In this document: in pieces, positions 1 to 64,000 of the stretch | Position numbering within the stretch: position 1 is the first letter of the stretch | How the letters are laid out: each line of letters begins with the position of its first letter | NCBI GenBank assembly: GCA_004369045.1 | Contig: ML213511.1 | Coordinates: 61,195 to 125,194, forward strand | Length of the DNA: 64,000 nt | Source of the DNA: Heliocybe sulcata | Lineage: Eukaryota; Basidiomycota; Agaricomycetes; Gloeophyllales; Gloeophyllaceae | Direction: 5' to 3' | The notes under the pieces: generated by a model | Told to the model about the DNA's origin: nothing | Databases searched by the model: none | What the model saw: the letters and a program-made list of their open reading frames with translations, nothing else | Made by a program: the position numbers and the translations under genes

Positions 1-1561
1 GTACCAGTGTCACATGTGACCGCACCGTCAATCTTCGGACGAGATATGAGAATGCAATCAGAGGCAGATTGATGTGATGAACATCCTCTCGGTGCACAAC
101 AGGATCCGCGGGTAAACTATACGATTCAGCAAGCTTGCGCTCCTCCTTGTCCGCGGCGACGAGAGTCTAATCAGGTATGGGTCAAGCGGACGACAGTCTA
201 GAAACTGTGCTAACACTTACGCTTTTCAGGCTTGAGTACAAATCCTCAGGTTTCTGCTGCAGACGCTCAGCCTCCGCTAGCAGCAATTCAGCCCCGGCCC
301 ACCCCAGCCCCAGCTTGAGTCGAAGGGGGATGAGTCGCAGTAGCGTCTGGTTGAGCAACGAGTCTAACGATTCGCTCAGGCTGAACTGATCAAATTTTCC
401 TTCGTTGCCTTCCTCCATTCCAACACCGAGAGGGGCCTGCGTCGTAGTATAACGTGTTATCCCTGACAGAGCCGATAGTCCGGACGGAAGTTGTTCCTCG
501 CTCTCTTCGCTTTGGTTATTCTCCGCCGGCACGGCGCCGTTGTCAGACTCTTCGTCCGGGACAATCAAGCCAAACTTTCGTACAGCATCTTGCGCCTGCT
601 GCTTAGTGGGCTTGTACCTTCTAGTCAAGCCCACTCTGAATTTGATCGTATCAGGTTTCAAAGGGGGGCGGCAAGTCCCATCAGCATTGAGCGGTGGATA
701 TACTCCTTGCGAACCGGCAATAATAAGGGTAAGATGTTGCATCTTGGACAGCAGACATGGGTCCCATGCCATGAGCGCTTGGCCTGGAATATTCATAGAT
801 GCGATGGGCGTGGAGACGGTGATGATAAACTCATTGGAGTCGAATCGCACCACACCCGGCCGGTAATCTGCTGCAACTATCTCAATAAAATCGCTAGGAG
901 AATCAAGTAAACAAGGTTATATAATGCAGAAAAAGCAAAGGACAGACATACCGCTGAAGACGCTGCCTCGAAAGGTCTTGGGTCGGAACGCCAAAATTCT
1001 CGTCCAAGTCGTCATATGTTTGGAAGAAATCGTCCTCGTCTTCTTCCTCTTCCACATCCGTGTCTGCATTCGATGGAGCGTCACTTATGCTAGTGCTCCG
1101 TTTTATTACGAGACTGAAGAGCTTGTGAACGGTTTCCTCAATGGTAAGCGAGCCCCACGAAGACACGTCCTCTAAGACATCAGCATGGACAGTGCCACTA
1201 TCAGGGCAAGAAGCAAAGAAAACGTGGTTCTTCGGATACTCTGACGCGTCTGCGACTTTTCCATGAGAAGACGACATCAGCGCCACACGAACTGGGACTT
1301 GCCAGAAACAAGAAGTGTTGCGGTCAATACAGCAGAGTCTCCTTTCATCGCTGTGATTTGGAAAGATCCCTCATCATCTGCCGCCTCGAATTCTGACGGA
1401 CAATGAGTGCTTTCCACGTCGCCTGCCAGGCCGGACGACGTACGTTTCACCCTCAGTCCTCGCACAGAAAATCCCTGAGCACAGAGTTCTTGCATGTCTC
1501 CGAAGTCGGCGATGAACCGCCTTCTGCCTTTCAAATGTTCATTCTTCGAGCGATCTGTCAT
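1..1561 (-). CDS. UBC/PARP-type fungal protein, N-terminal part (runs off left edge)
   Basis: Four exons can be chained on the minus strand: 1561-1303, 1249-952, 893-221 and 166-1 (open at the edge), with phases that agree at every junction. The start is the ATG at 1561 (MTDRSKNEHLKGRRRFIADF). The product resembles the N-terminal part of the large basidiomycete proteins that carry a UBC-like fold near the N-terminus and, further on, PARP-catalytic and E2-like (UBC core) regions. Matching landmarks are DEGSFQIT, LLVSDASEYPKNH, an acidic linker, YRPGVVRF, PGQALMAWD, FRVGLTRRYKP, GLGWAGAELL and, in the last visible exon, ADKEERKL and LPLIAFSYLVRRL. The PARP and E2 parts would lie beyond base 1, so catalytic competence cannot be judged. 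The first intron (1250-1302) is GC-AG. Family assignment is from memory of the family; the exon chaining is seen directly. Confidence 0.72.
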
Positions 1562-4500
1562 TGCTGTATTCGGTGGCGGCTGGGAGGCGTTGATGTCGTT
1601 TGATATCAAGTCTCGGTGGCACTCACGGTGCAGGTGGCCCTTGCGCTCGTGTTCGACTACAAAGGAAGTTTCAGATCGCTGTTGATAAGTCACGAAGTGC
1701 GCAGTCCCATCACAGCAAGACCGGGTCTTAATTAAGAAAGGGAACATCGATTGCTTTGTACTTACTGTTGCCTCCTGTATCCCGGTGATTGTTTCGATGC
1801 TTGTCGGGCCCTTGACTCAGAATACTCTCTTGTGATCCCTCATGGAAAGGTCTCTTCAGTGCTGTTCTTGGTGGCATCCAGTGTATTGCTCTATAAAGCG
1901 CTCCTGCAGGCAATACTGATGTTGGGCGCCACTGATCCGCAGAATAGACGCCGTCGACGCGCCGACGCGACGCGTTGTATATTTATATCGCGCCTCATGC
2001 AACGGGCGTGGCCGACGGGAATTGCCGCATGTCGCTGCACCGTCCTCCGCACCGACAGTTACTTACCATCAATAATTACTCTCGACATACAGGATCACTG
2101 TAGTACTCTATGTATATGGAGGCTCCTCCGGAATACAGAGTGAACAACACGCCACGAACACTGGCATTGTTTCGGGCCCAATGCATAATGGGCCAATGGC
2201 TGCGGGACCACACCTCTGTCAGAAACGACTGACGATATTTCTCAGTAACGCACATGCGGCCACAAGTTGCTGGAATGTGCCAATAATCATTTATTAGCAA
2301 TGATCATCGTGACTGGCAGCGGATACCCGCAGACTCTTGAATGGAATATGCATAACACGGTCATGGAGGAATACTTACTCTCCAGTAATCCCGCGACCAT
2401 AGGCAGAGCTCCACCAACACAAATGGCGCCTTATAGAATTGTGCAGCTTTACAGCCTGCAAATACCTAAGAATGTATGCGCGCATTTAAGTCCACGAAGC
2501 GCAATCAGACGTTAAGCAGTACGGGTGGTGCCTACCTGCTCTTTACTGGCAAACTTTGTGCTAGGCCGTACAGTAACAGGAGGTTCCCATCACTTTATCG
2601 TACCTCGGAAAAGAGGCACGAGTCCAGAGCTATTATCCGGCAGACGAAAAGCTTTCGACCATATAGAAAGGATGACAGGCCTCCAAGCTGACGGATCTAA
2701 TGGCCACTCGAAGCTGCCCTATAATATCAGAAGGCTTGATTGTATGTACATCAGCATCTTGAGCATGTCAGTTAAATTGTCACATTTACGGATTTTTGTG
2801 GCCTTCAAGCGCGACTGCAGGAACAGCTCGGCAAGAAGCCGAGCACTACTAGGAGACAGAGATAGCATTAATTTCCGGCCTTCTAAGACGGCAGTAAGCA
2901 TAGCATCTATTTCAAGAGCATTCATGAACGTAAACCCACCGCTTAATACTTATCACTCGTCGGTAGGAGCTTGGCTTCTGCATCAGGAAGGATATCGTTT
3001 AAAGGCTGCGGCAAGTTTGGCGGTCGCTCGTATTTAACCCGGAGGCCGACTACTACGTTATGGTAGTTAATATTCGGTGCGCTCAGCGGCACCGTCAGAG
3101 TGAGCAATATTGCAACATGCGTACGTGAGACCGCGAAGAGGTTCTTGAGATTCTATTTGTCTGAGGCTGCCATAGCTCGCTAGGTGGTAGCATCCAGCTA
3201 GACACCCAGCGTTGCGTCAAGACCATACTTGCTGCTTGCTGTATAACGACCCTGAAACGCTATACGAAGCGTCGGTCGGAGGCATTTCATACTCCGACCC
3301 TGACCCAAATCGGGGAGCCGACGCTTCTTCTCTTCCCCTTCCCCGCATTCCTACCCCGCATGCTGTCGCGACGTACGCTGTACTCTCTTTTGCTAGGAAG
3401 ACGAAGCACGAGAAACTCTAGCCAGACCGTATCATCATGTACAACTTCAAATGCGAGATAACACAGAAAATCCGGTCTCTTGGAGCCGCACAACCACGAA
3501 TCAGTGCTGTCGTAAGCATCTGCAGGCATCGTTGCATCTTACGAGCGCCCTTGTCGTTCGGATTTCAGTAGGAGCCTGCGGAAGGACGCAGATGCACTGA
3601 GCATCAAAACATCGTCAAATATGACCCGCAGCCAAGCCACGCGAATTGTACCAAAATTAAGAAAGCTTCAAATACAGACAAAAATTGTCAGGAATAACAA
3701 TAACAGCCTGAGTTCAGCGTCCAGCGACAACGACATTCTCAATCGATGTATGCGTGAAGATTACTAGAAGGCATGAGAATACACGTCGACGACGAAAGGT
3801 GAGTGACCATATTCACACCATTTATTCTCCAGCGGAGGCGATTACCCTGCTGTGATCGACTAAGGTTGGGGAGAAATGTGCGTCTGACCCGCGTGTCTGC
3901 CAGTAAGTTCAATCTGTATCCTTCCGATGGTCGGTGATTGAGAGCTGGTTAGTGGTCATGCAAGACGGAAGCTCGGCGTGGCCAGTCGCACACAATATGA
4001 ATAGCCGGGAGAGCGACTATCGAGCTGTTGTCTTCTCCAATTCGAGCAGGTATGGACAGGCGCATATATGCGCCGGTCTCGTCCGATACATTTACAGGTA
4101 GAGACTTATCAGAGCCTCTGACACGCGGGACAATGCAGCCTCCAGAGCAGAAGACGTACCGTGTGTCGCTCGCATGCCAGGCCAGGCTAGGTGAAGGATT
4201 AGTAGTCAAGCCATGAGGCCTGCTTTATTGTCGATCATACCGGGAGACTCCTACCGACTCTTCCCCAGCATGAGACAGGAGACGGAAGGCGAGAAGAGAA
4301 GCTCAGCGTGTGGTATAGCCGGGAGAGTTTGACAATGTGAGTGGACTAACGTACATCGGTGGGACGGGCCGTTCAAGAGCAAGGAACAGATACAGGCAGG
4401 TTATATCGCTTGTTGGCCTACCCATGAAAGTAGAAGTCGTCGCTCGCTGTCATCAGAAAGAACGTCTCTTGTTCCCGAGGGAGCGATGGTAGCTTGGGCC

Positions 4501-6607
4501 CGGACAGTTGTGGGATAATTAACAGTAGAGGAATTCGGACGAACCCATGCTGGTTTCACGCTTGGACGTCTCAAGTGAGTAGCTAGCCTTCCAAAATTTG
4601 GAATTGATGTCTGACCTTCGTACATCCCACTCCATAGCGACGCCGAGTAGAAGCCTCTTGTGTGAGATATCGCTCGGTAGCCGAAGTCAGTCTCACCTTG
4701 CTGCCAAACCTCGCTATATGCTCATCAGAATCTTGACGACGGAAGGCGTGTAAGCAGTGCATGCCATGCATCCCTTCCCATTCGGATTACAGCTGACTTT
4801 ATGCCCAATCGAGGAGTGCGGGAAGTGCGGAATGGTCAACGATACCATTCCTCGTGGACCTCCGGAAGACGAAGACTTCTATGAGGTAAAATGGCAGTCT
4901 CCGCGGGATTCTGACGATGCATCGCGACGCGCTAATTAGGGCCGGTTGGACGAGCAGATCTGCAGCGGTTCCTGTGGTCAGGAAGACGGAAGGTCGCAGT
5001 GATAGACTTGACCCCGAGTTGTTGTGAGTGAAATTCGGACGGCGGCTCGAAGCTGGTCGGTCCTCGGCCAGTGTGCAAGACAGACGCTGCCGCCGAGTCG
5101 AAATGCAACCATTGTTCTATATCCCAGGAACTGAATCCGCAGGTACGCAGTCCTGTTCCTCCACTTAATTAGATGAAGGAGTCTGATGACGAACAAGGTC
5201 CTCCGCAACCGAATACACATGCGCAGCTCTGTACTTACAAACTTCCGAACTTCTCCAACGGTCCGAATTTAGCTTTGTGTCAAGGGGAGTATCACGACAC
5301 CACAATGACACTCAGTCGTAAGGGGTTAGGCAGGGAATTAGGTGGGTTTCGCGTTCTTGCGACGAGCTTCCCGCAATCCTCGCTTTGTCGGACTGGGCGA
5401 TAAGGACGCTTGCCGTGGGTGTTATGCAAAGGAGGATCGCACTTACAGTTACGTCTTCTCAAATGCAGCTGATCCGCGCATTCTGCGAACCGGCGGAGGG
5501 TCTTAATTTGAACGCAGGGAAAGCTGAAGTGAGTTGGCCCTCCACGGCTTGCATGATACGTCGCCACGGCCATCGCACCAAGAGGCAAGCACAGGTTCGT
5601 TTTCATAATGGAGCTCCAATGTTCGTGTGTAAGTGGCCATATTTATACCCTTGGATGGAGTCCGACATACCCAAAATAGCCTCGCACTGTGCAAGCAGGA
5701 TAGGGCGTGTTGATCAAGCCGGCCACATCTTCGGGATCCTCTCCGTCGCGGAGCGTCTCGATTTCACCGAATGTCTCCACCACATATCCTCGGCGCCTTG
5801 GTTGCCGATACCCACTCCAAGCAGCATCCATGTTCCAAAATCGAGGCAGCTTTGTGCGTCGCTTCTCTGGGCGAGATCCAGGTAAATATGTTCTGAGATC
5901 GTGTCTTTCCGTTCGAGACTGACAACATGAGAAAGAAATCAATCATCGCCACCAACGTCGGGGCGGAATCCCGGGGCGAGAACGGCCGCCAATGCACAGC
6001 ATTTGCTGCGTACGGGCGGCAGCACGTGGTGCACGTGGATCAAGGCCGCCCTGCTAAAAATTCAAAAATGGAGTGACGTCGATCTGGGCCGGGCCGATAT
6101 CTTGGCCATGGCCGGCGCTGCAAGAAGGGACGAAGGCCCCGCTCCACGTCCAAGACACCCCCGTGGGACGACTCGGAAAGACTTCGCTCGGCATGCAGCC
6201 ACCTCTGAGGAATTCATAAGAATCGAGTTCACTTTCCAGGGACCCTTCTCGCGGTGACCCATAACGCCCTATTGTGACGGCCTCCCAAACGTACTCTCGG
6301 CTCATTATCGAAGTCTCAAAATTTGTTCGTTGGCCCATCGCGACGTTCTAGAGTCTGTCGGGTATCTGCTATTGGCTGCAGTCAGACTTCAATCCCCGCG
6401 ACGATCCCTGGTGCATTGCTATACCTCGCAAAACGCCGCTTTGTCTCTTGTTGACCGGTCTCGTCTCACCTACCGACCATCTATCGCTACCTTTAGCGTC
6501 GAAACACAAAACCCCTACCCTTGTGAGTTTTCCTTCTTACCATACTTTCTCTACACCTCTTCGTCTCTCCTTTCCTCTTTCCTACCCTTTATCTTCAACT
6601 TGTAATC
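1562..6607. other. Gene-poor stretch, no recognisable gene
   Basis: About 5 kb without any product I recognise. Reading frames are short, overlap on both strands and show no family motif. Between 3950 and 5010 a short motif (GACGGAAG) recurs at about 3964, 4272, 4738 and 4985, and a CCGGGAGA box recurs near 4006, 4243 and 4319, which suggests a decayed repeat. A minus-strand frame at 5643-5942 has protein-like composition (for example KLPRFWNMDAAWSGY) but no recognisable domain. The last 200 bases before 6608 are pyrimidine-rich, as is usual upstream of fungal genes. Confidence 0.55.
4059..4074. repeat. Perfect 16-bp palindrome
   Basis: GGCGCATATATGCGCC is its own reverse complement. It sits in the gene-poor stretch. 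No function is evident; it could be a dimeric binding site or chance. Confidence 0.5.
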
Positions 6608-9600
6608 ATGAGCAGCCGCTCATCATCGACTCGTCTCTATGCCTCGATAGAAAGCGTTATGGCATCGTCGTCCACGGACATGTCAGGGGTCGCCACCGCT
6701 GAGCGGGACAGGGACAGGCCCGCTGGTGGAACCGCGCGAACGACTGGAACCAAGACCCCTCGGAAGGTTCAGTGGAAGGATGAGCGGGAAAAGGAGGACC
6801 AAGACGCTCAGTTAAATGCGAGGTACCTTGATGAACACGCATTGGATGTAAGTATTCGTACCGCTTCCATCGGTTAGACGTCCTTGGGCCGCCTTCCCGG
6901 TCGTTGCTTAGATTGTTGACGCTCCTGCCACCCACAACAGTCGGAAGCGTTCGAAGCGCTTGCGGGTAAACTCGAGCGTCACCGTTCCGAGTCCAATGGA
7001 AATCTACCGCGACCTTTGCCATCCCTTCTCATCCCTCCACACCCAACCTTCACCAACACAAACAGCACGCCCGGCTCGTCGTCATCACCCGAAAATCAAC
7101 CTGCCACGTCGTCATCATCACCTACTCGTGACGTTCCAGGCGAAACGATAATCGAGGCCACCGAGACTGAGGGCCTTCCGGGACGCGATATGGAAAAGCA
7201 CTCCTGGAACAGAGCTTCTGCTGTGGTGCGGGCCCATACGCGACGTTATAACCCCAAACACTTGCGGAATCGAGGTGGCCAGGGCAACGAAGACATCTCC
7301 GAGGAAGAGCTACAAGACGTTATGGAGGCTGAGAGCTCTAGAGTTACCGGGAAGACTGGAGTCTGGGATCGTTTCAGGCGGAAGAAAGGCAAGAAGAAGC
7401 AAGGCTCGGATGACGAGAAGGATGTCGAACGAGAAGCCCAAAAGGATGAAGCATCGCCGCGACGTCAGAACATGGGTGTTCTATCAACTCTGTTGACACT
7501 GTACGATAACAATCCATATGCCTCTGGTGCTTCTACCCCTACTGTCCGCAATTCGATTGACGTCAGCGAAGCCCCATCTCGCATTGTCAGCCGGATGTCC
7601 AGTGCTGAAGGCTTACGGAATCCAGCTCCCGAACCCTTCGACTATTTCTCGCCACAGCCCAGGTCTTCCAGGGATAATAGTAACCTGAACCCATTCTTCG
7701 GTCCGGCATCTGCACCCGTACCTCCTCCTTCGGTCTCGTCGCCCTCCATGGACTCAAAGCGGAGTCCAAAGACACCACGCCTTAAGCTTTTCCCTGATAT
7801 GCGCCCTGCCCACCAGAGAAATGGCGGCGGAGTGATTGGTTCACTTATTGCCAGCACGGGCAACATCAGCGGTGCGGCAGCGCCAGCGCCCAGTACCCTC
7901 GCGCCGAATATCAAGCGGCCTGGTTATCACCTGTCGAGATACTCGATGGATGCATCTGCGCAGAAGGAGGAACCTGGGTTGTCAAAGTCCCTGTCGAGGC
8001 CGAGATCCATGCTGCTTGATTCGTCGAGCGTAAAGATGATGCCCGTACCAATTATCACGAAGGAGCCTGTGTCCCAGTCCATGCCATCCTCTCCTATGAC
8101 TTCCGGCACTCAGACTCCCATCGACCACTCGCCGACAAACTCGCGTGCCCATCTCCCGCCCATCTTGGGGCTCGAGGCCAGGCCACCTGAACGCAGACAC
8201 GAGCACAAAAGGACTGGTAGTAAATTCTCTGGCGTCCTTAAGGATCTCCCAAGGTGGGGTCCAATGGGCTGGGGCAGTGCGCCACCCACTCCAGGCACGA
8301 TGGGCACAGTCGGCAGTGAGAGCGGTAGCGAGTGGATGGACGAGAAGGCAGCTGGCCGGGAGAAAGCAGGCAGTCGAGAGAAGGACAAGGAGAAGCGCAA
8401 GAAGCGGAAGAAGGCTGAAGTCTATGTGAGTGTGATTGGCATTTGCGCCTACAGACGGGTACTTACTTTGAGGCAAGATCACCCGTCATGTGGCCGAGAT
8501 CATCCAACGCCAGGAGTTCGTCCTGAAGTTCGCCCGCGCTATGATGATGTTTGGGGCGCCTACACACCGACTGCAAACTCAAGTGCAGGCTACTGGTCGC
8601 GTCCTTGATCTTCCTCTCAGTTGCATGTATTTGCCCGATGTCATGCTGATCAGCTTCGACGATTCGGGTACGAGCACAAGTAGCGTCAAATTCATCCGGC
8701 AAGGCAGTGCACTGGACTTGGATAAGCTGGGCGAATCCTATCGTTTGTATTGGAAGGTAATTGGACTGTGCCTTCCTTTGCTGCGGCTTCAGATATTGAT
8801 TGGATATTCGCTCCAGGTCATCCACGATACTATATCTGTGAACGATGCTGCAAAAGAGCTCGACGAGCTAATGCGTCGTAAGCCGCTGTACAGGTGGTGG
8901 CAGCTTGTTATCATCGGTGGCTTCTGCTCGTCTGCTATCTGCAGCGTCTCGTTTGCCGGTAGCTTCATCGACAGCCTAATCAGCTGGCCTCTAGGCGCGC
9001 TGCTTGTCGCCATCCAATTATTAAGTGTCAGGAATGAATTGTACAGCAATATCTTTGAGTACGTCTGCTATCTGTATCTCTATCAACTCGGTGTCTAATG
9101 GTTGATGGTCGTAGAATCACTATCGCCACCCTCATCAGCTTCCTCGCCGCTGCGTTAGCATCGACTCATGTATTCTGTTATTCGGCCGTCGCGTCTGCTT
9201 CCATTGTCTTGATTTTGCCTGTCAGTCGCGTCCCATCGTTGATAGTAGCTCGTCTACTTACCTTCCGCCTCTAGGGTTTCATCGTCCTCAACGGATCATT
9301 AGAATTGTCTTCACGGAACATCGTTTCAGGAGCCGTCCGCCTGTGCTTCGCTATCATGTACTCTCTCTTCTTAGGATTCGGCCTTGCCATCGGCGCAGAA
9401 ATCTATCAAGCCGTCACACATCAACGTGTTTTGGGGCCAGAAGACTACTCTTGCGCTGTGAGCCATGATCCTAGCGGAGGCTGGTGGCAGCGGACGCCGA
9501 GCACGTGGTGGGGTAAGTGGAATTTTTACCCTTCTGCGTGTGTGCGCGACTTATGTCTTACTCCAGCCTTTTTAACGGTCCCGATGTACTCCTTGTTCCT

Positions 9601-10193
9601 TTCCTTGAGGAACCATGCGCCTTGGAATAGGAGAGAACTGGTAGGGATGTTTCTGGCGATAGCGGATGCCGTGACTAATGTGATCCCAGCTTCTACTCGT
9701 GGCCATATCATGTTGTGGATGGGTGACAAATCACTTCACCAGCACCAAGTTCGTGAATCAAAGCGACATCAGCGCTGCCGTCGGGTATGTGGTCGCGCAT
9801 AACGGATGTGTCGTATTGGTACTGATTAGCCGCAGTGCTTTCGCGGTAGGCTTCATCTCCAATATGTACGGCAGATTCTTCAAAGGCAATGCATTCATCG
9901 TCATGGTGAGACTTCCCAGTGTATACGTCCGTAACACTGTCTCATCACCATCCTATCAGATAACTGGCATACTTTTCCAATTACCATCGGGGTTGGGCAA
10001 CGGTGGTTTGCTCACGTTTGCCTCTCAACAAACATCTGGTTCCTCCTCCGCGACATCTTATCTCTCAGGGTTCCAGACAGCTCTCCAACTTGTCTCCGTC
10101 TCTATTGGGTTGACCGTCGGCCTCGGTATATCAATCTTCGTTGTTCATCCTGTCCCGTCCCGGCGTAGAGCCGGCGGTGTATTCAGTCTATAG
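6608..10193 (+). CDS. ThrE/PRM10-like (DUF1212) multi-pass membrane transporter
   Basis: Ten exons give a protein of about 1020 residues: 6608-6847, 6941-8425, 8478-8756, 8817-9058, 9115-9220, 9275-9512, 9567-9640, 9690-9784, 9836-9905 and 9960-10193. All junction phases agree. The first 570 residues are low-complexity, Ser/Pro/Arg/Lys-rich and probably cytosolic and disordered. The C-terminal half is the threonine/serine exporter-like domain shared with yeast PRM10: ITRHVAEIIQRQEFVLKFAR, MMMFGAPTHRLQ, a cytosolic sensor-like segment, then about ten hydrophobic helices (including LPGFIVLNGSLELSS and LPSGLGNGG). The family is known for small amino-acid export in bacteria; the fungal substrate is not established. 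The protein is likely in plasma or internal membrane. The start is the first ATG after a pyrimidine-rich leader. Confidence 0.88.
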
Positions 10194-10540
10194 AGGTTCG
10201 ATCTCTTGCTCTTTCATGTGCTTTACTGGACTTCATGCTCTGCATCCATCTCACTTCATGACCATAGACTTAGACTTCGTGCATATTGTATCTCATAGCC
10301 ATTCCACAGATATACTTAGATTTGCTCCTTTGCTTCTTTTCACCTCCGGATCCAGTCACTCACTCTGTCGCCTCATTCCTTCACTGTCCGAAATCGTATA
10401 GTGTCCTAATTTCCAAGGTTACATATCGCGTCTCTAGAATTGGAGCACGTTCATCGTTACATAGATCGCTACTACTACATGATACGCTCATCTTTACATT
10501 CCGCCACATAACTCTCATCGATCAGTGCCTGTCTCCCCGC

Positions 10541-13500
10541 TCAAATGTAGATCGGCAGTGTGGGGTTCAAGCCCCTCCACTCTGGGCCCTCAACGAAGCT
10601 ATGTTCATCAATCAAGAAGTCCTGCACAAGCCGATCTCAGTAAACGGACAACACTTGACTCCGATTTGTACTTACAATGGGCATCTCGACCAAAGCGCCT
10701 CTCACATTCGACAGACGCTCTTTAACCTGCTGTAGAGGAATGTCGGGGATGACATGGCCAATCTTTACCTTGGGCACGTAATTCTATACAAATTGAGCCA
10801 GCTGTCAGCCCTAACGGCGACGCTCCCGTTCTCAGACCCACCTCGTATGCCTTCCAGTCTCTGACCAGATTTGTCGGGACAGGTCGGAATAATTCAGTGA
10901 AAATTTCTCGGTTCTTCCTAGCAGTGTCGTTCCAAAGATTCTGCACCTCTTCGGACAGTGGGTCGGCAACTCGCTGATCTTCCTCAAGGTCCATCTCGTC
11001 CTCATTAGGGTTCGGTGCTGGACGCATGAAGGAGGTAACTTCTTCTTCTCGATCTTCGCACAACTGAGGCCGAATGAGGCCCAGATGTTCTGAAAGGACA
11101 GCCCAATTGGTGTCGGGGAAGCAGCATCACGGGCCAAGGGACTACTCACCTCTGAAGAGCTTTCGACGGAGCGATGCAGCGAAACGAGCTGCCATGTATG
11201 GTTTCCCATCCATAGTCGTCTTCACCATATCTTCGTCTTCTACGACAAGAGCGATCTCAGAGTCACCATCGCCCTGGAGGAGAGCCGAGGTTAGCGACGA
11301 CAGAAGGAGAAGAAGGCAGGACATCTTGACCTTCTGACTGCGGTCGTTGATATTGGCAGAGCCCATCTACGATGGACCATTTCGAGTTAATGCAACTGCG
11401 CTACGACGGGAGTGAATGGAGGCTGAGATGCTACTCACGATGACTCTGCGATCGTCAACGACCATGAGCTTCGTGTGGATGTACACAAGCTCGGAAATGT
11501 AACTGCCAAGGGTCATGCATTGAATTAGAGCAGTGCAAGTGCAACTCACCTCGCCAGCTCCTCTTCTTCAGTGCCGAGCCACTTCTCATCCGCCAGAGAG
11601 GTCTTGTCGTTCAACATATGCTGGATAACATTGTCCGAGACATCCTCGTCCCCACGAATCGGGCCAGCTCCGTCTTGGAATTTCTTGATGATCTCGGTGG
11701 CTTCCTCATCGGATTTGGGCAAGGGGATAGTCTCGGTCTTAACCTCGGTCTTCTCACTGACGACCATCCCCTCTGACGAGGCTTGCGGGATTTGTATCGT
11801 GACATTTTTCTGAGCATCGGGGCGGTTGATGTCATCGGACATATCGCCGACGATCTGACGCGCATAAGCAACCTGCGCCTGGTGGAATTTGACACCGCTG
11901 TTCTTTTCCATTTCGGCAATGAAGGTGGCTGATTGTACGACCCTCATTGTCAGCGACTTCGGATCGTGTTCGACGGTCCATGCACTTACTCAGCGGTGCA
12001 TTCAGTCGGTCGTAGGCTCTCAGGTGATAGAAGCGGATATAATCCATCCTGTTTCGCGGCACAAATTCAGAATGACGCTTGGGGTGCTCGGCATGAAGTT
12101 ACGTACGGCTCGTACCCGGCCTTGCGGATCTCTTCGTAGATACTATGGCCCCCGCGGTTGATAGTGCGGTACTGGCCTGCCATAATGTATTGCAAGGAGG
12201 ACTCGCTCTTGACATCTCCGGCGAAAGCAGGGAGTTCGGGAAGGATGATGATAACCTGGCGTATAGTTAGCACTCAGCACATGCCCTGCTGACTGCCCCT
12301 GTACCTTGAACTTGGTCCCGTCCTTCGCAGCTTGAATAATCCTCTCTACGAGCGCCTGCGCAATCAGGTTCTTGACCGGACCCTCGGTAGTTGTATTCGA
12401 GATGCTGTAAGACACAGATCAATCATGCATTGGCAGATGTTCGATAGACCTTTCACATACAAAAACTGGTTTTCTACCGGGGATGCTATTCAGACAGAAG
12501 GCCGCATAAAGGCCGCATTTAACTCACCGATGTAGATGAAGTGGTTCGCCTCCCGAATAAGTTGACAATCTGCGTGAAGTGAAGCCGTATCAGTGACGTG
12601 GTATTCCGATACTGTATGCCCGAGCACTGAACGCACAGGCATTTTGGATACTGTGCTCGGTCAGAACCCCATGGCTCCAGTCGGATACACTACGAACAGC
12701 CTGCACGCGCATCGATCCATTCGGAGAAGGCCTGGCGTAGCCTTCCTCTTGTTCTTCACCTTCCTCTCTCTGGAACCGCTGCTTGAACCGGTGTCCCATG
12801 GACTGCCATTTCTCGCGGTGCGGGTGGCCTACCGAATGAGATGGCTCAGGACAGCTTCGACGTGCGAAGGACAGTAATGGTACACACGGGCGACAGGTTC
12901 GTTAGGGGCAGCATTGATGTTATGTGGCAGCGCCAACCAGTCGTACCGCCTACAGGAAGTCAGTGATCCGACACCCGCAGCGTGCTCACACGACTCCACT
13001 TACTCGTCGGTTCGGTACTGTTACGGCATATTTGTATTAGTGCTAGTGCCAGCGGCCAATGAATAGTATGCGGCACACCTTGCGTTTCTTGACTTCGTTC
13101 CACCTTTCGGTGAAGTGTTGCACGATGTCCAGTACAACGGGACCCTCGAGGGTCATATGGACCTAATGCAAGCGTAAATGCAGTTCCCACAGCTGCGAGA
13201 CCGGACCCACGTCGTGCCAGGGCATCCTCCCGCTCTCAAGGATAGAGACCGTGCTACTCGCGAACTGTTCCACTTTCTGAAAGTCGAGAATACGGGCGTT
13301 GTTGTAGTCTTGTCCCGGGAACAACGTCAGCGAGAAGTCGGTAGGGTGCACATCGGCTAAAGGATGAGTGTGCGTGTCCCATCGGCCGAAACACAAGTCT
13401 AGGCCGCCAATACACGCCCTATCGTTGTCCACAACCACAACCTGTGCACACGGGTTAGTCGCGGCATGCGCCGATAATGGATAGTTGACCTGCCTTTTCG

Positions 13501-14402
13501 TGATGAGACCAAAATTCGACGTCATCTGCGACTCGGTTGAGCAGTGTCTAGAGCAAGACCTTATTATGAGCTTACCTTTGGAGCCAATGTGGTCGGGATG
13601 CCTCATGCATGCAATATTTGGGTGAAGTGCCTCCAGGACAACCTGCCAAGAAACTGTGAACGGGAACGTCCTAATTGGATGCACTCACCCACCTTCGTGT
13701 GGTGAGAACTCATAGACATAGTTTGCGTAACCTGGAAAGTGCATGTTAAAACAAACTTTCGAGCATATGCGCTTATTCTCAAGCAGACCTCCTTATAAAC
13801 GACAACATAGATCTTTACACCCTGCTCCGCCTTGCGTTTGAGGACTCGATCCAGACGCCACTCGGGATGGTACGAGGGAGGGCGGCGCAGGAAAAGTTCA
13901 GGCGTGAGCCACCAATCCTACAATGCTTCATGAATTGACTGGCATTTCATGATCACTGAGACACCGCACCAAGATAAAGATGCACTCCTTAGCGCTGTCA
14001 AGCATTTCCGACAACGCATACATGTAGTCATGTCCGTCGATATGCCTAGAAAAGCTGTCAGCCAGGTACCTCAAACTCGGCAGTGCCCGCACGAACCACT
14101 TGACAAAGTTCTCCGCGCGCTCATCCGCGAAGCTCTGGAAGCGGTGACCAGCCATGATCTGCGCCCGTATTTCATCGTGCATCTTCTCCTCCGGATCATC
14201 ATGACGGCCTGTATAATGAACGCTTAAGCGATCATAACCGGGAGGGTTACTTTTCGACTTACGGTCAGGATTGACGATCCCTATTATCAATTAGACGCAG
14301 GAACGGGTGTATTAGATGATCGGTGCACGCACCTTCAATGGAGAGTTTGGCGTGCTCGATGCCTTCGACGGTCTTGCCTGCGATCTTGTGTAGGAACGAC
14401 AT
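10541..14402 (-). CDS. Phospholipase D (HKD family)
   Basis: Hydrolyses phosphatidylcholine to phosphatidic acid and choline. The minus-strand gene has many exons. It starts at the ATG at 14402 (MSFLHKIAGKTVEGIEHAKL) and ends at 10541-10543 after FLIDEHSFVEGPEWRG. The first catalytic HKD motif is HEKVVVVD, split by an intron at 13442-13493 and followed by IGGLDLCFGRWDTHTHPLAD. The second is HTKLMVVDD near 11470-11495, followed after an intron by MGSANINDRSQK. Other PLD landmarks are GHDYMYALSEMLDSAKECIF, the VRSVSDWSHGVLTEHSIQNA region and REANHFIYI. No PX or PH domain is visible, so this is the shorter fungal PLD type. The intron inside HKD1 is GC-AG (AAG|GCAGGT); no GT donor keeps the motif in frame. 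Both catalytic histidines are intact, so it should be active. Confidence 0.9.
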
Positions 14403-15857
14403 GGTCGTGGTACTGGCCGAACCTGCAGATAACCAGCGACGTCGCGCTCCTATACGGCGATACGAACAATGCCCAAGGCGGTGACACAGTTGCTTGGCCC
14501 GTCTTCCGTCGGTAACTAAGTAGCAACTGTGGGAATTGATGCTATTGCTTCGCTTCGGCGCGCACCAAGTTACGAGTCCTGAGGTTACGAAGGAGCGTCT
14601 TTAGCCAGAGAATCTGGCCCGCCACAATTCGACTTTTGTAATCCGTGGGAGTTTCTGCCGAGAAGTCGCGGGAATCAGTTTTGTAGTACCCATTCAACTT
14701 TTTGTAATAAATTTGAACTCCGCTTGTAGTGGCCATTACGTGCTCACTTTGTAGTCTCACTTTTCACCATATGCCCTCTGGCTCAGCTCGTACTGCAGCG
14801 TTTTTTTCCGCTATTTAAATATATTATCTACACCACAATAGAGGTCCGCTTGAATATTTTCATGAATATAGGGATTGTCTTCGCTTTAACATTAATTGTT
14901 TGGTCTCGGCGACACTACAAACTGTNNNNNNNNNNNNNNNNNNNNNNNNNNNNNNNNNNNNNNNNNNNNNNNNNNNNNNNNNNNNNNNNNNNNNNNNNNN
15001 NNNNNNNNNNNNNNNNNNNNNNNNNNNNNNNNNNNNNNNNNNNNNNNNNNNNNNNNNNNNNNNNNNNNNNNNNNNNNNNNNNNNNNNNNNNNNNNNNNNN
15101 NNNNNNNNNNNNNNNNNNNNNNNNNNNNNNTCTATTGAAGGTACTTTCACTCACCTGTTTATAATTATCCACGCTTTCGGGATGTCGTCTGCTTGGAAGT
15201 TGACGAATCGGTTGCTCGTACGGGATACCTTGAATACTATAAATTCCCATTTGTATCTAGCGCCCTCGCATTCTCTTGAAATTGATGCATTGTGCGTTCT
15301 ATATCTTCTGCTCCGGTTGTAATAAAAAGCATATCTCTCATCTGGGCCGATCGTGTTGGGTATGTACCGGCTCGCGTTTAACTACAAGGGGGGAATAAAA
15401 CAGTAACCCTGGCTATATATTCGGAAATAATTTAGGCGACCTCAGGACTCGAAACACATGCCATGCTTGCAATGGCCCTCTTCCACAAGTTTACAGTCCG
15501 CATCTCCTATGGCGTCTCTCGAGCGCTCATCAACAATTCTCACTGAATACAGTGGGCAAGACGGCCATGGCACCTGCGGGTGGGGGACTGATCGTAATGG
15601 TACGGTGCTGCACAGACTGGATCTTAAGAACTGATCATTTACGATACGCACTCTGCAAAGTAAGAGCAAGCGTAATGACGAACGCAGTATGTACCTCCCA
15701 AACATAGGCCAACTAGCTAATTATAGGTTGGATTCTGATGCACGATATACTATTGCTACGACGCTACGACAACACTAACAAAGAAGATAGCATGTACGTA
15801 TAATGATACAAATACTCATAAGCAAAGTCTATGTGGTCTAGAAACTCCTGTGATGTG
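14403..15857. other. Unresolved interval around the assembly gap
   Basis: The only supportable candidates are on the minus strand. A small frame at 14542-14760 contains GVQIYYKKLNGYYKTDSRDF and matches no family I know. At 15131-15290 there are two overlapping open frames, one with KWEFIVFKVSRT, ending in a good donor (GTGAGT) just right of the gap. They may be exons of one gene interrupted by the gap, but this cannot be shown. Nothing is recognised in 15300-15857. Confidence 0.35.
14926..15130. other. Assembly gap (205 N)
   Basis: A run of N in the sequence. Flanking frames cannot be joined across it. Confidence 0.99.
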
Positions 15858-17928
15858 CTAATCCTCGTCATGGTAGTGGACCTGTTCCAGGACCGCCCTT
15901 CTCTTCGCTTCCTGCAGGTTTCGTTCGATACCCTTCCTTACCTCAAGGTCCCAGTCCGTCTTCAACCACACGACGGCGTACAACCCCAGACCGACTATGA
16001 ACAGACCCACCACCTGACCTAGTGAACGATATACGTCAGCGCATGCACGAAATGAATGATGGGGTTATCACCTATCCATAAGCCTTGTAACCCCAGATTA
16101 GTCCGGAATGCAAGGCTGATTCCCATGGGAAGAGCCAAGACATAGTATGCGACAAAGTTGAACAGCGCCCCGACACGTTGCCTCCCTGTCGAGGAATCGT
16201 CAGCACGAGTCAGCCAATCATTCTCGGAAACATAACTGAATTGACGTACCCAAGCCTCTCAGGACACCTCCACATGTCCCCGCCAATCCGTCAGCAACCT
16301 GGAATGACGCTACGAGAGGCATGACCTTGCTGACGAGCAACACGACGTCTTGGTCATCACTAAAGATATACCCGAATACCTGGAAACGCTTGTTAGACAG
16401 ACAGGCCTCATGTACACGCTCGCGAACGCTTGACATACATTTCGTGTGGAAATCAAGAGGACCATCACCAGCAATCCAAGTATAACCGCCAACAAGGCCG
16501 AGGCGTGAGCAGCGTGCTTCGCTCCTACAGGTGACCGGGCGCCTATGAAGTTTCCCACTCGGGCAGACGCAGCGACACCTGGTCGGATCTAAGATAATCG
16601 GCCTGTGATGGACATGAGAAGCGTGCTTACCGATGCCGAAGGGTATGGTGCTCATAACTGAGAGATAGAACCGCAGTCAGTCATCGGGAACAATGTGACG
16701 GAAAGAAGGTGCCTGACTTTGATCTGTCGTCATTATCACAGATTGCGCCGCCAGAGGCACTGCACCCAGACGCCCAGCTGCGAGCGCCACGATCTCAAAT
16801 GCGGCCCTGTTTAAGAAGGGGTCAGACAAGGAATCCCCGAGACGTCGTGTAGACAAACCGACCATTCTGTGCCGACTTGGAGAATGCCTGGGAAGGCGAG
16901 CTTGTAGAACGTCAAGCAGCTACTCGGGTCCAGAGCGGCTTTTATTTGAATTCCGCCCCACGTTTCGTTCCTCTTGTGCGTCGCCGAAAAGCGAGCGATA
17001 ATAATAAGAATAAGAAATAGTAGCCAGTAGGTGATAGACAGTGCCAAAGGCGAACCGAGTAAGCTAAGGGGTGTGTGGTGCACAAGAACGATGTTCAGCG
17101 CGATGTTTACAGGAGCGACGATGATGAGCGCTACAGTCGAGGCTCCCATGATCCCTACTAAAGGTCAGCCTCAATACGTAGGAGAGGATCGACCGACGAG
17201 CCCACCTTGGCATTGCAGATATTTCTTGAGACTCTCGAATCCAATATACGCTGGAGCACCTAGGATTAAGACGCGGAGGTAGCTCTGTGCGCCTCTAGCA
17301 AGGAACTCTTCCTGCCCAAGTGCTAGCAGCATCGGTTCCATGAAGCCCCATATGGCGCAAACAGGCAGCAATAGGATCCACAGGCATACGAGACACCGTT
17401 GGAAGTGGATGGAAAGATCAGAGCGTCGCGCTCCGCCTGTAAATGCTTGCGAACCAAAGGTGTCCAGCGCAGTCGTGCCTCCCAATGCAACGATCCATCC
17501 TATATGGGAAAGAGTGGGACCTTTAGGTCATTCAGAGGAGGTAAATGGTACTAGCCAGTGACGAAGGCCAACATGGATGAGAATGCCGCAATTGATAGTT
17601 CATCAGGCCCTAAGCGCCCAGTGATCAATATCGAGGCGGTCTGTATCGAGTTCTGCAGGACATAAGAGAGAATCACTATGTGGTGTATATCAGCAAATTT
17701 ATTCCATTAGAGCTCGCTCGACGCTATACAGCACGGCTACTGACCTGGGACAGAATCAGTCAACAACGCCTTAAAGAGCCTCAAGCCGCCAACGAGCCGG
17801 GAAGCGCCTTCCGCGTCAGGAAGTTCTCCCGGCCTGGGCGAAGCCACAGTCGTGCCATCGTCGCTGCTGGCCCGCCTCGCGTCTCGCAGCAACGGCTCAG
17901 TCTCGCTGGAAGCAGGATAAGAGGACAT
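15858..17928 (-). CDS. MATE-family multidrug/toxin efflux protein
   Basis: A cation-coupled antiporter of the MATE family, expected in plasma or vacuolar membrane. The minus-strand gene starts at the ATG at 17928 ([14 protein letters not shown], a cytosolic tail) and stops at 15858. Successive exons carry the two six-helix halves: [37 protein letters not shown] (the conserved ALDTxxSQAFG region), [75 protein letters not shown] and [15 protein letters not shown]. The C-terminal tail is charged ([17 protein letters not shown]). It is divergent from the agmatinase gene, with about 500 bp between the two starts. Substrate is not predictable. Confidence 0.9.
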
Positions 17929-18354
17929 ATCGCGGGACTTTCCTCAGGAGGGGGCCCAAACATGTCGGATCGCTCTCCTTTTACCTCTGTCCGGACTTAC
18001 TACTTTTGCTGCAACGCAACCCGAACGAAAGCGAGCGGCTCATGGCTCGCGCGCTTATCGAAGTCCTAAGACCACAATCGATAAGTGGAACGGTCAGGAA
18101 CCGGGTAAGCAGAAGTGCTATCGTCACTTTCGACATATCCGAGAACCAATGTACCGCTTTCAGATACGATGATTACCCGTGCAAGCCGGGCGATCACCTC
18201 GAGGCAATCGCAAACTGTATATGGTCCGGGCATCTCAAAGGTTTTCCCGCATCTCTGCTTAAACGTTATCGAGAAGTCATGCAGTCATGGGTTTAGCCAC
18301 ATTCTTGGTGGCATAACGTACACCTGTGCGCTTCCCGGCCTCGCCGAGAAAGGC

Positions 18355-18361
18355 TATATAA
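18355..18361 (+). promoter_or_regulatory. TATA-box-like element upstream of agmatinase
   Basis: TATATAA lies 64 bp upstream of the agmatinase ATG, within the usual range for a fungal core promoter. Confidence 0.5.
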
Positions 18362-18424
18362 CGCTCTGCCAACCACCGCGGCAGAGTTGCAGACGACCAG
18401 GCCAGCCTTTCCGTCTACATCATC

Positions 18425-20161
18425 ATGGCTTTCAGCAAATCACGCTTGCTCTTTGCGGTGTCTGTTGCCGTTCATGCGATGCTCGCCTGTGGCCATGAGT
18501 TCGACCATGATCACGCCCCTCAGATGCCGCTGGACTACGTGAAATACCCATACCAGGCGGTCTATCCTGGTGATAACGATGGTGTGTCCCCCACGAGATA
18601 TTTCCGTGACATATCTTCATGCTGCCCCAGTGACCGCCGATTCGATTTTCTCCGGAATTACTACGTTCGCCAGACTTCCTTGGGTACAGTGCCTTGGCAA
18701 GGACAAGGAAGAGGCCTTCGATGTCGCTTTCCTAGGCGCGCCTTTCGTGAGCGGGGCTAACTAATAATATGTCCGTCAGACTAACTTGTTGGCGTCAGGA
18801 TACCGGAACTTCGTATCGTCCAGGAGCTCGCTTCGGACCAGCCGGCATTCGTGCCGGGTCTCGTCGTCTTACAGTTCGTCATCTGGTCTCGTGGATCTAC
18901 AGCGCCACTAACTGGATGTTTCTGTAGCTGTATGGTGGCTATAATGTCCCTCTGGACGTCAACCCTTTCCTTTCTGGCCTGAAACTCGTGGACTGTGGTG
19001 ATATTCCCGTCACTCCTTACGACAACAAGTACGCAATCCAGCAAATTGAAAACGGGCATAAGGAGCTCCTCCACCGCCAAACCTTCTCGCCTTTGGGCAA
19101 TGACTCGGTCACAGGACAGCCCCTCGTACCGATGTCTAAGGACGGCAAGCACCACCCCAGGATCATAACACTCGGAGGCGATCACACTATCGTCTTGCCC
19201 CTTCTGCGTTCTATCTATAGCGCGTACGGGGAGATATCAGTCATCCACTTCGACAGGTACGTGGTCGTTTCTCCACGCGAATATCTGTCTCGAGTTAAAG
19301 TACTTCAATCTAGCCACCTTGACACATGGAAGCCGTCGGTTTTCGGAGGGGCACCTTCGGAGCAGGCGGCAATCAACCACGGAACCTACTTCTATTGGGC
19401 GAGTCAAGAAGGTCTGATCAGGAACGGAAGCTCAATTGCAAGTATCCAATCTCTCTTTCTACGTGCTTCCTTCCGCGCGTTCTCCTGGAGCTCTTTGATC
19501 CTAGTTTATCCTCTTCATAACAGCACGGCGCCATCCGGACCACGCTCTCGGGTCCTGCTGATTACGAGAACGACGATGCCTCCGGATTCCAAAGGATAGA
19601 GGCACGCGAAATTGATACCATTGGTATGTCGATCGTCGCGCAAATTCTCGCCGTCATTCACAAAGTTCCGCGCAGGTACTGCCGGCATTATCAAGAAGAT
19701 TCGTGACACCGTCGGCGATAGGCCTGTCTATCTGTCTATTGATGTGAGCACTGCGGTTTTGGTTCCGGCTGCATCTGACCCTTACGTTACTCAGATTGAC
19801 TCGATCGATCCTGCGTTCGCCCCTGCCACCGGAACACCCGAGACGGGCGGGTGGAGTACACGTGAACTACGCACTATCTTGCGAGGCTTAGACGGCCTTC
19901 ACATCGTCTCTGCTGGTGCGCCCAAATCCACTGTCGTCTCATGACCTAGCAGCCGCTCACAGTATTTTGGGATATATAGATCTGGTTGAAGTCGCTCCGG
20001 CTTACGATACAAACGCTGAGTTGACCACGATGGCCGCTGCTGATGTACGTTATCGCCGCTTATAAGCCATTATGGTTGGACTAACGCCTTTCCAGGTCTT
20101 GTATGAGGTGCTCGCTGTCATGGCCAAGACGCCCTTGGGTAAGGTAGAGGGTTCAGTCTGA
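18425..20161 (+). CDS. Agmatinase / ureohydrolase with N-terminal signal-like segment
   Basis: Predicted to hydrolyse agmatine (or a related guanidino compound) to putrescine and urea using two Mn2+ ions. Ligand motifs are all present after splicing: GGDHT, then DSHLD (split by an intron after HFD), then [19 protein letters not shown] (split after SID). Substrate-loop context [14 protein letters not shown] is also intact. The ATG at 18425 begins [20 protein letters not shown] followed by ACGHE, a good secretion or vacuolar-entry signal, which is unusual for a textbook cytosolic ureohydrolase. Intron count is high (at least eight) and the introns are short. Stop is at 20161. The neighbouring MATE gene is divergent. 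Arginase or a guanidinobutyrase-like activity is an alternative; the motifs alone do not separate these. Confidence 0.88.
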
Positions 20162-21753
20162 GGCACTGGGGCATGTCCCTGAGAAATCTGCGGTCATGAG
20201 GACCTGGTTCTTGCTCTCGAATGTAGCAATTTGTGTTAGCAGTATTAGTAAATATCAGTTATGGCAAACCTGTTGCTTCATCTTGGCCCCATCTGAATTT
20301 ACTTGTAAGAACTCGTGTGGCGCTGTTGGCGCTGTTCTCAGATATAGATTACGATCTCGAGATCTACCGGGGGTTGTCTATACCTCTTCCGGTCATGTCA
20401 AATACGCTCACTTCGAATGCGCCTACTCAGCCCGTTACGTAATCCCAACGCTTCATTCCTTCTTGGTTGTCTTCTCAAGAAAGTTCAATAACCGCGCGTG
20501 GATTTTGACCGGCTCGACTTCTTGGTAATTGTCACTGGAATGTTATATTACAGCAGGTACGTATTAATATCAGTGGGCATGGGCAAGCTTCATGCCACCC
20601 AGTAGGAGTTTAAAGCGGTGCAAATCTTCTGCGAAATGCGCCGTTGCTGCGATACTGCTCTGCACTGATTTCCAAACGGACCGACATGCTTGCCTGAAGC
20701 TACCTTCCAGATGAAGGGGAACGAGCGGTTCCATAGTTTCACCGCTCGGTCTATGGCCACGCGTTCTAGGCCGCCGTTACCCTTCCTCAACCTTTGGCAC
20801 CTACGACCGGACCTTCAAACCGAAGCCGACGCTATGGGCTCTGGAGTCTGATGTGTGGTTAAATGGGTGCTGTTGCACCCGGGCATGTCGTAAACAGCAT
20901 CCGACAGCCATCTTTACCGCTCCTTACTTAGGCCTCTGAGTGATCAACTCCCTGCGACACGAAGCAGTGGGAATAAGCAGGTAGCACGGTTTCCTCGGAA
21001 CGCCTCGAGGCGCTGTCGGAAGTACCCAAGCTGTCCGACAGGTTGTTCGATGTATTCAGCGTTTCGACAAGCTTGTTGGCATGTGAGTCTAATGCCATCT
21101 CCTGTCCGAGTTCAAGGCGGGAACGCACCCTAATATTATTATTACGAAGCAGTTGAACGCCTGTCAAGTCTAGCTTTGACATCGTGTATTCACCTTGTCG
21201 TGGCGATCTCAATTTAGTACGGAAACTGCCTTAGAAGAGGCGGCTTCGCGATTACTATCTCGTACCAATGGAAGGGAAGGTGGCGTACAACATAATTCTA
21301 CGAGTCTCTTCTCATCGTCGATGCCCTGTAATCTCATCGATAGCGACTTGTGCACTCTGTCAACACCGAGTCGGTTTGACCGCAGACTTCCTACCTGTAT
21401 TTTTGTCAGCCGTGACTTCGAAACGGGCTATTACCGACCATTACATATACGGTCCATCCTTCGAATGATTTGGACCTCTTCCGCTGTCTGCGGCCATGAA
21501 CCATGTGCACCTTCCCTGGCATCACCGACATTCGCGCTGCGCTCATGAGAGTCGCAATGAGAAGCTGACCGGACATGCCTCAGGTATCACAGTGTAGCTC
21601 GGAAGATCAAGGTCAGAGTGAGTGCCGCTGAACACGAGGCTACAAATTCACAGCAACTGGACGCGGACACTCCAACGACGTCGCTCGATTCCGTCAAATA
21701 AGTATAGAACGTGCAAAATATCAAAGATGCCATAATACTGTGGTACTCTATGC
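20162..21753. other. Intergenic, no recognisable gene
   Basis: This lies between the agmatinase 3' end and the permease 3' end (convergent genes). Only short, composition-poor frames are present and nothing is recognised. Confidence 0.6.
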
Positions 21754-23938
21754 CTAACGTACGTGCTCATTACCATGCATCTGTGCCTGCTTCTCGTCAT
21801 ACGTAGGCGCACCGTTACCCTTCTCGACATTTGAAATAGGACCAGTGAACCAGTGACGGGCAGAGACGATCCACGACAAACCAGCAAAGATGAACACGGC
21901 CATGACAAGCAGCACAGCATAATCTGGGATTCGACTCGTCTTCAGTTCCCGTGCAAGGACGGCAGCATCGAAGGGACTTACTCATGTCATCAGCTGTAAC
22001 AGAAGACGCGGCAGGGAAGAGCAGCAAGACTATAATAAACACTACCCACGCAACGGCGATGATACCTATGGGCAAGTACCAGCGCCCTAGGGAGAACGGC
22101 CCGGGCACGAGTTTATTCCGACCGGAGGTAATACGCAGGAAGATGGGGGTGGCGTAGGAAGTGTACAGGCCAATCACCGAGGCTCTATAAAAACACGTTA
22201 GTCCTACGATCCAGATCCGTCGACTGACCACGCACCCTGCTAGAGAGGACAGAGCAGTCTCAGAAAACCCGAGAAGACCAAATACGCCCGCCAGAACCAT
22301 GACGAGCCATACAGCATTAACGGGTGTTAGCGTGCGCTTATTGATCTGCTTCCACCACCGAGATCCGGGTAATGCGTTATCCCTAGCAAATGCAAAAACG
22401 ACGCGAGACGCATCGACGCCCTGCGCAGCACCTGTAACGTACTGAAGAAAAATTTGAGAATGGAAGGTCACCCTACGGTGTCTGCCCGATGTGACGCACC
22501 TGGACGATAATAATAAGACTCCAGATGGCCAACATCCCTTCCTTTCCGAGATTGTTCAGGAACAATTGGCCCATAGGCAGAGGCAACGTGGTCGTCAGAA
22601 GGTCGGACACGGATTCGGTAGCAAATGATGCAGCAATGAAGAGCAACCACCCGAGGGAGGCAGTCGCACCCACGCCGACAAGGATAGCGATCGGGGCTGC
22701 TTTGGCTGCACCGGCAACCTCCTCCGAAATATGAGCGGCGGAATCATCTGGTACGGCATCGGAATCTAGATGGATGGTACTCTAGAATCGATCACTTACA
22801 GCCAGTCAAGGTCCACATAGGCGCGGTAAAAGCCAGCATGAACGCCCATCCACCTGGACAATATCGTCATTCGGACAACGCCATGATGGATTACCTCGAA
22901 CTCACTATTCGCCCATCCGGTATTGTTCTCGAACATAGTAAAAGCATCCTTGGTGGATACTCTGGTGCCCTGGTTCCCGGAGCACACCAGTAGAGCGATG
23001 ATCGCTGCAATAGTCGTACCCACTGTACAAAGCTTGAACTAGGATCAAAGGATCATCCGGCAAAAAGGTACACACTCGCCGTTTATTAGAACATACCCAA
23101 GGTTAAGACGAGCAAGGATGTTCGTGGCCGCTGAGCACACGACGCCATGTGAGGCCAAGATCGCCAAAAGTATTCCGTACGTCGGACCAGCACCCAAGAC
23201 GACCGCGCCGTTCGAGCCTACGGCGATTGCAGTTGTGATCATTTGCGCACTATTCGGAAGCCGGGTCAGAAGCTTGCCATCCAGTCCGCAGAAGGTACGA
23301 ACCAAGTGAAATCGATAGAACACACTAAGGTAACCTGACCGGTCACGTTCGCCCACCCAGTAATCCAACTGGCTAGAGCGGACCATCTGGGAGGGGCCAG
23401 CTTTGCGGAGAAATAGTATAATCCGGCACTCGTACTTCGAAATCATTAGAATAACGACGGACTGATGGAGTGCTTGGGAGACTTACGGCATTGACGACGT
23501 TAGCTCAGCCATGGAGGCGGCAATCGTAAGAACAAAAAGCGACGGAATCAGCCAGCCAAAAACCATGCCGACATGACCACCTATAATACGTAATGGACAG
23601 TGAATTCCAAGGTTACTGTAGATATGGAGGGACTACTGTACCTGAGACCAAAGGGAACGAGAAGGTGGACGAAACCGAAGCAACTACGCCCATAATTGAG
23701 AAGGCGAATGCCACCGTCTCTAGGAGCTTCAAGCAGGGTCATGTTAGCGAATGCCTCCATTGTTCAGAAAGACCATTACTGAGAATTCCCGTTTGAATTC
23801 AGCCTTGTAGCCCAGCTCAGCCAGAAGTGCATCGTCCGCGTGCCGCAAATCGGAAATGCCAGTGTCTCCCGAGTTTTTCCCGCCATTCACCGCAACGTTG
23901 TTCACGAGTACAGCAGGGTCCTTCTCTGACTTAGACAT
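21754..23938 (-). CDS. APC-superfamily amino-acid/GABA-type permease
   Basis: A proton-coupled amino-acid, GABA or choline permease of the fungal ACT type (UGA4/HNM1-like). The start is the ATG at 23938 (MSKSEKDPAVLVNN, cytosolic tail), and the protein ends ...YDEKQAQMHGNEHVR. Core helices are readable across exons: AFAFSIMGVVASVSSTFSF, GGHVGMVFGWLIPSLFV, AASMAELTSSM, GLYYFSAKLAPPRWSAL, WITGWANVTGQVT, then DASRVVFAFARDNALPGSRW, KRTLTPVNAVWL and VPGPFSLGRWYLP. The DASRxxFAFARD and P-F-x-LGRW motifs are typical of this family. It is expected in the plasma membrane. Substrate is inferred only at family level. Confidence 0.88.
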
Positions 23939-26566
23939 ATCGCAAAGCGCCCGACTTGGAAGAATTGCTGGCAAATGGAGGGAGAACGACGTCGGTCGCG
24001 GTTGCGGTAAGAGAGCCTTCTTCTAGGGTAAATAAGGCCAGTTCTCTCATGATCATGACATCTCCGGGTCCAGTGAAAGTGGCACTGATTGCGACCCTGA
24101 ATATGGTAAAGCACTGATGCACAAGTCCGAAAGGATAGAGATAGCGCCGACAAGAATAACCTTATCTATTCCGCGCGCAAGAAAGCATTACCTTGCGACG
24201 GGACCACTGTTTGTTCAGAGACCATGTTCGGATAAGGCCCCCGCTGCCACTGTATCGCGGCCTTGACGGTTGCGGCTGCCCATGGGTATACTGCAGTCGC
24301 TATCTTGCCCGAATTATCCGCAGAGGAAGAAGGTTCCTTTAGGTAATGCCAATAAACCGGATGTCTGGGCTTTGTTCAATAGCTGAAGATCTGAACTGCC
24401 TTGAGCAACAGGCACAAGCCGTCCGCGTCAAGGCCAGCGAGATAGTGGTGCAAAGAAAAACAAGCGACTTGACGACAAGTACTGACTACTACAAGGAGAC
24501 GCCACAGACCTTCAAAAAAGGGAGATTCCCACGTAAATTCAGAAATAGCCTCTTGTGGGTCCAAGATAGGCGGCATTTGCTCTTTCATTCGACAACTTCT
24601 AGCTCAGTGATGAGTCTGCAATCTACTGTACAGTCTACGCGATCCAATAAGGGTCTACCGGTCATGTTTGCGGAGATGCGTTTACTATGCCAGCTCTAAG
24701 TTCCCGCTCAAGATGCTGTTCTTGCTTCAGTAGTCGTTCAACTGCTTCAACTGCCAACTCTCTGTCAAATTGCTGCGAGTAGAGGAAACATGGTAACGAC
24801 AACATCTATGGCAGACTACACTTTAATCTGCAGGCTCTGACGCTACTATGTCCAGGTCCTCAAATTGGAGCTGGATTCATCGTGTCCAGGAGCTAATGCA
24901 GGATCTGCTGGCTGACCTGCCGCCTCGTCCCCGCTCAAAGATCGCTCTGTTAGAAGAGGAAATTCTCTCTGATATCACCGTAGAATGCGATGATTCAACA
25001 TTCACGAAAGGTGGGGTTGCGTTGTTTCCTGCTTTGGCACTATATTGACTAATGCGCACATACGTCGGACATCTGATTTAAGGTTCTTCCTGCCTTCCTG
25101 GCATTATCATGAAAGCGAAAGAATCCAGCTTCAGCTTTATTGTGTTGGAGGTGATGTTTTTCGCTTATTTGTATAGTTACCTTCTTCACGACGGCGCCAC
25201 CACGTGGATGACCTGCCAACGGCAAAGCAGCGCCGTTCGAGATTACTTTTACAGCTCCTCAGGCCTCAGATCTCAGAACCGGTCAAGCATGAACGCCTGC
25301 CCTCTGCAAAGTACCGCTGACATACATCCCCCTCTAGTCCCATGCATATTTTGCCCAAACGAGGAATCAAACTGCCTCTACTTACTCCGGTTCAGGCATG
25401 CCAGCAGGAGCGACGCAAAGCCGGCCATTTGACCCGAGAGACTTCACCTTCTCTCTGATCACTCCGGATAGTCTAGAATCCCGGATCACGCAGTTAGAGA
25501 GTCAGAAGCAGCAAAGAAATGGTTCTCGAGAAACATCTCCCGCTTCACTTGAAATTTTGTTGTCTTGGTATTGCTGTGCGACAAGCCCGCAGTGAACCGG
25601 TTCGAATACTGTGGTACTCTGCTCTTCATCGCAATGGCGTGATGATGGTGTGGTCAACTCTGTCCTTACGCAATGCGAACGTATCCCGATGCAAATGTGG
25701 AGTCTTATCTCCGGTACGTCTCTATGTCGAGGGCGCCAATCCTGCTTCCAGTTATGACACGGTCATGTGACAATGTACCCAAGACCCAGAGGATATACTG
25801 CTCAAAGAATCGTTCTAAAATCCACCCAATCGTACTAACAGCAGTAGCGCTTCAGACTCAGGTAAGTCGAGATACATCCGCTGTATGGTTGACTAAAGAA
25901 GGTCCGCGGCTTGAGTTGTTTCTAAGGGATGCTGCGCGAAAGCCGGTCGCAGGCGTTGCACAACATGACCATTTCCACCTAGACGCGCTTGTCGGTCGCT
26001 AGCCCGTATCGTTTCCGCCCGGTTGATGCGCGAAACAAGTTGTCTATCGGGGACGGGTAAAACTGCCCATGACCCTCACTTGGCGGCAGCCGTGTTCGCC
26101 GTACAGAATTGAACGGCTCGGCACTTGTCATAACCAGAGCTACGGCGTAGCCTTGTTCCACAATCCGCTCGCAATTCTCCTTGACGAGTCTCATTTACTC
26201 GGTCTCGGTAATGCTTGGTACCTGTGGTATGGATTCTTGACACTGCACGAAGATGAGCATCCAGAGGAGAAGTTCCCATTTGGCGGCCATCCCGTTCTCG
26301 TTTGTCTTGGCTGCTCTTGGAACTTGCTTAACCTGCTAGGGTAGGTGCCCATAAGCAACGAGCGCTAGCTCTTCTCGGACGCTTCAATGGACCGTACTTC
26401 CTACCAGGAGTGCTTTACCGCACGCTGCACACGCTCTCGCTATCGCACCATATACCGCATATGACCCGCATTACCACGTCAATTGCGTCGCGTTAAGAGC
26501 ATTGCTAACCACTATCCCGAAAGATTTGGTGCCCCTATCCATAACGACCCCGTGATGGCGATACCT
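23939..26566. other. Intergenic, no recognisable gene
   Basis: A 2.6-kb stretch upstream of the permease and downstream of the SGNH hydrolase. Several plus-strand frames (for example 24848-25048 and 25398-25595) have protein-like stretches but cannot be linked by convincing splice sites, and no domain is recognised. They may be relics of a decayed gene. Confidence 0.5.
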
Positions 26567-28060
26567 CTAACTGAAGCTGCTCACACCGAACGCAAACTCG
26601 GTGAACAGGTCCAACGGGAACACATTGGCGATCGCCGTGTATCCAGCGACGTTCGGATGCAGGTAGTCTCCGGAGTTGTACATCGGGTTCAACTGTGCAG
26701 GGTTGCTTGGATCCCGGACGATCGCGTCAAAATCGACGACGGCATCAAACAAGCTGCCGCTGCCCGTCCCGTTGCGAATCCACGTGTTGATGCGCTGGCG
26801 AGTAAGCTCACGCGTCGGGTCGGAGTAAGGCTGGATCGTCGAGTTGGGCGCGCCGAACGGCGTGATGGTGGCGGCGAAGATGGGGATGCCGAACGTGTGC
26901 ACGCGCGTGATGATCTGCTGGTACGCCAGGAGGAGGCGGTCGCCCACTTCTTGCTGCGCCGCTGCGGTTGTGTCTGCTGTGCCGATATCGTTGACGCCCT
27001 CGAAGATCATGGCGTATCTGACGCCGGACTGGGAGAGGACGTCGCGCTCAATACGGCCCTGTGCGTTCGGACCCAGTCCGTCGTACAGGATGCGGTTACC
27101 GCCGGCTGCTTGGTTGATGACGGCGATGTTTGCAGTCAAGGGATTTTGTTGCATCCTTCTCAGGACTAGGTCAGGCCACCTGCAACAGCGTCTTTAGATC
27201 ACCGGTATGTCGTGGAAGATGATATAATCAGGCACCTGTCATTACCGTCCGTGTCGCTACCACGGCCATCCGTGATACTGTCGCCCACGATTGCCCACAC
27301 CGAGGTGCTGGAAGGCGCCCACGTTTGCACGCCGCTCACAAAGTACCTGCAAGAATATCCTTAGGCCCGAAGAATTCCAACGGATGATGCTTAAACCGAT
27401 ATACCAGTGAGCGATATTTTGGGTAGAGGGATCAGTCATATTGGCCGCATTGACATAGTTACCGAACGAGAAGTACGACGTCGCGCGACTGCCAGGATGC
27501 GAAGTGATGTAGTTGCTCGCCTGGCCTTGTGCCAAGTACATCGTAACGGTGATTGTCGACTGAGGGGCAATGGGGAAGTTGAGCGGATCAGACACGACCA
27601 GAGCACCATTCGGAACTATGATGGACGAGTTGCCACTGAAGGTCACTGGTTGCAAGGTTTCGGTCTTGATCGCGCTGTCCCCAGAAGAACCGTTAGAGGG
27701 AAGCGCCACAGTCACTGCAGTAATTGGCAGGTCGACTGTGCCGAATGCGTTTGAAAACTCCAGCCTAATCTGCTCTCCGCCGACAGACATGTGCAGTGTC
27801 TGACGAAGGGTCGAGTTGTAGAAGACGAGATTCGATTGGTTCTGCAGCAACAAGGTCAATACTTCTACATTTTTCGATTAAGCCACAGGACGCACAAAGG
27901 GAGGCGGAGGCAGGTTCGTGTATTCGGTCAACTGGGGCATGGATACCCATGTCTCCACCCAGTGTCCCCCCAGGATCGTCGGCTGGATAGGTGCCGCCAG
28001 CACCATACCCACTACCAGGGTGGCGAGGAGTCCTAGGTATCGAGAAAATGACATGGCCAT
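26567..28060 (-). CDS. Secreted SGNH/GDSL-type hydrolase (lipase/acylesterase)
   Basis: Predicted extracellular ester hydrolase. The ATG at 28060 begins MAMSFSRYLGLLATLVVGMV, a clear signal peptide ending near VLAAP. A long beta-rich N-terminal region follows (HWVETWVSMPQL, NLVFYNSTLRQTLHMSVGG, several NxS/T sites), then the SGNH core. Block I is AIVGDSITDGRGS (GDSI instead of GDSL; nucleophile Ser), block II is NQAAGGNRIL, block III is EGVNDIG, and block V is GDYLHPN with the Asp-x-x-His pair. The layout matches fungal secreted GDSL proteins of about 430 residues. Introns are few; one falls after PPPF and others lie near 27160-27360. The gene is divergent from the acetyl xylan esterase, so the two may share control. 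Natural substrate is unknown. Confidence 0.9.
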
Positions 28061-28145
28061 CTCGTTAGAGGTAGGACTGGCAGGTGGTCAGAGTCTCGTA
28101 GCTCCTGGGCCTCGCGCAAGAGCTACAAAAGTGCCCGCACGCCAG

Positions 28146-28153
28146 ATTATATA
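28146..28153 (-). promoter_or_regulatory. TATA-box-like element of the SGNH hydrolase gene
   Basis: On the minus strand GTATATAAT lies about 86 bp upstream of the ATG at 28060. Confidence 0.45.
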
Positions 28154-29419
28154 CATTTCCGTCGTCGGCGTGGTCTGCGCTGAAGATATCTCCTGCCGGC
28201 ACGCCAGGGGATATGTGAGTGGGAGGAGGGCCCGAAATGCATTCCTTTCGGGCGGTGTACCTATGAAGAACGTCACCAGGAGAGGTCAGGTGTGCTTGTA
28301 AGTGCGGAAGAACTTCGGTTCAGGGATTCACGAGCGTGTCAGGTCCGACGGTGAAGAAAGTGCTTGCAGGCAGGTTTCAAGCATGTAAGGCAGACCAATA
28401 CCCTGTCATCGAAGGTGCAAGTATGATGGTTCGAGGTCAAACTCCAAGTTGCTCGATACCGGGAAGTCGAAGTGGTCCAATGTTCGCAGAAGAGACCCTG
28501 TGAACCCACGGCACACTGGTCTCGCAGATCCTGCGGTGGTGGGTTTGTGTACTAATAAAAAACATGACTACTTGACTTCTCAGCATCGGAATACGGCTCG
28601 AAAGAACGTACCAAACTCTCATAAATCTGTCTTGCGTTTGAGTAGTACTTAGCAAATGCGAAGCTGCGACGGAAGCTTCAGACCTCTAGTTGACATCAGA
28701 TACCTCCAGTAGTATCAGACCTGTGAATACCCGAAAGCCAGCGCTCGCCACGAGCTGGCCGTCTGAAGCATGAGAAGTTCAGACGGTAGAGATGAATTGA
28801 GTGGCAACTTCTAAGTACAGACTGTATAAAGACGCTGACCTGCCCTATCGAGGTGCAGCGGAAGACTCCGGGGTCGCCATTCCAGCCTGCAACATGCAAC
28901 ATGAACTTCAAACTGCAATTGCAAGACATAGGCCCATGGGGGTAGGCGCGTACAGTACCGGAGTACTATTAATTGACCTGCTGACCTTAGCTTGCAGTAA
29001 TAAGAGAAGGTTAGTCCTCTAACTCCACTGACTTCGGCAATTAATACCAACGTTCCATATATGCGACAGCTCTAATAATGAGCAGTTTTTCTCAGCGGAG
29101 CCTCCCAGCTTGAGGCCATAGTAACTCCCCGGCGGTCTGGCTACTTCTCATTGCGATTAATGTCCTCGGTTCCTCCTTCTGATTCGTCTTCCGGCATACC
29201 AGCAGCGTGTAGGTTGCAAGCAACCGAGGCATGCGGTACACAGGGGTTCTCTTGATCAAAATCCTATCTGTAGGGCTCGTACTCGTGACACTGGGAGGCG
29301 GAAAGGGCAAATTGTCGGTGGCCTTACCGACAATCATCCCTTCGATCATGAGCATGCTCTCCAACACGTCCGCGATTTACCCATGGTTGCATTGGAGGGA
29401 ATTTGTCTCTGCCGCCGAG
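28154..29419. other. Divergent intergenic region
   Basis: This lies between two secreted-hydrolase genes transcribed away from each other. No gene is recognised. It probably holds regulatory sequence for both, but no specific site can be claimed. Confidence 0.55.
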
Positions 29420-29425
29420 TATAAA
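29420..29425 (+). promoter_or_regulatory. TATA box of the acetyl xylan esterase gene
   Basis: TATAAA, followed by G, lies 85 bp upstream of the ATG at 29505. Confidence 0.5.
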
Positions 29426-29504
29426 GACCCTGCTGCAACATCTAGTGACCATACGGTGACTTGCACCATCGACGTTCAACTTCAGGGTCTTCTGGAAGGA
29501 CACC

Positions 29505-30524
29505 ATGAAGACTTCAACGTTATCAGTCATTCTGTGCTTCTTGGCTGGCATCTTCGTCAATGCCGTCTCCATTGACAAGCGTCAGTCCCGCGGATCGCTG
29601 CAGCAAGTGACCGGCTGGACTCCGAACCCGACCAATGTTGGCATGTACGTTTATATCCCGAACAACCTGGCTTCTTCCCCTGGCCTTATTTTGGCTATGT
29701 AAGTCGATCCTTTTCAATGATGCCCATCAGCCGAGATTGATGTACGACACAGTCATTACTGCCAAGGCAGCGCCCAGGCTTACTATACCGGTTCTCCTTA
29801 TGCTCAATTGGCAGAGGAATACGGCTTCATAGTCATCTACCCCAACAGCCCGCACTCCGGCTCTTGCTGGGATGTCAGCTCGGAGGCGACACTCACCCAC
29901 AACGGCGGTGGTGACAGCAACTCCATCGCCAACATGGTAGGGTACGCTGTCAGTACCTGGGGCGTTAACTCGGCCAAGGTATACGTTACCGGTAGCAGCT
30001 CCGGCGCCATGATGACCGTAAGTTTGTGTGCATCCAGTATGCATGTATCCGGCTCACACAACCCATCGCAGAACGTCCTCTCGGCTACGTACCCTGAGTT
30101 GTTCAAGGCGGCGAGCGTCTATTCCGGCGTTCCCGCCGGCTGCTTCGTCTCGTCCACCAACCAGGTCGACGCCTGGAACTCCACCTGCGCCCTCGGCGAC
30201 CAGATCGACACCCCCGCCCAGTGGGGCAACGTCGTCCGCGCCATGTACGCCGGCTACTCCGGTGCGCGCCCAAAGATGTTGATCTGGCATGGGACCGCCG
30301 ACACCACCCTCTACCCCCAGAACTACTTCGAGACGATGAAGCAATGGACCAACGTCTTCGGCTACAACTACAACGCGCCTGAGAGCCTTCAGGTCAACGA
30401 TCCCCAGTCTGAGTACAACACGACTACGTACGGTCCCAACGTCGTGGGTGTCTACGCCCAAGGTGTCGGACACACGGTGCCTATCCATGGCACTCAAGAC
30501 ATGGAGTGGTTTGGCTTTGCATGA
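29505..30524 (+). CDS. CE1-family acetyl xylan esterase (secreted)
   Basis: Removes acetyl groups from xylan outside the cell. Three exons (29505-29698, 29753-30017, 30072-30524) give 303 residues with consistent phases. The signal peptide is MKTSTLSVILCFLAGIFVNA, followed by a KR site (SIDKR) that may be cut by a Kex2-type protease. The esterase fold follows: GMYVYIPNNLASSPGLILAI, IHYCQGSAQAYY, EEYGFIVIYPNSP, the nucleophile elbow VTGSSSGAMMT, the acid loop WHGTADTTLYP and the His loop GVGHTVPIHG. Paired cysteines (SGSCWD, PAGCFV, STCALGD) match the CE1 pattern. No CBM1 cellulose-binding module is present at either end. A feruloyl esterase is the main alternative in the same family, but the TWG-x-x-S/D-x-x-K-V-x-V-TG context favours acetyl xylan esterase. 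Confidence 0.92.
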
Positions 30525-30871
30525 TGAACAAGGAGTATCATTCTTGGGCTAAGCAAGAAAGGTCTCTTCTGCAGCTTGTAGCTGTTTGGTCTCCGGCTAC
30601 CGCTGTCTGTCATTGTATTATAAGAACGGCTCCACTTCCGGAGTCGACGTCAGAACAGCTCTGAAAGCTCCAAGCTTGTCCATATTTCTCATACTCGCAG
30701 CGACAAATCGACGGTCTCTAACACGGATACCAGATTCCTAGGCGTCTGAGTGTTTGCCGGCCCCAGGCAACACGTAGCAATAACGAAGGTCAGTTGTGCG
30801 TTGCGCGACACAACTTCCAAAATTATGTCTCTAGTATTCTGCCAAGTCTATTGCAGCTATATGTCTGAAAT
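30525..30871. other. Convergent 3' region
   Basis: 347 bp between the stops of the esterase (+) and the decarboxylase (-). It presumably holds both 3' untranslated regions; no gene is seen. Confidence 0.6.
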
Positions 30872-31521
30872 CTACATCGTCTCCCAGGTATCGTCAATGT
30901 CTGGCAGATCACCCTGCCCGGTCGTCAACTCCGACATCTTCGCATACTCTACCATCAAATGTCTGTCCGCCTGATCCTTGCCTTCCTGCGCGAGCGCTTT
31001 CCACCGTGCCATATCCTCAGGATTGCGCTTCCACCCTCTCGCCTGATCGCATCGACCAGTCAGCGAATATCTCTTCTGTTCAGTATCGGAAGAACTTACC
31101 TGGTCCGGGTGATCCCAGTGTCCTCGCGTAAACGCACCGAAAGTATGGATCGTCTGCTGGTCAAAGTCAATAACCATGGAGACCACCGTCCCGGTTTCTA
31201 CAACAAAACACGCGTCAGATGATCGCCAGCTCGCTCCCAGTGTATCCTGACCTTCGAGCCAGCTGCATTGCCAGACATTATCCCTGACCTTCTGGTAGTG
31301 CGCATGCTGGAAGTTCACTCTTCCCGCCAGCGGGCCGGAGTGAATCCGATAGACGCAGCGGGTCAGGGAGCGGAAGTACATCTGGAACAAAGGCGTCAGC
31401 AAACACTCGCGTCGTAAGTGGCTTCACCGACCTCATACGTCCATCCCAGGCCATATGTGTACTTGAACCGTTTCCCTTCGATTTGTTTGAACTCTTCTCG
31501 TGTTGCTCCTTCGTCGCTCAT
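30872..31521 (-). CDS. Phenolic acid decarboxylase
   Basis: Cofactor-free decarboxylation of hydroxycinnamic acids (p-coumaric, ferulic) to vinylphenols, expected in the cytosol. The start is the ATG at 31521 (MSDEGATREEFKQIEGKRFK). Catalytic residues known for the bacterial enzyme are conserved by alignment in memory: the YTY pair in KYTYGLGWTYE, the Arg in YRIHSG, and the Glu in SWLE. The rest of the small beta-barrel follows: VRDNVWQCSW, ETGTVVSMVIDFDQQTIHTF and RGHWDHPDQARGW. Introns fall after WTYE, inside WLE|ETG and after HPDQ. The C-terminal tail (ELTTGQGDLPDIDDTWETM) is acidic. Its position beside an esterase that can release xylan side groups fits a role in detoxifying plant phenolics; that link is inference. 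Confidence 0.88.
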
Positions 31522-32269
31522 AGCTTGTGGTTCTTTCGTTTCTGGCCGCATATCGACGGGAAAAGGGCCTTATATGATGCAGCAGCTCATTGTCCAGGCC
31601 CTACAATCTGTTTTCCACCGGTCCTTACTGTTGGACCAGGCCCTAGCAGCGTTCTCGGAGAAGGCATACTGTCCATGCCGAGCATTGTTCGCTACAGATA
31701 AAATATTATGCGACAGAACATGGAGGAACATGCCAGCTACCAAGAAGGCTATAAGTAACGCAATTTAGCTGCTCCTTTGATGTCTCGAGGATTCAGTGCT
31801 GCAGCGCTCAACGCCGTTTACCAATCTTGTCGCTGCTGGATGGTATTCCTTGACTAGGTGGTCGTTCTCCCTTACAGAGCTATGTAGGAACGGCGTCTGA
31901 ATGCGATGATGTTATGGCTTGCGCGTTGCGTGCTGATCGGGCCGTCCTCATATCAGTAGCCGGAATCTGGGCCGAGCCCGAGCAGGCGCAAACTCGAAGA
32001 GTACCTCCCGGTCTAGAGTAAACCTCCGCATTATTTATTGCTAGAACAATGATACAAGAGAAAGAGATTGCTGAGATCGAGCCAAAAAATACAAATGCAG
32101 TGGTCTGTGAGTGAGAAGAGCTATTACTACGAGAGGAATATTCAGGGAGTAACAATCGTGTCGAATGCGGACTGCCGCAGCATACGTACAAACGATGATA
32201 ATACAGAATTAAGTGAGACAAGAGCTGTACAATGATGAACGAACGGGTATGAACTGGTCGGTACCTGCG
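31522..32269. other. Intergenic, no recognisable gene
   Basis: This covers the promoter of the decarboxylase (a TATATAAG-like box near 31570 on the minus strand) and the 3' flank of the histidine kinase. No coding signal is recognised. Confidence 0.55.
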
Positions 32270-35200
32270 TTACGATACTGTAATGGCAGGTCGATGCAGC
32301 AGACGATGTTTGAGCGCGGCTCTCTCGCCAGCGAGTTTATTGATAGCGTTCAACAGGTCACCTCGCCGTAGAGGTTCTGAGGAAGGATTAGCGCCGAGTG
32401 CTCTTCAATCAGTGACAGACGTACTGGTGATATGATCATCCATTCCTGCCTGCAAACACCGTTCCCTATCACCAATCACTAAAGATATGGACGTGAATAC
32501 CAATTAGCCTATCATGGGCAGAAGTCACTCACTTGCGTGGGCCGTTAGCGCGATGATAGGCGTGCGATGTAATCCATTGTGCATCTCGTACGCCCGGATC
32601 AGCTCAGTGGCCTCCATGCCGCCCATGAAAGGCATTGACACATCCATCTGCAGCACGTACTATCGTCAGCATGGTATGAAAACAAGACTGGAAATGACCA
32701 ACCAAGATGATGTCGAATGGTCTAGTCTGTTGCACTCGTTCCTTAAAGGCGTCAACGGCTAACGAACCGTTCTCCGCGATTTCAACAGAATGGCCATATT
32801 TTTCTAATATTTTCACCGCTAGCTTCTGATTGACCAAGTTGTCCTCGGCCAGCAGGATGTCGAAGACGATATCATTCGGCGCCGCCACAGGACTGACAGT
32901 CGAGGATTCAAGAGCGGAGATCAATGCTGAAGCAAGATCTTGGGCAGAAACCGGCGTGGTCCCATGTGAGCTGATGCTGTTATCGAGACACCATTTCACT
33001 TGGATATGGCAATTAGACTAGTTCCTGGCCAGTATGATAGGCAGTAACTTACGGTTCAATCGGGGCATGGACTTTAAAAAGTACATTTCAGAGCATATTG
33101 ATAGAACATTTAGGAACCACCTACCGGTAGAATCAAGACGATCGGGATGTATCGCAGATGCTCATATTCACGTATAACTTCCGTCTAAACACACGACGTT
33201 AGTTAAGATGAATATCAGCCTGGGAGTGGAAGCATGACACATACGACGTTCAAAGAGTCCACAACGATGGTATCAATATGAGGACAACGGTCCTTGTCCG
33301 CAACTTGCGATGCGTCGTGCACGACGAAGGGTCGCAGGCTGAGCTCATTGATACGGTCTATCACCCCTGTCCGGTCGTGTAGCGTATCGACAAACAGGAT
33401 ATTGCGCTTGGAGAATGGCGCCATCCGTTGCAGTATTGTTTCCATCGACACATGGCTGATTTGCGACGTGATGGTGAAGAAGAACTTGCTGCCCTTGCTG
33501 ACTTCACTCTCCACCCACATGTTACCTTGCATAAGGTTCACAAGCCGCTTTGAGATCGATAGACCCAAACCAGTACCGCCGTATTCCTAGGACAGGATCA
33601 GAGAAAATGCCAGACGCGCACACACATCCTACTCACCCTGGTCGTGGAACCATCGGCTTGACAGAAGGTGTCGAAGATGAGGTTAAGCTTATCCTTCGCT
33701 ATACCTATTCCGGTGTCGGTAACGCAGAATTCTAGGGTAACGCTCTGGTCGTCCAAAGCCAAAAGTCTGCAGCTCAGACCAACGTGTCCCTTCTTGGTAA
33801 CCTTCGACGGCGTGAATTTGATTGCGTTCCCGACTAAGTTGGTTATAACTTGTCGTAGACGAAGGGAGTCACCGATAAGTTGGTCGGGGATATCGGGGTC
33901 CACGTCGTAGGTCAAGTCCAAGTTGTTCTGGGAGGCACGGACGACTAGCGTCTTCAAGATACCAAATACCGTCTGGCGTAACGAGTAGGACACGGCTTCC
34001 ATGGTCATGCGACCAGCCTCGACTAGAGTACGGTCAATTAACCAAGATAACGGGTAAAGGACGATTGCTCACTCTTCGAGATATCCAAGATATCATCAAT
34101 GATCAATAGTAGGGAGCGCGCCAAGCTGTGCACTAGAAGCAAACTCTCACGCTGCGAACGATTGAGGTCGCTGTCCAGCGTCAGCTCAGTCATACCGATG
34201 ATACCGTTCATGGGTGTCCTGCAAAATTCCCCGTTAGCCTGCGTAGAGCGTAAACAGTCATGTCTCACCTGATTTCGTGCGACATGTTCGCCAAGAACTC
34301 CGACTTACTACGGTTGGCCAACTCGGCAGCCTCCCTTGCAGCGGTATTCTTCTGGATACTGTCTCGCAAGTTGAACACCATTTGATTGATTTGGGTTTTC
34401 AAGGAGTCCATCTCTCCGCTGGCCTCGACAGTGATGAACCGGGTAAAGTCGCCGTCCATAGCCGCCGCGGAGATCTGAGCGAAACCTCGGACCTGCGTCG
34501 TCAAATTGCCCGCCATAGTGTTCACCGCCATTCTGCGAAACATTGAAGCTCGACACCACAACCTGCTGTGCGATGTCGTGGAATACTTACGTGATCTCTT
34601 GCCAGATACCTTGCACATTCCCGACTTCAGCCTGTACACCTAGCTTCCCTTCTGTACCCACTTCGCGAGCGACCTTCTTGACTTCTTTCGCAAAGATTGC
34701 CAATTGGTCTATCATGTCGTTGATGGTGTTGACCAGCTGTAACATCTCTCCAGAGACGGAGACACCTTCGATCTTCCTCGTCAAGTCTCCGCGTGCAACA
34801 GCGGTCTGTGATAGCTAAGCGTCAGGATTCGGCTTCCTTGAATGTCTATACACTCTACGCACGGTTGCGACGGCGATAGTTCGCACTTGTAGGGTCAACT
34901 ACCATGCCCATTAGTTTTACGGGTGATTTCCATAAGTGACATCGAACTCACGTTGGCAGCCATGACGTTCACGTTGTCCGTCAAATCCTATACACCGGCA
35001 GTCAACCAAACTCTCCGAGTCCAACAGGACACAGCTTAGTCGTATATAACGCACCTTCCATGTACCGCCCACATTCGCCACTCTGGCCTGACCGCCCAAC
35101 TTACCCTCCGTTCCGACTTCGCGCGCGACACGAGTGACCTCGTCCGCGAAGACGCTCAAACTTTCCGTCATGCCGTTGACCGTCTCCTTCAACTCCAATA

Positions 35201-37484
35201 TCTCTCCACGCACGTCGACTTGGATCTTCTTCGTCAAGTCACCGCTAGCCACGGCCTTCGTCACCTCTGCAATCGAGCGCACTTGTGTCGTCAGATTCAT
35301 GGCCATGAGGTTAACGTTGTCCGCCAAAACCTATGCAGAGCACATGTTATCCTCTTGCGTATGAAGTTCTGGGCGGGGCACTCACCTTCCACATCCCCTG
35401 AACGTCGGGTACAACAGCTTGACCACCCAATATACCCTCGGTTCCGACTTCCAAGGATACACGGGTGACTTCGCTAGCCAAGGTCGACAATTGATGCACC
35501 ATGGAGTTGACGGTGACTTTCAACTCTAGCATCTCACCCTGGACGTCGACGCGGACTAGCTTCGTCAAGTCACCCTGGGCAACGGCCTTGGTGACTTCGG
35601 AGATGGATCGCACTTGATCCGTCAAGTTGCTGGCCATTTTCTAGGAGGAATGACACATTTAACGTGCCCATGTGAATAACTTTTGACTGTTTCAAAACTC
35701 ACGTTGACGTTCCTAGTCAAATCAGCCCAAGTGCCCTGCACACCCTCGACACGAGCCTGACCACCCAATATACCCTGCGTACCGACCTCCAACGCCACAC
35801 GAGTGACTTCCGAAGCAAAGGCGCTCAACTGATCCACCATAGAGTTCACGGTCTGCTTCAAGGTCTGCATTTCACCCTCCACCTGAATCTCAATCTTCTG
35901 CGTTAGATCTCCCTTGGCGACAGCAGTCGTGACGTGTGCGATGGTTCGCACTTGATCCGTCAAGCTAGCACACATCCGATTGACCTGCAGTTGTGATGAG
36001 CTCACATGCTAATCCTGCATCATCACTAGTAGCACTTACGTTTCGAGTCAGCTCTAGCCAAACACCCTCCACGTCTGGTACATGAGCCTGACCACCCAAA
36101 TTACCTTGAGAACCGACTTCCAACGTCACTCGAGTAACTTCCGCAGCTAGTGTCCTAAGTCGAATAACCATTCCGTTAACCGTGTTCTTCAAGTCCAGGA
36201 TTTCACCCTCCGCGTCGACTTCAATGAACTTTGACAAGTCTCCGTGTGCGACAGCCTTTGTAACCTGAGCGATACTCCGCACTTGATTGGTCAAGTTCGC
36301 GGCCAGTTTGTTGACGACACCAGTGAGTTCTTTCCATGTACCTTCGACGCCGACGACGACGGCTTGGCCACCCAATTTGCTGCAAAACGGTCAGCGGTGG
36401 ACCGTACAAAGCTAGACGACTTACCCTTCGGTTCCGACTTCCAAAGACACACGAGTGACTTCTTCCGCGAATTGTCCTAAACGATCGACCTGCGCACCGT
36501 CAGCCACTTGCGACTGCCAACCATCAGAGCACGCACCATAGAGTTGATGACTTCCTTGAGCTGAACCATGACGACACCCTGGACGTGGACCTCGATCTTC
36601 TGCGACAAATCGCCCTGGGCGACGGCATTGCAAACGCGTGCGACGTCCTGGACCTGGGCCTTTAGCAGCTTGAGCTCCTCGATCGCACTCATCCCGCTCT
36701 CGAACGCCGCCGCGGCGAGCGGACCGGGGGGCACGACCAGCGGCGAGCCCGTGGGCGAGCCGAATGCCTCGCGGACCTGGCGCATCGTCTCGTTGTCGGT
36801 GATCGTCTTGCCGCAAGTAGGGCACATGAATACCTGGGTCGTGAGGTCGTAGTAGTCGGACTCGATCTGATGGTTGTCTTCCCCGCCGGACAGCCGCACG
36901 GCGTCGAGAGAGCTCTGGCCGGGGACGGTGTCGATGTCGATCAGCATGCCGGAGGGGCCTCGGCCGGCGCGGTTCGAAAATTGGCGGGGCTGGCGCTCGC
37001 CGTAGCTGGTGTGTGGGTCGATGGAACTCGGTGCGTTGGGATCGAGGAGGCGAGCCGGGGCTTGCGGGAAGGGATAGGTACCGTTGGCTGGTTTCGAGTC
37101 AGCGCTGATGGGATGGGAGCCATTCTGTGAAGCATTCGACTTCTTTGAAGCGGTCTCACTCTGAACAGACGGAAAACAAGAAGGAGCATCGCCTACACTG
37201 CGTCTTTTCTTCGTTTCCGGCCCATCCCCGCTATAGGGTTCCTTGTCCTTGATGTTCCGCAACTCTTCTTCAGCGGTGTACATCCGTCGCGCGATGTTTC
37301 TTATCGAGTGCATGACCGAGTCGTAGCACCAGCCAGGCGGCCCATTATACACGGGCGGAGGGGTCGTCGACGGGGCGGATTCGTACAGGTTAAGGAGAGC
37401 AACAAGATAAAGCATGAAGGGTGTTTCGGACGTCGATGGGGGTTGCCCTTGCCCAGACGCCATGGCGGCGGCAGCGGTCTCCAT
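32270..37484 (-). CDS. Group III hybrid histidine kinase with HAMP repeats (NIK1/OS-1 type)
   Basis: Osmosensing-type kinase upstream of the HOG MAPK pathway and known target of phenylpyrrole and dicarboximide fungicides (family knowledge). The start is [20 protein letters not shown] at 37484. After a 300-residue N-terminal part come seven HAMP units, each with a GDL/GDF box: [66 protein letters not shown] and [11 protein letters not shown]. Then HisKA ([20 protein letters not shown], phospho-His present), HATPase_c (N box [18 protein letters not shown]1 [23 protein letters not shown]) and a receiver domain ([20 protein letters not shown], phospho-Asp in [21 protein letters not shown]). The stop is at 32270. 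There is no transmembrane segment, so it is cytosolic. Exons are interrupted by introns between HAMP units. The protein is apparently intact. Confidence 0.94.
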
Positions 37485-40099
37485 CGTCGTTGTCGCTGTC
37501 GCTCACGCCGGTCTGCAGGGCGTTTGAGAAAGAGGGATGTTATTATCGGGCAAATGCCGCCTCGCATTCCTTTTAGGTTTTAGTCACACGTGTCGCTGGG
37601 GCCACCCCCCTTTGGCGGGCACCGTAAATGTAGGTAAACTACGAACAAGCGAGGGGTATAGCGTATTGTATGCAGTACATTTTACTGTAGTTGTTGTAGC
37701 AAACCACCAGGGAGGGGGACATATGGAGGAGTAAACAGAAGTGTGCCACAAATTCAATGCTGTACCTTTATCGATGTCAAAATCTCCCAGTCCATGATCC
37801 GGTAATGCTGTTTCACGCTGGGAACACGCCGAGCGTTCCGCGAAGGGAGCACGCGACCGGCTCCGTGGTTAACCCATCCGACCGTGCCCAACAGAGCTTG
37901 AAGGTTCCGCTATCAGGTTCCTGCCGGAATGTTATCCCTGCATGCATCAGTTAGCACCATAGAAGCTGTTGAAGATAGGAAACATCTTGCCCAAGACCGG
38001 CCGCTGAACGCTACGCACCGAGGAGCCTCTGCACGACGTAGCGACGGAGGCCGGGACATGACGCAGGTCCGAGTCCTGGCTGCCAGTAGCCACTGACGAC
38101 GTGCTATCAGGTGCTATTACGAAAGTTTACCCATGACCTGACTTGAAGGTGATGTCGTGAGGCCGAACTTCTCCGCTGCCTGTAAAGTAGAGAGAAAGAG
38201 TGTCAGCCGACCTCGGTTCTTTTCATTGCGAACCTCCGTCATTTCTGCGTCAGCGTCATTCAGGACTTACAGTGGTCCAAGCTTGTCGGACGGAGCGGAA
38301 TCATCCGAGTAAGATACGCATATATGGCGCTGCTGCCTAGTTATGCCGTCAACACAGTCAAGTAAAAAGGATGGGTACGACCTACTTGGCACACTCAGCA
38401 TTTGTGTTCCAAAAGCTGCCGCCCAGTCAGGCGCTTGGAATATTCGACCATCCAGGCATAGTTGTATGCCCATGCGATGTGCTACGAACATGACAAGACT
38501 GTACGCCTGTCATACGCGCAATCGCCTTCTTGAAAACGAACGCGCGAATGGACTCAGCAAGAGTACTGGCACGGCTGACGACTTCGACACATGAGTTCAA
38601 TCATGAGGGAACAAGTCCGAATGAAAGCCAACACGTACATACTAGTACTGTAGACCAAATCTTCGCGCCTGTTCGAGCACGGTTGCCTCTGCAATCCCGA
38701 ATAAACCTGCTTACCCTTGCCCGGGTGCATCTGGATGCTAGCCAGAGATGGTGCACGACAAAGCCATGAGCGACGGCGAGAACGACAGATGTCCGGATGT
38801 CGGCCAAGGAGAAGATCCGGGCGTTGTGGGCGCGTATCAGTTCGGATGCCAAGTATGACGTCAACGGTCATCTCTTACTCTCTCGTGCGCCCATGCATAA
38901 TTCAACGAAAAATCTTGCAAGAGAGGCCTTGTACCGGGAGACCTATGTCAAGAATCAGTCAGACCCTCGCGTCGCTGGTCGTGAGCCAAATGCTCGCATA
39001 TGTACATACTTCATTTTCTCGGAGGCTGTACCGGACTACCGGACGATTGCCTTGCTGCTTCTCCTGGAGCTCGGAAGATGATTTTTCAAATGCGGGCCCG
39101 GTTGTCCTTAAAAATTTGGTTCCGTCAACTGTGGTGCCCGTGCGACGTCTTCAGGTTCGCCTGGCTATCCATCACAGGGACGCGACTACGATCCCTGCGC
39201 CTCCGAATCATGAGCTTTTGCCCGCAACGGATCCGTTCGTGGCACGCCAAAACGCAAGTGACTCTTGCTTCCCGCCCTAGCAGGCCCTCGCGATCCATCC
39301 TGTCCGAGATATGCCAGCGTCGGCCTTCCTTGGATAAGTCAGGTCAGCGGAGCTTCAGCCGACCAGCAGACATTGTTACCGTCCTGATCACCCTGAACAG
39401 CACCAAGTCATCTATCCCGCATCAGCGTGGGGTAGAGATTCGGCTATTTTCGCCATCAATCGATTCGGGCGATGCCAGCGAGCGGACACTTCCTTTGCCC
39501 ACCGTGATAGCCTTGATTCTCTTCTGCGTGTGATGCCGGCCTCAGGAGTTTGCGAAGAGATCTGCTCTTGTGCTTCTTGAACCTACGAGCGTGTTCACCA
39601 CTGTACACGGTGTTCCACGCAGCGATCCTTAGCTTTGATTCCGAATGCCACTGGTAGATGAATGCTTTCCTTCCCGAGATTTCAACCTCAAATCACTTTC
39701 CTGGACCGGCTTTGGAACGACGTTCCCATGATATCCACCTCGGTACCGGGGTAAATAGAGTTGTAGTAGAGCCATCTCCTCGATTAGAGTCCAATTATCC
39801 GGAAGTAAGGCAGCTCGGTTGGCCTTCGTACAGGTATCCCCGCAGAAACCCAGATCTTCCTCCTTCAAAGAGGGTCCTGGCGCTAGTCTTGATACCTTGT
39901 ACCTCTTCTAGACCATGTATCGGGAAAAGCGCTTGCTGTCTTCGGCAGATTGCGCAGCTTGTCTACAACTGGCCCATTTCTCTAACAATCTGTTCTCGCG
40001 TATGCATATATGAGCCTACACATACTCGACGTGAAGCCATGCATGCAGAGATCCCGCATGCAAATCTGGCTCCGGTAGGAACAATGTCTGTACAGACAT
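37485..40099. other. Intergenic, no recognisable gene
   Basis: 2.6 kb between the histidine kinase 5' end and the F-box gene 3' end. Plus-strand frames at 38717-39280 and 39000-39533 are long but Arg/Ser-rich and overlap one another in different frames, a pattern more like non-coding or decayed sequence. No domain can be claimed. Confidence 0.5.
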
Positions 40100-41495
40100 T
40101 TATGACAAGCGACTGGCATCAGCCCTTGCTCGGCATACCGCAACAAGGTGCTGAAGCGCAGCATCATCATCCCATGTCACGCAGTGAGGAATACTGTCCT
40201 TCGAATATCCAAAACTGCCACGCCTGTGCGTCAGAGGTGCTATAATCTCAGCACACCCTTCTTCGCTTGGATCCAAGACAAAATCCGTGAGGCAGCACAG
40301 ACCCTCCGCGAATCTGTTTAACATATCGGCCCATGTTATCCGCGGATTATGGCTCGTAGTCCACAAGGAGCACCCGCGCAAGTCGAGATGCTCAAGGGTG
40401 CTTCCGTGCCTCAGGATGAAATCCTCAAGTCGGCACTCTGACATACTCTTGAGGCCCAACCCGAAGGAGATATTGTGTAGGCTCAGGGCCTTGAGATGAG
40501 GGAAGCATAGACACCTTATGCCAACTTCAATCGGCACAAACCCCTCTTCGCATCCCCCGCTTTCAAGCCGCAAGTGTTCCAGATTGCTTGCGCGGCAGAG
40601 CATGCTGGGGACCGTGGTATACCAGAAATCAGCGAAGGCGTTGGAGAACAGCAGACTAGAGCCTTTGCTCGAGCGAGACGGTGTGGAAAGTGAGAATGCT
40701 GTGAGCTGGCCCAGTAGGTTCGCAAAACTCTGGCTCTGATAGACACTGTGAGGTATAGGCGAGACGTTCTCTAAGGTGAGCGTTGTAAGCGTCAACGGAG
40801 CTGAACGAGCCAGCACGGTTAGGATGCGCTGTTGAAATGTGATGGGGTATGCGAACAGCTCCTCGACATGAGGGACAGGCTTCATGTCGATGGTCTGGTT
40901 GAAGACCAGATGCGCGGACCGAAGGGATGGAGAGCGCGAAAGTCGCAGGAAGGCCTTCACGAATGCCTGCAGCAGGCTATCTGTCTCTATCAACAATGGC
41001 GGCATCAGATTTGAGTACGTCAGTACAGAAACTGCCTCGCAATTAAGAATGCTTACTTGATTCTCTCGACCTCCGATACCACGTACCCTCAATGTCATCG
41101 TCTCCCGTGTTGTAGTCGAAACGTATATGCTGGATGTGCTTGCAGAGTTCCTCTGAACTCATAGCCCTCCCCAGAGCATTAGCGTCCCGGAAGGTTCTCT
41201 CCAACCGGACGGTCGCAATCGATGTCGCAGTGACGACCCCTTGCAGTAGCCTACTTGTATCGCGGATGGCGAAGAGGTCTGCCAGGCTCCTTAAGCGTTG
41301 TATGATGGCAAGGAGTAGTTCCACTGGGAGCGCAAGCAGGGGAGACCGTGTCCGCTTATGCTCTGATACTTGCCCTGGAGGAGCTGTTAGCGAATGCACC
41401 TGCAGTAGTGTCGTGTTTTCGAAGAATGGCGTGTCACTGCTGTCCTGTACAGTGATAGCCATGACGGCATATGCTCCGTAGGATAGCAGATCCAT
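40100..41495 (-). CDS. F-box protein
   Basis: Probable substrate-recognition subunit of an SCF ubiquitin ligase. The ATG at 41495 opens MDLLSYGAYAVMAITVQDSS. The F-box is SPLLALPVELLLAIIQRLRSLADLFAIRDT at about residues 50-80. A single clear intron (donor GTAAGC near 41058, branch-like TACTGAC) joins to a long exon ending at 40100. That exon has leucine-rich, LRR-like runs: RSAPLTLTTLTLENVSPIP, ASNLEHLRLESGG, FPHLKALSLHNIS and LEHLDLRGCSL. This F-box plus leucine-rich layout is common in expanded basidiomycete families. The ligand is unknown. The exact acceptor of the intron is not certain. Confidence 0.72.
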
Positions 41496-43244
41496 CAGGC
41501 TGCTCGTTCACGGATGTTTACCTCCGAGACTATCAAACACTCGATGGCGAAGGTCAATCAAATCTGCCTATCATAGCATATAGTCAACTTACGTTTCGTT
41601 TGTTCGGTGAACTAGCGGCTGAGCATATAGTCCACAACGCTCGACGACCATCTGCAAAGTTACGGTGGTCATTCGACACCTTCACTCAGGGTCGCCAAAT
41701 ATATTACCGCGTCAACGTCGGTAGAATGCCCAGCAGTTGTCGCTTCTCCTTCGCGGCCCTTCCAGTCATACCTTCAAACGTGCTCAGAGGTGTGCGAAGC
41801 ATCAACAAAGCAACTACATACTCTTCCCACGTAATGAGTATTGGGTGAGTCGGTTCACATAGATCCGCATATATCGAGGTGACGAAGTCTCACACACTGG
41901 CCCATGCTCGGGCAGCTGGTGGTTGCTGCTGAGACCAAGCGGACCGACAGTGAGGAGCTGTGAAGAAGACTTCGCAAGCGTGGATTTGAGTTGTACTATG
42001 ATGGTCATAAAGCACCTATGCAGTCCTTGTCCTACGTTGGATTTATTGTAAGCGTTGGTAAAGACTTTCGGAAATGAAGCTGGAGAAGTTGGAGTGGGAG
42101 ACGTACGAGATTGGCAGCATCTTCACCCGCGACTGGCGCCCCTCCAGAGCAACACTTGCTCTATGAAATACACTGGCCTCGAGCTGTTTTAGAACCTGTA
42201 GAAGCTGACCGGTGGTTTGTAGCGTCGCACAACTTGCAATATCCATGGCTAGTGACTCCCAGAACATGGGCTTGACAGAGAGAAAGGGACAGACGAAGAA
42301 AAACGGGGAAAAAGAAAGGGTGCTGGTCGTCCTCAAGAGCGGCGACCTTTATACAATGAAATGTGAAGAATGTGACACCAAATGTCAGAGCTGTGAAGAC
42401 CAGAAATGGACATTTCCCTTCCCAAAGCGGTAATATTGACTCCGAGGCGATCGTGAACAGCCGCCATGACGTCATGAACCCGATCGCGGCGTAGATACGA
42501 ACTGCGCTTGCAGCAATATTAAGTCTCAATATTAATTGAGACGATGTACAAGTCATCCACAAATTTGTGAGCGGGAACTAGCTCGCACAGCAGGAGGCTA
42601 CTAAATATTCGCATTTCTTCCGCGGTGTACCTAGTTCCATTCACTTCCACTATAGCTATAGCACAAGAGTACACGTAGAACCGTCGCAAGCACGCGCTTC
42701 ATATCACAGTCTATGCTGTAGCCGACGAGTAAAATGAGCCCGTACTAGTGAGTCTCAGCATTTTACCTTGCTCGCCCAGGAACCCGAGATACTTCCCAGA
42801 GCGGCAGGCCTGCCAATTCTCCGGAACAAGAGAGGCAACTAAGTACTGGAGATTTGTGCGTCGAAACGGAGGCAGTCGAGACAACCAAAAGATCAGCTAA
42901 ACAGCATGCGTCCGTAACCTAGAAGTCGACCAGGGCCAGGTCGTCGACCACATCGGACAGCTTCGGGACTAAGGACAACCGCCAAATTGTCATGTACCCG
43001 CTCGCAGTGTATATCGGTGCGAGCACTTGCATCCATTGGCTTCCACAAACATGTCCAATGAAAAAGGGCGTCGAAATCACAACCTTAGTAGCGTGAACCA
43101 GAGCACACGACAAGGTAACAAAAGATTCAGAGATTTTCCGTATGGTTTGATTCAAATCCACTATAGTACAGGAGTCCATGTTAACGTTCAGGCGTGGCTT
43201 AGACATTGGTACTACGCATGGAAACTTATGCTGTCGCCGATAGA
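41496..43244. other. Intergenic with decayed sequence
   Basis: 1.7 kb between the F-box gene and the lectin. Minus-strand frames near 42043-42336 (including MDIASCATLQTTGQLLQVLK) are unrecognised. A fragment at 42710-42774 resembles the lectin 3' end (separate entry). Nothing else is supported. Confidence 0.5.
42710..42774 (-). pseudogene. Relic duplicate of the lectin 3' end
   Basis: About 65 bases match 43226-43290, the region around the last splice donor and 3' end of the lectin gene. Shared blocks on the plus strand include TATGCTGT.GCCGA, ATGAGC, AGTCTCAGC and TTACCTTGCTCG. Similarity stops abruptly at CTCG, where lectin exon 3 begins to encode conserved residues. It is best explained as the remnant of a tandem lectin copy. 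Confidence 0.5.
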
Positions 43245-43811
43245 TCAGCATGAGCGCCTAGTAGCAAGTCTCAGCGGCTTACCTTGCTCGAACCTCCACT
43301 TCTGATTGTCGGCCTCCCACTTGTCCCACAATGTAATCTTCGTTCCAGGGGTAGGGTTTCCGTGGTCAGACAAGTCCCAGTTCTGACGTGTGTTCGGGAC
43401 AAAGACACTACGAATAATCTCTTGAGTATTATCCATATACACGATGAGGGAGAGAGCTTACCGGAACGTAGAGGGGTCCGTCTCATCGGGCCAGACGTCC
43501 CAACGGAAGGGCTGGCTTTGCGCAATGATGGGGGCGCCGTCCTGGGCGACGCCCTCAATCGCGAGGTACTGGCCAGAGCCAGACGACTTGAACGTCCAGC
43601 CGCCATCGCTCTGCTGCTCTACGACCCACTGCAATATCACGGACTCAGTAATCTTGACACAGCAATCTGACTGTACACAAACCTTCTGGTTGGGACCATC
43701 GTGGAAGTCGTAGCCGATGATGGACTTGTTGTCGCCACCCGACAGGTCCAAGGCATTGCCTGCCTTGGCGTTGATGATTTTGTAAGACGAGCCGGACTGA
43801 ATCTGAGCCAT
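43245..43811 (-). CDS. Ricin-B-type beta-trefoil lectin
   Basis: Small carbohydrate-binding lectin of about 165 residues without a signal peptide, so probably cytosolic, as for many mushroom lectins. The start is MAQIQSGSSYKIINAKAGNA at 43811. Trefoil repeats are visible: ALDLSGGDNKSIIGYDFHDG with NQKW, then GGWTFKSSGSGQYLAIEGVA with RWDV, then RVFVPNTRQNWDLSDHGNPT with NQKWRFEQ. Introns split GPNQK|WVV and TFR|VFV (acceptor at 43408-43409). After FEQ a possible donor (GTAAGC, 43277-43282) leaves the last residues uncertain: direct reading ends after GKPLRLATRRSC at 43245. No catalytic or toxic domain is fused to it. Roles proposed for the family are defence against grazers or storage; none is shown here. 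Confidence 0.85.
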
Positions 43812-43853
43812 TGTGTAGGGGAGAGTTCTGGGGGCGTCGGTCGAGCAAGAGGG

Positions 43854-43861
43854 CTTTATAT
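43854..43861 (-). promoter_or_regulatory. TATA box of the lectin gene
   Basis: TATATAAAG on the minus strand, about 43 bp upstream of the lectin ATG. Confidence 0.55.
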
Positions 43862-44699
43862 ACTCATTCAAGCACTGATCGGGATGATATCAGAGCTGGG
43901 CATGGGGTATGGCGTCTACGTATTGCGACAGATCTGACAGGAAGGAGCCATATGTTCTTTCATATTTGGGGCTGGTGATCATAGAACATGGAGAAGACTC
44001 CGAGTAAGCCTAGGAAGTGAAAGGCGATCGAACAGCATGACACAATGCCCAGTCAGACGAATCCAGCTGCAGTCGAGACAAGGTCTAGTCAGGCAAGCTT
44101 CAGGGGCAAGAGAGGCGTCGTCCCTTGAGATGTGGATACCGACAACGTGCATGGACTTGAGATTGGTTCCGTCGTGCGAGCAAGAGACCAGTCGACCAGG
44201 GACGATCCCATCGGATAGACGGACACCTGTCAGAAGCTCCGCAATAAGGGCTGCACACATCGATGGCCTACGTCAGCCGAAGATGGATTCCTTCGCGTTG
44301 TGAAGAGCACGGAAGGAACAAACTATAGGCAAACGTAGCCGGGCAACTTGAGGGTCCTCGAGTAATATGCGGCCAAGCGAGAGCAACGGCGTTCATGATC
44401 AAGTGAAGTTATGGCAAGAATACGTCATAGTAATTAATATTGTGGCTGAGTCGTCATCAGAAAGCACGAACAAATACTCTCACGCGTGCCACTCGAGCCC
44501 TCAAGCCAGCAACAGGAGCAGACTAATATACAAAATGAAGAACATGTGTACAGAGCTTAGAGCTACTCGATCAATCGATCATGGGCGACGTAGTGGACAA
44601 GGTGGAGAGATTACTACTGATATAGTTTGTAAACCAAAGCTAATAAGTTAAGCGCAAAGCGGAAAACACGATAGGGCCAAAGCGAGCGCAAGTATTTCC
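43862..44699. other. Intergenic, no recognisable gene
   Basis: This lies between the lectin promoter and the G-alpha 3' end. No coding or RNA gene is recognised. Confidence 0.55.
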
Positions 44700-46774
44700 T
44701 TACAAAATACTCATGCTCTTCAGATGGGCGTGCAAAATACCCTCTCGAACTGCAAATGAACAGTGAGGCGGGAATAACATTCACAGACAGCCTGCGCTCA
44801 CCTCCGATGATGATAGCAGACGTCGTCCTATTATCCTACGGACCGCCAAATCAGCTCGGCGCACTTTACATATTCCATGCATACTCACAATAACCGAAGT
44901 CTCGTGGACGAAGAAAGGGCGGTACTTCGGTGAATGGCGTTTCTGTCTCCCGATCAACTAACGCGCATCACGACGAACCCGAACAGACGTACATGATAGG
45001 CTCTGAACTTATCTTTAAAGACTAACGGACGGTGGTCAGAAGCAAGGACGGCAACAAAAGGCCAGGAGACACCTACACCTCGTAACATTCTCCACATCAT
45101 TCGGCGCGTCACCGTAACTGGGAACGTACCGATTGAGCTTCACGCCCGCGGCCAACGTCGACCGCAGAATGTCGATCTTGTTCAGAAACAAGACCAGCGT
45201 CGCATTCGCCAGCAGGCTGTTGGAGCAGATGTCCTTCCACAGGTGCATCGTGTCTTCCTGCGTCCAAGGGACTCAGCACGGATTATCCCAATTCGCTGGG
45301 GGGTACTTACGAGCCGGTTGACCGTCGAGTCTTCTTCGAGGGTTTGGTTGAACACCATCGGAGCAAGGAATATGATAGCTTGTACGTCGTCGAAATACGG
45401 GACCCATTTGTGCCGCTGAAAAAGCATCATATTAGAACTTACGCTCGAAGACCTGGATGCCGAAGCTTACCTGGATGCGACTTCCGCCCACGTCGTAGAC
45501 GTACCACTCTGTTCCGAAATTCGGAGCGCCTGGAGCCCTCAGAAAGGTCCATACAAGGATTGGAAAAGGAGTTTACCAGTCTGCATCACCAAGCGGTGCT
45601 CCTCGACACCCAGAGTACGCACCCGCGCTCGCAGGATGTCATCTACACAGAGGCAAGCATTTATGAGCAACCAGAAACCAGCGACAACTAAAACGCTCAC
45701 CATCCGTAGGCTCGTAGTCGAACGTCGCTATCCGCTCTACGTCGTTCAAAAAGCTAACACACGTCAACCCACTTCCCAACCACAGTCTAACTGCGCCACT
45801 CACAAGCCAGGCATCTCCTCCAGCCGCACTCCATGCTTATGCAAAACAAACTGCACCGCCTCGTCCCACCACAACCCCACAATATCATCTCTACACGCAA
45901 CAAGCACCGCAGTCGGATCCGCCCTATTCCTCCCATCGCTCGACCCCGGTCTCCCACCTTTCGACCGCGGCCTCGCCATCGGCGGATCAGGCGACGCGAC
46001 TCGATTCAAGATCCCCTTCCACCCGCTCCCAGCGCGCACGCATATCTCCTGCAGCGGCTTATTAAGCGTCTGCATCTCGGGCAGCAATTTCCGCGTCAAC
46101 TCGGCCTCCATGGCGAGGAGCGGCGACAGCCGCATTTGCGTGCGGCGGTGGTCGTCCGTCAGGGGGCCTAAGGAGAGAGGCCTGGATGGTTTGCGGGAGA
46201 GCGGGCCCCCAGGGGAGACTGGGGGCGATGTTGTGGTAGCGTCCCACTCGTGTTGCAGCACCTGTAGTAATCGTGCTACGGACCTGGATGCACGGGTTTG
46301 GCGTTAGGTGTCCGTGCGCAGTGGGGATAGGGAATATACCTGATTAAATTGAGTTGAATGACCATTTTCCATATGCGCCTCTCATCTCGGAAATAGTTGG
46401 GCGCAAAGGTCAGCTGGAAATCTAGAGTTGTGGTAAGTATAGCCGATTATTGTTCATACGTGAACTTATGACTTACTCTTCAAAGTCGTGCTCTTTCCAG
46501 ATTCAGCCTGGCCTACAATGGGTTATGGCTCTCATTGAGCTGAGCAAGTAGTGAATAGTCAAAGTGATCAAGTACCAAGTAAAAGGATCTTGATCGCCTT
46601 CTTCCGCTTCTCGAATGCCTTCTTCGACTCCAAGATACTCTCGTCAATCTGCCTCGAAATGCGCTGCGCTTCTTGCTGCTTCTCCATCCTAACTCTCTGC
46701 TGCCCCGGTGTCTCATTCTGCGGTGGCTTCAGAATCCTGGAAAAGGGGTCATCGTCGTAAGCAGCAGAGGCCAT
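44700..46774 (-). CDS. Atypical heterotrimeric G-protein alpha subunit
   Basis: GTP-binding signalling subunit. The preferred start is the ATG at 46774 (MASAAYDDDPFSRILKPP); an upstream ATG at 46798 would add eight residues. An amphipathic N-terminal helix (QQEAQRISRQIDESILESKK) leads to the P-loop LLLGQAESGKSTTLK, split by an intron after LLLG. A helical-domain insert follows with a Ser/Pro/Arg-rich loop, making it longer than canonical G-alpha. Switch I is ARVRTLGVEE with the Mg-binding Thr. Switch II is WYVYDVGGSRIQRHKW, where the catalytic Gln of DVGGQ is Ser. Then come YFDDVQAIIFLAPM, NKxD as FLNKIDIL, a degenerate TCAT box (HETSVIDNRT), and the C-terminal helix ending LKSMSIL. There is no N-terminal MG, so no myristoylation. 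It is probably one of the expanded, divergent mushroom G-alphas with slowed GTP hydrolysis. Confidence 0.88.
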
Positions 46775-48046
46775 TGACCTGGGCAGCAAGACAGACATGG
46801 TAAAGAACCGATTTCCGGGAACCCGGGCGCTGCATAATATACTACGCCCACATACTTGGAGGGCATCATGGTGATGAGTGTTAAATCGGACTTGAAACGA
46901 AAGGCTGGTTTCACTAGTGTCCTCTGCAAGCACGGGTTTCCGAATATGTCCGCCATGCCCGGATCAGGCGGCGCCACAGTGCCTGAGTCAGGAGGACGAC
47001 GATATGACCTCCTCCATCACGCCCTCGAAGACCAGTGCTACTTCATGACGCTGCGATGAGGTTGGCATATATGCGCTAGATAGAGAGGCACGATGGCGCA
47101 GGGCTTCCGGAGATTCAGTACGATTGCTACCGTAGACCGAGATTTCGGAGAGAAACACAGCTTCAGGGCGACATCATCGCTTCCGTGCGAATGATACCGA
47201 ACGAGGATCCTGCCATTGACGCGTTCTTGATAAATGAGCAAGTCAGAATGTTTGCTTGTTTTCACTGACAATCGCGAAAGACAGAACCCGACATGCAGTG
47301 GCAAAAGCATCTCCGGTTTCTCCATCTGGCCTTGCACCAGTGCTCGAGATCGGGAAATGCGGACTACGTTCCTGGTTTGGTATAGAGCGAGAGGCTGGAG
47401 AGCAACGATCAGTCGTTTGCGCGCTTTCGACAGAAGCCAATCAGACGAAGGCGCGCTAGTGATAGGAACCTGCGCCCACCGGCGATGTCGGTCCCGCCAG
47501 GTCGCGGACAAGTACTGCGGGTGCTCGTTCCGAGACGTCTCTGGTCGGTCCTGTCCAAGCAAACCGACATACATTACTGGACATCAGTTCGAAGCAAGTG
47601 ATATGGCATCCTGCTTGAAGATCTTATATTAGCAGCGGTGTGCCCTCCCATGCCAGAGGTCAAGCTCAGTGAAGTCGTCGGATCTAAGTTTGTCAGAGGT
47701 CTAGACGAAGTAGCAGATAGACATCTACTCCCGGGTATGCGGATCACGCCCAATTCGCAACCCAGACCATGATTGGTCCCTGTACCATTCCTGCAGTCAA
47801 CAAGGACCAGACAGCCCCAATAGTGACTCTCCGTAGGAACGACTTGGCTCTGACGAGCGCTTGGCTCGGGCAGTCAGATCCAATCAGACTAAGGCCCAGG
47901 GCCACCCTTGTCCGGTTGGCGGTTTGGCGAGAGATCGACACCGCAACTCGGCACAGAAACTGCGTAACCTTTGACAAGGAAGTATAGATTGAGACTTACC
48001 TGCACCAACGAGCCGCGAGGGACCGTAGTAGGGTACGGAGTATATA
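46775..48046. other. Intergenic, no recognisable gene
   Basis: Upstream of G-alpha. The longest frame (47038-47574, minus, starting MYVGLLGQDRPETSRNEHPQ) matches no family I know and may be chance. No splice-linked gene is found. Confidence 0.5.
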
Positions 48047-48163
48047 CTGAACTGGTAGAAGTAGAACTCACTCGGAAAACTCCGACTTCTACCAGGACAT
48101 ATCGAGCCACGTGATTCTTGGTCCGTCGCATACCTTCAGTGGACCAACCCGGACCCTAACCAG

Positions 48164-48189
48164 CCGGGGGGTTCCCCCCCGGACCCCCC
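48164..48189. repeat. G/C-block hairpin, copy 1
   Basis: CCGGGGGG, two bases, then CCCCCCCGG and ACCCCCC. It can fold into an 8-bp GC hairpin and is repeated at 48261-48285. Confidence 0.6.
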
Positions 48190-48260
48190 TTAAAGATATC
48201 CTGTAATCCTCATCCTAACCGCACACCCTATCCCGACTCTAACCACCAACCTTAACCAAC

Positions 48261-48285
48261 CCGGGGGGTGCCCCCCGGACCCCCC
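48261..48285. repeat. G/C-block hairpin, copy 2
   Basis: CCGGGGGG-TG-CCCCCCGG followed by ACCCCCC; nearly identical to copy 1 and in the same orientation, about 97 bp away. Confidence 0.6.
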
Positions 48286-48615
48286 GCTAACCCAGACCCT
48301 AACTATTCGGGCGGGGGCGCGATGTTTGGTGCGAGCTCATGGTGCCCGGGTGGCTGTGGCACAAGCGGTGCAGACGGCGAGAAAGTGTGGCGGAGTTCTA
48401 CCAAAATTCGATAGTCTGGTAGAAGTCGACGCTCGGGCCGAGAATTTCCGACTTCTACTTCTACCAGTTTAGTAGCCCCTCTAGGGTACCAGCACTGGTT
48501 TCGGGCTCTGATTAATATTTGTCCGAGTTCGACGCCAGTGGAGTATCATTCAGCTGCAATCCTTAGCTGGTTCCGACCTATAGGCTGTGACGACATATTG
48601 CGAATTACACGTCCA

Positions 48616-49947
48616 TCACGATGAGCCCCCAAAGATCGATTGTGGCATCATCAATCCCACCTTCGCGCTCACATTTATAAGTCCCGGCCTCTGAGAATCA
48701 ATGCATCCAACGTACCACGTAGTTAGGCATGTCGACCTATCGATGCCCCTCAGCACATTTTCATCTCGAAAGAGGGATAGGAACGCGTACGACTTCGTGC
48801 ATGCGCAGGTCCCCGGCAACACTGCACAACATATACGCCTCCGACCTTTCCAACCCATGCTCTGCGCACAGGTAATCTATCATGTATCTGACCGCCGATC
48901 GTGTGGCAGTCCTCATATCTGTTTACGCCTAATCAGGACCCATTCACGGGAGGCGGAAACTGATGAACCTGAATCCACACCAGTAGTGCAATAATACTCT
49001 TCATTATTATCTGACAGTTTCGTAGAAAAGTGCGGCGTCCTGGTATAAGGTCGATCTTTCCGGACAGTGAGGCGCATCGTCGCTCGCATGGGCGTCTCAA
49101 TTGCACTGCCTGATAAGAGGAATGGTCGGCATAGGCAAGCAGCGCGCTTTCGACCAAGACTAACCGCAAACCTCTACAGAAGTCACACTCAGCCGTTCTC
49201 GTCATGAACCCGGCAGACAGTGACACAGCACTCACCTCCATCACCCTGAGCAGCATGGCCGTCCTAGTAACTCGGCACTGGTAAGCACAGTCCATGTTGT
49301 GCCATGCCGTCCAGCTCACCCCGGTCCAGAACAGGGCGCCCTCTACTTCTACAGGAAGAAACAGCGTCGACCCGACCGTCAAGTGCTTCGTATCAATATT
49401 GCCGCCCGTGTTGTAAGGAGCGGGTGTCTTGGAATCGGGACTTTTCACGCCTCGAGCGACACCCATCTCGCCTGCGAAAGGTCTCAGCGGTATCTTAATA
49501 CCTTTGGCTTCGTCGAACCACGCAAAACCGACTTCCTTATCCAGGGTCCAGAGCTTAAGCTCGGGCTTAGGGAACTCGTCTGCGAGGAGACCAAAGCCAG
49601 GGATGAGCGCCGTCCACCCCCAAACTCCAGTCTCGACGGAAAGCACATCTACTTGGAGAGTGTCGCCGGGCTGAGCGCCTTCGACATAAACGGGACCGTT
49701 GACGCCATCCAGATGTGAGAACACTAGGGAGCCCAAGGTAGTGTCGGTAGAGGCGGGATTGATTTGACCGTTGGAAGCGTCTGGGCAGTCTAAACTCACG
49801 GTCTCCCCCGACTTGATGCGAGCGACTGGGAGTATGCTAGAAAACGAACACGCTAGACCTTAGGCTGGGGCTTCACCGTTCAGTACGAACCAACCTCTTA
49901 TTCCATGCGAGATGACGTTGTTCTCGCCTGGCAGAATGTATGGACAT
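48616..49947 (-). CDS. Acetamidase/formamidase (FmdA/AmdA family)
   Basis: Releases ammonia from formamide or acetamide for nitrogen supply, expected in the cytosol. The gene can be spliced completely. The start is the ATG at 49947 (MSIHSARREQRHLAWNKSIL, then PVARIKSGETVSLDCPDASN). After the long exon come LDGVNGPVYVEGAQPGDTLQ, ALIPGFGLLADEF, IPLRPFAGEMGVA, GGNIDTKHLTVGSTLFLPVE, GALFWTG|DGHAAQGDGE|VCG|SAIETPMRATMRLTV, CTTGVD, TRSAVRYMIDYLCAEHG, LERSEAYMLCSVAGDLRMHE. It ends with a 21-nt microexon (48716-48736, VDMPNYV) and a 45-nt last exon (VGLMMPQSIFGGSS). The NIDTK and GDGHAAQGDGE metal/active-site boxes are intact. Introns concentrate in the 3' half. It is 221 bp from the PMS gene stop, on the same strand. 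Confidence 0.87.
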
Positions 49948-50168
49948 GTCGATACTTGGGGACCAATACCGAGTGCTTGCTTTTGTAGATAAAGGATGAG
50001 ATGATGATTCCGAGGAAATGCCTGAGAGACAAGATCATTAATCATTCGCTGCCTTTCCGACAGAACCTGTTTCCAGAACTCCTAACACGGGACACGAGGG
50101 CGAACTGTAAATATACCTCTGAGATTTGAAACATAAACTACCATGTAGGCGCTTAGATAGCACAGCAT

Positions 50169-53100
50169 TCAAACCGCAGCGAAGGCTGCCCAATCGATGG
50201 CGCTCGACTTCTCTCGTCTTCGAGAGCTTTGTGAAAGATCGGATAGATGACGCATCGTAGGCCGACCGTGAGGACAGTTCCACGGCTGCTCGATGGTCCC
50301 CATATGCCGGATGACCTGGGTCGAGTAGTCAGTATTCTGAGCTTAACCAGGATAAAAGATCCCACCGTCGTCATCTGGCTTCTCGTCAAGGACATGCCAA
50401 TCATGACACTTTTCCGACAGGCGCGCATGGCGAACATGGCACGGGCTTTGGAACATCTCACCATCTGACCCGCCGGTCTATCGTTCATGAAATCTACGAG
50501 TTCCTCTAGGTCTGCAAATAGCATCAGTACAATACGACCCCGAGATAAGTATCACGGTATTCACCTTTCATGTCAAAGACTGTCCCTTTGCTAACTGGCC
50601 TTGCCACCAGCTTGAGTCGTTGACCTCTGCCCGGAGCAGCGTCCTCGTCCACTGATATGTCAAAACCATTCTGACGCAGAACCTCCAGGTTCTCGATGGC
50701 CAACAGCTCGTCTGCTGTAGTCAGCTCCAGGGCTTCGGGCCTGAGCGAGAGTTTGGTAACTTCACACCTCGACTATGGGGAAGAAGAGACGCACCTGAAC
50801 AGCGTCTGCGACTCTATCTTCGTAGTCCGCTGTAACATCTCAAAATTGTACTTCTCATCGGCAGCGTGCTGATCCACAATGAAAAGGTCGTCGGTTTGCA
50901 CTGCATCTTGGCTTGCGCCGCGCGCCACCTTGCGCGCTATGATGAAGCCACGATTGAACTGACCAATGACTTCCATATTGGAGAAATCTGTTTTGTCAAT
51001 GACCCTTGAAAGTGCGTCCGCCGCTTTTGCATTGTCCTGGGTATTCGAGATACCAGCATCGGCATCCACCGAAGTACTGGGAGCCTCCGAGCTATCTTGG
51101 TTGTCATGAAGGGCACTGAGCTTATCTCGCCAGACCTTCGAGACTCGCGACAGCTCAAACTGCAGAGTGGCTTCTTCACTGTCCAGATTGCGAATGATCT
51201 CGGTCACTGGAGTCGAACGTGCAGAGCCTTTTTCAAAATGGTCAATTGCTTGCGACAAGTCGGAAGTCGCAACTGGCGATGCGTTGTCCTGCGTAAGATC
51301 GATGACGAAGTCCTGCGCATTCATCTTGCCCATTGGCGCGGCAGAGTCTTCGTTGTCATCCGTTTCATCCAGAAATAGCGGCGTACTTGATCTCGCCATC
51401 ACTTCTGGCTGCCCGGTCCTCTGGTCCCTATCTTCACGGTAGTCTCCTCCGTTGTCTCCGCTCTGAAGCGCGTCTGGACGTCCCGCCATAGTGTCAATAT
51501 TTTCAAGCATCTCCTCATTTGACCTCTCTTCTTCGCCTTCGTCTTCGTCTTTGTCTTCGCCTTCGTCCGCATCGGCAGGATCTTCCGATGCATGCGCTAT
51601 CTGGGAACCTGTCCTCGCAAAGTTTTGGAGTTGGCTCCTTAAGGTTCGCCGAGCTTCCGTACCCTCTTTCGCAGATAGGCGCGGCCTCTTCGTAGGCCGC
51701 TCACTCCCGGCAGACGAGGGGCGCAAGTTCCACGAGGCACCGGAAGTGTCTAGAATCGTCTGAATTGGCTCGCGTGAGGGGCTGCGAGAGCTGCGGGTAG
51801 ATTTTCGACCAGATAGTCTGGCTATTGTCGGTATACGGTCTTCGCGATAAGTCGGAGGGCTCAGAGACACTGCAAGACCTGAGAGACGCAGCTGCTGACG
51901 TTCTAAGTACGTCGCTTCCCTGCTCGGAGACCGTGAGGCTAACGAGGAATACGCGTGCTGCTCCTTGAATGCCAGAGATCCGTCGCGAACGAGACTCGAG
52001 GTTGGCTCAGGTACCTTTGATGGTGGTTCATCCTGTGCCGCGGTGGAAGATCCTGCCACCGAGGGGCTGCGAGATAACATAGAACGGTCTGAATCGAGCC
52101 GATTTTCACTGGGAGTGATATCCTCGCCGGGGTTCCGAAGATCCGTCCTCGACAGTATGCCGCTGTTCGACTCGTGCGACGATGAAGAACAAGCCAGGTC
52201 TTCAATGGACTCCGGCAATGTCAAGTCATTCGATCGTATAGAGCTATTGGTAGCGATATCATCGGGGTCCGATCCAGTGCGGTCTTCTTCCTCGAGCCGC
52301 CTAGTCAGATCATCGTGTTCCTCTTCGTGAATTGGCTTATGCTGTCTTTGAGAGCTGCTTGATGTCGCGCCTAATGCCCCCGATGTATTCACATCGAATG
52401 TAGATCGAGAAGGGGAGTACGTCTTCTCTATCTCCTTCTAGGGAAGAGTGGTAGCGTAAGGTCCGGCTGAACAAATTAATTAGGCCCAAGACGCACCTTT
52501 AGGGCTTCGACCAGATTGTTCTCGCTATGTAGGAAAATAGTCCTCTTGTCGGGGCTTACGTTGATGTCGCATGTGTCTACACATTGTTTGCCTCAGTTTC
52601 GAGCTGAGAGGTCCGAGGTGCACGCACTGGTGGGAAGAATGAAGTCGGCTACGATGAAGGGCGACTGTGTGGCATTGAAGGAGCGGTAAACTTCGTTAAA
52701 TGCCTTTTGAACCTATTGAATCGCATCAGTAAACCTCAAACAGGAGACAACGTTTGACAGCAGACCTTCGATGGATTGCAAGGCCTCCCATTGATGTAAA
52801 AGAATTGTCGATCAGTGGCAGCGCGGCCGCATGACACTGCAAATTTAGAAATAAGTCCGCGGACGCGGACCTGTACCGCACTGAACGAAGGTCAGTTGTT
52901 TGCTCATCCGGCATGGAACTATCAACATACCCGTCATCTCCGCTGATTGTTGCATTGCGTCTCCCGACTGACTTTTCTGTCTCGACGTTGAAGCATAAGT
53001 TGAGATCTATTAGATTATCAAGAGATTTTGGACCCCAAAGGGCGGACACTGATGCTCTTGTCGATGGAGTGCCATCCGTGCGAAGCTGAATGGTCTTGCG

Positions 53101-53952
53101 ACTGGCATGCGGCCAAATACTCGTTAATCAAGGCGTGCATGCATATACTAGAAGACACTGACCCGCCATCAGGCTGGTTCGATACGGTCAAACGGACGCC
53201 TTTGTTCTCCTGTACGCACGGCACCAAAGCATATGCGTTGAGCAGATTGAGCGCTTTTCCAAACTCGCGTTTTGCGTTACGTTCGAGCTCTTTCCTACGA
53301 ACTGGGAGAGGATTGAATAAACCGGTCACCGTCACTGTTGTACCCCGCTTCAGGGGAAAATCACAAACGAATTCACCGCGACACGAGTTAAATTTACGGA
53401 CCTGTCTAGCGGCCTTTCCAGTGCGGCTTTTCACACGACCGTTCCTGTCCATCTCCAGTATTGTCCCCATTGGGGCCTCAGACGCCGTAGCTGTTGTCAC
53501 GATGACACTTTCACTCAGGGCACAGAGAGACGACAGAGCTTCTCCACGAAAGCCGAAGGTCATTACGGTCGACAGATCCTCAAAGGAGGCCAATTTCGAC
53601 GTGCAGTGCTTCAGCGCTGCAAGACTTTAGTGCAACGTCAGAATGCCCTTCCAGTGCGCCATGCATACCAAGGCTATCGTAGTCTGCTGGGGCGACACCG
53701 CTTCCATTGTCTATAACCTCTATTGACTTCAGACCATAGTTCTTGAAACGAATTTCTGCTTCCCGCATTATTACGGTCATCATAGGTCCGCATTGGAGGG
53801 GTTGACGCACCGATATTTGTAGCGCCAGCATCAAGACTATTCTCTGCAAGCTCCTTCACAGCTGTTTGAAGATCGATCACAACCTGTCCAGAAGTGATCT
53901 TATGCACGGAGTGCGAGTCAATCACTCTTATGGAGCCATTTTCTGCCGTCAT
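50169..53952 (-). CDS. PMS1: DNA mismatch repair protein PMS1/PMS2 (MutL homologue)
   Basis: Endonuclease subunit of MutL-alpha, which partners MLH1 in nuclear mismatch repair. The start is [20 protein letters not shown] at 53952. The GHKL ATPase has [43 protein letters not shown] and [20 protein letters not shown]. The transducer domain has [11 protein letters not shown]-like, [18 protein letters not shown] and [14 protein letters not shown] segments. A long acidic, Ser-rich linker (about 51000-52400) follows. The C-terminal endonuclease domain has [30 protein letters not shown] (the metal motif DQHAxxExxxxE), ACRKSV and [16 protein letters not shown], ending [10 protein letters not shown]. 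All endonuclease motifs are present, identifying the yeast Pms1/human PMS2 orthologue rather than MLH1 or MLH3. The symbol follows yeast naming. Confidence 0.95.
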
Positions 53953-54358
53953 ATCCCGAGTACTACAGACGATTCCAACTTGAGTTACGGCAAAGCCTAT
54001 TAAGCTTTAAGGCCTTTAATCGTCGCGCTGGGTGTGATAGTCGTATTGAGCCACAGAAAGGGCGTAACGGAGGGTCTCGCTTATACAAAACGGATAGCAA
54101 TGTTGATGGATCAGAAGATCCGTTAAGTTGTGGGCCGCGCCACAAGCGCGACGCGACTTTCAGTAACAAATATGACCAAATAGTGGGTGTGGCTTTGTGT
54201 GCTTCATAATCTCAGTGGGCTGCTGTCCAGATTTTTGCGTGACCTTGCGTATGTTTCATCCTGCCTCTATTCGCTGGGAGAATCTCCTCCTATACTCACA
54301 CGTACAAGTTTATCTGCATGCTACTTAGCCTCTCCACGTAGTCCCATTCACCCGAAGG
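53953..54358. other. Short intergenic region
   Basis: About 400 bp between the PMS start and the THI5 stop, same strand. It presumably holds the PMS promoter and the THI5 3' UTR; no specific site is recognised. Confidence 0.55.
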
Positions 54359-56085
54359 TCAAGCCGAGACCGCGACAGCAGGACTGAAGGTCGCCACCTT
54401 GACAGCGGGAACGGCGCTCAGAACGCCTCCCTTGGCCTTAACCTCCTCCTGCTTAGCGGCAACAATGCGCTGGTTCTCGTCAGGGTCCGCGATGTCAGGG
54501 TTGCGAGTCCACGAGAGATAGTCGTTCGAATAGTTGGGCTCGAAATCCTCTCCTACGACGCCCAGGCGCTTGCAATAATTGGTGACCTTCGTCCAGTCCT
54601 GGCGAACAAAGATATTAGAATCAAGCTGAATAACTCTCGCAGTCCACATTTACCCGAGGGACATTGGCACAGTCCCGAGACATGTAGGTGAAGCTCCGCT
54701 CGAAGATCTTGGCGTTCAGCGGAGTATTCATTGGCTTCTTGAAAAGCTTGTACTCTTCCCAAGCCTGCACCGGGTCAGCGAAGAGATACTCAGCGGCCTT
54801 TTTGACCGCGCGCATGAATGCTTTGACTTTCTCCGGGTTGGCCTTCAGGAAAGGTTCGTTCGCGATGTACACTGCGGATGAAGGTTAACGGTCAAATACG
54901 AAATGATAGTTGAACTACAACTCACAAATGGAACAGAAGCAGCAGCAACCGAGTTCAGCAAGTTGATCGATGCGCAGCATCTTCACATCACTGGTGGGGC
55001 GCTGTAGGTGCGTCAATGGAAGGGTCTTCAATTACAACTAATCAGTACTTACGCCTTGCTCCTTCAGCCACTCCTCAAGCTCGCACTGCTGTACGTTCTC
55101 GAGTCCAATACCGGCATCAATTGTACCATTGATGATCGCCTGGGACACGTTCATGCCAACTCGGATAGCTTGATAGTCACTGGGTTTCATCCCGTAGTAC
55201 CTAGTGAGTTCGTCGATCTGTTGCAGCATGAGAGGCAAGTTTGAGACATCTGATATATCCGACTCTGTACCTGAATCTTTCCGAATTCGCCAACGTAGCC
55301 GATACGCTTGCCCTTGAGGCTACGGAAGTCTGAAGTAACTCTAGATCCTTCTAGATAGATCACACCCGTGAAAGGCTGTCATTCGCATCAGTACACCCTT
55401 CATACTAAGGGACCCAGGCAGTGCCGCTCTCGACGCATGCATGAACATGATCCGATGATGACGGTTTGAATCTCAGCCTGGCCCTGGCCCTTCCTTTGCA
55501 AGCAAAGCAAGCAGCCGGCACAGACACCCGTGTGCACTACCAGTACTTCTCCCGAAAGAGAAGACTGCTGAGCATACATTACCGGGACATTATGGTTTCA
55601 AATCATGGGATGGAGCGTCAAGACCAGCTGGCTGGGAGCCGCTCCAACGAGCAGGACAAACCTCCTGAATATGAAGATCAATGGCCGGCTACAAATGGTA
55701 TACTTGCTAGGACGCACATCCATCAGGGTCCCCACAGATCGGATCGGAAATCCGCGAGCAGCGCCAGCGATACTGAGAAATACTTAGAAGATGTTCCACG
55801 ATCTCTGGCCTACGATGAATCGTACGTATGGATCATGGCTTTGGCACCCATATCGATCTTGCCAGAGCCGATGATTTCAGTAACATCGGAAGGATCGTTC
55901 GGCTCTACCGGCGTATGAAAGGGACTCTCAGGACGTTTCATGAATCGGAGACGACGGAACACACCGATGATAGCGACCTTGATGCCTTCGTCCGCAAAGT
56001 ACCCCTTCGATTGTGCAAGGAAGATGGGGGCATGGTAGGGCGTTGCATGCCAATTCAGGAGGAATGTGATCTTGTCAGTGGACAT
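54359..56085 (-). CDS. THI5: THI5/NMT1-type HMP-P synthase (thiamine pyrimidine)
   Basis: Makes 4-amino-5-hydroxymethyl-2-methylpyrimidine phosphate for thiamine. In the yeast enzyme the substrate histidine lies in its own active site, so it is single-turnover (family knowledge). Exons: 56085-55965, 55904-55826, 55772-55718, 55375-55271, 55217-55053, 55001-... to the stop at 54359; phases agree. The start is [20 protein letters not shown]. Key residues: KAMIH (Lys and donor His), the iron site CCCFC (LGCCCFCSI), [42 protein letters not shown] and [10 protein letters not shown]. The C-terminal tail is Ala/Val-rich. The intron after TLMD is 342 nt, against about 50-60 nt for the others, and contains a TPP riboswitch. 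Reading through it meets a stop after about 40 codons, so its retention would abolish the protein. Feedback control by thiamine is therefore likely. Confidence 0.94.
55417..55541 (-). promoter_or_regulatory. TPP (THI-box) riboswitch aptamer in a THI5 intron
   Basis: Transcribed on the minus strand with THI5. P1 pairs GGUAGUGC (55541-55534) with GCACUGCC (55424-55417), 8 bp. P2 pairs ACGG (55531-55528) with CCGU (55464-55461). P3 is an extended arm with apical hairpin CUUUGC/GCAAAG (55494-55507). The pyrimidine-binding CUGAGA is at 55476-55471. The P4-P5 arm aligns without gaps to the E. coli thiM arm: P4 UCG/CGA (CCU/AGG in thiM), GAU, P5 CAUG/CAUG (CUGG/CCAG), loop UUCAUG (AUAAUG), CGU, closing GA. 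Compensatory changes in P4 and P5 argue for a functional fold. It ends 41 nt before the 3' splice site. Splicing control as in Neurospora NMT1 is inferred. Confidence 0.9.
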
Positions 56086-56164
56086 GATAGTGCGAAAGAT
56101 GGAAGTAGATTGAGACGTCGGTATGGAAAGATGAGATAGCCCAACGAACTGCGCCCCGGGACCG

Positions 56165-56172
56165 TTTATATA
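56165..56172 (-). promoter_or_regulatory. TATA box of THI5
   Basis: TATATAAA on the minus strand, about 80 bp upstream of the THI5 ATG. Confidence 0.55.
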
Positions 56173-59100
56173 TGGCCATCCTGTTCTTGAGTGGTCATAG
56201 GAAGCATCCTGCATGACTGGCCATATGACGAGCCATTGATCCGTCTTTGTCCAGGGATAGAATCCTTCATGCACATTGGACGATAACGAGGGCATATCGA
56301 TTGGGATATTGATATCTGGGTGTGTGACTCAGCTACTCTTGGCCCAGTGCAGTAACTCCTTTGACTCCAAACATCGTCTTCCTTCACAGAATGCCAGCCT
56401 GAGTTCGCCAAACTCAGACGCTTGCTTGCTCTGTAAGTACGGTCTCTTCACGTTCCTGAGTCGAGCGAACGTGCATTAAGCCCCGCAGAGGTTAGAGGAG
56501 ATCTAACAGAAAATGCCGCGTACCAGGTGGTCTGTACCAGTTGCACTGCTACGCCTACTCTAAGGAGGAGTGCTATGCAGCCTCGAGAGATAGTAGAAGC
56601 CGAGCATCCCAGCTTAATGCAGACAGGAGATTCTTTCCATTCGAGGTGCAGGTGGATCAATAACGTGCCCAAACGCACATCACCCGAGAGAACCGGACTC
56701 CATTTCTGCGTACCAGCGCAATGTGAGGAGAATACGCACTTCGCGTTTGGCCACTGTTTTTTTGCGGTAAGCTCCACGTCATGCCCGCCAGGAGGTCCGT
56801 TTGGTCTCAGAGAGTCTGTCTCTGCCTTTAAGCCGTGGGCATGATGGTCAGATGCGCCGAGAGTCGCAGAAAAGGCCTTGGGACGTGTACAGCTAGAGTC
56901 GCAAGATCGCTGTGACGCACAGATCAGCGCTCGGCTTTCATAGTAGCTTCTCCAAGGCTGAGAGGGTAACGAGAGAGTAGAGCGCTGGAGGAGACACGCA
57001 TCGACGCACGGTACTGGCTCTGTATCCAGGCTCAGCCCTGTTGAGCGCTCGGGGAAGGAGGCAAAGCACAAGTCGACAAGTTCAGATACTCAGATGCTGG
57101 GTCTCGTCGGACTTCAAGGCGCTACTTAAACCACGATGCTAGCAAATCTCAAGGTCCAATTGAGCATGCTTGGTGTATACCAACGCCTTTTGTGAGTCGT
57201 GGCATATGGCAACAGGGAATGAGCAGCTTGTCCACAGCGAGTGAGCAGGTCTATCCGAACGTCCCGCTGTAGACAAATTATTTTTGGAGTATAGCTGACC
57301 CCAGACAGCCTGTGCTTGACATGTTAGTCGTGAGCTCAATATTGTGGCATTGCATTGCGACTAACAAGTCTTAAGATCTGGTACTACCTGCGAAAGTATC
57401 TCCATATGTATGGTTAACTAGTCTGAGGGCGAGTCTATCTATAAGTATTTGATGTCGCTTCTCTTCGTGGATAGTCGAAGTTAGCAAATATACGGTCGTC
57501 CTCCACCGCGGCTTGCAAAGCAAATTGTGATGTGCCTGTCATGGAGCTTGTGCCCCTTTCCCGCTATTATAGCGCCGACGCAACTCGCAACAACTGCTGA
57601 CATAGAGCAGGCCTTATGATTAGTGAACTTCATCTATTTGTATCCACGTAAGAATCATTTTTAGTCATTATCCGAAGCACTTAGGTTCGTAAACAAGAGT
57701 ACTTAACATCATCCAGATATTCAGTCAGCATGATTCAGAGATTGTGAGCAAGCAATAAGTACAGTACAGGGAACAGGGCAATACATGTTAGCCGAGCGCA
57801 TCACACCGAGCCTAGTAGGCAGGCAAGACATGTAAGTTGCACCCCGAGCTATACCTGCATCACGTACGATCCAGCTGAATGGTACGATCCAATTGCCGCC
57901 CATCCCTATATGGGAGCACCTGGCCAAGTTAATCCTCTAAGTTCATGCGAGAGCTCCGAGGGCGCCAGAACAGGCCGCAGACGACTTCCCCGAGCTCGAG
58001 AAACCGCATTCTGATGGTTCGGACAAAGCCGATCAGCAACAGCCACAGTGCTCTCGAGGACAGGGAGCGGGGAATTCTCAAAACGCGGACTAATACAGCT
58101 GTAGATTCATGAACAGAGTCGTCTGAATAAATCAAGCAACCTTGGCTGAAGTAACACACCTCATAGACCTTCGTAAGCGCTTCCTGAGTCACCGCAACAT
58201 GTCTGCAAGTCCCGTATGTGATTCGGACTAGGAGCTCGGTCCGGACGTAGTTCGCGCTCTGGATCAGATGTGCTGATGGCGATGAGAGTACCAGATGCAA
58301 GCCAGTATTGTGCAGCATCAAGAAGCAGGAAAGCAGCTTGCGGCAAAATACCCTGATCAAGAACGACGGCGAGAAGCGGCAAGAGGATCGGAACTGGCAG
58401 TCCAGCGAGGCCGCTGCGAGGAAGACCCAGCCAGATCGCGCACCGGCTGAGAGGGCTTCAGGTAACGGAAAGGATGGCTAGAGAATGTTGTAGCTATGCT
58501 CGGCACAGATTTTGTCGCCGTCGCTTTGTCCTTGGTTGTGAGGCATCGCTGCTTGCTGGGCGTCGTGCAAAAGAAGCTGCTCTCCGGCTTGCCACAATGC
58601 CCCTCCTTTTGGAAGGGTTCCGCATTTGCCAGATTTGTCTGTATTTGCTTCCGGTGGCACTGCGGCTACGCGCAAGATAACCACCAAGTTGCAAAAACAG
58701 CCGAAAACGAAGGATAAAAGACAGGGGAAAAAAGAAACATCGGCGCATTTGCTCGTTGAGTTCGAGGCATAGTTGTTATGAAAGGAGCGGTTAGTTACCG
58801 ACGGCGGTCGGAGCTTCCCAAGTATCAGATATTAATGCAGCAGAGACTACATATAGGTGTGTCTGGGGTCCGCCATGGTCCGAGAATAATATGTCTACAG
58901 CGGGACGTCCGGATAGACCTGCTCACTCGCTGTGGACAAGCTGCTCACTCCCTGTTGCCATAGTGGCAAGCCCGCAGACTGGATACCGTCAAGAAAGAAC
59001 AAGTCCGAACGTGAATAGACGCCACAGTGAATGACGAATATGTAGACGCCACAAACTGATACAAATACATGCTGGGCCAGGGCGAAGTTCAATAAATTTA

Positions 59101-59741
59101 ATACATGTAAGTCCCGTTGAACTTCAACTCTGTCATGGTGCACGATAGTCTAAACCGGCTGTATGTCTACGTGAGCTCCAGGATACCAGCACTGCCTAGT
59201 CCTTGCACAATCTGGCCAACTTGCGTCTGGACCAAAGCGGGATCTAATATCTGACATGGCTCTTGACGCGGTTACGCACGTATGCTTTCAATGTCCTACT
59301 CTTGTAACCCCTGGGCCTGATGAGGATCGATTGGTATGGAAGTTCTTGAGCCTCTCTTCGACTTGCGGTCGTTGCGGCACTTGACTACATCTCACAATCG
59401 CCAGGAGAGTCTCTGGTACAAAGACGTAGAACATATTGGTTGCTGTTTTAAAACGATGGGGCCCGCCGTACGCAATCCAGAGCCCTTTCTTCACGGACCA
59501 AGCTTTCTCATCATTAGCAGCCGTCACGATGCAGTGTCTTGTGAACACCAACTCGCTCACTGCAACAACATCACGACTTCGGCAAGCACGAACATCATGG
59601 CCGCAACAAGATGCTAGTAGGTATGGTATGATACACTATGGAGGCCGATCGTATCGACTAGTGGACTAATGCTACACGAAGAAGAAATCAAGAATCACCG
59701 AGGCATAAACTGACCAGTCCTCTAAGTCACAACTACTTCGT
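56173..59741. other. Intergenic, no recognisable gene
   Basis: 3.6 kb with no supported gene. The longest minus-strand frames (56448-57071 and 57929-58360) match no family I know. A hydrophobic minus-strand frame near 58300-58430 (PLLAVVLDQGILPQAAFLLL) could be a membrane-protein relic, but it cannot be extended by convincing splicing. Confidence 0.5.
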
Positions 59742-60467
59742 TCAGAACCCGATCGCTTCCCAACTCGGAGCTGAAGACGGATACTCTTCCGCAAACTGCA
59801 ATAGCCGATCGTGTGCTGTCCCCAGGAATTCACTCGGCAACCAGCTCTCACCGGGCATCCAAAGACCCTGGGTCGCTGCGATCCTAAGCAGCTGGGTGAT
59901 ATCCCGCTCATCAACATACTGCTTCTCGATCATATCAGGTCTCGTAGACCCCTTATGATCGGACCATCCCTGCAGCTTCAGCAGCAGGACTGCTGACAGC
60001 GGCATCACGGGGATGTCGTGAACCCTCACGATCCGCCCGCTACTGATGGTAGGTATGTTCATGATGCCTGGGAGCAGGATATCCACCTTGCAGCTCCGCC
60101 TGATCCCAGTCAGCCGGAAATAGAAGACCTTGTAGGTCGCGAAGAGCTTCTTGGATGGGACGAGGTAGAAGCGGCTGTCCGCCCTTCTGATGAGCTCCTT
60201 CAGCTCCTCCTGGCTGTATGTGCTTGTCATCACGACAAGATCAACGTCCTGCGACGATAAGTTGATATATGCACAGGGCGGGTAAAAGCTCCCTGTCAGC
60301 TGGACACGTACATTTGGCGTTCTAGATGTGCCGTATAGACTGCATGCGAGGCTACCGAAAGCGCAACAGGTCAAGCCGTAATCCGTCAAGATCCTGGTCG
60401 CGATTCGGGCTACTTCTCGAGTCTCCTCTAGAGTAGGAGGATTACGCCTGGCTGTGGTTCGTAGCAT
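59742..60467 (-). CDS. Nucleotidyltransferase-fold protein (basidiomycete family of unknown function)
   Basis: About 220 residues in two exons starting MLRTTARRNPPTLEETREVA. The fold signature is CCAFGSLACSLYGTSRTPN|DVDLVVM: a GS helix followed by an acidic DVDL strand, as in minimal nucleotidyltransferases. The intron between them has donor GTACGT after TPN and acceptor CAG before GACGTTGATC. Further conserved blocks are SQEELKELI, FYLVPSKKLFATYKVFYFRL, CKVDILLPGIMNIPTI, PVMPLSAVLLLKLQGWSDH and YVDERDITQLL. Many Agaricomycete genomes carry families of this protein (from memory); no substrate is known. The second strand acidic residue (KVDIL) is kept, so activity is possible. Confidence 0.75.
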   Translation of the reverse strand: MLRTTARRNPPTLEETREVARIATRILTDYGLTCCAFGSLACSLYGTSRTPNVRVQLTGSFYPPCAYINLSSQDVDLVVMTSTYSQEELKELIRRADSRFYLVPSKKLFATYKVFYFRLTGIRRSCKVDILLPGIMNIPTISSGRIVRVHDIPVMPLSAVLLLKLQGWSDHKGSTRPDMIEKQYVDERDITQLLRIAATQGLWMPGESWLPSEFLGTAHDRLLQFAEEYPSSAPSWEAIGF

Positions 60468-60964
60468 ATCGATGGTAAGCGCTGCGGTAGGAAGTAGGAC
60501 CAGGTGCTATCCGAAGACACGAATATCACTACAATCTTATAGCCTTCCGGCTGGGAACGTGGCCTGAAGGTCGGTCTCACATTCAGTATCACGGCACATG
60601 TCGGTCCAGCGTCTAACCTTAACCTACCGTCAAATATAGCACTCGTCCGCACAACTTCTTCGGCATGTATAAAGTTCGTCGCCGACTGAGGCCTGATGCA
60701 AGTCCAAGTTCAACAACATTGGCAACGATAGCGACATGTATGCTGGTTGCACACATTGGTACGATGGTGGTGCAAGAGACAGACTTGCATGTCTCGGACT
60801 AGGCTATATTGAGCCGGTCAGCAGAGACGCCCCAACTCATTGTAAGCGGTGAATTGCATGATATGCACAAGATGTAAGGAATGCGAATAACTGCATGTAT
60901 GACTAAGAAGAACGCGCGCCCACTACCAGGTAATTTTGATGAGTAGATGAAAACGTACGGCTCG
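60468..60964. other. Short intergenic region
   Basis: About 500 bp between the 5' end of the nucleotidyltransferase-like gene and the 3' end of the F-box gene. Nothing is recognised. Confidence 0.55.
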
Positions 60965-63151
60965 TCACGACTCATCTCTGGTCATCACAAAACCGCACTC
61001 GTATCCGACGAGGCCAAGCGGCGTATTAACATCTCTCCAATGGCCAACGAAGTTATCACCCTGGATATAACCTCGAAATACGGCGTTCCCAAGGCGAGCC
61101 TGACTCGGATCGGCCTGGGATTCGAGAAATGTTGAGTCTCCACGAACAAGTAAGGCAAAAGTCCTTGACTTACAGGTCTGCGCAACAAGCATACCAGGCC
61201 GTCCCAAGGTCTGACTCTCCCTACGTAGGTAAAATGGCCCCAGGCAATCCCATGAACACGTTCGGTCTTGCCGGTGAGGATAATATCGCAGACGTTGGAT
61301 GCACTGTGCGTGACCGTATCTTCCCACTCCTCAGAGTCGATGTACGACGCCTCGCCGTCCTCCCCGACTGCGCCAGCAGGGTCGGACTCGTATTCGGACT
61401 CGTCCTCCTCCTCCATACGAGTCGACGTCTGCTTGGCCGATTTCGCAAGGTAAGCGCTAGAAGAGCCCGGAGCGAGCGTCTCGTAGCGAATAGTGCGGTC
61501 GTAGACAGGATCGTAGATTTCTAAGTGGTCCTGAGACGATTCACGAACGTGCGAATCAATACCGCAGGCTCGATCAGGACGGGGAACTCAACTGACCTCG
61601 TTTTCTCGCAGGACTGTCCCACGGGGCAACCACGCATTAAGAAGATCGTTGCCCCATTCATCGTCGCCATAGTCGAGAGCGTCTTCATGTGCCAGACAGT
61701 GATGCTCCTTGAGCGTAACGTACAAGGGTTTGCGCACCACGGTGTCTTCCCGCACGAGTCTGTGCATTGGGACACGGGGGTCCCGCGCTTCGTGCACGAG
61801 AAGGCCGAGGTACCGCGCTTGCGAGGGCACCTAGTGGTGGGAGGATACGTAGAAGCTTTAATGATCATACACGATGATGACAGAATCCATTGACTTACGA
61901 ACTCCATCCCCCTCCATGCGCCTGCCGCTTGGCCAAACGCATACACCATCCCTCTCAACGCCCCACCGTTATCCCAGGGGTCCCAACATCCCACCAGTCT
62001 ATACCACAGTTCATCCCAATCATTGCTGGTACTTCTTCCCGGGCATCTGACGTTTATGCCTCGCTCGTAATCGTCAATGTCCTCAAACGTGGCGCCATCC
62101 TGACCTGCCGCATCCCTTGCTGCTCTGGTCATCCCGAACTGACCGGGCTCGCCTGGAGGATGGAGCGCGCGCCAGCCACCAGTCCCGGCAGCGGTTTCTA
62201 TCGCTCGATTCACCTCGGAGCGCGCAGCGGAACACAAGAGAGCCCCAGCGGTTAGGGGCGGGCACGCAATCGTGAGCGGATGGGAATAATGTGTGATGGT
62301 ACGAACATGAGGTCTATTCGGAGCCGTCTGATAGGACGTGGAGTCTGCTGGAGGTGAGGGTGGCGGCATCTCATGTGGACAAAGTGGAAGCAGCTGATGG
62401 TAATCAGTCGCATGGAATGCTGGATACTACGAGGTCACGTTAGGTGATGTGCGAAAGAGACGGCATAACACATGTACCTTGTAGCTGGCCACTATGAACG
62501 GCTGCAATAGCTTCTGCATCTCCAGGCGGTGCTGCGGGTCTTCTCGCATCAAATCATCTATTCGACAGTTCATGTAGATCCTGGATGAAATGCGGAGTGC
62601 GGCATACCTCTGTCCATGGTCATCCAGAACAGCCAGACCACCAACGACGGAATCTCACTGTTGCTGAACCAGTCGAAGGAGCGTGTCGCGAATGACCATA
62701 GGATAACCTGCCATAGATACTGATATATTCCAGCCCACTGAACGAGCTGTACTCGATTATACTCGTCGCACTCGAGCATCATAAGGAGCGCTGTCCAGAG
62801 GTCCTCCGACACCTGTTGTAGACCGTCAAGCTCAGGGTGGCCTCGTCGTATCCTCTTGAGCATATAACATCTCTTGACAAGCTCCTTGCCTAGACAGCGA
62901 TCCGTAGACCAGCGTTCCGCGAACCTGCCCTGCACAGCTTCGCCGTCAAACTTGGCTCTGAACGTATCAGCGAGGAGCTTCCAGTTCCCGGGGATTGAGA
63001 TCTTGTTATGGATAGACTTCGACGTGAGCAAGAGAGACAATAGATCGGTCGGGGGTCCAGCCACAGTGGACGTAGACACATGATAAGCAATTCTGGTCAG
63101 AACATCGTCGCAGAGAGTATCGAGGCGAAGGGGGGGTCTGCCGATGTCCAT
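60965..63151 (-). CDS. F-box protein with long C-terminal domain
   Basis: Probable SCF ubiquitin-ligase adaptor. The ATG at 63151 opens MDIGRPPLRLDTLCDDVLTR. The F-box lies at residues 8-55 (LDTLCDDVLTRIAYHVSTST, TDLLSLLLTSKSIHNKIS). Later exons carry SFDWFSNSEIPSLVVWLFWM, then a Pro-rich piece (MPPPSPPADSTSYQ), TFEDIDDYERGINVRCPGRS, DELWYRLVGCWDPWDNGGAL, ARYLGLLVHEARDPRVPMHR, RKPLYVTLKEHHCLAHEDAL, GNDLLNAWLPRG, an acidic patch (MEEEDESEYESDPAG), DIILTGKTERVHGIAWGHFT and RVRPWDGLVCLLR. After an intron it ends FRGYIQGDNFVGHWRDVNTP...VMTRDES at 60965. The same F-box plus GxVRPWDG...GxWR layout recurs in mushroom genomes. Exact ends of the middle introns were not fixed. Confidence 0.75.
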
Positions 63152-64000
63152 GGCGAGTGGGGGTGAAGAGGCGGCGACGGCTGAGCTTTAAATACAAAAT
63201 ATCAGAGACGGGGAACTGGGAGGGGATGATGCGTGCATAGGAACAATCGGGTTGTGGCTGAACGGCTGGGTTACGGGACTTGTCATTGTTACTTCTCCTC
63301 CGCGCAGACACGGCGACCTGAAGCGCCTAATCGAGGAAACATCCCCCTTGTAACCGTCCCCGCATCGTGTGTGCGAAAGTCAGTCAAAAAAAGCAGTACC
63401 GTCTCGCTAATACCGTCGAAGTCCAACGATGGCCATTTGATCTCCGTCGCTGTCGAGGCCGGCGGGCCTTCAAAGGTTTACGTACCGACATGTGGGCGCC
63501 GACACGCGCCGACCCGTCCTTGTCCCGCCGGCGTCGGTTTCTTCGCACCAGCCGTTTCCTCCTTTGGCCGCCACCCGATCACGCAGATCTCCGGGACGGG
63601 GACCAAGTATGTAAACAACTGAGTTCCCTCCTCCAGTTGCGCACCTAGACGTCCCAGGCTATGAGCCTAAATAGGCTGGGTCACGCATCCGCCGGTTGAG
63701 CCTAGCTAGGCTCTGACCTACTCTCTGCTGACACCGGCGGTGGTACCGGCAGCTGGGGGTCCCTTAGCTGTAGAGTATTATAGTGTAGAGTAGACATACT
63801 ATATATTTATAACTCGCTACCCCATCGACGTCGGTCACCGACAGCAACCAGGCGCTGTTGCCTAATTAGGTTACCCACACCTCGCGCACGACGTCGACTG
63901 TGTAGACTGTCTGCTGGACAGATAAAATACGAAACAAATCTGTAAATTCCTAAAATGGCACCTTGATGCGCCCTACGGACGCTCCCGCCCACCGTATCCG
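63152..64000. other. Intergenic with short palindromes
   Basis: Upstream of the F-box gene to the window edge. There is no supported gene. Between 63664 and 63870 three related short palindromes occur (separate entry). Confidence 0.55.
63664..63870. repeat. Three related palindromes, GCCTA-N2-TAGG core
   Basis: AGCCTA-AA-TAGGCT at 63664-63677, the perfect 16-mer GAGCCTAGCTAGGCTC at 63698-63713, and CCTAATTAGG at 63861-63870. The arms are conserved while the two central bases vary. Confidence 0.55.

Follow-up and report, generated by a model that had tools for sequence, protein, structure and literature searches.

A TPP aptamer in a coding-region intron of a basidiomycete THI5 gene, with a probable three-nucleotide exon and a probable anti-aptamer segment

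The window, that is, the whole stretch of 64,000 nucleotides analysed here, carries a THI5/NMT1 gene, encoding HMP-phosphate synthase, at positions 54359 to 56085. The gene and all of its features described below lie on the minus strand, and the hand-spliced frame runs from an ATG at 56085 to a stop codon ending at 54359. The identification of the gene as THI5, proposed in the original prediction, was confirmed by a Pfam match that reveals an NMT1/THI5-like domain in the product (NMT1, PF09084, 242 bits) and by 94% identity to a Gloeophyllum trabeum protein, the closest homologue among the best 120 of 1305 matches (the next, from Exidia glandulosa, is 80% identical). The protein alignment also displays the sequence CCCFC, which we take to be characteristic of THI5/NMT1. 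The source fungus is a relative of a wood-decay fungus. No second THI5-type gene was found when the genome was searched with PF09084; the other match to this domain is a HisG-type ATP phosphoribosyltransferase (71 bits, versus 24 for NMT1) and was rejected as a second THI5. A search for THI5 relatives in viral contigs gave 12 pattern matches and no relative. Among those of the 120 listed homologues (of 1305) that carry a name, the only Agaricomycetes recognised are Gloeophyllum, Exidia and Rhizoctonia, and the distribution of THI5 may be patchy within this class.

TPP is the end product of the thiamine pathway, and a TPP aptamer lies inside the THI5 gene, spanning P1 to P1' at positions 55417 to 55541. 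The spliced frame places it in an intron of the coding region, as had been predicted. The covariance model of the TPP riboswitch, RF00059, aligns with the minus strand from 55541 to 55411 over its full length (model positions 1-105 of 105), with 36.1 bits and an E-value of 1e-4 in the 3 kb searched (54000-57000), where it is the sole Rfam match with E ≤ 1. In the 31.6-Mb genome, where 49 of 1295 first-look candidates were scored, this aptamer is the better of two RF00059 matches with E ≤ 10 (E = 2.6e-4). The RF00059 search that had been proposed as a check, carried out here on these larger stretches, gives a match at both scales. The score is nevertheless below the gathering score of 54.3 bits, which is a detection threshold and not a structural feature; for this reason, a default Rfam scan of the window lists nothing.

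The segment 55543-55410, folded without constraints, adopts the P1-P5 architecture at -48.4 kcal/mol, so that the complete aptamer with named stems that had been described from the letters is recovered both by the full-model match and by the fold. In the pair list of the predicted fold, P1 has 8 bp (55541-55534/55424-55417), P2 has 4 bp, P3 is extended, P4 pairs UCGG with UCGA (55455-55452/55433-55430) and P5 pairs CAUG with CAUG (55449-55446/55439-55436). The P4-P5 arm aligns without gaps to the Rfam consensus, base changes in P4 are compensated, and all stems are intact. The sequence CUGAGA is found at 55476-55471; the pyrimidine-recognition motif GAGAU, inside CUGAGAU, occupies 55470-55474 and the pyrophosphate motif GCG 55434-55436, and G55452 and G55434 are 18 nucleotides apart, the same spacing as in other TPP aptamers. 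These three elements are given as conserved features of TPP aptamers in the accessible part of PMC5882874. L5 reads UUCAUG, with UCAU in place of the UAAU motif (three of four bases alike). On these grounds of structure and motifs, the element is almost certainly a genuine TPP aptamer and very probably belongs to a real and functional TPP riboswitch.

The aptamer was originally assigned to a single intron of 342 nt (55717-55376), the six remaining introns of the gene measuring 51-60 nt each. The ends of this interval are sound GT-AG boundaries, and this part of the proposal stands; that it is one intron is improbable, as a division into 53 nt, GAG and 286 nt fits better. Removal of the 342 nt as a whole keeps the frame and gives a protein of 352 residues that reads TLMD-PFTG, in which a conserved glutamate is lost. 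This glutamate is present in 117 of the 120 listed THI5 homologues (of 1305 matches): 112 were counted by the pattern DE-P[FIL]TG, and reading the remainder added three with DEPATG and two with NEPFTG. It is also found in the three solved THI5/THI13 chains for which alignments were shown (four were matched). The interval contains a single AG-GAR-GY sequence, UUCAG-GAG-GUUUGU, which would define a microexon, GAG (Glu), at 55662-55664. Upstream of it, the proposed intron 3a (55665-55717, 53 nt; GUGCGU...UUCAG, with a branch-like UUGAU) resembles the other introns of the gene in length and signals; downstream, the proposed intron 3b (55376-55661, 286 nt) would carry the riboswitch between a donor, S1 (GUUUGU at 55661), and an acceptor, GACAG, ending at 55376. 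With the microexon, the protein reads ...MDEPFTG... and has 353 residues. YAG-GAR-GT occurs in 488 of 20000 dinucleotide shuffles of the interval, and in only 29 of 20000 when a first intron of 45-70 nt is imposed. An exon of three nucleotides would need no special machinery, because introns 3a and 3b can be removed successively. Short exons are known in basidiomycetes, the shortest in the P450 set of P. chrysosporium being 6 bp in the accessible part of PMC1184071. Inclusion of GAG in the mRNA, between introns of 53 and 286 nt, is therefore a likely prediction from the DNA.

The three listed homologues without the glutamate are the G. trabeum protein (P0001), the Exidia protein (P0002) and P0060. 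The residue that the microexon would encode is exactly the one missing from the G. trabeum and Exidia models, which suggests that their THI5 genes may have the same architecture. The model of Leucosporidium creatinivorum, P0060, loses more of the loop (GTL-KPFTG), possibly through another mis-drawn intron at the position of the microexon. P0015, 86% identical, keeps the glutamate within an uninterrupted frame of 298 residues on a contig of 1097 nt.

Intron 3b offers alternatives to S1, which by eye looks like a weak donor. Two candidate second donors (S2), GUAAUG from 55582 and GUAUGC from 55577, lie within 55572-55582, and an in-frame UAA at 55590-55592 separates them from S1. Translation of the isoforms gives a product of 109 residues when intron 3a is removed and either S2 donor is used or intron 3b is retained, and one of 124 residues when intron 3a is retained as well. 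The claim that retained intron sequence runs into a stop also holds for the whole 342 nt, the stop being at 55600-55598.

In the predicted ligand-free minimum free energy fold of intron 3b, a segment at 55598-55636, downstream of S1 and upstream of the aptamer, is joined by 33 base pairs to the P4, P5 and P1' strands (55455-55413), at pair probabilities of 0.78-1.0 (values are available for 26 of the 33 pairs). The strength of this complementarity was compared with that of shuffled sequences. The duplex between the upstream region and the 3' half of the aptamer has an energy of -43.9 kcal/mol, whereas shuffles average -31.8; a value as low is attained by 9 of 3000 shuffles and by 7 of 1054 other windows (6 of 2000 shuffles when the test was repeated). 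The first THI5 segments used, of 36 and 26 nt, had been picked after the sequence was viewed; the 3'-half definition was later applied alike to this gene and to the second riboswitch gene of the genome, the locus L002 described below. At L002, the duplex has -51.6 kcal/mol against a shuffle mean of -35.7, reached by 1 of 3000 shuffles and none of 762 windows (1 of 2000 on repetition). None of nine control regions attains such a level: the upstream region against the 5' half of the aptamer gave 793 of 1000 for THI5 and a borderline 64 of 1000 for L002, the lowest of all; downstream regions of the two genes gave 1111 and 1283 of 2000; exon 4, exon 3 with intron 3a, and the L002 region before the intron gave 1500, 1248 and 1638 of 2000, respectively; and exchanging the upstream regions between the two genes gave 835 and 1818 of 2000.

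The significance of the THI5 pairing requires the P1' side. The 36-nt segment is equalled by 7 of 2000 shuffled sequences, by none of 2000 shuffles of the core and by 7 of 2112 windows, and the 26 nt of P4-P5 alone pair weakly with the upstream region (143 of 2000 upstream shuffles, 57 of 2000 core shuffles, 283 of 2112 windows). The longest gapless helix has 10 bp, and 81 of 1000 shuffles contain one at least as long; the z-scores of the whole-intron minimum free energy are -1.96 for THI5 and -3.11 for L002, with 150 shuffles each. Compared with the ligand-free fold, a fold in which the aptamer is enforced loses 17.5 kcal/mol of stability, which probably exceeds what TPP binding pays for; a kinetic, co-transcriptional choice must therefore be assumed. 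Taken from folding models, an anti-aptamer in the THI5 intron is reasonably probable.

The second TPP riboswitch of the genome, at 1501-1603 of L002 (RF00059, 32.6 bits), is also below the gathering score, and so scans based on that cut-off report no TPP riboswitch in this genome. Its host is the first intron of a gene for an amino-acid permease (PF13520); in a hand-made model, this intron covers 1335-1673 (339 nt) and follows codon 27. The L5 of this second riboswitch likewise deviates from the UAAU motif. As in THI5, an in-frame stop (at 1368) precedes a later donor (GUAACG at 1408), and the intron carries a predicted anti-aptamer arranged in the same way; the flanking sequences of the two introns are unrelated. 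At the best THI4 gene, a riboswitch was sought and rejected: L009 and L010, the loci with the two exon matches of this gene and their flanks, contain no RF00059 match at E ≤ 5, five weaker THI4-type matches lying outside the scan. On L002, an eIF5B gene (1-1074) ends some 180 nt before the ATG that the hand-made model gives the permease gene (1254-2920), and three of the 120 listed permease homologues (P0131, P0137 and P0239) themselves bear the name eIF5B. PMC5882874 reports an odd riboswitch for G. trabeum, located in an intron of eIF5B, and others for Postia, located in the 3' UTRs of eIF5B; the proximity of the two genes is the probable explanation.

The original suggestion that TPP could switch off the enzyme by changing splicing can thus be given a more precise form. 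At low TPP, the anti-aptamer (55636-55598) would pair with P4-P5-P1' and break the aptamer; the resulting helix would loop out S2 and bring S1 (55661) near the acceptor (55376). Introns 3b and 3a would both be removed and GAG would join the codons for D and P, giving the full-length enzyme of 353 residues. At high TPP, the aptamer would be held together, the anti-aptamer freed and the advantage of S1 lost; splicing from S2 or retention of the intron would then add the stop, giving 109 residues, and THI5 would fall. That the element acts as an OFF switch through thiamine-dependent splicing is highly likely. The explanation as a whole, which adds the anti-aptamer and the microexon to a TPP aptamer in a coding-region intron of the sole THI5 gene found, is probable.

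Several other readings have to be weighed against this one. It is extremely improbable that the RF00059 match arose by chance: the 36.1 bits are indeed below the gathering score, but the genome-wide E-value speaks against it, and both matches of the genome fall in coding-region introns, in types of gene for which control by TPP is established. A degenerate relic that neither binds TPP nor affects splicing could account for the sub-threshold score and for the altered bases of L5 and P4, and yet it is very improbable, since the P4 changes are compensated, the stems are intact, and the motifs and their spacing are kept. Moreover, the anti-aptamer matches the altered sequence of THI5 itself: with the upstream regions exchanged between the two genes, as many as 835 and 1818 of 2000 shuffles are equally good.

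The remaining alternatives concern the mechanism and the exon. In a masking of the type I kind, as in N. crassa NMT1, the P5/P4' strand GCAUGCGU would pair at low TPP with the S2 donor AUGUAUGC (8 pairs, two of them G-U), and there would be no long anti-aptamer helix. A gapless 8-bp helix between P4-P5 and 55590-55566 is present, and the logic is that published for NMT1 in the accessible part of PMC5997356. Such a helix is unremarkable, however, because at least 8 bp are found in this stretch in 237 of 2000 shuffles, and in the fold of the whole intron the partner of P4-P5 is 55598-55628 instead, at high probability; we regard masking of S2 as unlikely. A single intron of 342 nt, in a lineage that lost the glutamate and has no microexon, would leave the riboswitch to act by retention or by choice of S2. 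The preserved frame (352 residues), the GT-AG ends and the public models of G. trabeum and Exidia, which read alike, are all consistent with it, whereas the conservation of the glutamate in nearly all listed homologues, P0015 included, and the rarity by chance of a GAG that is bordered by acceptor and donor and lies one normal intron length away argue against it; a single intron is unlikely. More speculative, and improbable as it stands, is the idea that TPP controls the inclusion of GAG itself, one outcome being an enzyme without the conserved glutamate (352 versus 353 residues), and that GAG and the P4-P5-P1' anti-aptamer form a splicing platform common to THI5 in the Agaricomycetes; such a platform is suggested by the absence of the same residue from the G. 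trabeum and Exidia models.

The favoured arrangement, with anti-aptamer and microexon, can be set beside systems already described. The original prediction set the case against known fungal examples in NMT1, located in 5' UTR introns; this contrast is incomplete, as internal-intron (Type III) and coding-sequence-intron cases have been described. Type III fungal TPP riboswitches, defined in the accessible part of PMC5882874 by an internal intron of 200-400 nt, are given there as not yet experimentally observed. By its sequence, the THI5 intron has this layout, with 286 nt (342 if unsplit) and, upstream of the aptamer, the candidate donors S1 at 55661 and S2 at 55582/55577, separated by the UAA at 55592-55590. 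It shares with the class the position in an internal intron of a thiamine gene, the in-frame stop that separates the two candidate donors and the acceptor directly before the next exon, and it differs from the description available there by the proposed 3-nt exon upstream and by the segment complementary to P4-P5-P1'. Coding-sequence-intron riboswitches are represented in the accessible part of PMC5997356 by N. crassa NCU01977 and Candida DUR31. N. crassa NMT1/THI5, from the same source, involves the same enzyme, ligand and use of alternative 5' donors; in that gene a 5' UTR intron is concerned and repression is by uORFs, whereas here the intron lies within the coding sequence and the protein would be truncated. 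In NCU01977, according to PMC5997356 and PMC5882874, a coding-sequence intron also has stops in the alternatives, and at low TPP, long-distance pairing close to the first donor may place intermediate donors in a loop; that gene, however, encodes a transporter, introns of its class measure 650-900 nt and pairing involves P1' (alpha'), while the helix proposed here extends over P4, P5 and P1' within 286 nt. The DUR31 intron likewise has two donors, a riboswitch, one acceptor and a premature stop between the donors, and thiamine raises its unspliced RNA, S. cerevisiae having served as a host for work on this intron (PMC5997356, same part); unlike THI5, DUR31 is a transporter gene of an ascomycete yeast, with the intron near its 5' end. 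The L002 riboswitch sits in a gene of the kind that carries TPPsw-AA, found in basidiomycete amino-acid transporters according to the accessible part of PMC11683625; THI5 is a different gene. By analogy, the THI5 case may join the idea put forward for NCU01977, a helix near S1 that loops out later donors, with that of NMT1, an aptamer part used as pairing element.

What is already known, then, is that TPP riboswitches occur in internal introns. Probably new are the likely 3-nt exon and the probable anti-aptamer, in a gene and phylum rarely reported: the accessible part of PMC5882874 gives a riboswitch in NMT1 outside the Ascomycota for three species only, two of them in its Basidiomycota figure, among which a relative of the host species could be found, and that of PMC11683625 records TPPsw-NMT1 as absent from the Basidiomycota surveyed. 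In a literature search of incomplete coverage, neither this locus nor a microexon next to a TPP riboswitch was encountered. An aptamer that scores below the cut-off in THI5 means that NMT1/THI5 riboswitches outside the Ascomycota may be under-counted. The microexon would illustrate that annotation can drop a conserved residue unnoticed when a regulated intron adjoins it, and a putative anti-aptamer shared by two introns of the genome that are otherwise unrelated would provide a directly testable mechanism for the predicted Type III switches.
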